In this document: one piece after another, positions 1 to 52,823 of the stretch
Position numbering within the stretch: position 1 is the stretch's first letter
Layout of the letters: each line of letters starts with the position of its first letter
Source: PVC group bacterium
GTDB lineage: Bacteria; Auribacterota; Erginobacteria; Erginobacterales; PUNC01
Assembly (NCBI GenBank): GCA_003551625.1
Contig: PUNC01000011.1
Span: 1-52,823, forward strand
DNA: 52,823 nucleotides
Direction: 5' to 3'
Notes under the pieces: model-generated
Told to the model about the DNA's origin: nothing
Database searches by the model: none
The model's input: the letters and a program-made list of their open reading frames with translations, nothing else
Position numbers and translations under genes: made by a program

Positions 1-600
1 ACGGCGGGGGCGGGGGTCGCCCCGGCCGGCAGCCACGGCGGTGCCGACCGGCCCGAAGGACCGGCGATCGGCCGGCCGGCTCCGAACTTCACCCTGCCGG
101 ACCTGGACGGGAACCCGGTCGAGCTCGACTCCTTCCGGGGACAATACGTGGTCCTGGAATGGATCAACTACGACTGTCCGTTCGTGGTCAAGCATTACGT
201 CACCGGCAATATGCAGGCCCTGCAGAACGAATATATGGGCAGGGGAGTCGCCTGGCTGGGGATCTGCTCGTCGGCGCCCGGCACGCAGGGCTACTTCTCC
301 CCGGAAGAGTGGAAGCGGCTGGCGGCGGAGAGAGACTCGACCCCCACCGCGATCCTCCTGGACCCGGAGGGAACCGTGGGCCGTAAATACCGGGCCCGGA
401 CCACCCCGCAGATGTTCGTAATCGATCCGGAAGGCGCCCTGATCTATATGGGCGCCATCGACGACAATCCCTCCCGGAGGCCGGAGGACGTGGCGGGGGC
501 CGAGAACTACGTCCGGGCGGCACTGGAGGCGGCGATGGCGGGGGAAGAGGTGGAGGTTACCGTAACCCGTCCTTACGGCTGCTCGGTCAAATACGAATAA
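1..600 (+). CDS. redoxin / thioredoxin-fold protein, 3' part
   Basis: The reading frame is open from the first base, so the start codon lies outside the window; 199 residues are visible. The first visible residues (AGAGVAPAGSHGGA) look like the low-complexity region after a signal peptide, so export is plausible. The body is a redoxin (AhpC/TSA-like) fold: PAPNFTLPDLDG, then VVLEWINYDCPFVVKHY, a signature of the redoxin subfamily with a single Cys followed by Pro in place of a CxxC pair, and later TTPQMFVIDPEGALIYMGAID, the usual cis-Pro and substrate-loop region. A second Cys is close to the C-terminus (PYGCSVKYE). Members are putative thiol peroxidases or disulfide reductases; the substrate cannot be told. 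It converges on the next gene 45 bp away. Confidence 0.85.
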   Translation, partial: TAGAGVAPAGSHGGADRPEGPAIGRPAPNFTLPDLDGNPVELDSFRGQYVVLEWINYDCPFVVKHYVTGNMQALQNEYMGRGVAWLGICSSAPGTQGYFSPEEWKRLAAERDSTPTAILLDPEGTVGRKYRARTTPQMFVIDPEGALIYMGAIDDNPSRRPEDVAGAENYVRAALEAAMAGEEVEVTVTRPYGCSVKYE

Positions 601-644
601 GCGGTCCCGCAGGAAAGAACGCGAGGCGGAGGGGGCGCCGAACC

Positions 645-1436
645 TCACTGCCCGCCGAAGAGGGCGTTCTTGATCCGGGAAGCTCTCGCGGGCGAAAGGA
701 TTTCGTCGCAGAACTCCTCGATCTCTTTCCGGATCGACCGGTAGTCGATCGCCCGGAAGACGTAGCGGATCTTCTCGTCGGAAAGCTCATCGAGTTCCGC
801 CTCGTTCTCCCGGATCCACCTCTTCGACTTCTCTCCCAGGCCGATTCCCAGCTTGGGGGCGTATTTGACCGCCCTCAAGATCAGGCGGCCGGCGTTGCCC
901 GGCTTGATCTTCTCGGTCAGAAGCTCCATTGGACGGGACTTCGACTCGTCGAGTATGACCTCGAGCCCGCCGAGGGGATCGATGAAGCGCTTCTCTTCCA
1001 CGTCCCAACCCAAAGCGTTAATCGACAGGTCGAAACGGGAGACCCCCATCTCCGGAGTGGCCGGATCGCCGGGCTCGATCGACTCCTCGATCCGCCAGAT
1101 GTCGATCTCCAGCCCCTCCTTCCCCCCGGCGGCCTCCGGGGAGGGATACCACTTGTATCCGCCCATCATATTCCTGCGGAAGGTCCCCCCGGCCACGATC
1201 GCCTCCTCCAGTACCTCCATCGAGGGGCAGCCCTCCACCATCAAATCCACGTCGATGATCATATTTGAGGTCTCGAGGATGAAGTCGCGGATCGTCCCCC
1301 CCACCACCCAAAGCTTGATCGGTCCCCGGCGGCGGAACTGATCTCCCAGCCAGGTCATCGCCGGCCAGAAGTCGCTTTCCCGGAGCGCCCGATCGAATTT
1401 TTCGCCGATATCCCTGACGGCGTCTTCGATTCCCAT
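645..1436 (-). CDS. poly(A) polymerase/CCA-type nucleotidyltransferase head-domain protein
   Basis: 263 residues from the ATG at 1436, chosen because GGAGG sits about 7 nt upstream; the frame is open further upstream but lacks a comparable site. It shows the class II nucleotidyltransferase head: GGTIRD at residues 46-51, IDVDL with the metal-binding Asp pair 62/64, a third acidic strand EIDIW near 112, and RFDLSINAL near 134-142, matching the RxDFTIN motif of the CCA/PAP family. The segment IDPLGGLE followed by ILRAVKYAPKLG matches the neck region. At 263 residues it is far shorter than a complete CCA-adding enzyme (about 400 or more), lacking most of the body and tail helices, so a different RNA or small-molecule substrate is possible. 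It is transcribed alone. Confidence 0.75.
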   Translation of the reverse strand: MGIEDAVRDIGEKFDRALRESDFWPAMTWLGDQFRRRGPIKLWVVGGTIRDFILETSNMIIDVDLMVEGCPSMEVLEEAIVAGGTFRRNMMGGYKWYPSPEAAGGKEGLEIDIWRIEESIEPGDPATPEMGVSRFDLSINALGWDVEEKRFIDPLGGLEVILDESKSRPMELLTEKIKPGNAGRLILRAVKYAPKLGIGLGEKSKRWIRENEAELDELSDEKIRYVFRAIDYRSIRKEIEEFCDEILSPARASRIKNALFGGQ

Positions 1437-1534
1437 CTTTCTTCCTCCCGTTTTCACGCGTTTTCGGCCAGGCCGGTCTATCCCGGATTGCATTACAAGC
1501 TATCCAAATCGTCGGTCTTCATAAATAATCAGGT

Positions 1535-2281
1535 TTAAAGCAAGCCGCTCTCCCTGAAGCTGTAATAGCCGTCGCCGCCGACGACGATATGGTCTAGAAC
1601 ATCCACCCCCACCGCCTCGCAGGCTTCCTTCAGCCGCCCGGTCAGGGCGATATCGTCGCGGCTGGGACGGAGGGTCCCGGCCGGATGGTTATGGGCGAAG
1701 ATCACCCGGGAGGCGTTGCCGTTCAATGCCAACTCGACCACCTCCCGGGGAAAGACCGCCGCCTGATCGACCGTACCCGAAAACAGATCCACGCATTCCA
1801 TAACCCGGTTGGCGTTGTTGAGCAGCAGCACCACGAATTTTTCCTTCTTCAACCCCACCAGCGAAAGGCGCAGGTAATCGCGCACCGCGGCGGGGGAATC
1901 GGCCGTGGGCAGCTTTCGGGCGCGGACGGCCAGGTAAGCCCGGGCCGCTTCCTTGACCAGCCGCAATCCGATGATGTTCTTCGGGCCGAGACCGTGGATT
2001 TCTTTCAACTGTTCGTCGGAAGCGTCCAGCACCCCCGCCAGGTCCCCGAAACGCTTGAGCGCCTCCTTGGCCGGGAGCTTACAGTCGGCCCGGGGACTGC
2101 CGAGAGTGAGCAGCAGTTCCACGGCCTCGTAGTCGACAAGCCCGTCAAAGCCGGCCCGGCGGAACTTATTCCTCAACCGGGCGAAGTGCCCCTCCCGGCT
2201 CTTCCGGATCTCCGCTTCCCTGGTTTCTTCTCTCGCGGAAGCGCGGGCTGATTTTCCCCGGCGGGAGGTTTCTTCTTTCAT
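1535..2281 (-). CDS. radC: RadC-family JAB/MPN-domain protein
   Basis: 248 residues, normal for the family. An N-terminal helix-hairpin-helix-like region (IHGLGPKNIIGLRLV, residues 95-109) is followed by the JAB/MPN metalloprotease-like domain. The JAMM signature is complete: H197-x-H199-P in FAHNHPAG, then S207 and D210. RadC was named for DNA repair, but its biochemical role is unresolved; a link to mobile DNA and restart of damaged forks is often proposed. It starts 3 bp after the stop of the degenerate PilB-like gene and is the last gene of the serpin/receiver operon, which is not its usual setting. The N-terminal 25 residues are charged and low-complexity. Confidence 0.92.
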   Translation of the reverse strand: MKEETSRRGKSARASAREETREAEIRKSREGHFARLRNKFRRAGFDGLVDYEAVELLLTLGSPRADCKLPAKEALKRFGDLAGVLDASDEQLKEIHGLGPKNIIGLRLVKEAARAYLAVRARKLPTADSPAAVRDYLRLSLVGLKKEKFVVLLLNNANRVMECVDLFSGTVDQAAVFPREVVELALNGNASRVIFAHNHPAGTLRPSRDDIALTGRLKEACEAVGVDVLDHIVVGGDGYYSFRESGLL

Positions 2282-2284
2282 CGG

Positions 2285-3955
2285 TTAGAGGGATTCGAAC
2301 TGGCCGGGATCGATCCGGCCGTCCGCCAGCAGACGGAGTCCCTTGGCGACGATGGACTCCCCGGCTTTGAGCTCTTCCCATCCCCGGCGCAGGTCCCACG
2401 GGTTCCGGCTCTGCAGGATATAATCCTTGAAGCCGTTGTCGTTGACGGTGACCTCCGTCAGCCACTCCAGGCCCTGGAAACCGGTCCGGGAGCAGGAATC
2501 GCAGCCTCGGGGAAGAAAAACCCGGGAGATTTCCTTGAGATGCGGGCGGCGCTTTTTCGCCTCGGCGGAGACCGGCGCCGCTTCGCGGCAATCCGGACAG
2601 AGAATACGAACCGGGCGAAGGGCCAGGATCGAGTTGAGGGCGGCGGCGATCAGCGAATTCTTGATTCCGCATTCCATAAGATAGGCGATGAAATCCACCG
2701 AACGGCTGAAATCGCTCTTGCCCAGCAGGGAAAACCCGGCCAGTCCCAGGTGGAGGATCTGCTCGAGAATGGACGGCAGCTCGAGGTTGTCGATGTAGAG
2801 CAGATCCGGTTTCTGGCGGGCCGCCTGAAGCAGGGCGCGGCGGTAGGCGACTTCCGCCCCCTCCGCGACCGGAATCAGGAGATACTCGCCCTTCTCCAGC
2901 GGTTCCTCCGACTGGACCGCCACCGCCTTTAACCGGGGAGAGACCAACTCCCGGAAAACGGTCTCGGCCACCGGGTCGGCCCCCTCCCGCCCCCGGCCGG
3001 CCACCACGTTCAAGCCGGTCCCGCGGCCGGCGCGCTCCAAGAACTTTATCACGGCGGCGTCGGATTTCAGCCGTTTCCAGTCGAAGACCATATCGGCCCC
3101 GTATTCGAGAAAGCTGATAACCGCGCTGGTTCCCAGCATAGTCGAGGAATAAGCCAGGCTCAGCCTTCTCTTGGCTCCTCCCAGGAAGATCGAGAAAACC
3201 TGCCGGCCGATTTCCCCCGTACCGGTCGATAAAACCCCGGCCGCGATCCGCAACCGGTCCAGGCAGATCTCCCGGAAAGCGGAAGGATAAAGAACCCGGA
3301 CCTCGAGCTCGTCTTCTCTCCGGTAACGGACCCGCAGCCCCTCCGAAACCGGCTCGAAGTGGACCTCGCGGGCCTTCTTCCACCAGCCCTCCAGCAGATG
3401 GACGTAAACCAGGCTGGTCCCGGTAATATCCTGAAGAATCTCCTCGTAGCCGGGGAAATCTTCCGGGGGCCGGTAACCGTTCAAGCGGAAATCCTCGCCG
3501 GCGCCGAGACCGGAAGGGGAGAGAAAATAGTCCAAGGCGAGAAGAACACTCTTCTTCCGGGCCACCGCCGGCATCACCTGCCGGTGGGAGAAAAGGGCCA
3601 GATCGTGAAGCGCGCGATGAGCGGTGGGATCGGCGAAAGCGACGTGAAGAATATCGTCTTCCAGAAAAAGCGGAACCGCCAGATGCTCGGTCAGGATCTC
3701 GGCGGGGATCGAAGCCACCAGTTCCGGGTCGAGTTTTTCGGGCAGCAGCTCGACGTAAGGGATGTTCATCGACGCCGCAATGGAACGATTCAGCTCGTCC
3801 TCGCCGATATAGCCCCTCTGGAGCAGAATGCCGGCCAGCGTCCCCCCGATCCTTTTTTGCTCGTGGAGCGCGAGACTGACGCGGTGAAGCGGAACAAGGT
3901 GGTTCTTGAGCAGATAGCGAACGAATACTTTCTGCGAAAATCCGCGCTTGATCAT
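2285..3955 (-). CDS. degenerate PilB/GspE-like protein (MshEN domain, Walker motifs lost)
   Basis: 556 residues, the length of a PilB/GspE secretion ATPase. Residues about 1-145 match the MshEN N-terminal domain (ILLQRGYIGEDELNRSIA, then YVELLPEKLDPELVASIPAE and VAFADPT), which in homologues can bind c-di-GMP. The C-terminal half follows the PilB fold: ECGIKNSLIAAALNSILALR then CPDC (453/456) and CDSC (485/488), the zinc tetracysteine. However, the Walker A site expected near residue 320 (GPTGSGKTTT in PilB) reads VVAGRGREGAD, and the Walker B region (VGEIRD) reads LLYIDNLELP. ATP hydrolysis is therefore unlikely. It is translationally coupled (ATGA) to the receiver-domain gene upstream. No pilC, pilT or pilin gene is in the window. 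Inference: an adaptor or regulator rather than a motor. Confidence 0.8.
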   Translation of the reverse strand: MIKRGFSQKVFVRYLLKNHLVPLHRVSLALHEQKRIGGTLAGILLQRGYIGEDELNRSIAASMNIPYVELLPEKLDPELVASIPAEILTEHLAVPLFLEDDILHVAFADPTAHRALHDLALFSHRQVMPAVARKKSVLLALDYFLSPSGLGAGEDFRLNGYRPPEDFPGYEEILQDITGTSLVYVHLLEGWWKKAREVHFEPVSEGLRVRYRREDELEVRVLYPSAFREICLDRLRIAAGVLSTGTGEIGRQVFSIFLGGAKRRLSLAYSSTMLGTSAVISFLEYGADMVFDWKRLKSDAAVIKFLERAGRGTGLNVVAGRGREGADPVAETVFRELVSPRLKAVAVQSEEPLEKGEYLLIPVAEGAEVAYRRALLQAARQKPDLLYIDNLELPSILEQILHLGLAGFSLLGKSDFSRSVDFIAYLMECGIKNSLIAAALNSILALRPVRILCPDCREAAPVSAEAKKRRPHLKEISRVFLPRGCDSCSRTGFQGLEWLTEVTVNDNGFKDYILQSRNPWDLRRGWEELKAGESIVAKGLRLLADGRIDPGQFESL

Positions 3956-4341
3956 CTCCCCCCTCCCCCGGCGGCGAGAGCCTTCTCCACCCGGGAGGAG
4001 ATCTCTTCCGGGCCGGCGGGCGCGGCGATATAATCGGCGGCGCCGAGGTCGCGGGCGATCCGGGAAAAGACCTCCCCCCGGCGGGTGGAGTAGAAGACGA
4101 CCGGGATCGACGCCAGGCGCGAATCGAGCTTGAGCGCGGCCAGGGTGGTGAAACCGTCCGGTCCCGGCATAATCAGATCCAGGAGAATCAAGGCCGGATG
4201 GTATTTCCGGGCCATCCGCAGCGCCTCCCGCCCGTCGCCGGCTTCCCGGACCCGCCAGCGATCATCCGGCAGGGCGTTTTTCAGGTCTCCGCGGAGATTG
4301 AGTTCGTCGTTGACTATCAGGATCAGGGGATTGGCGTTCAT
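3952..4341 (-). CDS. stand-alone response-regulator receiver domain
   Basis: 129 residues forming one CheY-like receiver with no output domain. The phospho-acceptor Asp55 is present (LILLDLIMPG), as is the Ser/Thr of strand 4 (FYST, 85-86). Two canonical positions differ: the first residue of the acidic pair is Asn (VNDE, N11) and the conserved Lys before Pro at the end of strand 5 is Ala (YIAAPAG). These substitutions suggest altered metal binding or phosphorylation switching. It overlaps the serpin stop by ATGA and its own stop overlaps the PilB-like start by ATGA, so the three proteins are likely made together. No histidine kinase is in the window. Confidence 0.9.
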   Translation of the reverse strand: MNANPLILIVNDELNLRGDLKNALPDDRWRVREAGDGREALRMARKYHPALILLDLIMPGPDGFTTLAALKLDSRLASIPVVFYSTRRGEVFSRIARDLGAADYIAAPAGPEEISSRVEKALAAGGGGR

Positions 4342-5579
4342 TCTTGTCTTTCCGCCGGCGAATCAAAACGCCCCCAGAAAAGCACGGCGCCGGATTCCCG
4401 GTCGCGGATCAGGTAGGTGAACGGGCGGTCGGCCCGAAAGACCGCGGGAGGAGCGGGAACGGCCGTCACGCCGATCCCCACCGCGGTGGCGGCGGCCGCT
4501 TCGGTCCCGGTCTCGTCGACTTCGATCCAGGCCTGGTGAAGAACGGCGGAGATGAAGAGATCCTCCGTCCCGTCGATTCCGGAAAAGTCCGCCCCTTCGG
4601 AGAAGGCCTCCTCCATTCCCAGCGCTTTGAGAGCTTCATCCAGCCGCAGGCGCGATTCGGTTCGAAAACGGGGGAGGAAGACCTCGACCCGGCGGCGGGG
4701 CCAGGTCCGCGGCCGGAGAAGCGGATCGGCGGCGCAGACGCCGGCGAAAAGCCGGGCCGGCTCGGTTTCGGGGTCGGGAAGAATCACGGTCATCGCCAGC
4801 CTCTCTCCCGAGTAAGGCAGCTCCACGGCTTGAAGACCGTCTTTCTCCAGGTAACGGAAATCATCGGTCACCCTCATCAGGTCAACCTCGGCCTCGCCGC
4901 CGGCGGCCGGAAAGAAGGGGGCCGGTTCCGTTTCCTCTTCGGGGAAAATCGTTCTCCAGTCCGCCCGGAAATAGACGGCGTTAACTATCATCAGGCGCGT
5001 GAGAGCCGTGATCACTCCCGGCGGGACCAGGTCCCGGATCCTCTCCCCAGTCTGTTCGGCGACCCAGCGGTTGATCCCGGCCCGCGCTTTCTCCGGGCGG
5101 CGGAAATCAACCCGGCCGAAGGCGGCGCGATAGTGTTTCTCCACAAGTTTCAGATACTCCGGCAGGAATTCGTGCCCATCCTGTCCCCATAATCGACTGA
5201 CCAGCCGGAGCTGGTCGCCGGCGGCGGAATCCCCCAGTTCCGCCAGGAAGTTCCCCAGCGTCGGATGAAGCCGATCGGCTTCCAGGCCGTATTCCAGGGC
5301 GCGATCGAAACCCTCGGCGGTCGAGCCCCGGGCTCCGGCGTAAGCGATGGTCAGCGCTCCGTAAACGCTCAGGGGAGAGAAGAGAAGATTCTCTCTCTCC
5401 GGAATATCCAGATTGAAGATTTTGGTCGCGAACCGATTGACTCCTTCCACCAGTCTCATCGTATTCTCCGGGGTCGTAGAAGCCGGGGGCGTCCCGGCGG
5501 CCGAAACGGACCGAACGGTAATCGCGGCCAGAGCCGCCGCCAGGCAGACGAAATGTTTTTTCCAGCGCGCCAGGTTCAT
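4338..5579 (-). CDS. secreted serpin (serine protease inhibitor)
   Basis: 413 residues with an N-terminal signal peptide (hydrophobic stretch about 10-27 ending SVSAAG). The serpin core is clear: NLLFSPLSVYGALTIAYAGA, LMIVNAVYFRADW, ELPYSGERLAMTVILPDP, and the C-terminal signature FRADRPFTYLIRD followed by VLFWGRFDSP. The reactive-centre hinge is of the inhibitory type: EVDETGTEAAAATAV, with Gly358, Thr359, Glu360 and a run of Ala at P12-P9, which permits loop insertion. The likely P1 region lies around IGVTAVP (369-375), so Val or Thr rather than Arg may be the cleavage residue. Bacterial serpins are sporadic. The export signal implies a periplasmic or extracellular protease target. It starts 7 bp after the upstream gene's stop (SD GAGGG) and overlaps the receiver gene by 4 bp. 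Confidence 0.93.
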   Translation of the reverse strand: MNLARWKKHFVCLAAALAAITVRSVSAAGTPPASTTPENTMRLVEGVNRFATKIFNLDIPERENLLFSPLSVYGALTIAYAGARGSTAEGFDRALEYGLEADRLHPTLGNFLAELGDSAAGDQLRLVSRLWGQDGHEFLPEYLKLVEKHYRAAFGRVDFRRPEKARAGINRWVAEQTGERIRDLVPPGVITALTRLMIVNAVYFRADWRTIFPEEETEPAPFFPAAGGEAEVDLMRVTDDFRYLEKDGLQAVELPYSGERLAMTVILPDPETEPARLFAGVCAADPLLRPRTWPRRRVEVFLPRFRTESRLRLDEALKALGMEEAFSEGADFSGIDGTEDLFISAVLHQAWIEVDETGTEAAAATAVGIGVTAVPAPPAVFRADRPFTYLIRDRESGAVLFWGRFDSPAERQE

Positions 5580-5586
5580 CGAACCC

Positions 5587-6621
5587 TCATTCTTTTGCCC
5601 GCCGCCGGGCGGCCAGAAACTTCTCCAGCGCGAACTTAACTTCGGGATCGTCCGGGTCGAGGCCGCGGAATCTCAACAGCCTCCGGGAAATCCGGAGCGG
5701 GCTTTCCCCGCCGGCCGGCCGGGAACGCTCTCCTCCGGAAGACAGGGGCGGGGGAGTCTCCTTCTCGGCGGCGACGATCGCGGTATCGGCGATCTTCCGA
5801 ATTACCTCCAGGGCGAAGTCGCGGCCCCGGACATTATCGAGAAGCCTGGTCCAGATCAGGGTGAACCACCTCTCGTAGCGCCTTCCCAGACCGGGAATCT
5901 TAACCAGGGCGAAGTGCAGCAGAACCAGCGCCAGGGCGGAGACGGCCAGGGTGAAGACGGTCGTGAAGTGATTGAAGAAATCCCGCCGGACGGCGTGCCA
6001 GGAGGCCAACCCCAGATCAACCGGCCCCGACCGGCGGGGAAGATCGAGTTCGCGGGTCACCTCCCCGACCTTCCGGGCTTCCTCGGCCGGCCCCAGGAAG
6101 AAGAGTCCTCCCCGCCGCCCGGGGGGAAAGATCAGGAAATCGCCTTTCTCCCAATTCAGTCCGGCGGAACGGGAGATCTCGAGCAGTTCCTTCCGGATCC
6201 TTTCCGGGGAAGAGAACTCCAGCGGCACGCGCGAGATCAGGGGAAGCGCCGCGGCCGGAGCGGGCGAATAAAAACCGTCGAGATGCTCGGCGATCATCCG
6301 GGCGGTCCTCACCTCGCCGGTCTCCCCGAACAAAAGCAGCGCTTCGTCCCCGGCGGGAAAACCGTAACGCAGAAAGCGCACCGAGGGATAGATCCTCCAG
6401 GAGCGGCCGATCTCCTTTAAGTCCCGCTCGATCTCCTCCGCCCGGCCGTAACGCAGCCGCACGGCCTCCACCGCGCCGTCGCGAAGATAAGCGGCTTCAG
6501 CCTCGGCCTCGGCCGCCCGCGCGGCCGGGGGCCGAGAGACGGAGAACCCCAGGAGCAGTAACAGGAGCAGGCGGCCTCGGCCGGCCGCCCGAAAACCGAC
6601 AGTTATCTCCGGCGGTTTCAC
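5587..6621 (-). CDS. hypothetical secreted/membrane protein with secretin-N-like repeats
   Basis: 344 residues, not confidently recognised. It begins with a GTG and has a signal peptide (LLLLLLLGF then AARAAEA). Residues about 45-105 and 115-200 each resemble the short beta-alpha repeats of secretin N domains: a strand (EAVRLRYG), a helix (EEIERDLKEIG), a strand with a FLRYG turn, and DEALLLFGETGEVRTARMIAEHLD. A single membrane helix follows at about 222-245 (TLAVSALALVLLHFALV), then a charged, proline-rich cytoplasmic tail. The topology would place the repeats outside and the tail inside. It is the first gene of the run leading to the serpin, receiver and PilB-like genes, so a role in the same envelope process is reasonable inference. 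No Shine-Dalgarno sequence is visible. Confidence 0.55.
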   Translation of the reverse strand: MKPPEITVGFRAAGRGRLLLLLLLGFSVSRPPAARAAEAEAEAAYLRDGAVEAVRLRYGRAEEIERDLKEIGRSWRIYPSVRFLRYGFPAGDEALLLFGETGEVRTARMIAEHLDGFYSPAPAAALPLISRVPLEFSSPERIRKELLEISRSAGLNWEKGDFLIFPPGRRGGLFFLGPAEEARKVGEVTRELDLPRRSGPVDLGLASWHAVRRDFFNHFTTVFTLAVSALALVLLHFALVKIPGLGRRYERWFTLIWTRLLDNVRGRDFALEVIRKIADTAIVAAEKETPPPLSSGGERSRPAGGESPLRISRRLLRFRGLDPDDPEVKFALEKFLAARRRAKE

Positions 6622-6627
6622 GTAAAG

Positions 6628-6656
6628 AGATTAGCACAGTTATCCGTGCGGAACAA
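6628..6656 (-). promoter_or_regulatory. candidate sigma-70 promoter of the serpin operon
   Basis: On the minus strand TTGTTC (6651-6656) is separated by 17 nt from TAATCT (6628-6633). The -10 ends only 6 nt from the GTG at 6621, which would give an almost leaderless mRNA and agrees with the absence of a Shine-Dalgarno site. A 12-bp palindrome TGCATATATGCA lies just upstream at 6673-6684 and could be an operator. The match is moderate. Confidence 0.3.
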
Positions 6657-6765
6657 TGAGGGGGTCAGTCCGTGCATATATGCAACTTTCCCGACCTTGG
6701 GCCGCAATTCACGTTCCCCGCCCTATGATGTGACGCAACCGGAAACTAAAAACTGCTTTCCGCGT

Positions 6766-8064
6766 TTAAGAAAACCAGGCCAGCAGGCCCAGATAATACA
6801 AAGCGGCCAGCAGCGCCGAGACGGCAGCCAGTTTGACCAGCCAGACATAGCAGGCCGAAAGCCCCGCCCGGAAATAAGTCCGCGAGAAGAGAAAGCAGAA
6901 ATGAAGCGGGGAGAGCATCACTCCGAGATAACCGGACAGGAAAGCGATCGAGGGATAGACCAGCCCCGGCCAGGTTCCCCAGTCGCCGAGTAAGGGCAGA
7001 ACCACCGGAAAGCTGATGCCGACAAACCCCAGTCCGATGCCGGTCACCAGCCCCGCCAGGAAAGGAATCGCCGCGACCAGAATCATAACCGGGAAGCCGG
7101 CCGAGAGCAGTTCTTCTCCGATCGCCGGGGCCGCCGCGGTTATGTCGATCATCTCCTTGAAGTAAAGAACCGAAATTACCAGCAGGATCATCGCCCCCTG
7201 CTTCTTGAGGGAGAAGAGGCCGAGAAACCGACGCCAGCCGAAGCCTTCGGAGAAAGCGACCACAAAGAGACAGACCACCAGGGACAGAACCAGGGCGGCC
7301 TCGGAGGCCGCCGCGCCCGCCCCGGTGACAAAGAGCCGCAGAACCAGGGCGAACACCGCGGCCAGCGCCGGCAGGACAAGGATGGGGACGGCTTCGCGGA
7401 GAAAACCGGAAAAAGCCCGGGGCCGGCGTCGGGACGGCGGCGAGGCAACCGGCTCCTTCATCGGACGGACCAGAACCAGCCACCCCGCCCCGAGGCTGAT
7501 GACGGCCAGGGGGAACTGGATGACGGCGAACCGCCAGAATTCCACCCCCAGCAGCCCCACCGCCAGCACGAAACCCGGATAGAAAGGCCACCAGTATTCC
7601 CAGAGATGCCGGAACCAGTAATTGACGATCGTTTTATGGTCGGGGGCCAGCTCGTCGCCGGGACAGACGGCCTCCACCATCGGGGCGGAGAAAAGGGCTC
7701 CGCCGGGAAGGGGCAGGAAACCCACCAGAGCGGGAAAGAAAACTGCCAGCAGCTTCCGGCTGCCGATCCAGGCTTCGGCGGCGGCGACCATTCTCTTCAT
7801 CTTCCCCGATTCTTCCAGAAGACGGCCGAGGGTGAGGATCAGCAGCAGAATCAACGCCAGGGATATCGTGGTGGAACGAGAGACCACCGGGGCCGTCGCG
7901 GCCAGCAGCCGCGACGGAGCCAAGCCGTGCCAGAGACCGAGAAGAATGCTGCTGAAAAATAGCCCGGCCCAGAGAGGAATCTTGAGGCGGACCAGCCAGA
8001 GGATCAAGGCGAAACAGGTGAAGACCTTGACCGAAGATGGTAGAGTTAACAGGAGTTCAATCAT
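6766..8064 (-). CDS. DUF401-family membrane permease
   Basis: 432 residues, almost entirely hydrophobic with roughly ten or more predicted membrane helices. Family signatures are GFLPLPGGALFSAPMVE around residue 115-131 and NYWFRHLWEYWWPFYPG around 147-163, which I recognise from DUF401 proteins, a poorly characterised transporter group of the broader ion-transporter/Gnt-like superfamily. Substrate unknown. It stands alone on the minus strand and is divergent from the tandem AEP-like genes, with which it shares a 131-bp intergenic region. Alternative: another anion or gluconate-type permease. Confidence 0.85.
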   Translation of the reverse strand: MIELLLTLPSSVKVFTCFALILWLVRLKIPLWAGLFFSSILLGLWHGLAPSRLLAATAPVVSRSTTISLALILLLILTLGRLLEESGKMKRMVAAAEAWIGSRKLLAVFFPALVGFLPLPGGALFSAPMVEAVCPGDELAPDHKTIVNYWFRHLWEYWWPFYPGFVLAVGLLGVEFWRFAVIQFPLAVISLGAGWLVLVRPMKEPVASPPSRRRPRAFSGFLREAVPILVLPALAAVFALVLRLFVTGAGAAASEAALVLSLVVCLFVVAFSEGFGWRRFLGLFSLKKQGAMILLVISVLYFKEMIDITAAAPAIGEELLSAGFPVMILVAAIPFLAGLVTGIGLGFVGISFPVVLPLLGDWGTWPGLVYPSIAFLSGYLGVMLSPLHFCFLFSRTYFRAGLSACYVWLVKLAAVSALLAALYYLGLLAWFS

Positions 8065-8079
8065 CGGAATCTTTTTTTC

Positions 8080-8138
8080 TATGAATAATCCGGTTAATAT
8101 AACAGATACCGGGGCTCTTTTAACTCGGATTATTCATA
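8080..8138. promoter_or_regulatory. 13-bp inverted repeat flanking a promoter in the divergent AEP/DUF401 region
   Basis: TATGAATAATCCG at 8080-8092 is an exact reverse complement of 8126-8138, with a 33-bp centre. Within that centre, on the minus strand, TTAAAA (8118-8123) and TATATT (8096-8101) are spaced by 16 nt and form a plausible promoter for the DUF401 gene. Paired binding sites for a regulator around a promoter are one reading; a long hairpin is another. The rest of the region up to the AEP gene holds no clear sigma-70 promoter on the plus strand. Confidence 0.45.
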
Positions 8139-8195
8139 ACCAAGATCGGAAATAATCGCTCTTGTCTTTTGGCTCGCCCGGTTTCTCTTTGATTG

Positions 8196-9662
8196 ATGTT
8201 TAAATTCGACCCGGATTATGAAAACCCGGGTCCGGCGGAGTCTTTCAAGATGCTTTCACCCCAGCAATACTACCGCGATCCGGAGGTCAGGGAGAGGATC
8301 GCCGAATACTGCGGCGGGACCGCCCGGGAACCGGAACTGTGCACCTCGGAATACCTGGTCGGTTACGGGCAGGCACTGCTGGAAACCCCCGCGCCGGAAC
8401 CCTACGTTTCCACGCCCAAACAGGCCTTCGATTCCATCCTGGAACGAAGCCTGGACATCTTCCGATCGATCTGGGACCGGGTCCACCTGCTGGGGGTGCT
8501 CGACCTGGAATACTTCAACCTCGATCACCCGGGAACCGTCTATCTCGACCAGGAAGGGGTTTTCCGCCGCCTGGAACCGGTCTTTGAGGCGATCGGAAAG
8601 CTCTATCGGGATTACGGCCTCCAGCCCCTGACGGTGATGACCGGGCAGGGATATCATTTCTCCTTTCAGATCCAGTCCGGCACCGGCACCGATCTCGAGC
8701 TGCAGGCCATCGGCCGGCTGATCGATTCCCTGGAGGGAAAATACCGGACGGCCGCCAGCAAGCGGCACCGGCCGGTCTCGCTCCGCTACGGAAGGTCTTT
8801 TGACGGGATGGGAAAGGTGATGGAGTTTTTCGCTCACGAGATCATCCGGAAGGCTTCCGGCCTGACCGATCTGCCCCTGGTCATCACCGACGTGGCCGTC
8901 GGCGGCGGGAAGAGAGGGAGGGAGGCGATCTCCCTGGACCTTTCCTGCTTCGGCGACCCGGTCTATATGCGGGACGTCCGCTGCCCTTTCTCCACCCATC
9001 AGAAACACAAGATTCAGATTCACAAGGTCGGGGAAGAGATCTCCCGCGCCACCCCGGTCCAAGTGGCGGTCCCCCGGGGGCGGCTCGCCCTCAAAGAGGC
9101 CCTGGCGTTGAGAAGACACTTCCGCGACAGCTCGGAATACGCGCGGGACGTTTACTGTTTCATACCCGATTTCACCGTCAACTGGAAGAGGGTGATCAAC
9201 GCCTATCGCGGAAGCGAACTCGCCCGTTTCCACCGCTGGCTCGACGACGAATCCCAGGATCACTGGTCGGAATGGGACCGGACCTACCGCGCCTTCGACC
9301 CGGGGGTACTTCCTCCCTGCGCGCGGCTCCCCCTGGAAAACCCGAACGATCAACTTCTTAAACCGACCAACCTGCAGACGCTGACCCGCTGCCTGCTGGC
9401 CCTCGGCTGGCATCCGGTTCATATCGCCGGGCTGGTCCGCGCGAAATGGGAAGGCCCCCACGGCTGGCCGGAAGGACAATGGCGACATTTCGACGCCGGG
9501 TCGCGGTCGCTTTTTTACGTCCGCGTCTTCAGCGGGCTGATCGCGGCCGGCATCGACGAACAGGTGGACCAGAACTGCGTCTCCCAGCAGCAAAAAGGCT
9601 ACTGCCCTCAGCCGAACTGCGGCTTCAACCTGAGCCGTTTCCGCTGGGCGGGGAAATTTTAA
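8196..9662 (+). CDS. AEP-superfamily primase-like protein with PriL-type C-terminal Cys domain (copy 1)
   Basis: 488 residues from the ATG at 8196. A second ATG at 8250 has the better ribosome site (GGAG, 9 nt) and also fits the paralogue's N-terminus, so it may be the true start. Residue numbers here count from the codon at 8193. Motif I LDLEYFN gives D104 and E106, close to DLEFN of human PrimPol. Motif II TGQGYHF gives H155. Motif III SLDLS gives D249. It is followed by YMRDVRCPFSTHQKHK (R260, R263, S267, H269, K271), like the R...S.H.K element of PriS. The last 120 residues resemble the Fe-S domain of PriL: LPPC (C376), PTNLQTLTRCLLALGW, then C462-x8-C471-x4-C476. A single-chain PriS+PriL arrangement is inferred; activity is unproven. 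The next gene begins 6 bp later. Confidence 0.7.
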   Translation: MFKFDPDYENPGPAESFKMLSPQQYYRDPEVRERIAEYCGGTAREPELCTSEYLVGYGQALLETPAPEPYVSTPKQAFDSILERSLDIFRSIWDRVHLLGVLDLEYFNLDHPGTVYLDQEGVFRRLEPVFEAIGKLYRDYGLQPLTVMTGQGYHFSFQIQSGTGTDLELQAIGRLIDSLEGKYRTAASKRHRPVSLRYGRSFDGMGKVMEFFAHEIIRKASGLTDLPLVITDVAVGGGKRGREAISLDLSCFGDPVYMRDVRCPFSTHQKHKIQIHKVGEEISRATPVQVAVPRGRLALKEALALRRHFRDSSEYARDVYCFIPDFTVNWKRVINAYRGSELARFHRWLDDESQDHWSEWDRTYRAFDPGVLPPCARLPLENPNDQLLKPTNLQTLTRCLLALGWHPVHIAGLVRAKWEGPHGWPEGQWRHFDAGSRSLFYVRVFSGLIAAGIDEQVDQNCVSQQQKGYCPQPNCGFNLSRFRWAGKF

Positions 9663-9668
9663 TCGGTT

Positions 9669-11090
9669 ATGAAACAACGGACCATCACCGCGAAAGAGGA
9701 GGAATCGATCCGAGCCTATTACCGCCATCCCGGAGTCCGGGCCCGGGTGGAGGAGTTCTGCGGCGGCAAAGATTTCAGCTGCGAATACCTGGTCGGCTTC
9801 GGCCCCGGCCTTCTCCGCAGGGGATGGCGCCGGCCTCTCCGGCTGACGGTCGGAAGGACCGGGCTGACCGGGCTTATGGAGGAGGGGCTCGACCTCTTCC
9901 GCTCGGTCTGGGACACCTCTTCCACCCTGGCGGTCTGGGACGTGGAATACTTCAACCTGGACAGCTGGCGGGGTCTCTACCGGGACCAGGACGGCCATTT
10001 CGCGCTGATCGAGCCGGCCTGGCGCGCGATCACCTCGCTGCTGAACCGATACGGGGTCCGCTTCATCGACGACACTACGGCTTCAGGATATCATTTCGTC
10101 TCCCGAATTCCCTTCTCCTCTCCGGTTCACGCCCGCGTGGAATCGATCGGACGGATTGAAGAAAGCCTGGCCCGAAGGTACCGCGGGACCGCGGAAGGAG
10201 ACGAGAAGCGACGGCGGCCGGTCGGGGAAAGAGAGGCCCTTGGCTACAGCGGTATCGGCCGCCTGATGGAGTACCTCTGCCACCGGGTTATCGCCGAGGT
10301 TAACGGCGGCGACAGCCCGATCCCGGCTACGATTTCCGATACCGCCGGGGGCGGGAGCGGACGGGGACGGGAAGGAATAAACCTGGATATCACCCAATAC
10401 GCCGACCCGATCTATATGCGAACGATCCGGACCACGTTTTCCACCCACCAGAAGCACAAGGTCTACACCCGGCTGGTGGGGGAAGACACCGCGCGGGAGG
10501 TGGGGGTCTTCGCCGCCCTTCCCCGGGCGGGGCTCGACTATCGGGAACTGACCCGGTTCCGCCGGGACCTGTCCGCGGCGGCGGAATACTCCGGCCGGGT
10601 CGGCGGCTTCATCCCGGACGCCGCCGCCGGCTGGAAATCGGTCCTAGAAGATTATCTGGCCTCACCCCTCCATCGCTTTCACGCCGATTTCGACGAATAC
10701 CGTCCGGGACGCTCGGGTCGGCCGCCGGAGCTCGATCCCGCTTCGCTGCCCCCCTGCGTCGCCGCCGCGACCAAGAATCCCAACCCGGAGCTTCTCCGTC
10801 CCACCAATCTCCGCAATCTCTGCCGGGTCCTGATGCGGCGGAAATGGCATCCCCGCCGGATCGCCGACTACATCCGGGCGCGCTACGAGGAAGACCACGG
10901 TTGGGAGGTCGACTGGAACAAGTATCACCCGGAAGTCCGCGCCAACTTCTGGAGCCGGGTTTTCTGCGGTATGATCTCGACCGGACTCGACAGATTCGAA
11001 GATTTCAACTGCGACTCCCTGCAAGCCTCGGGATTCTGCCCGTCGCCCCGCTGCGGCTTCAGCTTGGCCGAATCGGGAGGCGGGGCTTGA
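9669..11090 (+). CDS. AEP-superfamily primase-like protein with PriL-type C-terminal Cys domain (copy 2)
   Basis: 473 residues, a divergent paralogue of the preceding gene along its whole length. Motif I VWDVEYFN (D91, E93), motif II TASGYHF (H142), motif III NLDIT (D240), then YMRTIRTTFSTHQKHK (R251, R254, S258, H260, K262). The C-terminal domain carries LPPC (C363), LRPTNLRNLCRVLMRRKWHP, and C448-x8-C457-x4-C462. The D-to-H spacing (51) and the last Cys spacings are identical in the two copies; PPC to the next Cys differs by one residue. All predicted catalytic positions are kept, so neither copy looks decayed. It was probably produced by an old tandem duplication and may form a heterodimer or divide labour with copy 1. 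The ATG at 9669 has only a weak ribosome site, which fits translational coupling. Alternative: a nucleotidyltransferase of the same fold with another substrate. Confidence 0.7.
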   Translation: MKQRTITAKEEESIRAYYRHPGVRARVEEFCGGKDFSCEYLVGFGPGLLRRGWRRPLRLTVGRTGLTGLMEEGLDLFRSVWDTSSTLAVWDVEYFNLDSWRGLYRDQDGHFALIEPAWRAITSLLNRYGVRFIDDTTASGYHFVSRIPFSSPVHARVESIGRIEESLARRYRGTAEGDEKRRRPVGEREALGYSGIGRLMEYLCHRVIAEVNGGDSPIPATISDTAGGGSGRGREGINLDITQYADPIYMRTIRTTFSTHQKHKVYTRLVGEDTAREVGVFAALPRAGLDYRELTRFRRDLSAAAEYSGRVGGFIPDAAAGWKSVLEDYLASPLHRFHADFDEYRPGRSGRPPELDPASLPPCVAAATKNPNPELLRPTNLRNLCRVLMRRKWHPRRIADYIRARYEEDHGWEVDWNKYHPEVRANFWSRVFCGMISTGLDRFEDFNCDSLQASGFCPSPRCGFSLAESGGGA

Positions 11091-11136
11091 GCCGGGATGC
11101 CGCCGCGACGAGAAGTTGAAGCCGCAGGAGACAAAA

Positions 11137-12264
11137 ATGCCTCCACGGAGAAAGATCCGCCTTCGAAGGATCGTCTCCGGGATGGTGATCCTGGCCTGGG
11201 CCGGGATCTTCTACCTCCAGTTCGAGAGGTCCTTTATCGGGGCTCTCGCCCAGAATTTAAGCCCATCGTTTCTTTTCTCGTTCCTGCGGCACCAGCTCTT
11301 CTGGATGGCCTGGCTGACCTTTCCCCTCCTGGTTCTCGCCTGGAAACGCGGGCGATACTTCTGCTGGAAGCTCTGCCCGGTGGGATTGGTTCAGGATTTT
11401 CTCCCCGCGGCGGGAAGATCCAAGCTCACTTCCTTCAACCGCGCTCTCTTGATCTTCCTGGCCGGTTTCAGCCTCTTCAGCCTCAACCTGGCCGCTTTCC
11501 TCGATCCCCTGGTATCGTTCAATCGCGCCGTGGCGGCCACGGCCCTGCGGGCGGGTTTCGCGGTCACCTTCCTCCTCCCCCTGGCGCTGATCTTCGCCGC
11601 CAGCCTCTGGCGCCGGCGGTGGTGGTGCTTCAAGCTCTGCCCCCTGGGAGCGATCGTCGACTGGACCTATCAGAGACGACGGCAGCGGAATGACGAGCCG
11701 GATATCGGCCGCCGGCGGATGCTGCTGCTGCTGGGCGGCGGGATGGCGGCCGGCGTGGCCCGCAAGGCCCTCTTCCCGCTGCTCCCGCCCCCCGCTCCCC
11801 GCCTCATCCGACCTCCCGGGGCGAGGCCGGAGAGCGGTTTCCTCGACCGCTGTATCCGCTGCGGGAGCTGCCTGGCGATCTGCCCGACCGGCGGCCTCCA
11901 GCCCAGCCTCGCCGAAAGCGGTTGGAGCGGCATCTTCACCCCCCGCCTGGTCCCGCGGATCGGGGAGTGCGCCGCCGACTGCAACCGCTGCGGCCAGTCC
12001 TGCCCCACCCAGGCGATCCGTTACCTGCCGATGGCGAAGAAGTGGAACTTCAAGATGGGCTCGGCCCGGATCGACCAGGAGACCTGCATCCGCTGTATGC
12101 TATGCGTGAGGAGCTGCCCCTACGACGCGATCGAAGCCAGAGGCGGGGCGGCGCGAATGATCGACGAGTTCTGCCGCGGCTGCGGTCTGTGCGAAAAGGT
12201 CTGCCCGGTCGGTCCGGTCGCGGCGATCCGGGTCTTCAACGACGGGGCGGGAAAGTTTATTTAG
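11137..12264 (+). CDS. NapH/MauN-like membrane polyferredoxin
   Basis: 375 residues from ATG 11137 (SD GCAGGAG); an in-frame TTG at 11116 is less likely. The N-terminal half has membrane helices interrupted by two CxxxCP motifs, FCWKLCPVG and WCFKLCPLG, as in NapH/MauN/NosR-type quinol-to-periplasm electron carriers. The C-terminal half carries ferredoxin-type clusters: CIRCGSCLAICP, then C-A-A-D-CNRCGQSCP, CIRCMLCVRSCP and CRGCGLCEKVCP, enough for about four [4Fe-4S] clusters. Expected role: membrane electron transfer to an unidentified oxidoreductase; no nap, nos or mau gene is in the window. It lies 46 bp behind the AEP pair on the same strand, so co-transcription is possible but may be coincidental. 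It converges on the next gene. Confidence 0.85.
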   Translation: MPPRRKIRLRRIVSGMVILAWAGIFYLQFERSFIGALAQNLSPSFLFSFLRHQLFWMAWLTFPLLVLAWKRGRYFCWKLCPVGLVQDFLPAAGRSKLTSFNRALLIFLAGFSLFSLNLAAFLDPLVSFNRAVAATALRAGFAVTFLLPLALIFAASLWRRRWWCFKLCPLGAIVDWTYQRRRQRNDEPDIGRRRMLLLLGGGMAAGVARKALFPLLPPPAPRLIRPPGARPESGFLDRCIRCGSCLAICPTGGLQPSLAESGWSGIFTPRLVPRIGECAADCNRCGQSCPTQAIRYLPMAKKWNFKMGSARIDQETCIRCMLCVRSCPYDAIEARGGAARMIDEFCRGCGLCEKVCPVGPVAAIRVFNDGAGKFI

Positions 12265-12288
12265 CTCGGTTTTACCCCCCGCGACCGT

Positions 12289-14262
12289 TTATGGAAAACG
12301 GTAAACGACGGAACGGTCGAAGATCCGCTCGCGCTCCAGAAGATGCGAAAACTCCTCCTTTAGAAGCTGATGGCGGGGATCGAGCGGGATCTCCTCCGGC
12401 CAACGGTGATGAATGATCAGATACCGGGGGCCCAGCTCGCGGATGTAGGCGATCGACTCTTCCGATGGGAACTCGTGGATGACCGACTGGTAGAGGCGGT
12501 TGTAAGCGTCCGGGAAGTAACCGCCGTACCCGTTGACCAGATTCTTCCAATGGTAGGTCGAGAAGTACATATAACGGGTCTCGGTGTGGACGGTCCGCGG
12601 GGATCGGGGCAGCGGAAGCTCGAGAATGGCGAAATCGTCTTCTTCTTCCGCCAGCCAGCGGTACACCTCCGGGATATCGTCTCCGGTCGGCATCGGGGCC
12701 AGGGAGATCCGGGCCCTCGATTCCCCCAGGAGCGCGGCCGAGACCGCGGCCAGCAATATGAACTTTACTCCCGGAGAGGAGATCTTCTTCCACCCGGCCG
12801 CGATTGAACGGGCCGACATCAGGGAAAGGCCCAGCGCCACCATAATCACCGCCCGGGCGGGGACCCGCAACCCCTGGAAACCCGGGAAGTGATCGTAGAG
12901 CCATTGGTAGGGGCCGGCCCCGAGCGGCCGGCCGTTCACGCGGATCAACGGACCGAGGGTGAAGAGAAAGGCCAGGACGATCATCAGCGAATAAAAGCGG
13001 GAGGCGAAGGCCCGGCCATCGACCGGGGCCGGGATCGAGGCCAACCGGCGAAACCCGCCGGTCAGCCAGGAACGGACCAGGAGCAGGAGAGCCGTTATCC
13101 AGAGCGGGCGGCTCAGGGTGGTGGCCCGTAAACGCACCCCTGCTACCGTGGTGTTCAACCCGCCGCCGGCGGCGATCCAGACCAAGACGGCGCCGGACAG
13201 AACCGCGCCCGCGGTGACGGCGATTACCAATCCCCGCCCCAGGCGGGGGCGCGACTCCAAGGGGAGGCGGCCGCTCTCCCGTTTCCGGTGATTCCCCGCT
13301 TCCAGGATCACGCCGGCGGCGGCCAGGAGGACGGCGATCAACCCCGGGAAGAGATTGGATTCGTGCAGATACCGCCCCCCCGGATCGCGATCGACCGGCA
13401 GGAAATTCGACCAGAATTTCAGCCGACCGTTGATCCGGAGATAACTGACGACATCGGCGCTGTAGTAGATCGCCTCCCCCACCGGGCGCTCGAACCCCTT
13501 CTCGCTTCTCACGCGGAGATAAGCCTGGGCCGCCGGAGCGATCAACGCCGCCCCCAGCAATGCCGAGACCAGCAGCCCGCGCGCGAAATATAAGCTGGAG
13601 ACGCCGCGGCGCAAGTTTCGGGCCAGCGCCAGCAAGACGAAGAGTCCGCCGAAGAAAGCCAGGTAGATCCCGTAATACCCGCAGGAGAGAAACTGCAGGG
13701 CGAAGCACAACCCCAACATCACCCCGTCTTTCCATCCTCCTCCGTCAACCAACCGGTGCAGAAAAAGAAAGGCCAGGGGAATCCAGCCGGCGGCCTGGAG
13801 CTGGAGCGCGCTCAGATGTCCGAAACGCCAGGGGAAAAACGCGAAGATCAGCCCGGCGCAGAAGGCCGCCGGCCGGCAACCGGTCAGGCGGCGGGCCAGA
13901 AAATAGGCGCCGGCGGCCGACAGAAACAGACTGATCATAAAAGCGACGTTGTAGCTGAGGAGGGGGTTTCGCCAGAAGTGGATAACCGGCAAAACCAGCA
14001 CCGTCACGCCGAGAAGATTCTCGGAATAGGCCAGGGTGTAACGGTGAGGATAGAAGATGTTGGCGTGGAAGAGCCCGCCCGGATCGCCGGACAGAATCTT
14101 GTGGCCGTTCCAGGCCAGGATCCAGGAGCAGAGCAGGGAATCGCCGTGATCGCCGATGACGGCTCCGGTCATCTGAAGCGGGGCCGGCCAGACCATCGCC
14201 GTCGCCAGGATCAAGAACAGAAAAAGTTCCGGAAAGCCGGTCCTTCCAAGCAGGGACTTCAT
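12289..14262 (-). CDS. polytopic membrane protein, GT-C glycosyltransferase-like
   Basis: 657 residues with about a dozen membrane helices. The first extracytoplasmic loop contains GDHGDSLLCSWILAW and later HANIFYPHRYTLAYSENLLG, a layout often seen in large uncharacterised GT-C-like or YfhO-like membrane proteins of bacteria. An acidic loop of this kind (D38, D41) is where GT-C enzymes bind metal and the polyprenyl-phosphate sugar. The C-terminal 150 residues are soluble (EVYRWLAEEEDDFAILELPLP, then YMYFSTYHWKNLVNGYGGY). A sugar or lipid transfer in envelope glycan assembly is inference; I do not recognise a named family. It follows the beta-barrel gene by 10 bp on the same strand. Confidence 0.6.
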   Translation of the reverse strand: MKSLLGRTGFPELFLFLILATAMVWPAPLQMTGAVIGDHGDSLLCSWILAWNGHKILSGDPGGLFHANIFYPHRYTLAYSENLLGVTVLVLPVIHFWRNPLLSYNVAFMISLFLSAAGAYFLARRLTGCRPAAFCAGLIFAFFPWRFGHLSALQLQAAGWIPLAFLFLHRLVDGGGWKDGVMLGLCFALQFLSCGYYGIYLAFFGGLFVLLALARNLRRGVSSLYFARGLLVSALLGAALIAPAAQAYLRVRSEKGFERPVGEAIYYSADVVSYLRINGRLKFWSNFLPVDRDPGGRYLHESNLFPGLIAVLLAAAGVILEAGNHRKRESGRLPLESRPRLGRGLVIAVTAGAVLSGAVLVWIAAGGGLNTTVAGVRLRATTLSRPLWITALLLLVRSWLTGGFRRLASIPAPVDGRAFASRFYSLMIVLAFLFTLGPLIRVNGRPLGAGPYQWLYDHFPGFQGLRVPARAVIMVALGLSLMSARSIAAGWKKISSPGVKFILLAAVSAALLGESRARISLAPMPTGDDIPEVYRWLAEEEDDFAILELPLPRSPRTVHTETRYMYFSTYHWKNLVNGYGGYFPDAYNRLYQSVIHEFPSEESIAYIRELGPRYLIIHHRWPEEIPLDPRHQLLKEEFSHLLERERIFDRSVVYRFP

Positions 14263-14272
14263 CGCGTTTATC

Positions 14273-15343
14273 TCAGAAACGCAGACCGATGAAGCCCGTG
14301 ATCGATTCCAGCTTGAAATCGATCTCCTTGTCGAACTTTTCCCGCATCTCTTCGATCTCCTCCGGGGTGCGCTCCTTGGCTTTAGCCTCCGCCTCGGCTT
14401 CCATCCTCTGCCATCTCGCGCCGAAAAACAGCTCGGTCCGCGCCGAAATGGGGAATTCCAGAAGAAGTTCCAGTCCGAAACGGTCGAAATCGACCTTGAG
14501 ATCTTTGTGATGGCGGATCCGGAAGGGAATATGCCGGGTGTCCCCCCGGTAGTGCAGGAAATGCCACCCGCCCCGGCCGGCCAGCCTCAAACCGCCGGGC
14601 GGGCCGACGACGAGCTCGAAACCCAGACCGGGAGCGGGCATCCCCAGCCCGCTCCAGCCCGAAGTCCGGCCGCCGATCACGTATTCGCGAGGAGGGTTTT
14701 CATAGGTCGTGGTGCCGCGGGGCTCACCGGCGTCGAGATCGTAATGCCCGGCGAAACCGGTCGCCAGCAGTCCCACCCAGGGGGCCAGCTCAAAGAAGCC
14801 ATCTCTCCTCAGGGAGAAGGGCGTCAGCTCCAGCGAGAGATCGACCATAAAACCGTCGATATCGGCGGTAAACGGATCGCCTTCGGGTATCTTCATATAT
14901 TCGTACCGCTCTCCCTCATACTCGATCTCATCCGCGATACCGATATAGTAGTCGCGCAGGGCCACGGCGCGGGCGGAGGGGTTAAAGTAAAGAACCCCCA
15001 GCCCCAGCCGGAAGAGGCGGCCCCTCCAGTCCAGCTCGGCTCCGGCCGCAGCCATCCGTCTGTCAAATCCCATATCGCTGAGTCGGTAATCCTCGCCCTC
15101 CGCCTCCCTTCCGATCAACTCGTAGTAAGGACGGGTGGTCTCCTTCACCCCGCCGTCGATATCCAGCAGACCGCCCGCCAGAGCCCGAAAACTCCAGCCG
15201 GTGGGGGCGTCGGGCGACCGGCCCCAGCCGACGGCGCCGACGGCGGGAGCAACCGGGAGAAAGCAAGCGGTGGCGACAACCCAGAGGAATAAACGCCGGG
15301 CGGTGACGAACGGCGGCCGAAACGGCATCGCGGGTCGGTTCAT
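14273..15343 (-). CDS. outer-membrane beta-barrel protein
   Basis: 356 residues. I place the start at the ATG at 15343, which overlaps the lpxH stop by ATGA; the frame runs about 170 bp further upstream but only inside lpxH. A signal peptide is clear (RLFLWVVATACFLPVAPAVGA). The mature part alternates amphipathic strands such as LFRLGLGVLYFNP, GFFELAPWVGLLATGF, LRLAGRGGWHFLHY and TELFFGARWQRMEAEAEA, and ends with GFIGLRF; a C-terminal aromatic residue is typical of outer-membrane proteins. A Glu/Lys-rich turn near 315-340 may be an extracellular or periplasmic loop. The exact function is unknown. Coupling to lipid A synthesis suggests an envelope role. Confidence 0.7.
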   Translation of the reverse strand: MNRPAMPFRPPFVTARRLFLWVVATACFLPVAPAVGAVGWGRSPDAPTGWSFRALAGGLLDIDGGVKETTRPYYELIGREAEGEDYRLSDMGFDRRMAAAGAELDWRGRLFRLGLGVLYFNPSARAVALRDYYIGIADEIEYEGERYEYMKIPEGDPFTADIDGFMVDLSLELTPFSLRRDGFFELAPWVGLLATGFAGHYDLDAGEPRGTTTYENPPREYVIGGRTSGWSGLGMPAPGLGFELVVGPPGGLRLAGRGGWHFLHYRGDTRHIPFRIRHHKDLKVDFDRFGLELLLEFPISARTELFFGARWQRMEAEAEAKAKERTPEEIEEMREKFDKEIDFKLESITGFIGLRF

Positions 15344-16101
15344 TTCAATTCTTCGTCCTCCCGGCCGGGCAGGTGACGCCAGAGGCTGATCCGACCACTC
15401 TCGAGCAGCGCGTAGGAATACCCGCTCAGCCAGCCGCCGGGATTGCAGTAAACCCCTTCCGGATAACTGACCAGATCGGGACGATGGGTGTGCCCGAAGA
15501 TGACGATCTCGCATCCCGGCCCCAGCCGGCTCCGCGCCGCCCGGCGATACTCTTCAAGCTGGCCGGCGGTGACGTTGAACTCCCCCCTCTTCCGGCTCAG
15601 GGTTGAGACCCACTCGGCCAGGGCAACCCCGAGGTCGGGATGTAGAAGCCGGTAGGCGGCCCGGCAGAGCGGATTGTGCGCCGCCCTCCGGAATAGGCGG
15701 CCGAACCGGTCCCGCCTCAAGACTCCGTCGCCGTGTTCCACCAGAACCCGGGCGCCGGCGATTTCGAGCAAGGCCCGGCCGGGATAAACTTGAAGCCCCA
15801 ACTTCCGAAGAAAACCGTCGGCCCCGAAATCGTGGTTCCCGGCGAAAAAGTGTACCTCGACGCCGGCGTCGACCAGCGAGCGCAGCCGGTGGAGAATGCC
15901 GAAATAATCGGCGCGGATCGCCCGGCGGTATTCGATCCAAAAATCGAAGAAGTCTCCGGCGATCACCAGCCAACGGGCCCGGCGGGATATCCCGTCCAGA
16001 AAAGAGTCCAGGATCTTCTCGCGCCCCTCGCCGCCGGGGAAAGAGAGCCCGAGATGGGCGTCGGCGATGATGTAGGCCCGGTCTTTGAGGTTTTTCGTCA
16101 T
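15340..16101 (-). CDS. lpxH: UDP-2,3-diacylglucosamine diphosphatase-like phosphoesterase (LpxH type)
   Basis: 253 residues, calcineurin-like metallophosphoesterase. All five family motifs are visible in order: IADAHLGL, GDFFDFW, GNHDFG, VEHGDGV and FGHTHRPD. The FDFWIEYRRAI stretch after the second motif is typical of the LpxH/LpxH2 branch, which removes UMP from UDP-2,3-diacylglucosamine at the inner face of the membrane in lipid A synthesis. If correct, the organism makes lipopolysaccharide. No other lpx genes are nearby. Alternative: a related phosphoesterase of different substrate. The Shine-Dalgarno site is weak (AGAGCAAA). Confidence 0.8.
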   Translation of the reverse strand: MTKNLKDRAYIIADAHLGLSFPGGEGREKILDSFLDGISRRARWLVIAGDFFDFWIEYRRAIRADYFGILHRLRSLVDAGVEVHFFAGNHDFGADGFLRKLGLQVYPGRALLEIAGARVLVEHGDGVLRRDRFGRLFRRAAHNPLCRAAYRLLHPDLGVALAEWVSTLSRKRGEFNVTAGQLEEYRRAARSRLGPGCEIVIFGHTHRPDLVSYPEGVYCNPGGWLSGYSYALLESGRISLWRHLPGREDEELK

Positions 16102-16173
16102 TTTGCTCTCTTAAGCGGACGATAAGGTTTGCGGGTTCAAGATTTCAATTCCATCGAAATCGGGATCGAAATC

Positions 16174-16228
16174 GTCATTGCGAGGAGCCCCGCCAAAGGC
16201 GGGATAAACTCCGCGACGAAGCAATCTC
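16174..16228. repeat. intergenic GTCATTGCGAGGAGC...GCAATCTC repeat
   Basis: A 55-bp element with outer inverted arms ATTGC (16177-16181) and GCAAT (16221-16225) and an inner hairpin CCCGCC-AAA-GGCGGG (16189-16203). This sequence type recurs in intergenic regions of many unrelated bacterial genomes and behaves like a REP/MITE-like palindrome. Only one copy is visible in the window. The rest of the 182-bp gap (16102-16283) shows nothing else; the sequence before it is locally AT-rich and repetitive (ATCGAAATCGGGATCGAAATC). Confidence 0.6.
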
Positions 16229-16283
16229 AACTTTCCCAGACCGGTTCGTCTTTTTATCCCATTCAATATACACCCGATCGCCC

Positions 16284-17291
16284 CTATTCCCAGACCCCGG
16301 CGATCTTCTCCCCGCACCGGCGGCAATGTCCCCGGCGGAGGTTGAAATCAAGCAGTGTAAAGCCGGAGCGGCCGACAACCTTATTCCGGCAAACCGGGCA
16401 AAAGGTGTTTTCACCTTCGTCGCCCGGAAGGTTTCCCGTGTAGACATATTTCAGGCCGGCCGCCCGGCCGATGCCCCGCGCCGTCCGCAACGTCTCCGCG
16501 GGGGTTCGCGGCGTCGCGTTCATCTTAAAATCGGGATGAAAGGCGCTGACGTGCCAGGGGATCTCGGCGTTAAGAGCGGAAAGAAAACCGGCGATCTCTT
16601 TGAGTTCCGGTTCCGAATCGTTATACCCCGGAATAACCAGAGTGGTCACTTCGATCCAGATCCCGCGCTCCACCATCCCGGTGATCGATTCCAGCACCGG
16701 CTTGAGTGAAGCCGAGCAGACCCGGCGATAAAAATCCTCCCGGAAAGATTTCAAATCCACGTTAGCCGCGTCCAGCCAGTCCGCGGCGGCCTCCAGGGCC
16801 TGGGCGGTCATAAAACCGTTGGTGACGAAAATGTTCTTCAGCCCCCTCTCCCGCGCCCGGACCGCGGTGTCGCGGGCGTATTCAAAGAAGATGGTGGGTT
16901 CGGTATAAGTATAGGAAATCGAGCGGCAGCCCGTCCGCCGCGCCAGGGAGACGACTTCTTCCGGCGGGAGGTCCCGTCCGGGGATCGGGCTTTCCCCGCG
17001 CGGAACCTGCGAAATCGCCCAGTTCTGACAGTGGAAGCAGGTAAAATTGCAGCCGGCCGCGGCCAAGGAAAAAGAATCGGATCCGGGCAGGAAATGGAAA
17101 AGGGGCTTCTTCTCGATCGGATCCGAACCCGCCGCTACCGCTCTTTGATAGACCAGCGAGAAGAGGATTCCATCGCGGTTCTCCCTTACCCCGCAGCGGC
17201 CCCGGCTACCGGGCGAAATCCGGCAATGATGGGAGCAGAGGAAGCAATGAACCCGGCCGCCTTCCAGTTTTTCGTAGAGCGCCGCTTCCAT
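16284..17291 (-). CDS. amrS: AmmeMemoRadiSam-system radical SAM enzyme (AmrS-like)
   Basis: 335 residues. The radical SAM cluster motif is CNFTCFHCQN (C81, C85, C88). An N-terminal Cys cluster (C16, C19, C23, C33) precedes it, and a C-terminal zinc-ribbon-like pair FCPVC ... HCRRCG closes the protein. PIEKKPLFHFLPGS and SYTYTEPTIFFEY are hallmarks of the AmrS/PflA-like family, which is usually co-inherited with MEMO and AMMECR1 proteins; neither is in the window. The reaction is unknown; it was long mis-annotated as pyruvate-formate-lyase activase. Such genes are typical of anaerobes and archaea. It is 33 bp downstream of the phosphoglycerate mutase gene on the same strand. Confidence 0.9.
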   Translation of the reverse strand: MEAALYEKLEGGRVHCFLCSHHCRISPGSRGRCGVRENRDGILFSLVYQRAVAAGSDPIEKKPLFHFLPGSDSFSLAAAGCNFTCFHCQNWAISQVPRGESPIPGRDLPPEEVVSLARRTGCRSISYTYTEPTIFFEYARDTAVRARERGLKNIFVTNGFMTAQALEAAADWLDAANVDLKSFREDFYRRVCSASLKPVLESITGMVERGIWIEVTTLVIPGYNDSEPELKEIAGFLSALNAEIPWHVSAFHPDFKMNATPRTPAETLRTARGIGRAAGLKYVYTGNLPGDEGENTFCPVCRNKVVGRSGFTLLDFNLRRGHCRRCGEKIAGVWE

Positions 17292-17324
17292 ATTTTTTCT
17301 TTCAAAAAAATCCGGCCCCTTTTC

Positions 17325-18530
17325 TCAGGCCCCGAACTTGTCCAGCTTCAAGGCGTGGGCCAGCATCAGCGGCATCGCCTCCACCGCCGGGAACCTCCCC
17401 AGGCCGCCGCGAACACACTGTCTTTCGGAAAAGGCGGTGGTCTCGTCCCGGAGAACGTTGGCGGAGTACAGAAGGAAAGGGTTGGGATGCCAGCTATGGC
17501 CTTTCAGGCGGCAGGGAGTGGAATGATCGCCGGTAACCACCAACACCTCCGGTTTCAATTCCAGGACCGCCGGCAGCGCCCGGTCCACCTCTTCAATCAC
17601 CTTGAGCTTGCTCGCGTAGTCGCCGTCTTCCCCCGAACTGTCGGTCTTCTTGACGTGAACGAAGTAAAAATCGTTCTCGCCCCATTGCGAGGCCAGGGCG
17701 GCGAAGGAGCCGGCCGGGGTCTCTTCCGTCGGCAGGATACGCATTCCGACCAGACGGGCCAGGCCGCGATACATCGGGTAGGCCGCCAGGGCGGCGGGAC
17801 GGAGGCGGAAAAGCTCGCTCATCGGCGGCAGATCGGGAGGAGTGGCGAAACCGCGCAGAAGAAAGCTGTTGGCCTGCTTCTCCGGAGCCAGGACCTCGAC
17901 GGCCCGGGAGATGAAGGCTTTGACCACCGCGGAGGCGCGCTCCGCTTCGGGCGCCAGGGGTCGGGGCTCGAGGCTTTTTACCCCGAGAGCCTGGGGGTCG
18001 GTCTCGGCGAGCCTCCCGTCAAGCCCCTCGCCGCGGAAGACGACCACGAAACGGTGTTCCTTCACCGTCTCCAGGATCACTTTTACGCCCTCGATTTCAT
18101 CGATCTCCGACCGGAGCGCCGTTATCAAGCGTTGATTCTCCTCGGTGGATATCCGGCCGGCGCGGCGGTCGGTTATCCGCCCCTCTCCGTCGGCGGTCGC
18201 GAAATTACCCCGGGCGGCCACATCCCCGGGTTCAAGCTGAAAATCGATCCCCGACGCCTCCAGTACCCCCCGCCCGATCTGATATTTTATCGGCTCATAA
18301 CCGAAGAGAGAAATATGGGCGGGCCCGGAACCGGGAGTTATCCCGGGAGAGATGGGATCGCTTAAACCCAGGGTTCCCTCCCTTGCCAGCCGGTCAAGAT
18401 TAGGGGTGGCGGCCGCCTCGAGCGGGGTTCGTCCCTCGGCCGCGATGTCACCCAGACCATCCAACACCAGCAGAACGATCTTAGAATCGGTCGAACGGCA
18501 TAACGATTTAAATATTTCCTGAGGAATCAT
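17325..18530 (-). CDS. apgM: 2,3-bisphosphoglycerate-independent phosphoglycerate mutase, archaeal (ApgM) type
   Basis: 401 residues. An alkaline-phosphatase-superfamily start (IVLLVLDGLGDIA) is followed by RTPLEAAATPNLDRLA, the catalytic Ser region ITPGSGPAHISLFGYEP and the C-terminal metal site VTGDHSTPC; the central DRRAGRISTEEN stretch is characteristic of ApgM. It interconverts 3- and 2-phosphoglycerate in glycolysis and gluconeogenesis, using metal ions rather than 2,3-BPG. The start at 18530 has a strong GGAGGAGA site. The 228-bp divergent region to nadE (18531-18758) must hold promoters for both genes, but I see no convincing match. It partners metabolically with the PPDK encoded further on. 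Confidence 0.93.
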   Translation of the reverse strand: MIPQEIFKSLCRSTDSKIVLLVLDGLGDIAAEGRTPLEAAATPNLDRLAREGTLGLSDPISPGITPGSGPAHISLFGYEPIKYQIGRGVLEASGIDFQLEPGDVAARGNFATADGEGRITDRRAGRISTEENQRLITALRSEIDEIEGVKVILETVKEHRFVVVFRGEGLDGRLAETDPQALGVKSLEPRPLAPEAERASAVVKAFISRAVEVLAPEKQANSFLLRGFATPPDLPPMSELFRLRPAALAAYPMYRGLARLVGMRILPTEETPAGSFAALASQWGENDFYFVHVKKTDSSGEDGDYASKLKVIEEVDRALPAVLELKPEVLVVTGDHSTPCRLKGHSWHPNPFLLYSANVLRDETTAFSERQCVRGGLGRFPAVEAMPLMLAHALKLDKFGA

Positions 18531-18758
18531 CGACTCTCCTCCAGACCGGAATTATCCAGGAACAATTCCATTTGCGATCCCGTCTTCCCGGAAGGTTAAC
18601 CCTCATTCATCATCTCGATACCGGCACCGACTCCGGTTTCCGATTCGATCATCTTAGACTTATCGCCCGCGGCGGTTCAAGATCTTTCGCCTTGTCCCGG
18701 GAACGAGACCGTGATTAATATAGCACCGGGATGAACTCTCTTCGGGAGACGCGCGGAT

Positions 18759-19571
18759 ATGAGGATAATAACGCCGAAGATAGACACCGGCCGGGTTGAA
18801 GCTCGCCTGCGGGATTTTATCCGGAAGTCCGTCGAGGAAGCCGGGGCCTCCTCCCTGGTGATCGGGGTTTCCGGCGGGCTGGACTCCGCCGCGACCGCTT
18901 TCCTGGCCCGGAACGCGGTCGGCGAAAAGGGGGTCCAGGCGCTGATCCTGCCCTATCGCGACCGGAACTCCGAAGACGTTGCGGATGCCCGGGAGGTCTG
19001 CCGACACCTGAAGCTTCTCCCCCGGGTCATCGACATCGGGCCGGCGGTCGACGCCTATTTCTCGCACTACCCCGACGCCGCCGTCGGTCGCCGGGGAAAC
19101 AAGATGGCCCGGGAGAGAATGAGCGTTCTTTACGATTGGGCGGCGAAAGAGGGCGGTCTGGTCCTGGGAACCGGAAACCGGACCGAACTTCTGCTGGGCT
19201 ACTTCACGAAATTCGGCGACGGGGCCGCCGACCTGGAACCGCTGGGCGGACTCTACAAATGCGAGGTGCGGCAGCTGGCCTCCTCCCTGGGCGTCCCCGA
19301 AACCATCCTGACCAAAACCCCTTCGGCGGGACTCTGGAGGGGGCAGACCGATGAAGCGGAGATCGGCATCTCCTATCCCGTCCTCGACGGACTCCTCCAC
19401 GCCTGGCTGGATCTGGGCTGGGACCGCCAACGCCTGCTCAAGGCGGGATTCGCGCCCGAGACCGTCGACCGGGTCCGGTCGATGGTGCGGGGCAGCGAAC
19501 ATAAGCGCCGGCCGCCTCCCCTTCCCGAGATCCCTCCGTCCTGGCGGAAAACAGAACCGGGTTCAGGTTAA
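18759..19571 (+). CDS. nadE: NH3-dependent NAD+ synthetase
   Basis: 270 residues, matching the small ammonia-dependent enzyme without a glutaminase domain. The ATP pyrophosphatase P-loop SGGLDSA lies near residues 34-40. GTGNRTELLLGYFTKFGDGA and PLGGLYKCEVRQLA cover the deamido-NAD binding surface, and TPSAGLWRGQTDEAEIG is the conserved flexible loop. It converts deamido-NAD+ to NAD+ as the last step of NAD synthesis, in the cytoplasm. The ATG at 18759 has GGGAG 10 nt upstream. Its stop overlaps the stop end of the convergent ssnA-like gene by 4 bp. Confidence 0.95.
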   Translation: MRIITPKIDTGRVEARLRDFIRKSVEEAGASSLVIGVSGGLDSAATAFLARNAVGEKGVQALILPYRDRNSEDVADAREVCRHLKLLPRVIDIGPAVDAYFSHYPDAAVGRRGNKMARERMSVLYDWAAKEGGLVLGTGNRTELLLGYFTKFGDGAADLEPLGGLYKCEVRQLASSLGVPETILTKTPSAGLWRGQTDEAEIGISYPVLDGLLHAWLDLGWDRQRLLKAGFAPETVDRVRSMVRGSEHKRRPPPLPEIPPSWRKTEPGSG

Positions 19572-20896
19572 AATCGTCTCCAGAATTTCTCCGCCAACTC
19601 CCGCGACCGGGCGGCGATCCTTTCCTCATCGATCCCGATCAGTTCCTTATTCCGCATCAGAACGCGGCCGTTTATGATCGTCGTGTCCACGGGGGCGCCG
19701 CAGATCCCGAACAGAAAATGCCCGAGAAATGTAACCGGGTTGAGCGGCGTGGGAGGGATATAATCCATCACCACCAGATCGGCCGCGGCGCCGGGCTCGA
19801 TGACGCCCAGTTTCAGGTCGAACTGGCGCGAGGCGATGGCCGGGTTGTTCTCCAGAAGGAGCCGGCAGGACTCCACGAAGCCGACCCGGGGATCGCGGCG
19901 GGCGAGCTTGTGCAGGATATTGGCGACCCGGACCTCGTCAAGCATATTCGACGACATCCCGTCGGTGCCGAGTCCGACCAGAATCCCCTTTTCCAGCATC
20001 TCGAGAACCGGGGCCACCCCCACGGCGTTGTTCATATTGGACTGGGGATTGTGCGCGACGGCGGTTCCGGTCTCCCGCAGGATCTCCATCTCCCCGGAGT
20101 CGATGTGCACGCAGTGAATAGCCAGGCTCTTGGGGCCGAGCACGCCGCGGTCCCGGAGGCGGCGCAGGACGCGCACCCCGAATCTCTTGACGCTTTCTTC
20201 CTGATCCGAGGAGGCCTCGGCTACGTGGGTGTGAAAACCGACCCCCAGACGACGGGCCTCGGAGACCGCGAAATCCAGCGTTTCGTCTTCAACCGTGAAG
20301 GCGGCGTGAAGGCCGAACATCGCGGAGAGCAGCCCGCCCGGGGAAGACCGAAGTTTTTCCGCGAAGCGCGCGTTTTCTTCGACCCCCTCGCGGCCTTTAC
20401 CGTAGCGATCGGAGACGCCCAGGCAGAAAGAGGCCCGAACGCCCACCTCGCCGGCCGCCCGGGCCAACTCGTCCAGGATCCCGTTCTGGACCCCCTGACT
20501 TTCGTGGTGATCGATGATCGTGGTGGTCCCCTTCTTGACGCAATCGATCAGGGGAATCAGCGCGCTGAAATGGATATCATCCCGCTCCAGAGCCTTGTCC
20601 AGCGGCCACCAGAGCCGCTCCAGAATCTCGACAAAGGTATAAGGAGCGGGGTCCTTGGGCGAAAGACCGCGGGCGAAGGTGCTGTAAAGATGATGATGAG
20701 CGTTGACGAAACCGGGCATCACCAGGCGGCGGCGGCAGTCGATGTATTCGGCCTCCGGAAGTTCTTTTCGGAAACTTCCTTCCTTGCCGATTTCGGCGAT
20801 GGCTCCGTCCCGGATTAAAACCTCTCCCTCCAGGATTCTGTTTTTTTCGCCCAGGGTGGCGATAACCGCGTTTTCGAGTACGATTTCCTTGGACAT
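19568..20896 (-). CDS. ssnA: SsnA-like amidohydrolase
   Basis: 442 residues of the metal-dependent amidohydrolase superfamily, TrzN/cytosine-deaminase branch. Metal ligands: HHH in VNAHHHLYSTFARG, H in GVGFHTHVAEAS, H in LAIHCVHID, and D in LVGLGTDGMSSNM. The PYTFVEILERLWWPLDKAL segment and LIDHHESQGV are typical of SsnA, a protein linked in enterobacteria to selenium-dependent purine/xanthine catabolism. No xdh, ygf or selenium genes are nearby, so the substrate is open; a purine-type deaminase is inference. SD GGAGG lies at a good distance from the ATG. Upstream (20911-21014) lie two copies of an AT-rich motif seen elsewhere in the window. Confidence 0.85.
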   Translation of the reverse strand: MSKEIVLENAVIATLGEKNRILEGEVLIRDGAIAEIGKEGSFRKELPEAEYIDCRRRLVMPGFVNAHHHLYSTFARGLSPKDPAPYTFVEILERLWWPLDKALERDDIHFSALIPLIDCVKKGTTTIIDHHESQGVQNGILDELARAAGEVGVRASFCLGVSDRYGKGREGVEENARFAEKLRSSPGGLLSAMFGLHAAFTVEDETLDFAVSEARRLGVGFHTHVAEASSDQEESVKRFGVRVLRRLRDRGVLGPKSLAIHCVHIDSGEMEILRETGTAVAHNPQSNMNNAVGVAPVLEMLEKGILVGLGTDGMSSNMLDEVRVANILHKLARRDPRVGFVESCRLLLENNPAIASRQFDLKLGVIEPGAAADLVVMDYIPPTPLNPVTFLGHFLFGICGAPVDTTIINGRVLMRNKELIGIDEERIAARSRELAEKFWRRF

Positions 20897-21050
20897 TCCT
20901 GGCCTCCTTTACCCGGATTATCCCCGACCCGGGTTGTTTCGATCGCCGGGCGCGAAAGATCAAGCAAAACAATCGCTGGATAACGAAGACCCGGCTTTCT
21001 TGAATAATCAGGGCTCAAATTGAGGAGTATGGTAATCGGAGGGAAGGACG

Positions 21051-23159
21051 TCAGTCAAGCGATTCTGAAACCGGGGCGGGGGAATCGGAAGCAGGCAGAC
21101 CTTTCAGGACCTCCGCCACCGTCTCCGAAAAGGGCGAATCGGGCAGGAGAGTCCGGAAGGCTTTCAGGTGAGAACGGGCGGGCTCGACCCGGTCCTGCGA
21201 AGCGTAGAGTTCGCCGAGCGAAAGGTGGGCGGGGGCCAGATCGTAATCGAGGAAAAGAGCCCAGCGGTAATTCTCTTCCGCCTTTTCAAAATCGCCCAGC
21301 TCGTGATAGGCCAGTCCCAGCAGATGATAATACCGGGGGTTGAGAGGATTGCTCTCGATCTTGTCGCCCAGAACCGGGATCAGCTCCCGGAAGACCCGCC
21401 GGTCCCGACTCCAGGCCTTGATCACCAGATAGAAATCGAAATAATCCAGCCCGGAAGAAAGATGTTCGTCCAGCCCGGATATCATTCTGGCGGCGAAATC
21501 GCCCCGCTCTTCGCGATAACCCCACTCCGCCTCCCCCGGCCGGACCAGCACGGCCCGACGATAGAGTTCCCGGGCGTCGGAGAACTGACGGCGGCGGAAC
21601 CGGAACAGCGCCAGGTGAAAAAGCGCGGGAATATACCGCGGGGAGATTTCCAGGGCGCGCTGGAGAGACTCCTCCGCCTTTTCGGGTTCACCCAGCCGCT
21701 CGTAGGTCAAGCCGAGTTCCAGTTCCAGCGCGGGGTTCCCGGGATCCAGTCCCCGGGCGCGAAGAAAGTAGTCCCGGGCGGAGGCGTATCTGCCCCGGCT
21801 GAAGTCGGTCTTGCCCAGATAATAATAGGGTTCCCATTCCCCCGGACCCAGGGCCACGGCGTTTCTTAAAAACTTAACCGCTTCCTCGTCCATTCTTTCC
21901 AGGTAGTAAAACTTGCCCAGCGCCAGCTGGATCGACCGGTGGGAGGGATCCCGCTTGACCGCCCGTCGCAGAAGATCGATCGCTTCGTCCCGTTGTCCCT
22001 GAAACTCAAGAGCGACGGCCAGATCGTGAAGGGCGGACCATAAGCCGGGGGCGGCCTCCGTCGCCAGCCGGAGGTTCTTCTCCGCTTCGGAGTAGTCCTC
22101 CCGGTTCAGCGCCGCCACCCCCAGGCCGTAGAAGGCCGCCGCGGAGCGGGGGGTGATTCGCAGGGCCCGGCGGAAATACCCCTCGGCTTGCCCGGGGTCT
22201 CCCTTCTCCAGGCAAACCCGGCCCCGAATCAGAAGGGCCCGGTAATTTTCGGGGTCCAGTTCAAGGATCTCCCGGGCCGCGGTCCCGGCGGCTTCCGCCT
22301 CCCCCCGTTCCAGGAGAATCGACGCCAGGAAAGTCCTGGCTTCCAACGATCCCGGATCTTCCTCCAGAACCAGCTTCAAATGCTCTTCGGCCTCCCCCCG
22401 CTCTTCCAGATGCAGGTAAAGTATCGAGGCGATGGAAAGGCGCGCTTCCCGGTGCCGGGGCTCGGAATCCAGGAACCGGCGGTAATAATCGACGGTCGGG
22501 AGGATCTCCCCCCGGGCTTCGGCCGCCCGGGCCAGCAGCAACCAGGCGCCGGCTTGATCTTCATCGAGTTCAAGCGCCCGACGGGCGTTCCGGCGGGCGG
22601 CCTCCGTTTCGCCCCGCATAAGGTGGATCCAGCCCAGGCCGAGATAGGGTGGAGCGAAATCAGGCAGAGATCGGTTCGCCCGCCGGAAATACACCAACGC
22701 CCGGCGGTGATCCCTTTTTTCCAGATAAAGACTGCCCAGAAGATGATGAATCTCGGCGATAACCTCCGCATCCCCCCCCTCGTGCTCCAGGAAGGCCGCC
22801 GCCGGCCGCAGATATTCCAGGGCCTTCTCCGTCCGGCCCTCCCGGTAAAAGTAGCTCCCCAGGAAGCGATACGCCCGCCCGTCCCGGTAACCGAGAGCCA
22901 CCGCCGCTTCCCAGTGCTCGACCGCGCCTTCGAGATCGCCTTCCTCCCAAAGACGGTTGCCTTCATTGGCCGAATCCAGCCACGCCGGTTTCTCCCCGGC
23001 GAAGAGACCCCGAAAAACCGAGGACTTATCGGATCCGTAAAGGCGGCCCGGAAGAAGGGAATATCCCACCGGAAAGACGGCAAGAAGCAACGCCAACAGC
23101 CTGCGGAACCGGATAAAAAAACGGCGGGGCGGCGGATGGAGCGGCCGATCAGCTCTCAT
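21051..23159 (-). CDS. large tetratricopeptide-repeat protein
   Basis: 702 residues from the ATG at 23159 (a TTG one codon earlier is possible). An N-terminal signal anchor (LLALLLAVFPVGYSLL, about 20-36) is followed by roughly fifteen TPR units that fill the protein, each with the W/L-G-Y-A-F-A-P spacing, for example AYRFLGSYFYREGRTEKALEYL, AFYGLGVAALNREDYSEAEKNL and YYHLLGLAYHELGDFEKAEENY. It therefore acts as a protein-binding scaffold in the periplasm or on the membrane; no enzymatic domain is visible and the partner is unknown. It overlaps the preceding small membrane-protein gene by 11 bp, implying coupled translation. The 154-bp gap to ssnA holds no further gene. Confidence 0.85.
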   Translation of the reverse strand: MRADRPLHPPPRRFFIRFRRLLALLLAVFPVGYSLLPGRLYGSDKSSVFRGLFAGEKPAWLDSANEGNRLWEEGDLEGAVEHWEAAVALGYRDGRAYRFLGSYFYREGRTEKALEYLRPAAAFLEHEGGDAEVIAEIHHLLGSLYLEKRDHRRALVYFRRANRSLPDFAPPYLGLGWIHLMRGETEAARRNARRALELDEDQAGAWLLLARAAEARGEILPTVDYYRRFLDSEPRHREARLSIASILYLHLEERGEAEEHLKLVLEEDPGSLEARTFLASILLERGEAEAAGTAAREILELDPENYRALLIRGRVCLEKGDPGQAEGYFRRALRITPRSAAAFYGLGVAALNREDYSEAEKNLRLATEAAPGLWSALHDLAVALEFQGQRDEAIDLLRRAVKRDPSHRSIQLALGKFYYLERMDEEAVKFLRNAVALGPGEWEPYYYLGKTDFSRGRYASARDYFLRARGLDPGNPALELELGLTYERLGEPEKAEESLQRALEISPRYIPALFHLALFRFRRRQFSDARELYRRAVLVRPGEAEWGYREERGDFAARMISGLDEHLSSGLDYFDFYLVIKAWSRDRRVFRELIPVLGDKIESNPLNPRYYHLLGLAYHELGDFEKAEENYRWALFLDYDLAPAHLSLGELYASQDRVEPARSHLKAFRTLLPDSPFSETVAEVLKGLPASDSPAPVSESLD

Positions 23160-23526
23160 CAACCGGAAAGGAGGGCTGCTTCAGGTTGTCAAGCGTCTCC
23201 CTGATCTCCTTGAGCTCTTCTTCCAGATGCTCGATCTCGGCCTGGCGGCCGATCTTTTCGATCTCTTCATCGGGGACGAACCGGGCGCGGGGCCGGCCGC
23301 GTTCGGAAGCGCTTTTTTTAAAGCCCGCCAGAAAATAGAGCAGCGCGCCGGTATTGAGCAGAACGCCCAGGCCGATGATCGGAATCGCGGCGTCGGAGTG
23401 GAAAATATGGGTGGCGTACTCGAATCCGCTGTATCTTCTCTGGATATACACGTCGTGGATGTAGAGCCAGAGGACCAGGATAAGGGTGATATCCATTATG
23501 ATGATGAGCCAGTAAGCCGTCTTCAT
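23149..23526 (-). CDS. small two-helix membrane protein with coiled-coil tail
   Basis: 125 residues, not recognised. Two membrane helices (about 5-24, YWLIIIMDITLILVLWLYIH, and 48-68, AIPIIGLGVLLNTGALLYFLA) are followed by a basic stretch and a C-terminal coiled coil rich in Glu (IEHLEEELKEIRETLDNLKQ). The tail would lie in the cytoplasm if both ends do. Because its stop overlaps the TPR gene by 11 bp the two products may act together at the membrane. Possible role: an anchor for the TPR protein; this is inference. It lies 33 bp downstream of the tRNA(CAU). Confidence 0.6.
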   Translation of the reverse strand: MKTAYWLIIIMDITLILVLWLYIHDVYIQRRYSGFEYATHIFHSDAAIPIIGLGVLLNTGALLYFLAGFKKSASERGRPRARFVPDEEIEKIGRQAEIEHLEEELKEIRETLDNLKQPSFPVDES

Positions 23527-23559
23527 CTGCCGACTCCGAAAGAGGATTTTACTTCTGAC

Positions 23560-23633
23560 TGGGCCCGGCAGGACTCGAACCTGCGACCCACTGATTATGA
23601 GTCAGTTGCTCTAACCGGCTGAGCTACGGGCCC
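23560..23633 (-). tRNA. tRNA with CAU anticodon (Met or Ile2)
   Basis: The minus-strand cloverleaf is complete: acceptor GGGCCCG/CGGGCCC, D-arm GTAGCTCAGCCGGTTAGAGC, anticodon stem ACTGA/TCAGT with loop CTCATAA, and T-arm GCAGGTTCGAGTCCTGC; the discriminator is A. The CAU anticodon fits elongator Met or lysidine-modified Ile2; the closed first base pair excludes the initiator. CCA is not encoded. Confidence 0.9.
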
Positions 23634-23672
23634 ATTTTCAACTCGCTGCTTCTGCGTTCAACCCGGGAATTT

Positions 23673-23701
23673 ATGATAGATCGGCGGGGCGGGATAAGCA
23701 A
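23673..23701 (-). promoter_or_regulatory. candidate promoter of tRNA(CAU)
   Basis: On the minus strand TTGCTT (23696-23701) and TATCAT (23673-23678) have an exact 17-nt spacer. Transcription would begin about 30 nt before the mature tRNA 5' end. The -35 touches the palindrome at the rpoD stop codon. Confidence 0.45.
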
Positions 23702-23730
23702 ATTTAAATTTCCGGCCGGAAATTTAAATT
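23701..23730. terminator. 30-bp perfect palindrome at the rpoD stop codon
   Basis: AATTTAAATTTCCGG followed directly by its reverse complement, 30 bp without a mismatch. Folded as RNA it makes a 13-bp stem with a GGCC loop and flanking A/T runs on both strands. It overlaps the rpoD stop (23724-23726) and would serve as a rpoD terminator, although the tails are part of the stem rather than a separate U-tract. A protein-binding palindrome is an alternative. Confidence 0.5.
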
Positions 23731-25394
23731 CCGCAGATCGTTTCGCTCAACGCGTCTTCGTCCCCCAGTTCCAGAAAACCCTGCAGACGACGGCGGCGGG
23801 TGGGATGACGCATCTTGCGCAAAGCCTTGGCCTCGATCTGACGGACCCGTTCCCGGGTCACGTTGAAGATCTTGCCGACTTCTTCCAGGGTCCGCGGGGA
23901 ACCGTCATTGATCCCGAAACGAAGGGCGAGCACCTGGGCCTCGCGCTTGGTCAGAGTAAAGAGCACGTTCTTCATCTGTTCCCGAAGCAGCACGTAACTG
24001 GTGGCCTCGGAGGGGGATTCGGCCGACTTATCCTCGATAAAGTCGCCGTACTGGTTTTCGTCCTTGTCGCCCACCGGCGTCTGCAGCGAAATCGGATGCT
24101 GGGCGATCTTGAGAATATCGCGGATCCGCTCCAGGGGGATATCCATCTCCTCTCCCAGCTCTTCCGCCGAAGGCTCTTTTCCCCGGTCCTGGAGCAGCTT
24201 TTTGCGCACCCGGTTGAGCTTGTTCATGGTTTCGATCATATGCACCGGAATCCGGATGGTCCGGGCCTGGTCGGCGATCGCCCGGGTGATCGCCTGACGG
24301 ATCCACCAGGTGGCGTAGGTCGAAAACTTGAAGCCGCGGTGATACTCGAACTTATCCACCGCCTTCATCAGGCCGATGTTCCCTTCCTGAATGAGGTCGA
24401 GAAAGGTCAGGCCGCGGTGGAGATATTTCTTGGCGATACTGATCACCAGCCGCAGGTTGGCGACCACCATCTCGTTTTTCGCCTGGTGGGCTTCCATCAA
24501 ACAGGACTTAAGCTCGAGAAAACGTTCCTGATACTCCCCGCATCCCATCGTCAGGCCCACCTCGATCCGGGCGAGTTTCCTCCGCTCGTTGCGGATCAGG
24601 TTCTTGTGTTTCTGGTCCTTCTTCTTCTTCCGCTTCAGGGACTCCAGGGATTGGTTGATCTCCTCGATCCGGAAATGGACCCTCTCCAACGCCGGAAAGA
24701 TATCCTCGAGAACGGACTGCTTGAAAGATAGTTTCTTCAGGCTGGCGGCCGTATCCTGCCGGAGACGTTCGATCTTCCGGGCCAGATTGGCCTTCTTCTT
24801 CTCCGTCAAACGAGTCCGCTTCGTCTCGGCCCAGGCCTTCCCGATCGCTTCCTGCTGGGCGGCGATCCGTTCGATCAGACCGGGGAGATTCTGAAGGTAT
24901 CTCTCTCGGCTCCGTCCCTTCTTTTCCACCACCACGCGGTCGAACCTTTCCTTGCCGTTGAGAACCCTTCGGGCGATACCGACCAGCTCCTGCGGGGCGG
25001 GTCCCAGAGAAAGCGTGATCCGGTAGATCCGGTTCTCCGCCTTCTCGATCCTTTTTGATATCTCCACCTCCTCCTCACGGGTCAGAAGCGGAACCTGTCC
25101 CATCTGGCGAAGATACATCCGGACCGGGTCGTCAAGAAAATCGTCGGTCTCGAACGGGCCGGACCCGGGCGCGGGCTTTCGTTTTCCCGTTCCCTCCCGG
25201 CCGGAAGCTTCCTCCGATTCTTCCAGGATCGTAATCCCCAACCCCTGAATCAGGGTTTCGATCGAGTCCCGTTCCTCGTCGCTGACCATCTCTTCGGGAA
25301 GAAGACGCCGGAAATCGGCCGCGGTCAAAAAACCCTGCTCTTCCCCGAGCGCCAACAGCTTCCTGACATTCTTATCCTTATTCTGGTAAATCAT
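23724..25394 (-). CDS. rpoD: primary sigma factor RpoD
   Basis: 556 residues, group 1 sigma-70. Region 1.1 occupies about residues 1-60 ([21 protein letters not shown]), region 1.2 starts [20 protein letters not shown], and a charged non-conserved insert follows. Region 2 contains [20 protein letters not shown] and [19 protein letters not shown] (core binding, -10 recognition and melting); region 4 ends with [20 protein letters not shown] (-35 recognition). The region 2.4 and 4.2 sequences are close to the standard, so the usual TTGACA/TATAAT-type promoters should be used; two tRNA promoters in the window match. It overlaps dnaG by ATGA (25391-25394), the conserved dnaG-rpoD macromolecular-synthesis arrangement. 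Confidence 0.97.
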
Positions 25395-27166
25395 TCAAAA
25401 ATAATCCCCTGTTTGATTGCCTCCGCCGCGCCGTCAAGCTCCCGGCGCAGTTCCAAACACCGTTTTTGCAGGCCGCCGACATCGCCGCCGTTTCGCTCCT
25501 CCAGCGCGACCCGCTCGGCCAGCAGGGCGAGCCGGCGGCGGAGACCGTTCCTCCTGACACTGATTAATAGATCGACCGCTTCGGGCGGAGGAAGACGGCA
25601 GGCGGAGGAATCCATCATCAGACTCGCGGCCAGGCTCTTGGTCTTTTCCTCTTCCAGTTCTCCGAGAAGATAACGCGAAACGGGCAGCCGGCCGCTTTCC
25701 CCGAGCCGGACAATCTTGTCGGCGATCTCGTTCCAGGGAGGCGAGAAGTCGGCGGCCACAACGAAACCGGCCATTTTATCAAATAAGATATCATCGGCCA
25801 AAAGGACGCGCAACAGCTCCTTTTGGTTCCGTTCGCCCGGGGCGAAGGTTTTTCTCTCCGTCGGGGGAGCGGACTTTTTTCGGCCCCGGTTCCTGAACTC
25901 CTCCCGGACCGAGGCGGGGGAGACTCCCAGCCGCCGGGCCAATTTCAGCAGATAACCGTCGCGAAGCACCGGACTTCCCAACCGGGAGACCGCCTCCAGC
26001 ATCCTCCGGACGATCTCGATCTTTCCCCCGTCGGTGGAGGGGTCGAAGCGCTTCAGGAGGGATTCCAGGATAAAGTCCAGCAGGGGCACTGCGGCGGCGG
26101 CGGCTTTTTGAAAAGCCGCCGCCCCGTGACGGGCGATAAAACTGTCCGGGTCGGAGCCTCTCGGAAGTGAGAGTACCCGGACCTCGAAATCCTTCTCCAG
26201 AAAGACGGAGAGGCTCCGGAAGACCGCTTCTTCGCCGGCGACATCGGCGTCGAACGCGGTGACGATCCGCTCGGTATAGCGTTTCAGAAGCTGCGCCTGG
26301 CGGGGGGTGAAAGCGGTACCCTGGGCGCAGACCATATTCTCAATCCCTTCTTGATGAGCCCGGACCACGTCGAAATACCCCTCGCCGAGAAGCGCCTCAC
26401 CTTTTTCCGCGATCATTTCCTTGGCCAGGTTAAGACCGTAAAGGACTCTCCCTTTTTCAAAAAGCGGCGTCTCCGGGGAGTTGATATACTTGGGTTGGGA
26501 GTCGTCCAGCACCCTTCCGCCGAAGGCGATCGTCCGGCCCTGGACGTCGAAAACGGGAAAGATCAGGCGATCGCGGAAACGGTCATAACAACCGTCTCCC
26601 CGGCGGCGCGGAACCGCCAGCCCCGCTTCGATCAAGGCCGGGGTCTCCTGCTTCCTTTTGGCCGCCAGTCTGACCAGACCGTCCCAGGAAGGAGGAGCGT
26701 ATCCAAGCTTGAACCTCTCCACGGTATCCCGGCCGATCTTCCGTCCCGCCAGATACTCGCGGGCCCTCCGCCCGGTCGAGGATTCCAGCAGCGCCCAGCG
26801 ATAATACTCCAGGGCCAGGCTGTGAATCTTGAGAAGAACTTCCTTGCGGGAACGGGCTCCCGGCCGGCTTTCGGGGAGCTCAATGCCCGCCCGGCGGGCC
26901 AGAAGAGCGACCGCTTCCGGAAAAGTGAGATTCTCCTGGCGCATTATGAACGAAAAGACGTCGCCACCGGCGCCGCAGCCGAAACAGTGAAATATCTGTT
27001 TTTCCGGGTTTACCGAAAACGAAGGGGTCTTCTCGGCGTGAAAGGGGCAGAGGGACTTGAAATTCCTGCCGCTCCGCTTGAGCGGCAGATAGGAGGAGAT
27101 CACTTCCACGATGTCGTTGCCGAACTGAATAGTATCCTTCAGTTCGGGCGGTATATAGCGTCCCAA
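25391..27166 (-). CDS. dnaG: DNA primase DnaG
   Basis: 591 residues. The N-terminal CHC2 zinc site is C40, H43, C61, C64 ([11 protein letters not shown] ... [11 protein letters not shown]). The RNA-polymerase/Toprim core follows, with [10 protein letters not shown] and [14 protein letters not shown] as the acidic metal sites; the second motif has Ala where many DnaGs have Gly (FDGD). A helicase-binding C-terminal domain covers about 440-591. The start is a TTG at 27166 with a strong AAGGAG 6 nt upstream. The protein makes primers for replication together with DnaB. Its presence shows that the AEP-like pair at 8.2-11.1 kb is additional to the standard primase. Confidence 0.97.
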
Positions 27167-27176
27167 AGCAGGCTCC

Positions 27177-27206
27177 TTAACCCGGATTAGCGGTAATCCG
27201 GGTTAA
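27177..27206. promoter_or_regulatory. hairpin abutting the dnaG Shine-Dalgarno sequence
   Basis: TTAACCCGGATTA (27177-27189) pairs perfectly with 27194-27206 across a 4-nt loop. On the minus strand the hairpin ends at ...GGGTTAA, directly followed by GGAG of the dnaG ribosome site. It could control dnaG translation or partly stop transcription from the NIF3-like gene. On the plus strand it is followed by TTTT, but no plus-strand gene ends there. Confidence 0.45.
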
Positions 27207-27255
27207 TTTTGTTGGTTCTCTTCCATATGCTCAGGATGACAAGCTTCCGGGCGCT

Positions 27256-28212
27256 TCAGGACCGGGCGACGCGCTTGAAACCGCTGCACTCTACGATCTC
27301 CAGCGGCCGACGCTCCAGGAGCCGGTCCAGCAGCAGGTTCAAACCCAGGTTGTCGCTGGCGATGTGACCGGCGATCACCACGTTGAGGTTGTGCTCCTTG
27401 GCCTTCTTGGCGTTGTCGGGGCTGATGTGCATTCCCACCAGGGTTCCCACCCCGGCCTCCACCAGCTTGGGGAGGGCTTCCTTCGGCCCCCCGGTTCCGC
27501 CGGTCATATCCACGAATATCCTTCCCGCCCGCCTCTTCTCATCCCCGACCACGCAACGGGGAGGAAAGTTGTTTTCAATCGCGTGTTGGTATTCAGGGAT
27601 TTCCCGGAGTCGGGAGATAATATCTTTCACGGTGACCGGAGAGCTTTCCTCGAGCCGGCGCTGCAGATAAGTCGTCACGCAGTTGTCGGCGGGGGTGTGG
27701 GCGCAGAGCATCGGAATATCGAGCAGTCGGGCGGCGTCGACCACCCGGGCGAAATTGGCCGGCATCACCTTTCTCTCCACCTCGGTGGCGCGTTCGGCCA
27801 CCAGGGCCTCGGCCACGTTGATCGGCACCCCGAACTTATGAAGGATGTCGGCCTGCATCTCCATCACGCGATAGAGACCGGCGTAGGCCTTTCCTTCGGG
27901 GTGATGGGAGATCAGCAGATCGATCGCGGTCCCCCGGGAACGCAACCGGTCGGCGAGCAGGATTTCACCGACCTCGATGTCGATGCCGACCAGCGCGCTT
28001 TTCACCTCCTGTTCGGGGTCGCCGTTGAGTATCCGGGTGTCGGAGTAGGGGTTTTCCAGGCGGTCGCGGTCGAAAAATTCCCGATTCGACGGCGAAAGTT
28101 CGTCGTAGTCTTTCCGCAGCCGGCCCAACACCTCTCGAACGCTGTCGATTCCGCGGGGATCGTTCTCCTGCCCGATATCGATAATCGCCTGGTAGATATC
28201 CTTAATCTTCAT
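27256..28212 (-). CDS. NIF3-like (NGG1p-interacting factor 3 family) protein
   Basis: 318 residues. The di-metal site typical of NIF3/YbgI/DUF34 proteins can be followed: ISHHPEGKAY near residue 100, ERATEVERKVMPANF in the middle, HTPADN, and GMHISPDN with VVIAGHIASDN near the C-terminus. The family is widespread, is often found near nucleic-acid genes, and has been proposed to act as a GTP cyclohydrolase I-like or nucleotide hydrolase; the reaction remains uncertain. It overlaps rsmE by 11 bp upstream and is followed by dnaG after 89 bp that hold the hairpin. Confidence 0.8.
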   Translation of the reverse strand: MKIKDIYQAIIDIGQENDPRGIDSVREVLGRLRKDYDELSPSNREFFDRDRLENPYSDTRILNGDPEQEVKSALVGIDIEVGEILLADRLRSRGTAIDLLISHHPEGKAYAGLYRVMEMQADILHKFGVPINVAEALVAERATEVERKVMPANFARVVDAARLLDIPMLCAHTPADNCVTTYLQRRLEESSPVTVKDIISRLREIPEYQHAIENNFPPRCVVGDEKRRAGRIFVDMTGGTGGPKEALPKLVEAGVGTLVGMHISPDNAKKAKEHNLNVVIAGHIASDNLGLNLLLDRLLERRPLEIVECSGFKRVARS

Positions 28213-28978
28213 CTCTGACCTCTTCTTTCGGTTTGAGCGGCCGCGCCCCCTGATAATGATAGTAATAACACGCCAGCGCGGCCAGCGGCGCGGTCGAGGA
28301 TCTCAGGATCGTCGGGAACAGGGCGGCGGTCGCGAAACCCGCCGCGGCCGCTTCCGCCGCTTCTTCATCCGTGAAGCCCCCCTCGGGTCCCACCACCAGC
28401 AGGGCGCCGGCGGGGGGGGAAGCGTATTCGTCCAAAACCGCTTTCAGCGTCCGCCGGTTTTCTTTCTCCCACAGCAGCAGCTTGAGCTCGTAGTCCGTCG
28501 CCAGGTTGAAAAGTTCCCCCCAGCCGGCCGGGCAGTGAACCCGGGGAACGCGGGCGCGACCGCTCTGGCGGGCCGCGTCGACCGCGATCGATTCCCAGCG
28601 CTGCCTCTTCTTCTCGGTCAACCCACCCGGGCGGACCACGCTCCGCCGGGATCTCAAGGGAAAGATCTCGTCCACGCCGATCTCGGCGGCCTGCCGTACC
28701 ACCCGGTCGAAGGCCCCTCCCTTTATCAACCCCTGGGCCAGCGCCACGTGGGAAGGACGAACAATGTCTTTCTCCTTCACCTCGCCGACTATCGCCTCCA
28801 CCCGCCGCGGCGAAAGAACCGCTATCACCGCCTCGTATTCGCGGCCGGAGCCGTCGAAACCGACGATCTTTTCGCCCCGGGGAAGACGCAGCACCCGGGT
28901 GATGTGCCGGGCCTCCCGGCCGGTAAAAACCAGGCGGCGTCCCTGGACGGAACCCGGCGGCAGGAAGAATCTTCTCAT
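28202..28978 (-). CDS. rsmE: 16S rRNA m3U1498 methyltransferase
   Basis: 258 residues, SPOUT class. The N-terminal PUA-like domain begins [10 protein letters not shown] and contains [19 protein letters not shown]; the trefoil-knot domain has [27 protein letters not shown] and the SAM-binding knot [12 protein letters not shown]. It methylates U1498 of 16S rRNA in the assembled 30S subunit. It overlaps dnaJ by ATGA and the NIF3-like gene by 11 bp; the dnaJ-rsmE order is common in bacteria. Confidence 0.95.
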
Positions 28979-30111
28979 CTCCCCTTTTCCGCGGAAAACA
29001 GCTTCTCTTTGAGCCGGCCGATAAACCCCGACGACCGGGGACGGTTGCTGTCGGTGAGGGTCTCTTCCAGGCGGCGCAGCAGCTCGAGCTGCTCGGAGTT
29101 CAGGGCGGTGGGCGTCTCCGCCACCACCTCGATATGCTGATCGCCGCGGCCGGTTCCGTTCAGCCGGGGTATTCCCTTTCCCCGGAGACGGAACATCTGC
29201 CCGCTCTGGGTGCCCGCGGGGATCTTTAAGCTCTTCCTTCCGTCGAGCGTCGCAACCTCCACCTCGGTCCCCAGGGCGGCGGCGGGAAAACTCACCGGAA
29301 TCCGGCAGTAGATATCGTCTCCGGAACGCCGAAAAAACTTATGGGGGCGGACCCGGATATAGACCAGAAGATCTCCGCTTCGCCCCCCCCGGGGAGAAGC
29401 TTCGCCCTCTCCCCGTTTTCTCAGCACCATTCCCTCTTCCACGCCGGGGGGAACGCGAAGTCGGATTTTTTTCTTCTTTTCCGTCAACCCGCTGCCGCGG
29501 CATTGGCCGCAGGGATCGGTGATCACCGTCCCCTCGCCCCGGCAGCGGCGGCAGGCCTGAACCACGCTGAAGAAACCGGCCGCGGCCCGCACCTGACCCC
29601 GGCCTCCGCAGTCCGGACAGTTCCGGCGCGGGCTTCCCGGCTCGGAACCGGATCCCCCGCAGCGCGGGCAGGCCTCGCTGCGGACGACCGGAATCGTCTT
29701 CTCCACCCCGGTGTAAACCTCGGCCAGGTCCAGTTCCAGCTCGAACTCGAGATCGCGCCCCCGCCGGGCGGAGGGGCGGCGCGGCTGACCGAAATTGAAG
29801 ATATCCTCAAAAACCCCCCCGCCGAAACCCGCGCCGAAAAACTCCCGGAAAATATCGAAAGGATCGTGAAACCCGAATCCCCGTCCCTTCAAGCCCTCGT
29901 AACCGAACTGGTCGTAGGTAGCGCGCTTGGCCGGATCGCTCAGCACCTCATAGGCCTCGGACAGTTCCTTGAACTTCTCCTCGGCGGCCGGGGAACCGGA
30001 GCAACGGTCGGGATGGTACTTCAGCGCCAGCTTGCGGTAGGCCTTTTTGATCTCTTCGGCTCCCGCGGAACGGGGGATGCCGAGCAGCTGGTAGTAATCC
30101 TTGGATGACAT
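28975..30111 (-). CDS. dnaJ: chaperone DnaJ
   Basis: 378 residues from the ATG at 30111 ([11 protein letters not shown]); the frame is open upstream but that part overlaps grpE. The J domain has the HPD tripeptide (KYHPDRCSG), followed by a Gly/Phe region ([17 protein letters not shown]). The zinc domain keeps all four CxxCxGxG-type units ([32 protein letters not shown]), and the C-terminal substrate-binding domain contains [19 protein letters not shown]. It is a co-chaperone of DnaK; dnaK itself is not in the window, so the usual grpE-dnaK-dnaJ order is broken here to grpE-dnaJ with only 34 bp between. Confidence 0.96.
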
Positions 30112-30145
30112 GAAAGAATTCCGGCGTTTACGTCCGGCGAACCGG

Positions 30146-30739
30146 TCAGGCGTCCCGGGGTTGATCGCCCGGGATCCCGCCGTCAACGGTTTCTTCGGCC
30201 GCCGGAGGGCGGGCCACCTTTACCGCTGAAGGCCTCAGCAATCTTCCCTTCAGGGTATATCCCTTCAGTATTTCCTCGACCACGGTATCTTCCGGGACGG
30301 ATTCGGACTCCACCTGTTCAACCGCTTCGTGGACAAAGGGATCGAATCTTTCGCCGACGGCCCGGATCTCCTCCAGTCCCTGCTTGCGCAGCACCTCTCG
30401 GAACTGCCGGGAGATCATCTCGATTCCCTGCCGGTAGGTATCGTCGGACGAGCCGGCGGCGGAAAGGGCGCGGTCGAAATTATCCAGAACCTGGACCAAT
30501 TCGTAGATCAGGTCCTGAGTAGCGTAGTCGATGTAGTCCCGTTTCTCCTTCTCGAACCTCTTCCGGAGATTTTCCAGGTCCGCCAGCGTGCGCAGATACC
30601 TGTCCTTGTATTCGGCCCATTCCCGGCAGCGCTCCACCATCCCCTCGAATTCATCGGCGGGAAGGGAGATCTTCTCTCCCTCGTGAACGGGATCGGCGGC
30701 CGGCTTGCGCCCGCGTTTTCTGTCTTTTCGAACATTCAT
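30146..30739 (-). CDS. grpE: nucleotide exchange factor GrpE
   Basis: 197 residues from ATG 30739; an upstream extension overlaps the zinc-ribbon gene and lacks a good ribosome site. A charged, basic N-terminus precedes the long coiled coil ([22 protein letters not shown]) and the beta-wing domain ([15 protein letters not shown] ... [19 protein letters not shown]), the GrpE signature. It releases ADP from DnaK. It sits directly ahead of dnaJ. No CIRCE element or sigma-32-type promoter is visible in the 43 bp upstream, so heat control, if any, lies further up. Confidence 0.95.
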
Positions 30740-30782
30740 CTTAATACCATCGCATTTTTCCGCGTTTCCGGAAAGGGAGGTC

Positions 30783-31517
30783 TCATTCCGCGGCCGGGGG
30801 AGGAGAAAGCGGGGGCTTTCCAAGATAGATCAGACGGCCGCAGTTCTCGCAGTAAAGAACGCAGTCTTCCTTGTAAAGGTCGTTGTTTACCTGGGCGGTG
30901 AGCCTCATATCGCAGCCCTGGCAGACCTGGCTCACCACGGGAACAAGCGCCCGGCCGGGTTTATGGTCCCGGATCCGGCAGTACTTGCCGAACAGTTCCT
31001 GGCCGACGCCGGGAATCAGTGTCTGCCTTTCGGACGAAAGCCGCTCGATGCCGGCGTCGATCCGGGCGATCTCCCGGACGGCCTCTTCCTCCCGGGCGCG
31101 CAGCTTCTCCCGGTCCCGGGACAGCCTCTCCTCCTCGGCCTTGAGCCCGGCCCGGTTGGCCTCCAGTTCCTCCATCACCTCCAGAGCCGCGTCCTCGATG
31201 TTCTCGATATCGGCCTTCAGCCCCCTGATCTCATCGAGGAGCGCCTGATATTCCCGGTTATTCTTGATCTGGAAAAGCTGTTTTTCGTACTTGTCGATCT
31301 GGATCCGTTTCTCTTCCGCCTCCAGTTCCCGCTCCTTGATCTGCACCGTCTCTTTCTTGCCCTCTTCCCGGAGGCGGGCCAGGGTCTCCTCCTCGGCCTT
31401 GATCTTTTCGTTCAACTCTTCGAGGGAGCGACGGATCCCCGCCTTCTCTTCTTCATGGGCCTTGATCTTAAGGTCCAATTCCTGGAGTTCAAGCAGGGTT
31501 TTCAGGTCGTCTCTCAT
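30783..31517 (-). CDS. coiled-coil protein with C4 zinc ribbon
   Basis: 244 residues. Residues 1-165 form a long antiparallel coiled coil (LLELQELDLKIKAHEEEKAG ... REIARIDAGIERLSSERQTL), with the conserved KNNREYQALLDEI at the hairpin. The C-terminus is a zinc ribbon: QVCQGCDMRL then CVLYCENCGRLIY. This is the zf-RING_7/CT398-like family, found in most bacteria next to the Nif3, RecO or glycyl-tRNA-synthetase region. In Chlamydia the homologue binds RpoN and type III secretion parts; elsewhere the role is unknown. It lies between tRNA-Val and grpE. Confidence 0.85.
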   Translation of the reverse strand: MRDDLKTLLELQELDLKIKAHEEEKAGIRRSLEELNEKIKAEEETLARLREEGKKETVQIKERELEAEEKRIQIDKYEKQLFQIKNNREYQALLDEIRGLKADIENIEDAALEVMEELEANRAGLKAEEERLSRDREKLRAREEEAVREIARIDAGIERLSSERQTLIPGVGQELFGKYCRIRDHKPGRALVPVVSQVCQGCDMRLTAQVNNDLYKEDCVLYCENCGRLIYLGKPPLSPPPAAE

Positions 31518-31538
31518 CGGCGCGCCGGGCTGTGGTGA

Positions 31539-31610
31539 TGGGCGATACTGGATTCGAACCAGTGACCCCTTGGTTGTGATCCAAGTGCTCTCCCACTGAG
31601 CTAATCGCCC
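31539..31610 (-). tRNA. tRNA-Val(CAC)
   Basis: Minus-strand cloverleaf: acceptor GGGCGAT/ATCGCCC, D-arm TAGCTCAGTGGGAGAGC, anticodon stem CTTGG/CCAAG with loop ATCACAA giving anticodon CAC (codon GUG), and T-arm CACTGGTTCGAATCCAGT; discriminator A. CCA is not encoded. Confidence 0.92.
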
Positions 31611-31627
31611 GAAAATATTTAAAAGTT

Positions 31628-31656
31628 AATATACCGCCGGGATTTTTCGCTGTCAA
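31628..31656 (-). promoter_or_regulatory. strong sigma-70 promoter of tRNA-Val
   Basis: On the minus strand a perfect -35 TTGACA (31651-31656) and -10 TATATT (31628-31633) with 17-nt spacing; the start would fall around 31620, about 10 nt before the mature tRNA. It could also drive the zinc-ribbon, grpE and dnaJ genes downstream. Confidence 0.8.
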
Positions 31657-31690
31657 CGCCGGAGGAACCGCCCGGGGGGCCGTTTCCTGT

Positions 31691-32584
31691 TCACGGGGGA
31701 GATTCGGCGGCCAGCGCGGCCAGCCGGCGATAGATCCCGCCCAGCCGCCCGCGCAAGCCGGCGGGGATCGGGACCGGCGGGGAGTCCGGCCCGGCGCCGC
31801 GCTCCCGCAGGTAATTCTCCAGAAGATCCTTGTCCAGGCTCTTCTGGGTCCGGCCCGGACGGTAGGTTTCGACCGGCCAGAAACGGGAACAATCCGGGGT
31901 GGAGACCTCGTTGATTAGAAGCAGCTTCCGACCGTGAAGCCCGAACTCGAACTTGGTATCGGCCAGAATCACACCCCGGCGGTACCACTCCCGGCGGAGT
32001 ACCCGATAGATCTCCAGGCTGACCCCGCGCAGACGCGCGGCCGGTTTCGCCCCCAGGAAGGCGGTCAGATCGTTCCAGGAGAGATCCTCATCCGGGCCCG
32101 ACCGGTTCTTCCGGGAGGGGGTGAAGAGCGGTTCCGGAAGTTCGTCGGCCCGCGCCAGTCCGGGGGGAAGACGAACCTCTCCCACCCGTCCGTCCCTCTG
32201 ATAGGCGGCCCAGGCCCGGCCGTAAAGATAACCCCGGACCACGCACTCCACCCGGATCGGCTCCACCCGGCGAACGAGGAGGGAGCGCCCTTCCAGGACC
32301 GCCCGGAACGGCTTCAGTTCGGAAGGAAACTCTTCCCAGCGGTCGGCGAGAAGGTAGTTGCCGATAATCGCAGCGGAGAGATGGAACCCCCAGCGCGTGA
32401 GCTCGGTCAAAGCCCGCCCTTTGCCGGGAATCCCGCCCGGGTAGAGGCGGTCGAAGAGATAGAGCCGGTCGGTCGCCACCACCAGAATATCGGGGCCGGC
32501 CCGGAAGACGTCGCGGACCTTGCCTCGGTCGTAGAGCTCGAGACCGGGAAGCTCGGCGTTGATGAGAATTTCAGCTGGGGCCAT
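31691..32584 (-). CDS. purC: phosphoribosylaminoimidazole-succinocarboxamide (SAICAR) synthase
   Basis: 297 residues, the length of the longer PurC type. Recognised by GKVRDVFRAG, VATDRLYLFDRLYPGGIPGK, ECVVRGYLYGRAW, ILADTKFEFGLHGRKLLLINEVSTPDCSRFW split over the active site, and QKSLDKDLLENYLRE. The usual ATDRISAFD is replaced by ATDRLYLFD and TPDSSR by TPDCSR, so the sequence is divergent but the catalytic frame is intact. It joins CAIR and aspartate in purine synthesis. No other pur gene is adjacent; apt (purine salvage) lies 2.2 kb upstream on the same strand. Confidence 0.9.
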   Translation of the reverse strand: MAPAEILINAELPGLELYDRGKVRDVFRAGPDILVVATDRLYLFDRLYPGGIPGKGRALTELTRWGFHLSAAIIGNYLLADRWEEFPSELKPFRAVLEGRSLLVRRVEPIRVECVVRGYLYGRAWAAYQRDGRVGEVRLPPGLARADELPEPLFTPSRKNRSGPDEDLSWNDLTAFLGAKPAARLRGVSLEIYRVLRREWYRRGVILADTKFEFGLHGRKLLLINEVSTPDCSRFWPVETYRPGRTQKSLDKDLLENYLRERGAGPDSPPVPIPAGLRGRLGGIYRRLAALAAESPP

Positions 32585-32594
32585 TGAATTAAAC

Positions 32595-33416
32595 CTAATT
32601 CACCAAAAGAAACCAGAGCAGACTGAACAGGCCTACCGCCCAGCAGTAATAGGCGAAGATATGGAGGCGGCCCCGGGCGGCGACCCGGAGGAGGAGTTTG
32701 ATCGCGAAGAATCCGGTGACGGCCGCCGCCAGGCCGCCGGCGGCAAGCGGCACGGCCTCGGCCCGCGCCAACCCTCCTTCCCGGATGATATCCTTGAGAT
32801 CCAACAGGGCGGCCCCGGCGATCACCGGGATCGAAAGCAGGAAGGAGAACTCGGCGGCCCGCCGCTGGATGACTCCGGCGTGGTGGCCGGCGCTGATCGT
32901 GATCCCGGAACGCGAGATTCCCGGCAGCAGGGCCAGAACCTGGGCCAGCCCCACCGCCGCCCCCCGGCGCCAGGTGAAATCCCGGCCGGAAGGAAGATGG
33001 TAACGGGTGGAAAAAAGTATGCAGCCGGTCGCGATCAGCAGCGCCGCCACCAGGGCGGGACGGTTGAAGACCGCCGTCACCGGGCCGTAGAAGAAGACGC
33101 CGGCCAGGCCCGCCGGGATCGCGGCCAGGGCCAGGATCAGCAGCAGGCGCAGGTTTTCATCGGTAAAACGCCATCTTCCCCGGCGGTAGGAGATCCGGCC
33201 CCGGAAGACCGCCCGCAGCATCTTTAAAAGCCTGAAGCGGAAGACGAAGACCACCGCGACCAGGGTACCGACGTGGACGATGATCTCGAAGCGCAGGTTC
33301 TCGGTGGCCAGACCGAGAAGATTCTTGGCCAGCGCCAGATGGCCGGAGCTGGAAAGGGGCAGGAACTCGGTGAGCCCCTGGATGACCCCCAGAACGATCG
33401 CTTCCCACAGTTCCAT
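32595..33416 (-). CDS. uppP: undecaprenyl-diphosphatase UppP (BacA)
   Basis: 273 residues with about eight membrane helices. Signatures: VLGVIQGLTEFLPLSSSGHLALAK (motif 1, with the catalytic Glu and Ser-Ser-Ser-Gly-His) and LLPGISRSGITISAGHHAGV (motif 2, with Arg-Ser-Gly). It dephosphorylates undecaprenyl pyrophosphate on the outer face of the inner membrane, recycling the lipid carrier for peptidoglycan and O-antigen synthesis. The start is 7 bp from the phosphohexomutase stop and its stop is 10 bp from purC, so it is co-transcribed with both. The DgkA-PAP2 fusion at 43 kb may serve the same lipid cycle. Confidence 0.96.
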   Translation of the reverse strand: MELWEAIVLGVIQGLTEFLPLSSSGHLALAKNLLGLATENLRFEIIVHVGTLVAVVFVFRFRLLKMLRAVFRGRISYRRGRWRFTDENLRLLLILALAAIPAGLAGVFFYGPVTAVFNRPALVAALLIATGCILFSTRYHLPSGRDFTWRRGAAVGLAQVLALLPGISRSGITISAGHHAGVIQRRAAEFSFLLSIPVIAGAALLDLKDIIREGGLARAEAVPLAAGGLAAAVTGFFAIKLLLRVAARGRLHIFAYYCWAVGLFSLLWFLLVN

Positions 33417-33423
33417 CGCGTCG

Positions 33424-34746
33424 TCAGCCCTCGATGACGGCGCGGACGCGGCGGAGCGCCTCTTCCAACAGATCGGGAGAGCGCGCTTCCAGGTTGAGCC
33501 GCAGCAGGGGTTCGGTATTCGACTGCCGGACGTTGAACCACCAGTCGGGGTAGCGCGCGCTCACCCCGTCAAGAAAGTAGACTTCGCCGTCGGAGAATAC
33601 CCGGGCCAGCTCCTCGATCTTGGCCTCCTTGTCCTCCACCCGGAAGTTGATCTCGCCGCTGGCGGAATACCGGCGCAGCGGCCGGACCAGTTCCGACAGC
33701 GGTTTCTCCTGGGAACTTACCAAATTGAGAACCATCACCAGGGCGATCAGGCCGCTGTCGGCGAAAAAGTTGTCCCGGAAGTAATAATGGCCGGATAGCT
33801 CGCCGCCGAAGGCGGCGTCGCGCTCCCGCATCAGCTGCTTGATATAGGAATGGCCCACCCGGGACTCCAGGGGGCGGCCGCCGCGGGACCGGATCTCTTC
33901 GGCCACCGCCATACTGGAGCGGAGATCATAGACCACCGTGGAGCCGGGCCAGGTGTCGAGAACTTCCCGGGCGATCAGGGCGGCGGTAAGGTCGTTGCTG
34001 ATCGTCCGCCCGTTCTCGTCGACGAAAGCGACCCGGTCGCCGTCGCCGTCGAAGGCCACCCCGAAGTCGGCCTTGACCTCCTTGACCCGGGCCTGGAGAT
34101 CGGCCAGGTTCGCCTCCTTGAGGGGATCGGCCTCGTGGTTGGGAAAGCTGCCGTCAAGTTCAAAATAAAGAGGTTCGAGCCGGCAGGGCAGTTCCTTGAA
34201 AAGGAGGGGAAGGTATTTGCCGGCCATACCGTTTCCGGCGTCGGCCACCACCGTGAGCGGTCTGATATACTGGGCGAAACCGAGCACGTGCCTGACGTAA
34301 TCGGCGGAAAAGTCCTTCTCCGTCACCCGCCCGGAGCTTTCGGCCCGCACGATCTCCCCCCGTTTGAAGATAAGCTCGATCTCTTCGATTCCGGTTTCAT
34401 AACTCAAGGGGATGGCGGCTTCGCGGCAGAGCTTGAAGCCGTTGTATTCCGGGGGGTTGTGGGAGGCGGTCACTTGGAGGGCGCCGGCAAAACCTCCGAA
34501 ACCATCGGCAAAGTAAACGGCCGGAGTCGAGGCGAGGCCGATATCGGTCACGTCCACGCCGGCTTCCGCCAGCCCCCGAACCGCCGCGGCGGCGATCTCC
34601 GGGGAATGAGTCCGCATATCCCTGCCCACCACCACGTTCTCGGGCTTGAGATAAGCGGCGACCGCGTTCCCGATTCGGTAGGCGATATCCGCGTTGAATT
34701 CCTCGGGGACCACCCCCCTGATATCATACGCCTTGAATATTCCCAT
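33424..34746 (-). CDS. phosphomannomutase / phosphoglucomutase
   Basis: 440 residues, alpha-D-phosphohexomutase family. The phosphoserine loop TASHNPPEYNGFK, the metal loop DGDGDR (in FGVAFDGDGDRVAF), the sugar-binding loop GGELSGHYYF and the phosphate-binding RQSNTEPLLRLNLEA are all present. It starts with KAYDIRGVVPEE, typical of the bifunctional AlgC/ManB type, so it converts hexose 6-phosphates to 1-phosphates for sugar nucleotides. SD GGAGGAAAC is strong. It precedes uppP, fitting an envelope polysaccharide role. The sugar specificity cannot be read from sequence. Confidence 0.92.
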   Translation of the reverse strand: MGIFKAYDIRGVVPEEFNADIAYRIGNAVAAYLKPENVVVGRDMRTHSPEIAAAAVRGLAEAGVDVTDIGLASTPAVYFADGFGGFAGALQVTASHNPPEYNGFKLCREAAIPLSYETGIEEIELIFKRGEIVRAESSGRVTEKDFSADYVRHVLGFAQYIRPLTVVADAGNGMAGKYLPLLFKELPCRLEPLYFELDGSFPNHEADPLKEANLADLQARVKEVKADFGVAFDGDGDRVAFVDENGRTISNDLTAALIAREVLDTWPGSTVVYDLRSSMAVAEEIRSRGGRPLESRVGHSYIKQLMRERDAAFGGELSGHYYFRDNFFADSGLIALVMVLNLVSSQEKPLSELVRPLRRYSASGEINFRVEDKEAKIEELARVFSDGEVYFLDGVSARYPDWWFNVRQSNTEPLLRLNLEARSPDLLEEALRRVRAVIEG

Positions 34747-34822
34747 TAAGTTTCCTCCATCCTAATTTAGTTCCGGAAGGGAACCCTGATTAGCATAAAA
34801 TTTTTCGGGAAGAATAATTTTA

Positions 34823-35350
34823 TTAATAGTGGATCAGGGAGTGCAGGGAGCGACCGGCCAGCTTCTCCCGGCCCTTCAAGAAATCCAGCTCGACCAGAAC
34901 CGAAATCCCGGCCAGCTCCGCCCCGGAGGATTCGACCAGCTTGACCGCGGCCGCCAGCGTCCCCCCGGTGGCCAGCAGATCGTCCACAACCAGAACCCGC
35001 GCCCCGGGGCGGATGGAATCCTCGTGAACCTCGATGGTGTCCTCGCCGTACTCGAGCTGGAAAGACAGGGAACGGGTCTTGTGGGGTAGTTTGCCCGCCT
35101 TTCTGATCATCACCACCCCGCTGCCGAGACGGTAGGCCGCGGCCGCTCCCAGCACAAAGCCCCGGGCTTCAACGCAGGCGACCAGGTCGGGCGGGGACTG
35201 CGTGAACGGCTCCGAAAGCGAGTCGACCGCCGCCCGGAAAAGCCCCGGGTCTTCCAGAACGGGAGTGATATCCTTGAAGATAATACCCGGCTTGGGAAAA
35301 TCCGGGATGTCGCGGATGGCCCGCCTGACGTCTTCGATACCCCTGTTCAT
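34823..35350 (-). CDS. apt: adenine phosphoribosyltransferase
   Basis: 175 residues. Signatures: IPDFPKPGIIFKDITPVLEDP at the N-terminus, VACVEARGFVLGAAAAYRLG, RKAGKLPHKT and the PRPP loop VLVVDDLLATGGTLAAA. It salvages adenine to AMP in the cytoplasm. A very strong ribosome site (GGAGGAGGAG) precedes the ATG. It follows the second sigma factor by 30 bp and lies ahead of the phosphohexomutase after 76 bp that contain one AT-rich motif (about 34781-34800). Confidence 0.96.
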   Translation of the reverse strand: MNRGIEDVRRAIRDIPDFPKPGIIFKDITPVLEDPGLFRAAVDSLSEPFTQSPPDLVACVEARGFVLGAAAAYRLGSGVVMIRKAGKLPHKTRSLSFQLEYGEDTIEVHEDSIRPGARVLVVDDLLATGGTLAAAVKLVESSGAELAGISVLVELDFLKGREKLAGRSLHSLIHY

Positions 35351-35380
35351 CTCCTCCTCCTTTATTTCTGAGACACCATA

Positions 35381-36220
35381 CTAGTAATCTCCGAACTCCA
35401 TATTCTGCTCCCGGATGACTTCGCGAAGATTGGCGATGGCCTTGTTCACGATCTGCCGGACCCTCTCCCGGCTGATCTTGAATTTCTTGCCGATCTCTTC
35501 CAGGGTCTGCCCCTCCCCCTTGACCAGCCCGAAACGCATCTCCATAATCTCCCGCTCCCGCGGGCTCAAATGCTTCATCAGATCGGACATATCGCTTTTG
35601 AGATTGCCGGAGATCATCTCGTCGAGAGGGCTGGTGACGGTGGCGTTGGGCACGACGTCGCTCAACTCGCTGTCGCCCTCGGCGTCGATCTTGGCGTCGA
35701 GCGAGGCCGGGGAGCGCGAGAGTTCCAGGAAGTAGTCGATCTCGGCGTAGGTCAGCCCCAGTTCCCGGGAGATCTCGTCTCGGGAGGGGGGGCGCCCCAG
35801 TTTCTGCCGGAGTCTTTCGACGTTCTTGTGAAAGGCCGATACCTTCTCCAGCATATAAACGGGGATCCGGATAATCTTGCCCTGGTTGGCCAGGGCGCGG
35901 AGAATCGCCTGGCGGATCCACCAGGCGGCGTAGGTGCTGAACTTGCACTTCCGGGAGAGATCGTACCGGTCGACGGCTTTTATCAGGCCGAGGTTTCCCT
36001 CCTCGATCAGGTCCAGCAGCGGCAAACCCAGGTTTTCGTACCGCCGGGCCATTTTGACCACCAGGCGCAGGTTCGCCTTGATCAGCTGCTTGCGGGCCTC
36101 CTCGTCGCCTTTCGCCACCCGCTTGGCCAGTTCGATCTCCTCCGGCCTGGTCAGCAGATCGATCTCGCCGATCTCCCGGAGATAGATCCGGATCGGCTGA
36201 GCTTGAGCAGATTTGACCAT
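35381..36220 (-). CDS. second sigma-70 family factor (group 2 / RpoS-like)
   Basis: 279 residues, lacking region 1.1 and the long insert of RpoD. Region 1.2 starts PIRIYLREIGEIDLLTRPEE; region 2 has GLPLLDLIEEGNLGLIKAVD and CKFSTYAAWWIRQAILRAL; region 3 (GRPPSRDEISRELGLTYAEI) and region 4 (LEEIGKKFKISRERVRQIVN) are complete. The -10 reading helix is almost the same as in RpoD, so the promoter sets probably overlap, as for stationary-phase or RpoD-like (SigA/HrdB-type) sigma factors. No anti-sigma gene adjoins it. Expression condition unknown. Confidence 0.92.
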   Translation of the reverse strand: MVKSAQAQPIRIYLREIGEIDLLTRPEEIELAKRVAKGDEEARKQLIKANLRLVVKMARRYENLGLPLLDLIEEGNLGLIKAVDRYDLSRKCKFSTYAAWWIRQAILRALANQGKIIRIPVYMLEKVSAFHKNVERLRQKLGRPPSRDEISRELGLTYAEIDYFLELSRSPASLDAKIDAEGDSELSDVVPNATVTSPLDEMISGNLKSDMSDLMKHLSPREREIMEMRFGLVKGEGQTLEEIGKKFKISRERVRQIVNKAIANLREVIREQNMEFGDY

Positions 36221-36256
36221 TGATCTCTTTTCGGCGGCCCGGAAATCGGCCGGTCG

Positions 36257-38974
36257 CTATGACGATTCTTCCCTCAACACCGCCTGGGCGGCGGCCAGGC
36301 GGGCGATCGGGACCCGGAAGGGCGAACAGGAGACGTAATCCATCCCGACCCGGTGACAGAACTCCACCGAGGACGCCTCGCCGCCGTGCTCGCCGCAGAT
36401 CCCCACCTTCAACTCGGGGCGGCGTCCCCGTCCCCGCTTGATGGCGATCTCCACCAGTTCGCCTATCCCCTCCCGGTCGAGAACCTGGAAGGGATCGTCC
36501 CTGAGCATCCCCCGCTTCAGGTATTCCGGCATAAATCCCCCGATATCGTCGCGGGAAAAGCCGAACCCCATCTGGGTGAGGTCGTTGGTGCCGAAGGAGA
36601 AGAACTCGGCCTCTTCGGCGATCCGGGCGGCGGTGAGCGCCGCCCGGGGGATCTCGATCATAGTCCCGTAGAGATATTCGATCCGGTCGATCTTGAACTT
36701 TTCCAGGACCTCCCGGTAAACCTTCTCCACCAGCTTCTTCTGATCGGCAAGCTCCTCGACCAGCCCCACCACCGGGATCATAATCTCCGGGAGAGCCTTC
36801 TTCCCATCCTTCTCCAGCTCGGCGCAGGCTTCAAAGATCGCCCGGACCTGGGTTTCGGTGATCTCGGGATAGGTGACCCCCAGGCGGACCCCGCGGTGGC
36901 CCATCATCGGGTTGGACTCCTTCAGATTCTGGGTGCGGCGCTCGAATTCATCAAGATCGATCTTCAGGGCCTTGGCCAGCCGCTTCTTCTCCTCAGCTGA
37001 TTGCGGAACGAATTCGTGGAGCGGGGGATCGATCATCCGGATGGTGACCGGGCGGCCGCCCATCGCCTCCAGGGTCGCCTTCAGGTCTTTCTTGACGTAG
37101 GGGAAGAGTTCGTCCAGCGCCGCCCGCCTCTCCTCGACCGTCGAAGAAACGATCATCTTGCGCAGACGAAAGAGCGGTTCCTCCGACCCCTTGCCGTAGA
37201 ACATATGCTCGATCCGGAGCAGGCCGATGCCCTGGGCGCCGAACTCGATGGCCTTGCGGGCGTCGTCGGGGGTGTCGGCGTTGGCCCGGACCTTGAGACG
37301 CCGGAAGGAGTCCACGATCCCCATAAAATCCAGAAAGCGCGGGTTCTCGGTCGAATCGACCATCGGCAGAACCCCTTCGTAAACGTTGCCTCGGGTTCCG
37401 TTAAGCGTGATCTCGTCTCCTTCGGCCAGGGTCTTGCCGCCGACCTTGAGGATCTTCTTCGCCGCGTTGATCTCCAGGGCGGCGCAGCCGACGATGCAGC
37501 ACTTTCCCCATCCCCGGGCCACCAGGGCGGCGTGGCTGGTCATACCGCCGCGGGCGGTGAGAATCCCCACCGCGGCCCGCATTCCCTCGACGTCCTCGGG
37601 GTTGGTCTCCTCGCGGACCAGGATCACCCGGCGCCCCTGCCCGGTCAGCTCCACCGCCCGCTCGGCGGTGAAGACGATGCCGCCGGAAGCGCCGCCGGGG
37701 CCGGCCGGCAACCCGTGGGCCAGCGGTTCGGTCTCCTCCTCGACCTTGGGATCGACGATGGGGTGAAGAAGCTCGTCAAGCTGGGAAGCCGTCAACCGCA
37801 TCACCGCGTCCTTGGCTTCGATCAGGTCCTCCTCGAGCATATCCATGGCCATATTCAGGGCCGCCGGCCCGTTGCGCTTGCCGGTCCGGGTCTGAAGCAT
37901 CCAGAGTTTTCCTTCCTGGATGGTAAACTCGATGTCCTGCATATCCCGGTAATGTTCTTCCAGCTTGTTTCTGATCTCGACCAGTTCCCGGTAGGCCTCC
38001 GGCATCTCGTCTTCCAGGGTACTCAATTCCTGATTGTGTTCGCTGCGGGAAGAGCGGTTGAGCGGATGGGGAGTGCGGATTCCGGCCACCACGTCTTCCC
38101 CCTGGGCGTTCTCCAGCCACTCGCCGTAAAACTGGTTCTCGCCGGTGGCGGGGTTCCGGGTGAACGCCACGCCGGTGGCCGAGGAACGGCCCATATTCCC
38201 GAAAACCATGGCCTGGACGTTAACCGCCGTCCCCCACTCTTCGGGGATACCCTCGATCCGGCGGTAGGAGACCGCCCGCTTGCCCATCCAGGAAGAGAAG
38301 ACCGCCCCGATCGCCCCCCACAGCTGTTCTTTCGCGTCATCGGGGAAGGGGCGCCCGAGAACCTCGGCGACCTTGTCCCGGAATCGATCGCAGAGTTCCT
38401 TGAGATCCTCCTCACCGATCTCGGAGTCGGAGCGCAATCCCTTGTCCTTTTTTAGCTTGTCCATCATCTTCTCAAGCTGAACCCGAACCCCTTTCCCTTC
38501 CTCTGGTGAAATCCCCCCGCCCTTCTCCATCACCACGTCGGAATACATCATAATCAGGCGACGGTAAGCGTCGTAAACAAAACGGGGATTGGAGGTCTTC
38601 TTGATCATTCCCGGTATGGTTTTAGAACAGAGTCCGGCATTGAGGACCGTCTCCATCATCCCCGGCATCGAGGCCCGGGCGCCGGAACGGACCGAAAAAA
38701 GAAGGGGATTTTCGGGATCGCCGAACCGGGAGCCCATAATCTCTTCCACGGAACGAATGGCCCCCTCCACCTGTTCGACCAGTTCGGGCGGATATTTCCG
38801 GCCGTGCCGATAGTAGTAGGTGCAGACCTCGGTAGAGATGGTGAATCCGGGGGGAACCGGAATACCGAGGAGACACATCTCGGCGAGATTGGCCCCTTTT
38901 CCCCCCAGCAAATCCCGGTCCCGGGCACCCCCGTCGGCTTTGCCGCCGCCAAAACTGTAGACGTATTTACTCAT
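36257..38974 (-). CDS. ppdK: pyruvate, phosphate dikinase
   Basis: 905 residues from ATG 38974, which has AAGGGG upstream (the frame continues 105 bp further without a better site). N-terminal ATP-grasp domain (YVYSFGGG ... GGKGANLAEMC ... PGFTISTEVC), central phosphohistidine domain with GGMTSHAALVARGWGK, its His near residue 480, and the C-terminal PEP/pyruvate barrel with IEIPRAALTA, SFGTNDLTQMGFGFSRDD and VGICGEHGGE (the active-site Cys). It interconverts ATP+Pi+pyruvate with AMP+PPi+PEP in the cytoplasm and can run glycolysis in a PPi-saving mode in anaerobes. It lies downstream of glyS, as in many bacteria. Confidence 0.97.
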   Translation of the reverse strand: MSKYVYSFGGGKADGGARDRDLLGGKGANLAEMCLLGIPVPPGFTISTEVCTYYYRHGRKYPPELVEQVEGAIRSVEEIMGSRFGDPENPLLFSVRSGARASMPGMMETVLNAGLCSKTIPGMIKKTSNPRFVYDAYRRLIMMYSDVVMEKGGGISPEEGKGVRVQLEKMMDKLKKDKGLRSDSEIGEEDLKELCDRFRDKVAEVLGRPFPDDAKEQLWGAIGAVFSSWMGKRAVSYRRIEGIPEEWGTAVNVQAMVFGNMGRSSATGVAFTRNPATGENQFYGEWLENAQGEDVVAGIRTPHPLNRSSRSEHNQELSTLEDEMPEAYRELVEIRNKLEEHYRDMQDIEFTIQEGKLWMLQTRTGKRNGPAALNMAMDMLEEDLIEAKDAVMRLTASQLDELLHPIVDPKVEEETEPLAHGLPAGPGGASGGIVFTAERAVELTGQGRRVILVREETNPEDVEGMRAAVGILTARGGMTSHAALVARGWGKCCIVGCAALEINAAKKILKVGGKTLAEGDEITLNGTRGNVYEGVLPMVDSTENPRFLDFMGIVDSFRRLKVRANADTPDDARKAIEFGAQGIGLLRIEHMFYGKGSEEPLFRLRKMIVSSTVEERRAALDELFPYVKKDLKATLEAMGGRPVTIRMIDPPLHEFVPQSAEEKKRLAKALKIDLDEFERRTQNLKESNPMMGHRGVRLGVTYPEITETQVRAIFEACAELEKDGKKALPEIMIPVVGLVEELADQKKLVEKVYREVLEKFKIDRIEYLYGTMIEIPRAALTAARIAEEAEFFSFGTNDLTQMGFGFSRDDIGGFMPEYLKRGMLRDDPFQVLDREGIGELVEIAIKRGRGRRPELKVGICGEHGGEASSVEFCHRVGMDYVSCSPFRVPIARLAAAQAVLREESS

Positions 38975-39088
38975 AGTTTTCCCCTTTTCGACTGTTTTTA
39001 GACGTTTTTGTTCCGGATATTTTTTCCCGAAGCTGAAATTACCGTTCTCCAAACTATCCCAACCGTCGGCCGAGGGCAAACTATTTTC

Positions 39089-39103
39089 CCGGCCGCGGGC
39101 CGG
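39089..39103 (-). terminator. GC hairpin after glyS
   Basis: CCGGCC-GCG-GGCCGG immediately after the glyS stop (39104). The following minus-strand sequence GAAAATAGTTT is only weakly U-rich, so termination is likely partial and could set the level of ppdK readthrough. The remaining 115 bp up to ppdK contain AT-rich sequence without a clear promoter. Confidence 0.3.
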
Positions 39104-41224
39104 TCAGAGCAGGTGCTCGCCCCGGTTGAATTGAAGTTGGGACAGGTCGGCCAGGCGCTCGGAGAAGAGACGGTTGATCGCCGCCAGCAGGGCCATCCGG
39201 TTGCGGCGAACCGCGGGATCGGCCACGTTCACCATCACTTCGGCGAAGAAGCGGGAGAGCGGACGGGAGAAAGAGCGGGCGTAGAACTCGACCGCTTTCC
39301 GATAGGAACGGCGGGAGAGCAGCCGGTCAAGCTCGGGAGCGGCGGCGCGCCAAGCGGAATACAACTCCTTTTCCGCCGCCTCTTCCAGCAGATTCTTTTC
39401 CGCTTCCGGCCCGGCGGGCGGCTCCTGCCCCCGGATGATGTTGTGGGTCCGCTCCACCACCGTCGTCGCCGCCCGCAGCACCCGGCTTCCCTCCATCTTT
39501 TGCAGCAGGCGGGCGCGGACGGCCAAATCGAGGAGATCGTCGCCGGGGGCGGAGAATACCGCCTGGATGACGTAGCTCCTGATCCCCTCCCCCTCCAAAT
39601 AGCTCCGCAGGCGGGTGAGTATGAAATCGAGAATTTCCTCCCGGAGGCGGGCGCGGTCGGCGGAAGGAGAAAAGTTCCGCGCGGCTTCTTCCAGCAGCGG
39701 CTCGAGGGGAAAGGAGAGCGAGCGGCCGAGGATAATCTTGACCACGCCGAGCGCCTGGCGCCGCAACCCGTAGGGATCGACCGATCCCGATGGTTTCAGG
39801 CCCGCTCCCAGGAACCCGGCCAGGGTGTCGATCTTGTCGGCCAGGGAGAGAGCCAGCCCGGCTCCGGTCCGCGGCAGGTCATCCCCCAGACCGCGGGGCA
39901 GGTACTGCTCGTAAAGCGCCCGAGCCACCTCCTCGTCCTCGCCCCCCCGCCGGGCGTACTCCCTCCCCATCACCCCCTGCAGTTCGGTGAATTCGGCCAC
40001 CATCGCGGTGGTGAGGTCGGACTTGCTCAAGAAAGCCGCCCGGGAGGTACGCTCCAACCCGCCGGGGGAGAGTTCCAGGAGCCGCCCCGCCTTCGGAACG
40101 AGCTTCTCCAGCCGCTTGACTTTCTCCAGGTAATCGCCGAGCTTCTCGTGAAATACGATCCCGGCCAGGCGGGGACGGCGGTCGGAAAGCGAAACGGCCA
40201 GATCCTCCTTCCAGAAGAACTCGGCGTCGGCGAGACGCGCCTTGAGAACCCGTTCGTTGCCCCGGCGGATCGGAGTCGGCGCGGCGAACGGGCCGTTGGC
40301 CACGATCAGAAACCACGGCCGGAGCCGGCCGTCTTCGCCTCGAACCGGAAAATAGCGCTGGTGGGACTTCATCACCGTCACGGTGACCTCGTCGGGAAGG
40401 CGGAGAAAGCGGGGATCAAACCCCCCCCGGATCACGCGGGGGTACTCGACCAGCCCGGAAACCTCTTCCGCCAGTTCCCGGTCGAGACCGGGCAGAACGG
40501 CTTCTCCGCCCTGCTTCCGGCGGCGGCGGGCTATCCCCGACCGGATCAGCCGGGACCGTTCGGCGGGATCGACGATGACGAATTTTTCCTGGAGAAGCTT
40601 GCGGTAAGCCGAAGGGTTCGCGGAGGAAAGCTTCCAGGGGCCGGGGGCGAAGAAACGGTGCCCGCGCGTTTTCCTCCCCGACTTCACCCCCGCCGCGGTC
40701 ACGTCCAGCACCCGGTCTCCCAGGAGACAGACCAGCCAGCGAATCGGTCGGGCGAAACGGAAACGGTCGCCCGGCTGCCAGCGCATCGACTTGGGAAAGT
40801 TCAAGGATTCCAGAACCGCGGGAAGCGCGGCGGCGATCTCCCGGCCCATATCCCGGCGGACGTCCAGCTTCAGATACTTCCGGCCTTTCTTCTCGCCGAC
40901 CGTGAGCTCGGAAGCGGCCGCGCCCCGCGAACGGGCGAAGCCGATCGCGGCCCGGTTCCAACCCCCCTTGTCATCGCGGGCCCGGTCGAGGGGAGGTCCC
41001 CAGACGACCGCGGTCCGGTAAGGCTCGACTTTCCTGACGGCGAGAACCAGTCGCCGGGGAGTGCCCCAGGTATCGATCCCGTCCGCCGGTCCCCAGGCGG
41101 AGGCGGCGGCGCGGAGCTGTTCGAGAGCGGGCCCGACATAGGAGGCCGGAAGTTCCTCCGTTCCAATCTCGATCAGGAGATCCAGAGCGGCGGCCTTTTT
41201 TTCTCCGGTTTTTCGTTTACTCAT
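39104..41224 (-). CDS. glyS: glycyl-tRNA synthetase beta subunit
   Basis: 706 residues, the standard GlyS size. N-terminal [19 protein letters not shown], then [49 protein letters not shown], the HxxxF-like [16 protein letters not shown] stretch (HD-like domain), [34 protein letters not shown] (split over the core), and the C-terminal anticodon-binding region ending [14 protein letters not shown]. With GlyQ it forms the alpha2beta2 enzyme that charges tRNA-Gly, one of which (CCC) is in this window. It overlaps glyQ by 8 bp. Confidence 0.97.
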
Positions 41225-42182
41225 TCGCTTGATTTGACAACCGATTTTCGTTGTCGGTTACTATCTGATCGGATCGAACAGGCGGGGTGGAACGTGGCGG
41301 CGGCCCTGTCTTTTTCCCGTCCTCCTCCCCTTCCTTTCCCCGTTCCCCGGCTTGAAGGTAGGCGGTAGCGCAGCCCTTGGCCAGGGCCCGGATCCGGCCG
41401 ATATAGTTGGCCCGTTCGCTGACGCTGATCGCCCCCCGGGAATCCAGGATATTGAAGGCGTGAGACGCCTTCAGGACGAAGTCGTAAGCCGGGAAACAGA
41501 GGTCCCGCTCCAGGAGGGAGAGGCACTCGCGCTCGCTCCGATCGAAAAAATCCCGCCAGAGGTCGAGATCGGCCTCCTCGAAACTGTAACGGGAAAACTC
41601 GAACTCGTGCCGCCGGCGGATAGTCCCGTAATCTACGCCGGGAGCCCAGGCGAGCCGGAAAACGTTCTCCTCGCCCTGCAGGAACATCGCGATCCGCTCC
41701 AGCCCGTAAGTCAGCTCGACGGCGACCGGGTCCAGTTCGAGCCCTCCCATCTGCTGAAAGTAGGTGAACTGGGTGATCTCCAGCCCATCGCACCAGACCT
41801 CCCAACCCAGGCCCGAAGCGCCCAGGGTGGGGGATTCCCAGTCGTCTTCCACGAACCGGATGTCGTGGCGGCGGGGATCGATCCCGAGCCGGAAGAGGCT
41901 CTGGAGGTAAATATCCTGGATCTTCTCCGGAGCGGGCTTGATAATGACCTGACACTGGTTGTGCTGATAAAGACGGTTGGGATTCTCTCCGTAACGGCCG
42001 TCGGAAGGACGGCGGGAGGGCTGGATATAGACCACCGACCAGGGTTGCCCGCCCAGAACCCCGAAAAAGGTGGCGGGGGCGAAAGTGCCCGCTCCGACCT
42101 CGCTGTCGTAAGGCTGGAGCAGAAGACAGCCGCGGCGGCGCCAGAACTCGTTCAGAGTTGTAATCAACGTTTGAAAATTCAT
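41217..42182 (-). CDS. glyQ: glycyl-tRNA synthetase alpha subunit
   Basis: 321 residues. Signature: [31 protein letters not shown], followed by [30 protein letters not shown] and the class II motif [21 protein letters not shown]. Catalytic subunit of the bacterial tetrameric GlyRS. The C-terminal 35 residues are a lysine/proline-rich tail ([15 protein letters not shown]) longer than in most homologues. It overlaps recO by ATGA and glyS by 8 bp. Confidence 0.97.
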
Positions 42183-42955
42183 TTCCCCCCCCGTCCTCGA
42201 CCTCCCTCGACTTCCTTAACCTGCTGCAGAAATGAGAGCGATCTTATCTTTTTGCCGACATTGATGTCAACCAGAAGCCGGCAAAGCCGGTCCAGGATCT
42301 TTTCCTGGGAGGCGGACATGGCCGGTCTCGAGGTCTTCCGGCCGCCTTCCAGGATATGGTTGACCAGGGCCCGCACCCCCTCCTGGATAAAAATCGCGCC
42401 CGCCCGGCCCGAGCGGCAACGGGAACAGATCCAGGAACGCGAGACGGGCGAGAAATACAGGCGGTCGGAAGTATCCCCCTGGCACTCTCCGCAGACGGCC
42501 AGCGGCGGAAAGACACCGAGAACCTTGAGGAAATCGATCTCGAAACGGATCCGCGCCGGGGTGATCCGGCCGAGCCCGGAAGCGTCCCCGAGCTCCCGAT
42601 CGAAGATTTCGAACAGGTCGCGGCCGGCCTCCGATCCGAAGCCGACGGCCAGCAGCAGTTCGGCCAAATAATAGAAGTAGGCCGCCGTCTCCAGCGTCGC
42701 GCCCGGGGCGGAAGCGAATCGGGTAACGTCGAACTGGCTGAGCAGGTGAAGGTCGCTGCGGCGGCTGGGGTAGAATATGATCCGTCCCCGGTTGAAGAGT
42801 TCCAGGCGGCCCCGCAATCTGCTTTCGGGACGCCGGGCGCCTTTGGCGATGGTTTTCAGGCAGCCCCATTCGGGAGTGATAAAATCGATCAGCCAGCTGC
42901 TCTCGCTGAATTCCCGGCGGCGGAGAACAATGGCGTCGGCTCGGGAGGGTTCCAT
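42179..42955 (-). CDS. recO: DNA repair protein RecO
   Basis: 258 residues. An N-terminal OB fold ([26 protein letters not shown]) is followed by [17 protein letters not shown], an all-helical middle and a zinc C4 site formed by VCGECQGD and WICSRCRSG. It acts in RecFOR gap repair, loading RecA onto SSB-coated DNA. The gene lies in the conserved ybeY-dgkA-recO-glyQS block; era, often next to it, is missing. The start is ATG with no strong ribosome site, 4 bp downstream of the DgkA-PAP2 stop. Confidence 0.93.
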
Positions 42956-42959
42956 CGCG

Positions 42960-43682
42960 TTACCGGTAGAAGAGCCGATAGAGAAGAAAGGTCAGGGCGA
43001 TTCCCCAGGCGGCGCCGGAGATGACTTCGTAGAAGCTGTGGATCCGGCTGGCGATCCGGCTCTGGGCGACCAGGAAGGCCAGGAAGAATACCAGCGCCGC
43101 CACCAGCAGCGGAACGCCGGGAAGGAGGGCGACCAGGGTGAAAACCCCGAAGGCGACGGCGGAATGAACGCTCGGCATCCCTCCCCTCATCGGACTTCCG
43201 CGATGAAACAGGATCTTCACCATCACCGTCAATATGGCCACCACCGCCAGGCAGACGAAGGCGACGTGCCAGGTGGATTGCCTGATCCGCTGCAGCCCCA
43301 GCTCCAGAGGGAAAACCAGGTATTTCCAGAAGACCAGGTATCCGACCGCGACGGCGTAAAGCGCGGAGACGAAGACCGCCCCCGCGCCGACATCCTTGAT
43401 CACCTTGACCAGGGGATGGTAGCTATCCTTGACCATATCCATGGACAGTTCCAGAGCGGTATTGATCATCTCCGAGAAGAGAACCAGCGCCATCGCCGAA
43501 AGGAGGAAGAGCAGGTCGACGGGCTCGATCCGGATCAGAACGCTTAAGATCAGGATCAGGGCGGCGGCCAGGAAATGGAAGCGCATATTGCGCTGGCTTT
43601 TTAGAACGAAGATCAGCCCGGCGACGGCGGCGTTGAAACTGTCGATCACTTTATGAGGGACCATCCCCGCTTCTCCTTCCAT
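42960..43682 (-). CDS. DgkA-type lipid kinase fused to a PAP2 phosphatase
   Basis: 240 residues with two domains. Residues about 12-118 are a DgkA-family membrane kinase: FNAAVAGLIFVLKSQRNMRFH and FSEMINTALELSMDMV, with the catalytic Glu at 71 and metal ligands in NTALE; such proteins phosphorylate diacylglycerol or undecaprenol. Residues about 130-240 are a PAP2 phosphatase: RGGMPSVHSA (His173) and SRIASRIHSFYEVISG (Arg209, His215), with Glu in the position of the usual Asp. The first PAP2 motif (KxxxxxxRP) is imperfect (K156, then R165 without Pro). Kinase and phosphatase on one chain suggest local control of a lipid phosphate. It overlaps ybeY by 37 bp and is coupled to recO. Confidence 0.88.
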   Translation of the reverse strand: MEGEAGMVPHKVIDSFNAAVAGLIFVLKSQRNMRFHFLAAALILILSVLIRIEPVDLLFLLSAMALVLFSEMINTALELSMDMVKDSYHPLVKVIKDVGAGAVFVSALYAVAVGYLVFWKYLVFPLELGLQRIRQSTWHVAFVCLAVVAILTVMVKILFHRGSPMRGGMPSVHSAVAFGVFTLVALLPGVPLLVAALVFFLAFLVAQSRIASRIHSFYEVISGAAWGIALTFLLYRLFYR

Positions 43683-44128
43683 CGGCCGGCCAGGGCCCGC
43701 TGCCTCTGCTCCATCGCGCGGCGGGACTCGACTCCGTCATCCCTCCACCCTAGAAGGTGCAGAAGCCCGTGAATGAGGCAGACCAGCAACTCCCCGCCCA
43801 CGCTTCCCTCCCAACTCTCCGCCTGGCGGGCGACCGTTTCGGTGGAGACTACGACATCCCCGAGCGGGGGGAGACCGGAAGGCGCGGGAAGAGAAGGCTG
43901 AGGAAAGGCCATCACGTCGGTCGGCCCCGTCCGGCCGAACCAGCGCCGGTTGAGCCCGGAGATCTCCCCGTCCTCGACCAGAACGATGCTGATCTCGGCC
44001 GGCGGGGCGCCTTCCCGCTCCAGGACCCACCGCGCCAGGCGGGCGACCGCCGACCGGCGGATGGTGACAATCCGCTGACGATCGGCGATCCGGACCCGGC
44101 TCTCAACCTTTTCTTTCTTCTCCCCCAC
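43646..44128 (-). CDS. ybeY: endoribonuclease YbeY (atypical third zinc ligand)
   Basis: 160 residues. TDVMAFPQ (family TDVLSFP), LGDVVVSTETV and the zinc helix HGLLHLLGW identify YbeY, a metal-dependent RNase in 16S/17S rRNA maturation and 70S quality control. The zinc ligands H120 and H124 are kept, but the third ligand, normally His (HGxLHLxGxDH), is Asp130 (GWRDD). Asp can bind zinc, so activity is plausible but not certain. It overlaps pgpH by 26 bp at its start and the DgkA-PAP2 gene by 37 bp at its end, indicating tight coupling. Confidence 0.92.
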   Translation of the reverse strand: MGEKKEKVESRVRIADRQRIVTIRRSAVARLARWVLEREGAPPAEISIVLVEDGEISGLNRRWFGRTGPTDVMAFPQPSLPAPSGLPPLGDVVVSTETVARQAESWEGSVGGELLVCLIHGLLHLLGWRDDGVESRRAMEQRQRALAGRWKEKRGWSLIK

Positions 44129-46373
44129 TTCTTCCTTCCGGCTCCCCCGCGGCCGGATACTTCACCCGGGAATGAAAACGCGCGGAAAGCACCCGGATCA
44201 GGGTGTCGGTTATCTTTTTCAGGTCGATGAAGGTAAGGTCGCTGCGGTCGAGCTGCGAGTCCAGGTAACGCTCCCGGACCAATTTTTTCACCAGGTTCTC
44301 CAGCCGGGAAGTCGTGGGCCGCTCCAGGGAGGCCGATGCGGCCTCGGCGGCGTCGGCCAGCATCACGATGGCCGCCTCCCGGGTCTGGGGACGGGGGCCG
44401 GGATAGCGAAAGTTGTTCTCCTCGATCTCGAATCTCATCTGTCGGCTGCGCTCGGCGCGGTCGTAAAAATAAGCGATCAGGCTGGTCCCGTGGTGCTGCT
44501 GGATGATATCCACGATCCGGCGGTCGAGTCGGTGACGGCGGGCGAGATCGACGCCCTCCTTCACGTGGGCGATCAGGATCAAGGCGCTCATGGAGGGAAT
44601 CAGGCGATCGTGGCGGCTGACCCCTCCCCCCTCGTTCTCGGAAAAATAGTCGGGCTTGACGATCTTTCCCACGTCGTGGAAATAAGCCCCTACCCGGGCC
44701 AGCAGCGGATTGGCGCCCACCGCCGCCGCCGCCCGCTCGGCCAGCGCGCCGACGATCAGGCTGTGATGATAGGTTCCCGGCGCGCGCAACATCAACTCCT
44801 GAAGCAGAGGGTGATTGAGGTCGGAAAGCTCCAGCAGGCCGATATCGGAGAAGACCCGGAAACCGCTCTCAAAGAGGCTCAAGGCGATCAGGGCGACGAA
44901 GACCGCTCCCGCGCTTCCGGCCACCGCGCCCAGACTCTGCTTCAGGACGACCGATCCGGAGAGGCCGTCGACCAGACCCATCCCGGCCACCACCGCCAGG
45001 CTGCAGACGGCCACCACCGTGCCGGCCCGGAAGAGCTCGATCCGGCGGCGGGCGCCGAAAATGGCGAAGATCCCGGCCATCCCCCCCACCACCCCCACCA
45101 GCAGAAAACCGAGATCGCGGTTGAGCATAAAAGCGCTTAAAAAGGCCAGGATCGGCGTCAGGAAGACGGCCGGGCGCAGGCCGAGCAGCAGGCAGATCAG
45201 GATCGCCCCGGCAGCGACGGGAGAGAGGTGACGGAAGTATTCGGCGACCCGGGGGGAGAGGTTCCAGGAAAGGTACATCAGCCCCCAGGAAAGTCCCAGC
45301 ACCAGAAAGATGATGAACGCCAGGAGAAGCAGGCTGGTGTTGGAGCGGAAGATGGCGGGCTGGTAGATTTTGAGAAAGAAAGCCGCGATGCCGTAAAGGA
45401 ACCCGACCACGATCGCCGTTCCGACCGCCTGCTGGACGATCGAGATCGGGGGACGTTCCCGGAAGAGCCGTTCCTGGTAGGCCCGGAGCTTGACCAGTTC
45501 CTGAAACCCGATCACCTCCCCCTGTTCCACCAGACGCTCGCCCCGTCCGGCCGAGATCACGACCGGTTCGACCCCCCGGCGGGCCGCCTCCCTCAACTCC
45601 CGGGTCCGGACCGGGTTGGAAGAAAGATTGGGCCGGAAGGCATCCTCCAGACGGGAAGATATCGCCGCGGCGGCGGCCGGCGGCAGGGAGAGCGCCTCCC
45701 CGAAGCGCCGGGAGAACTCGCCGGCCGCTCCGGAAGGGCTAAAGACCTCCGCCAGCTGTCGGCGATGCAGGGAACGGTCGGATGGGGTAGCCACCTTGAC
45801 ATACCTTCTCCCTTCATTGAGCAGAGTGTCGCGTACTTCGGGCGCCATAATACCGCTTTCGTGGATATCCCGGGCCAGGCCGAGTGCCAGCTCCCTCAAG
45901 AGAACCGACGGCGGGAATTCCGGGGAGGACTGCGCCGACCGCAGCGGGCGGACGAGCAACGATTCCAGCAGCCGCTCCGCGGCGGCGGGACCTCCCAGCG
46001 GACGCACCAGAAGCGCCCAGGGGTTGCGGGTCCCCTCCGGCCTGAAACCGCCGAGGTTATAGACCGGCGGCTGACGGGCGACCGCGGCCTGGGCGGCCTC
46101 TTCGGTCCGGCCCCAGTCGGGATAGGTGAAATCGACGGTGGCGACGATGTCCCGGCCGGCCGGCTGACCCTCCACCTCCTGAAGCCGAAACGGGATCCCC
46201 CTCCAGCTGAGAAGAAAGACCGTGACTCCGGTCAGAAAGAACGCCAGCAGTCCCCGGGAGATAACGCTGGTCTCCAGCCAATTCCGGATCAGCCCGGGAG
46301 CGCTCATTCTCCCCCTCTTGGCCGCCGACGGACGAACGGGAAACGCTCGGTTGTTTTTTCGCAGCTTTCTCAT
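44103..46373 (-). CDS. pgpH: 7TM-HD cyclic-di-AMP phosphodiesterase (PgpH type)
   Basis: 756 residues. A first membrane helix (VISRGLLAFFLTGVTVFLLSW) is followed by a large extracytoplasmic 7TM-HDED domain (about 60-290) with the signature VVISAGRGERLVEQGEVIGF, seven membrane helices (about 310-510) and a cytoplasmic HD domain with HHSLIVG, FHDVGKIVKPDYFSENE near residue 565 and IIQQHHGTSLIAYFY. In Firmicutes this family degrades c-di-AMP to pApA; in Gram-negative lineages the substrate is less certain. ATG overlaps the phoH stop (ATGA). The conserved phoH-pgpH-ybeY order supports a link to RNA metabolism. Confidence 0.93.
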   Translation of the reverse strand: MRKLRKNNRAFPVRPSAAKRGRMSAPGLIRNWLETSVISRGLLAFFLTGVTVFLLSWRGIPFRLQEVEGQPAGRDIVATVDFTYPDWGRTEEAAQAAVARQPPVYNLGGFRPEGTRNPWALLVRPLGGPAAAERLLESLLVRPLRSAQSSPEFPPSVLLRELALGLARDIHESGIMAPEVRDTLLNEGRRYVKVATPSDRSLHRRQLAEVFSPSGAAGEFSRRFGEALSLPPAAAAAISSRLEDAFRPNLSSNPVRTRELREAARRGVEPVVISAGRGERLVEQGEVIGFQELVKLRAYQERLFRERPPISIVQQAVGTAIVVGFLYGIAAFFLKIYQPAIFRSNTSLLLLAFIIFLVLGLSWGLMYLSWNLSPRVAEYFRHLSPVAAGAILICLLLGLRPAVFLTPILAFLSAFMLNRDLGFLLVGVVGGMAGIFAIFGARRRIELFRAGTVVAVCSLAVVAGMGLVDGLSGSVVLKQSLGAVAGSAGAVFVALIALSLFESGFRVFSDIGLLELSDLNHPLLQELMLRAPGTYHHSLIVGALAERAAAAVGANPLLARVGAYFHDVGKIVKPDYFSENEGGGVSRHDRLIPSMSALILIAHVKEGVDLARRHRLDRRIVDIIQQHHGTSLIAYFYDRAERSRQMRFEIEENNFRYPGPRPQTREAAIVMLADAAEAASASLERPTTSRLENLVKKLVRERYLDSQLDRSDLTFIDLKKITDTLIRVLSARFHSRVKYPAAGEPEGRSGGEERKG

Positions 46374-47338
46374 CCGTGACGGCGATCGGGGCCGCGGGCG
46401 TGCTCGTAAGCCTGAACTATCTTCTGCACCAGTCCGTGCCGGACGACGTCTTCCCGGGTGAAATAGACGAACTCGATCTCCTCGATCGGCTTTAAAACGC
46501 TCTGCACCTGGACCAGCCCGGAGAAGGTCGAAGGCGGCAGATCGATCTGGGTGATATCGCCGGTGACCACCGTCTTGGAGCCAAAGCCCAGCCGGGTGAG
46601 AAACATCTTCATCTGTTCCGGCGTGGCGTTCTGGCCCTCGTCCAGAATAATAAACGAGTTGTTGAGCGTCCGGCCGCGCATATAGGCCAGGGGAGCGACC
46701 TCGATCACCCCCGCCTCCTCGTATCTGCGCAGCCGCTCGGTGTCGATCATATCGTACAGAGCGTCATATAACGGGCGAAGATAGGGCAGGATCTTTGCGG
46801 TCAGATCCCCGGGAAGATATCCCAGCTTCTCGCCGGCCTCGCGGGCGGGCCGCACCAGGATGATTCTCCTCACCTCCCCCTTCAGCAGGGCCGAGACCGC
46901 CATCGCCATCGCCAGGTAGGTCTTGCCGGTCCCGGCCGGCCCGATCGCGATCACGAGATCGCGCCGGCGGATCGCGTCCACGTACCGCTTCTGGTTGCGG
47001 GTCTGGGGGCGGATCGGAGGGCGGGGCTCCGCTACCTTGATGCGGTCTCCGTATATCTCGTCGACCGTCTCCTCCTCCGCCCGGGAAGAGAGGTCGAGGA
47101 TCCGCTTGAACTCGTCGGCGTTGAGAACACCGCCGGAGCCGACGATCCGGGACAATTCCCCGATCAGCTTCCGGGCCGCGGCCACCCCGGCGGCGGGGCC
47201 GGTAAGCTTAATGAAGTTGTCCCGGGCCACCGCCCGGACGGAAAAGGCGCGGGAGAGCAGCGCGAGGTTCTCCTCCCGGTTCCCGAAGACGGCGCGGGCC
47301 AGATGCGGGGAATCGAAGTTCAGGGTGATCTTTTCCAT
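46370..47338 (-). CDS. phoH: PhoH-family P-loop ATPase
   Basis: 322 residues, PhoH/PhoL type. An N-terminal KH-like segment (FIKLTGPAAGVAAARKLIGE) is followed by the Walker A site AIGPAGTGKTYLAMAMA and the Walker B region FIILDEGQNATPEQMKMFLTRLG, then VVTGDITQIDLP. PhoH proteins are proposed RNA helicases or ribonucleotide-dependent ATPases that act with YbeY in rRNA processing. It is the first gene of the phoH-pgpH-ybeY block, 37 bp after the LysM gene. Confidence 0.95.
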   Translation of the reverse strand: MEKITLNFDSPHLARAVFGNREENLALLSRAFSVRAVARDNFIKLTGPAAGVAAARKLIGELSRIVGSGGVLNADEFKRILDLSSRAEEETVDEIYGDRIKVAEPRPPIRPQTRNQKRYVDAIRRRDLVIAIGPAGTGKTYLAMAMAVSALLKGEVRRIILVRPAREAGEKLGYLPGDLTAKILPYLRPLYDALYDMIDTERLRRYEEAGVIEVAPLAYMRGRTLNNSFIILDEGQNATPEQMKMFLTRLGFGSKTVVTGDITQIDLPPSTFSGLVQVQSVLKPIEEIEFVYFTREDVVRHGLVQKIVQAYEHARGPDRRHG

Positions 47339-47375
47339 GAAACGGATAAAAGCCGGCCGGTGGCCGCCATCCGGT

Positions 47376-47921
47376 TCAGTCGCGGGGGATGATGAAGGTC
47401 TGACCGGGGTAGATCAGGTCCGGGTTCTTGATCCGGTGCCGGTTGGCCTTGTAGATCAACGGCCACTGCAGGGGATTGCCGTAGATATGGTCGTAACCGG
47501 CGATGAACCACAGAGATTCTCCCTTGACCACGGTGTGGGTGTCTGGCCTTTCCCGGCTGACCTCGAGGTCGATTCTTTCCAGGGGGGGATCCGGAATCGC
47601 GGGCGGGTCCAGAATGGCCGCGATCTCGTCGACCTCGCCCACGGCGATCGCCTCTTCCGGCTCCAGCCTCTCCCGGGGACCACCTACAATGTATCCACGG
47701 TTACCCCACAGCTCCTGGTCGGTCCAGTAGTTCCGGCTCCAGCCGGGCCAATCCGGAATCACATCGGTGAGGAAATCGTCGGGGCGGCCGAAAGCGCCCA
47801 GGCTTCCGGCCTCGGCGGACGGAATAGTGGCCCCGGCGGTAAAGCAGAACATCCCCGCCGGAATCGCAACGACGCCCGCGAGAAGGACAATCAAACCGAT
47901 CTTTCTCGATCTTCGGATCAT
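47376..47921 (-). CDS. membrane-anchored or secreted LysM-domain protein
   Basis: 181 residues. The N-terminus is a signal or membrane anchor (IGLIVLLAGVVAIPAGMFCF); the Cys at about 25 is embedded in the hydrophobic stretch and does not form a clear lipobox. A linker rich in acidic residues and Pro follows. The C-terminal LysM domain spans about 125-180: VVKGESLWFIAGYDHIYGNPLQWPLIYKANRHRI and LIYPGQTFIIP, a longer LysM with an inserted WP motif, as found in LysM proteins of Desulfobacterota and candidate phyla. It would bind peptidoglycan in the periplasm. In the 137 bp upstream a perfect TTGACA (plus-strand TGTCAA at about 47974) lacks a well-placed -10, so no promoter is called. Confidence 0.75.
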   Translation of the reverse strand: MIRRSRKIGLIVLLAGVVAIPAGMFCFTAGATIPSAEAGSLGAFGRPDDFLTDVIPDWPGWSRNYWTDQELWGNRGYIVGGPRERLEPEEAIAVGEVDEIAAILDPPAIPDPPLERIDLEVSRERPDTHTVVKGESLWFIAGYDHIYGNPLQWPLIYKANRHRIKNPDLIYPGQTFIIPRD

Positions 47922-48058
47922 ATCTAACCACCCATCATAACGCGTAAATAAGTTGCACCGGATCGCGGATTATGTCAAGAGCAATTAACGACGGTAAATC
48001 GTGACCGGCAAATCGTTATTTCGCAAAATCCTTGGCCCGGTTCTCTTGGTTTCGCAAA

Positions 48059-48580
48059 CTATCGGCGCGGTATCTGGCCGAAACGGGGCTTGAGAAGACG
48101 ATACACCTCGTCCAGCGACTGGGAGACGACGCGGGCGCCGCCGAAAACCGGCATAAAACTGGTGTCGCCGTTCCAGCGGGGCACGACGTGAACGTGGAGA
48201 TGATCGACCACGCCGGCGCCCGCCGGACGACCCAGGTTGAAGCCGACGTTGAAACCGTCGGGCTTCATCTCGGCCTTGAGCACGGAGACGCTTTTCTGCG
48301 CCAGCGCCAGCAGCTCGCGGATCTCTTCTTCGGAAAGATCCTCCAGTTCGGCGATATGCCGGCGAGGAGCCACCATCAAGTGCCCCCCCGTGTAAGGGTA
48401 AGCGTTCAGCAGCACAAAGGCCCTTTCCCCCCGGAAGAGGACACCGGCCCGGGCCGGGTTCCGGGCGCGGACTTTGGAGCAGAAGAGACAGCCGCCTTTC
48501 TTCTTCGAAGTTATGTATTCGGACCGCCAGGGCGCCCAGAGAAATTTCGCCCTCCCGGCCGGGAATTTTTCTTCCGCCAT
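48059..48580 (-). CDS. HIT-family nucleotide hydrolase/phosphorylase
   Basis: 173 residues. Motifs: LWAPWRSEYI near the N-terminus (typical of the AP4A phosphorylase-like HIT branch), a zinc-like pair CLFCSK near residue 30, FVLLNAYPYTGGHLMVAPRRH, and the histidine triad HLHVHVVPRW (residues about 108-117, H-x-H-x-H). It probably acts on dinucleoside polyphosphates or nucleotide conjugates in the cytoplasm; the exact substrate is unknown. It follows the TauE/SafE gene by 27 bp. Confidence 0.9.
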   Translation of the reverse strand: MAEEKFPAGRAKFLWAPWRSEYITSKKKGGCLFCSKVRARNPARAGVLFRGERAFVLLNAYPYTGGHLMVAPRRHIAELEDLSEEEIRELLALAQKSVSVLKAEMKPDGFNVGFNLGRPAGAGVVDHLHVHVVPRWNGDTSFMPVFGGARVVSQSLDEVYRLLKPRFGQIPRR

Positions 48581-48607
48581 AATACCGGTCTCCCTTGCTT
48601 ACGAAAT

Positions 48608-49327
48608 TCAAGAAAACAACGCCAACCTGACGCCGAGCGCGAACAAAAAAACCGCGATCACCAACCGAAACCTTTTTTGGGGTATCTTCCCCACGAGAAC
48701 TTTCGCGGCCCGCGCTCCCAGAAGCGATACCGGGACGAAAAGGAGCAACCCCCACCAGAGGCGCCCCGAAAGCGTCGCGCCGCCGGCCAGGTAAGTGATG
48801 ACGCGGGTGGTATCGACCAGCAAACCGATCAGGCCGGCGGTCGCGATATACCTGGCCTTGGGCAGGTCATAAGCGGAAAGGAACAGGCTCCGAATCGCGC
48901 CGCCGATTCCGAAGATCCCGGCAAAGAACCCGGAAAGCGCTCCTCCCGATAAAGCCGACAGTCTTCCGGAGGGTATCCTGAACCCGCTTTGAACCGTCAC
49001 AAAGAGCGCGTAAGCACAAAGAAACGCACCTAAGAGTCTCAAGAGAATCGTTTCGCCCGACCCCAGGGAAATAAATGCCCCCAGATGACTGGTCGCGAAA
49101 CCGGTCACTCCGAAAAGCGCAAACAACCGGATATCGATCCCGCCGTGAAAGAGCGAAATCTTCCATAAGTTCCCGAACCAGTGGATAATCGAAACGAATA
49201 AAATCGCTTCCACCGGCGGGAAAAAACCCGCCAGCACCGGGATCATAATCGTCGACGTGCCGAAACCCGACATCGTTCCGACTGCGGCGGCCACAAAAGT
49301 CAAAAACACGATGTAGATGATTTCCAC
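48608..49327 (-). CDS. TauE/SafE-family membrane transporter
   Basis: 239 residues, GTG start at 49327. Family features: GTMSGFGTSTIMIPVLAGFFPP in the first repeat and LSGFFAGIFGIGGAIRSLFL in the second, each a small-residue-rich helix of the TauE/SafE (DUF81) fold, with about seven or eight membrane helices. Homologues export sulfite, sulfoacetate or other organic anions; the substrate here is unknown. No sulfur genes adjoin it. Confidence 0.88.
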   Translation of the reverse strand: MEIIYIVFLTFVAAAVGTMSGFGTSTIMIPVLAGFFPPVEAILFVSIIHWFGNLWKISLFHGGIDIRLFALFGVTGFATSHLGAFISLGSGETILLRLLGAFLCAYALFVTVQSGFRIPSGRLSALSGGALSGFFAGIFGIGGAIRSLFLSAYDLPKARYIATAGLIGLLVDTTRVITYLAGGATLSGRLWWGLLLFVPVSLLGARAAKVLVGKIPQKRFRLVIAVFLFALGVRLALFS

Positions 49328-49404
49328 TTTTGCTGCCGGAACGATCGGATAAATCTTCCTTGTAAAGCCCGGGAACTCTATCGAGTCCGCTCAGTTTTCA
49401 ACCA

Positions 49405-49475
49405 AGCGGGTGAAGGGAATCGAACCCTCGTCGTAGGCTTGGGAAGCCTCTGCTCTACCATTGAGCTACACCCGC
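49405..49475 (-). tRNA. tRNA-Gly(CCC)
   Basis: Minus-strand cloverleaf: acceptor GCGGGTG/CACCCGC, D-arm TAGCTCAATGGTAGAGC, anticodon arm with loop TTCCCAA (anticodon CCC), and T-arm CGAGGGTTCGATTCCCT; discriminator T, CCA not encoded. The first anticodon-stem pair is a G-A mismatch (GAGGC/GCCTA). Confidence 0.9.
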
Positions 49476-49548
49476 ACTGTAACCGGTGAAGATTTTTCCG
49501 CACCCAGGCTTGGACCCGACCCTCCGGGCCGGGATCCGCGCGGATCAT

Positions 49549-49581
49549 AAGACTTATCTTCACTTACGTTCGATAAGTCTT
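49549..49581. repeat. 10-bp inverted repeat between the two tRNA-Gly sequences
   Basis: AAGACTTATC (49549-49558) and GATAAGTCTT (49572-49581) are exact inverted repeats with a 13-nt loop. Just before them is a 14-bp palindrome GATCCGCGCGGATC (49533-49546). Both lie in the 118-bp spacer separating the intact tRNA-Gly from its partial copy. Confidence 0.6.
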
Positions 49582-49593
49582 TGAGCCGCGGGA

Positions 49594-49626
49594 GAAGCCT
49601 CTGCTCTACCATTGAGCTACACCCGC
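49594..49626 (-). repeat. partial duplicate of the tRNA-Gly 5' half
   Basis: 33 bp identical to the 5' part of the intact tRNA-Gly (49443-49475), covering the acceptor 5' strand, the D-arm and the first anticodon-stem bases up to GCTTC. The copy ends before the anticodon loop is complete, so it cannot make a tRNA. It may be a recombination or attachment-site remnant. The flanking sequence to 49731 contains nothing else I can identify. Confidence 0.85.
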
Positions 49627-49731
49627 GGTTTTCGGTTAACGTTGATCGGTTGCGTCACGTTACGGACCGGCACTTTCTCCGTTGGACGTTAGACAATTCG
49701 AGCCGCGCAACCCTTCTTCCTTCCACGATTT

Positions 49732-50640
49732 TTAAAAAGCCGTCAGCTTTTGAAATTCGCTGAATCGTGTCTCAATATCATCTTCGCTCAAACCGGTCAA
49801 GCGGTTCAGGCTGAAATCGGAGACGGCGAAAGAGGCCATAACGCTGCCGTAAACGACCGCCCGGCGAAAGTTTTCGGCCGAAAGTTCTCCTTGGCGGGCC
49901 AGGAAACCGATGAAACCGCCGGCGAAAGCGTCGCCGGCCCCGGTGGGATCGACCACTTCTTCGATCGGCAGTGCCGGAAGGGCGAAGATGTCATCGGCGG
50001 CATAGAGGATCGCCCCGTGCTCTCCCTTCTTGATCAGGACTCTCGGCGGACCGGCGTCCAGGAGAACCCGGGCGGCGGCCGGCAGCCCCTTCCGGCCGGA
50101 AAGCTGCCGGGCTTCGCCGTCGTTGATCAGCAACAGCCCTAATCGTTTGACCACCTCGAGCAACCGGTCCCGCTTGAGATCGATCCAGAGGTTCATCGTA
50201 TCCCCGGCGACCAGTTTAGGGCCCCGCACCTGGTCGAGAACGTTGAGCTGAAGCTCCGGATCGATGTTGGCCAGAAAGACGAATTCGCTGTCGCGGTGGG
50301 ACGGCGGTATCCGGGGCCGGAAATCCTCGAAAACATTCAAGGCCGTGAACTCGGTCGTGGCCTGGTTGAGATCATTCTCGTAGCTGCCTCCCCAGCGGAA
50401 AGTCTTTCCGGGACGGGTCTCCAGGCCCTCGAGATCGACCTTCCTCGCCTGGAAGATCTCAATCGCGGAAACGGGGTAATCCTCGCCCACCACGCCGACC
50501 AGGCGGACCGGGGCGAAATAGCTGCAGGCCACGGAAAAGTAGGCCGCGGATCCTCCCAAAACTTCTTCCCGCCGCCCGGACGGAGTTTGAACCGTATCCA
50601 GGGCCACGGAACCTACCACCAATACGCTCATTTCGGACAT
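49732..50640 (-). CDS. PfkB-family carbohydrate/nucleoside kinase
   Basis: 302 residues, ribokinase fold. EVLGGSAAYFSVACSYFAPV and GEDYPVSAIEIFQ are the N-terminal substrate/lid parts; VLIKKGEHGAILY and VVDPTGAGDAFAGGFIGFL are the ATP and catalytic-Asp (GAGD) motifs. The internal FRWGGSYENDLNQATTEFTA marks a subgroup of unassigned sugar kinases. A second ATG at 50631 has better spacing from AAGGAAGG than the first at 50640. It lies 28 bp behind thiC on the same strand; a role in thiamin pyrimidine phosphorylation is conceivable, but it does not look like ThiD. Confidence 0.88.
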   Translation of the reverse strand: MSEMSVLVVGSVALDTVQTPSGRREEVLGGSAAYFSVACSYFAPVRLVGVVGEDYPVSAIEIFQARKVDLEGLETRPGKTFRWGGSYENDLNQATTEFTALNVFEDFRPRIPPSHRDSEFVFLANIDPELQLNVLDQVRGPKLVAGDTMNLWIDLKRDRLLEVVKRLGLLLINDGEARQLSGRKGLPAAARVLLDAGPPRVLIKKGEHGAILYAADDIFALPALPIEEVVDPTGAGDAFAGGFIGFLARQGELSAENFRRAVVYGSVMASFAVSDFSLNRLTGLSEDDIETRFSEFQKLTAF

Positions 50641-50668
50641 TCCTTCCTTTCTTCTTTTTTTCTCCCTT

Positions 50669-51961
50669 TCAACTGTCCCGCAACGGAATCCGGCGGGAAA
50701 GGATCTTCATCGAACAGTATTCGCCGCACATCGAACAGTAATCCTTATTTTCTTCGCCGGTCGTCTTCAGGTAGCGCCGGGCGGATTGGGAATCGAGGCT
50801 ATTTTCCACCTGACCTTCCCAGTCCCGGCGGCGGCGGCAAAGCGCCATCCGCCGGTCCCGGGCCCGGGCCCGGGGGTTGCCCCGGGCGAGATCGGCGGCG
50901 TGCGCCGCGATTCTGGTCGCGACCACCCCCTGCCGGACCTCCTCTTCCCCGGGGAGCGAAAGATGCTCGGAGGGGGTGACATAGCAGAGATAATCGGCGC
51001 CGGCCGCCGCCGCCGCCGCGCCGCCGATCGCGCAGGCCAGATGGTCCCAGCCGGCGGCGATATCGGTGACCAGCGGTCCCAGGACGTAGAAGGGGGCGCC
51101 GTCGCAAAGAGCCTTTTCCATCCGGACATTGGCCTCCACCTGATCGAGCGGAACGTGGCCCGGCCCCTCCACCATCACTTGGACCCCGGCCGCGCGGCAA
51201 CGGCGGACCAGTTCCCCCAGAACGACCAGTTCTTCCACCTGGGCGGGATCGGTGGCGTCGTCGAGACAGCCCGGCCGCAGCCCGTCGCCCAGGCTCAAGG
51301 TTAGATCGTGGCGAAGAGCGATTTCGAGCAACCGGTCAAAGCCGGAATAGAGCGGGTTCTCCTTGCCGTGGTGGAGCATCCATTCCAGCAGGAAAGCCCC
51401 GCCGCGGCTGACCACCCCCATCAGCCGGGGGGAAGCCCGCAGCGTTTCGATGATCCGGGAGATCACCCCGCAGTGAACGGTGACAAAATCCACACCGTCG
51501 CGGGCGTGATCCTCAACTGCCGAAAAAATATCTTCGGCGGTCATTTCCACGATTCGTCCCCGCCGCTCGGCCGCCGCCGCCGCGGCCTGGTAGATCGGAA
51601 CCGTACCCACCGGAACCCCGGCCCGGGCCAGAATCGCTTTTCGGATCGCATTTAAATCGCCCCCGGTGGAAAGATCCATCACCGTGTCCGCTCCCGCCTC
51701 CGCGGCCGCCGCCAGCTTGCGGTACTCGGCCTCCGGATCGACCGCCTCCCGCGAGGTTCCGATATTGGCGTTGACCTTGACCCGGAGCCCGCCGCCGATC
51801 CCGCAGGGCTTTTCCACCGCGCGGGAGCTGTTTTTCGGGACCACGACCCGGCCGGAGACCAGGCCCGCCAGAATCGTCTCTTCGGCCACCCCTTCCTCGC
51901 GGGCCACCCGGCGGACCGTTTCGCCGGCGTTTCCCTTCTTCGCCTCGCTGATCGCGTTCAT
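50669..51961 (-). CDS. thiC: phosphomethylpyrimidine synthase (HMP-P synthase)
   Basis: 430 residues, the short ThiC form without the long N-terminal extension. VNANIGTSRE, DTVMDLSTGGDLNAIR, FVTVHCGV, GDGLRPGCLDDATD, MVEGPGHVPLDQ and PLVTDIAAGWDH (zinc and substrate residues) are all in place; the [4Fe-4S] radical SAM motif is at the C-terminus, CSMCGEYC (C-x2-C-x4-C). It converts aminoimidazole ribotide to HMP-phosphate for thiamin. Only 43 bp separate it from the upstream ATPase gene, so there is no room for a TPP riboswitch directly in front of it. Confidence 0.97.
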   Translation of the reverse strand: MNAISEAKKGNAGETVRRVAREEGVAEETILAGLVSGRVVVPKNSSRAVEKPCGIGGGLRVKVNANIGTSREAVDPEAEYRKLAAAAEAGADTVMDLSTGGDLNAIRKAILARAGVPVGTVPIYQAAAAAAERRGRIVEMTAEDIFSAVEDHARDGVDFVTVHCGVISRIIETLRASPRLMGVVSRGGAFLLEWMLHHGKENPLYSGFDRLLEIALRHDLTLSLGDGLRPGCLDDATDPAQVEELVVLGELVRRCRAAGVQVMVEGPGHVPLDQVEANVRMEKALCDGAPFYVLGPLVTDIAAGWDHLACAIGGAAAAAAGADYLCYVTPSEHLSLPGEEEVRQGVVATRIAAHAADLARGNPRARARDRRMALCRRRRDWEGQVENSLDSQSARRYLKTTGEENKDYCSMCGEYCSMKILSRRIPLRDS

Positions 51962-52004
51962 AACCGCCCGGACCGGCCGGGATTGGATTGGGGAATATCA
52001 AAGG

Positions 52005-52823
52005 TCATTTTATCGGGGAAAACTTCTTCAGGATCAGGGCCGGCACCAGGACCGCCGACCCGGCGGCGACGCAGTAGAGGGCCTGGAGACCGGTCAGGGG
52101 GCTGGTCTGGAAGAGGGTGTTCATCACCCCCCAGCTGGTGAAGACGTACTGGAGGACCGCCAGGGCGGCGATCCCGATCGCCGGGGCGTAGGCGATCTTC
52201 ACCGAACGGTCGCGGAGCCACTCGAAGACCGAGGGGATGAAGCGGCTGATGCTCAGGAGATAGAAGGTCTCCGCCGCCACCAGGGTGTTGACCGCCGCGG
52301 TTCGGGCCAGGGCCAGTTCTCCGGTCGCCCGATAAAGGTAATAGAACATACCGAAGGTCACCCCCAGGTTGGCCAGGGAGATCACCCCCACCCGGAACAG
52401 CAGGCTGGGTTTGAGCAGCCGCTCCTCCGTGTCCCGGGGCGGCCGGTCCATTATATCCTTCGGCCGCGGCTCGAAGGAGAGGGTGAGCATCAGGGCCACC
52501 GAGCTGATCAGATTGATCCAGAGGATCTGGACCGGGACGATCGGGATCACGGCGGCCAAAAGAAGTCCGGCCAGAACGGTCAGGGCCTCGCCGCCGTTGA
52601 CCGGGAGGATGAAGCCGATGGTCTTGAGCAGGTTGGTGTAGACCGTCCGGCCCTCCTCGACCGCGGCCTCGATCGAGGCGAAGTTGTCGTCGGTCAGGAC
52701 CATATCCGAGGCCTCCTTGGCCACCTCGGTCCCCATAATCCCCATCGCCACCCCGATGTCGGCCTGCTGGAGGGCGGGGGCGTCGTTGACCCCGTCGCCG
52801 GTCACCGCCACGATCTCGCCCTG
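52005..52823 (-). CDS. P-type cation-transporting ATPase, C-terminal part
   Basis: The frame runs off the window end; the visible 272 residues begin QGEIVAVTGDGVND. The hinge motif TGDGVNDAPAL and EVAKEASDMVLTDDNFASI mark the end of the P-domain of a P2-type (Ca2+/Mg2+/Na+-like) ATPase. The following membrane domain contains NGGEALTVLAGLLL, ILWINLISSVALMLTLSFEP and six helices in total. P2A Ca2+ pumps usually carry NxxE in M4 and NxxxD in M6; N-L-I-S-S here has no Asp at that place, so a non-calcium or altered specificity is possible. It is just upstream of thiC. Confidence 0.9.
   Translation of the reverse strand, partial: QGEIVAVTGDGVNDAPALQQADIGVAMGIMGTEVAKEASDMVLTDDNFASIEAAVEEGRTVYTNLLKTIGFILPVNGGEALTVLAGLLLAAVIPIVPVQILWINLISSVALMLTLSFEPRPKDIMDRPPRDTEERLLKPSLLFRVGVISLANLGVTFGMFYYLYRATGELALARTAAVNTLVAAETFYLLSISRFIPSVFEWLRDRSVKIAYAPAIGIAALAVLQYVFTSWGVMNTLFQTSPLTGLQALYCVAAGSAVLVPALILKKFSPIK

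Follow-up and report, generated by a model that had tools for sequence, protein, structure and literature searches.

Two adjacent paralogous genes for predicted AEP proteins with a PriL-like C-terminal domain in Auribacterota and other bacterial phyla

The gene pair at the locus

The stretch of DNA analysed here (the window, 52,823 nucleotides) carries on its plus strand two open reading frames that lie head to tail, 6 nt apart. Gene A (8193-9662) is predicted to encode an AEP domain followed by a PriL-like Fe-S domain, and gene B (9669-11090) is its paralogue with the same domain plan. The A frame opens with TTG 8193 or ATG 8196 and ends at 9662, giving 489 or 488 residues, and the B frame, from ATG 9669 to 11090, gives 473. 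The true start of A is probably ATG 8250, because this is where the homologues have their M-L-[TS]- N-terminus and because the structural model falls below a pLDDT of 50 over residues 1-17; residue numbers of A are counted here from ATG 8196. An alignment of 467 columns, which covers nearly their full length, gives the two proteins 40% identity (E=6e-112); the two neighbouring frames are the genuine pair that the original prediction had taken them to be. Neither A, B nor the family profile gave an above-threshold match in Pfam, PHROGs, NCBIfam or the PDB sequences.

A GATAAT/CATAAT-like element, perhaps a promoter -10 box, was seen by eye 5' of the conserved A start at five Auribacterota loci (L003, L004, L006, L007 and L009); a LexA-like/SOS box or a shared dyad was not found upstream of A. 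On the other side of the pair, a membrane-type 4Fe-4S ferredoxin gene (11116-12264, plus strand; NapH-like by eye) starts 26 nt past B and may share its transcript, an adjacency that is not conserved in the other loci examined.

Catalytic and C-terminal domains

The three AEP motifs of A are D103-x-E105 (motif I, 8502-8510) on the predicted strand 97-108, G152-Y153-H154 (motif II, 8649-8657) on the predicted strand 152-160, and D248 (motif III, 8937-8939) at the end of the predicted strand 243-248, all encoded on the plus strand. The equivalent plus-strand motifs of B are D91-x-E93 (9939-9947), H142 (10092-10094) and D240 (10386-10388). All 53 aligned homologues are identical at D103, E105, G152, D232, D248, R259, R262, S266 and K270, and H154 is kept in 51 of them; the catalytic residues of A and B thus hardly vary across many phyla, a degree of conservation in the alignment that is not chance. 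The residues named in the original prediction are present, its numbers being one higher since they were counted from TTG 8193.

AlphaFold2 models built on a 46-sequence alignment have a pLDDT of 91.2 for A and 92.4 for B, and the catalytic residues lie in or next to their predicted strands, following the sequence order expected of AEPs. In Foldseek comparisons of the models with the PDB, AEPs take the first 28 places for A and the first 23 for B, with a best probability of 1.00; they include Prim-PolC, the LigD polymerase, CAPP, human and Xenopus Pri1, human PrimPol, RepB' and the S-2L PrimPol, and matches outside the AEPs lack a convincing score. The agreement is modest (E-values of 1e-3 at best, TM-scores of about 0.5), which makes A and B distant members, and comparison with BFVD gave weak matches only, some of them to entries labelled primase, replication protein or DUF927. 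On the strength of the predicted fold, together with the motifs hD-x-(D/E), xxH and hD, both proteins belong to the AEP superfamily. The AEP assignment first made from the motifs has thus been borne out for both proteins at the level of predicted structure, all meaningful matches being AEPs. Of the two outcomes that the original prediction named as refuting it, a fold that sets the catalytic residues apart and a C-terminal domain unlike PriL, neither was seen, the strand positions being consistent with a single active site.

A more specific likeness to PriS holds in part. The segment R262-CPF-S266-T-H268-Q-K270-H-K of A (8979-9011, plus strand) corresponds to the motif with which PriS binds the nucleotide (human K318...H324; PMC5862659), and the H-R-H signature described for archaeal PriS by Kazlauskas et al. 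(PMC5862659) is represented by H154, R262 and H268, the last being Y in some homologues. The "PriS-like" label is supported by this R...S.H.K resemblance but not by the PriS profile (DNA_primase_S, PF01896), which had no match in any A/B family gene among 31 genomes, or by the nearest folds, which are those of Prim-PolC and LigD-Pol. A profile of the AEP domain likewise gave no match among the PDB sequences.

The C-terminal part of A (9309-9638, plus strand) contains four cysteines, C375, C461, C470 and C475, with codons at 9318, 9576, 9603 and 9618; that of B (10743-11069, plus strand) contains C363, C448, C457 and C462, with codons at 10755, 11010, 11037 and 11052. The four cysteines are present in every complete A protein, each of which shows P-x-C (mostly PPC), helices and then, in most, C-x8-C-x4-C-G. 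The C-x8-C spacing is the same as in archaeal PriL, for example C334/C343 of Gerd_ePriL (PMC12770985).

In a six-frame search of 31 genomes the PriL profile PF04104 exceeded its cut-off of 22.4 bits only in four archaeal control genomes; in the genomes G061, G059 and G065 its best match of the whole genome lay inside the family gene, with E-values of 0.004, 0.01 and 0.04 and 15.5 bits at most, another match reaching 14.6 bits. Real PriL has its PPC at profile positions 109-111, and in the matches at L033 and L037 the family PPC cysteine falls at position 111, in register with PriL, while the match at L031 is off by a few positions. One sub-threshold match spans positions 46-157, including the helices before the PPC; a PriL N-terminal domain was not seen. 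When the family C-terminal domain was aligned to PriL with hhalign, the cysteines were paired, and the alignment as a whole had a probability of 51%, an E-value of 1.6e-4 and a score of 29.2, a score not reached by any of 150 column-shuffled controls (11.0 +/- 2.3). The PriL profile used for this comparison consists of three sequences only, Sso PriL (5of3), the archaeal-type PriL of L095 and one hand-written consensus that matches PF04104 at 7.9e-33; a profile of two PriL sequences had given a marginal result, which improved only once the third, real PriL had been added. The L095 gene (561-1547), on the viral contig IMGVR_UViG_3300035698_007355, was the one sequence found by a pattern search of IMG/VR for further PriLs.

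The four cysteines are kept as a set or, in diverged B copies, lost as a set, as expected of one metal site: in the B proteins of Elusimicrobiota and of one Hydrogenedentes genome the catalytic residues are kept and the Fe-S cysteines are gone. The C-terminal domain is likely, but not proven, to be homologous to the PriL Fe-S domain, the sequence match being weak but in register, and may hold an Fe-S cluster. The C-terminal resemblance to PriL noticed at the outset survives this profile comparison; the wider term "PriL-like" applies to the Fe-S part, the rest of PriL not being recognizable. At one further locus the B copy (L031:5140-6615) diverges from the family sequence past the third cysteine, perhaps through an assembly error, while its close relative L033 does not.

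Distribution, ancestry and genomic context

A whole-genome search of Auribacterota found A together with B in 11 of 44 genomes, in every case as two neighbouring copies, and neither gene in the remaining 33, one alone never being seen. A scan of 84,980 species genomes with two peptide patterns yielded 31 family loci, and because it rested on those patterns the true spread of the family is wider. The hosts include Candidatus Auribacterota (Euphemobacter, Erginobacter, Tritonobacter), Elusimicrobiota, Hydrogenedentota, Lindowbacteria, Schekmanbacteria, Wallbacteria and UBP18, together with single bins labelled Clostridia, Proteobacteria or Thermodesulfobacteriota. A search of a second phylum gave six genomes with both genes, eight with neither and two with A only, of which one is a 0.7-Mb bin and the other has its match at a contig end. 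Among 23 further genomes B never occurs without A and about ten have A only, which points to A as the core component, with B depending on it. A supposition that the copies outside Auribacterota are single was rejected, many of those genomes holding a diverged B elsewhere.

A 45-row tree splits every B copy from every A copy (100/99), and in a tree that includes the diverged B copies from other genomes B forms one clade of 20 rows (99/81); an extra copy in a Lindowbacteria genome groups with A, not with B. As read from these sequence trees, A and B descend from one old duplication. One Hydrogenedentes genome carries, directly upstream of a B-type gene, a third member of the family that has diverged strongly and shows the motifs MLDIESS and GKGYHF (L094:1587-3131).

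The ordinary bacterial primase gene dnaG lies on the same contig as A and B (25391-27166, minus strand), which agrees with the coexistence claimed in the original prediction. DnaG is present in 21 of 21 good Auribacterota genomes and in 19 of 21 others, the remaining two being MAGs of unknown completeness; replacement of DnaG by the family is accordingly rejected, and its coexistence with DnaG would make A/B an additional chromosomal primase. The genes next to the family loci vary by lineage and are ordinary ones, such as those for a DUF401 transporter, a 4Fe-4S protein, LpoB, DUF374, thiamine genes, a Clp ATPase, PhoH and CysS. Among the annotated neighbours no conserved replication or repair gene was found, nor any cas, Ku, ligase or replicative helicase gene. 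Xylose-isomerase-like TIM-barrel genes (PF01261) adjoin the A gene in several phyla (L042, L043, L045, L046, L047, L049 and L053); some are nearest to CbiR, below cut-off, and following them gave no functional link. Elsewhere in the window a serpin gene, here in a bacterium, occupies 4338-5579 on the minus strand (E=6e-71 to a proteinase inhibitor I4 serpin of the PDB).

Candidate roles and related systems

The reading preferred here, at a probability of roughly 0.6, is that A and B represent a new bacterial family of chromosomal primase-polymerases with an auxiliary function, either repriming or the repair of DNA ends or gaps, and probably act as an A-B complex. The AEP domain, with its D-x-E, H and D residues, would join nucleotides on a single-stranded template, R262 and H268 would contact the incoming nucleotide, and the part of the Fe-S domain would be to fix the template and the initiating nucleotide for de novo primer start, as the PriL-CTD does for PriS, where it is required for initiation (PMC2852410). 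Kept together since their duplication, A and B would probably form a complex that needs only a single Fe-S domain, as suggested by the loss of this domain from B in Elusimicrobiota and one Hydrogenedentes genome; such a complex cannot be obligatory in several lineages, since these seem to have A alone. Because DnaG is present an auxiliary job appears likely, and within it priming (repriming past lesions or stalled forks, damage tolerance) is the first choice on the present analysis.

The main rival is that the pair serves repair, as polymerases for gap filling or end joining that extend ends and do not start primers, the Fe-S domain being a DNA-binding or structural module. This is the most serious of the alternatives but still rather unlikely. 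It draws on the closest folds, those of Prim-PolC and LigD-Pol, and on the microhomology end joining (pp-MMEJ) mediated by archaeal PriSL (PMC12019639); the niche may also be free, since the LigD polymerase profile (LigD_Prim-Pol, PF21686) was found in 0 of 44 genomes of the phylum sample. However, primases that initiate are marked by the R...H motif and by an Fe-S domain of PriL type, and neither Ku nor ligase adjoins the annotated loci. The mycobacterial Prim-PolC and LigD polymerase domains, the best structural matches of the catalytic domain, differ from A/B in having no Fe-S domain and in serving gap filling or end joining with LigC/LigD.

Bacterial AEPs in the surveyed literature are described as repair polymerases (LigD, Prim-PolC), as CRISPR-linked CAPPs or as mobile-element replication proteins. 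That the pair is a replication primase domesticated from a plasmid or virus accords with the patchy spread across phyla and with the many bacterial AEPs encoded by mobile elements (PMC5862659), yet no relative of the family occurs in 50,697 phage records, 72,556 plasmid records or IMG/VR, there is no helicase partner among the annotated neighbours, and the old A/B duplication has been kept in place in a whole phylum; such an origin is improbable. Less probable again, and hardly to be expected, is a CAPP-related primase that serves defence or CRISPR adaptation. CAPPs (e.g. that of Marinitoga, a Foldseek match of both A and B) are likewise bacterial single chains in which the AEP core precedes a PriCT domain that has conserved cysteines (PMC8211822), and PriCT and PriL Fe-S domains have been proposed to be homologous (PMC5862659). 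Unlike A/B, they have N-terminal TPR or RT domains and a CRISPR operon, whereas the annotated neighbours of A/B are housekeeping genes with no cas gene among them, the both-or-neither pattern is stable inside phyla, and the motif is HRH as opposed to the HKH of prokaryotic primases beside CRISPR or Argonaute genes (PMC5862659).

A/B share with archaeal and eukaryotic PriS-PriL the AEP motifs, the R...S.H.K motif and the PPC...C-x8-C...C Fe-S domain, and differ from it in the single chain, in the lack of a PF01896 match and in a PF04104 match below cut-off. In archaea and eukaryotes the catalytic and Fe-S domains usually reside on two separate proteins. A single-chain AEP plus PriL plan is already known: PolpTN2, the primase of the Thermococcus nautili plasmid pTN2, has an N-terminal AEP and a C-terminal four-cysteine PriL-like domain, and the protein is brown, consistent with Fe-S (PMC3973330). 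It is much longer than A/B, with extra PriCT-1 and winged-helix domains, belongs to an archaeal plasmid, does not form a chromosomal pair and gives no sequence match. The Nanoarchaeum equitans primase, monomeric with features of heterodimeric ones according to the title of the work cited in PMC12770985, is an archaeal replicative enzyme that is like A/B by that description. The statement that this type of family is not recognized in bacteria was therefore too strong, a similar plan being found in PolpTN2 (PMC3973330) and in the bacterial CAPPs (PMC8211822). A published description of the A/B family was not found in the open-licence literature, and what is new in it is the combination of a bacterial, chromosomal and compact protein, pairing through an old duplication, and loss of a domain in one partner.

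If the preferred reading is true, several bacterial phyla possess, beside DnaG, a new family of paired primases that are encoded on the chromosome and bear an Fe-S domain of PriL type. A bolder extension, possible but doubtful, is that several uncultured phyla have on the chromosome a complete archaeal-type primase, a heterodimer of two paralogous AEP plus Fe-S chains that is inherited as a pair and works beside DnaG; a PriS/PriL-like division of labour would then have arisen when a fused ancestor was duplicated and one copy lost its Fe-S domain, as in the B of Elusimicrobiota. The family is also relevant to the question of which came first, PriS-PriL or the fused forms, and since the Fe-S domain is present in one copy and lost from its paralogue in one lineage, the contribution of this domain to primer start could be tested in compact single-chain proteins.
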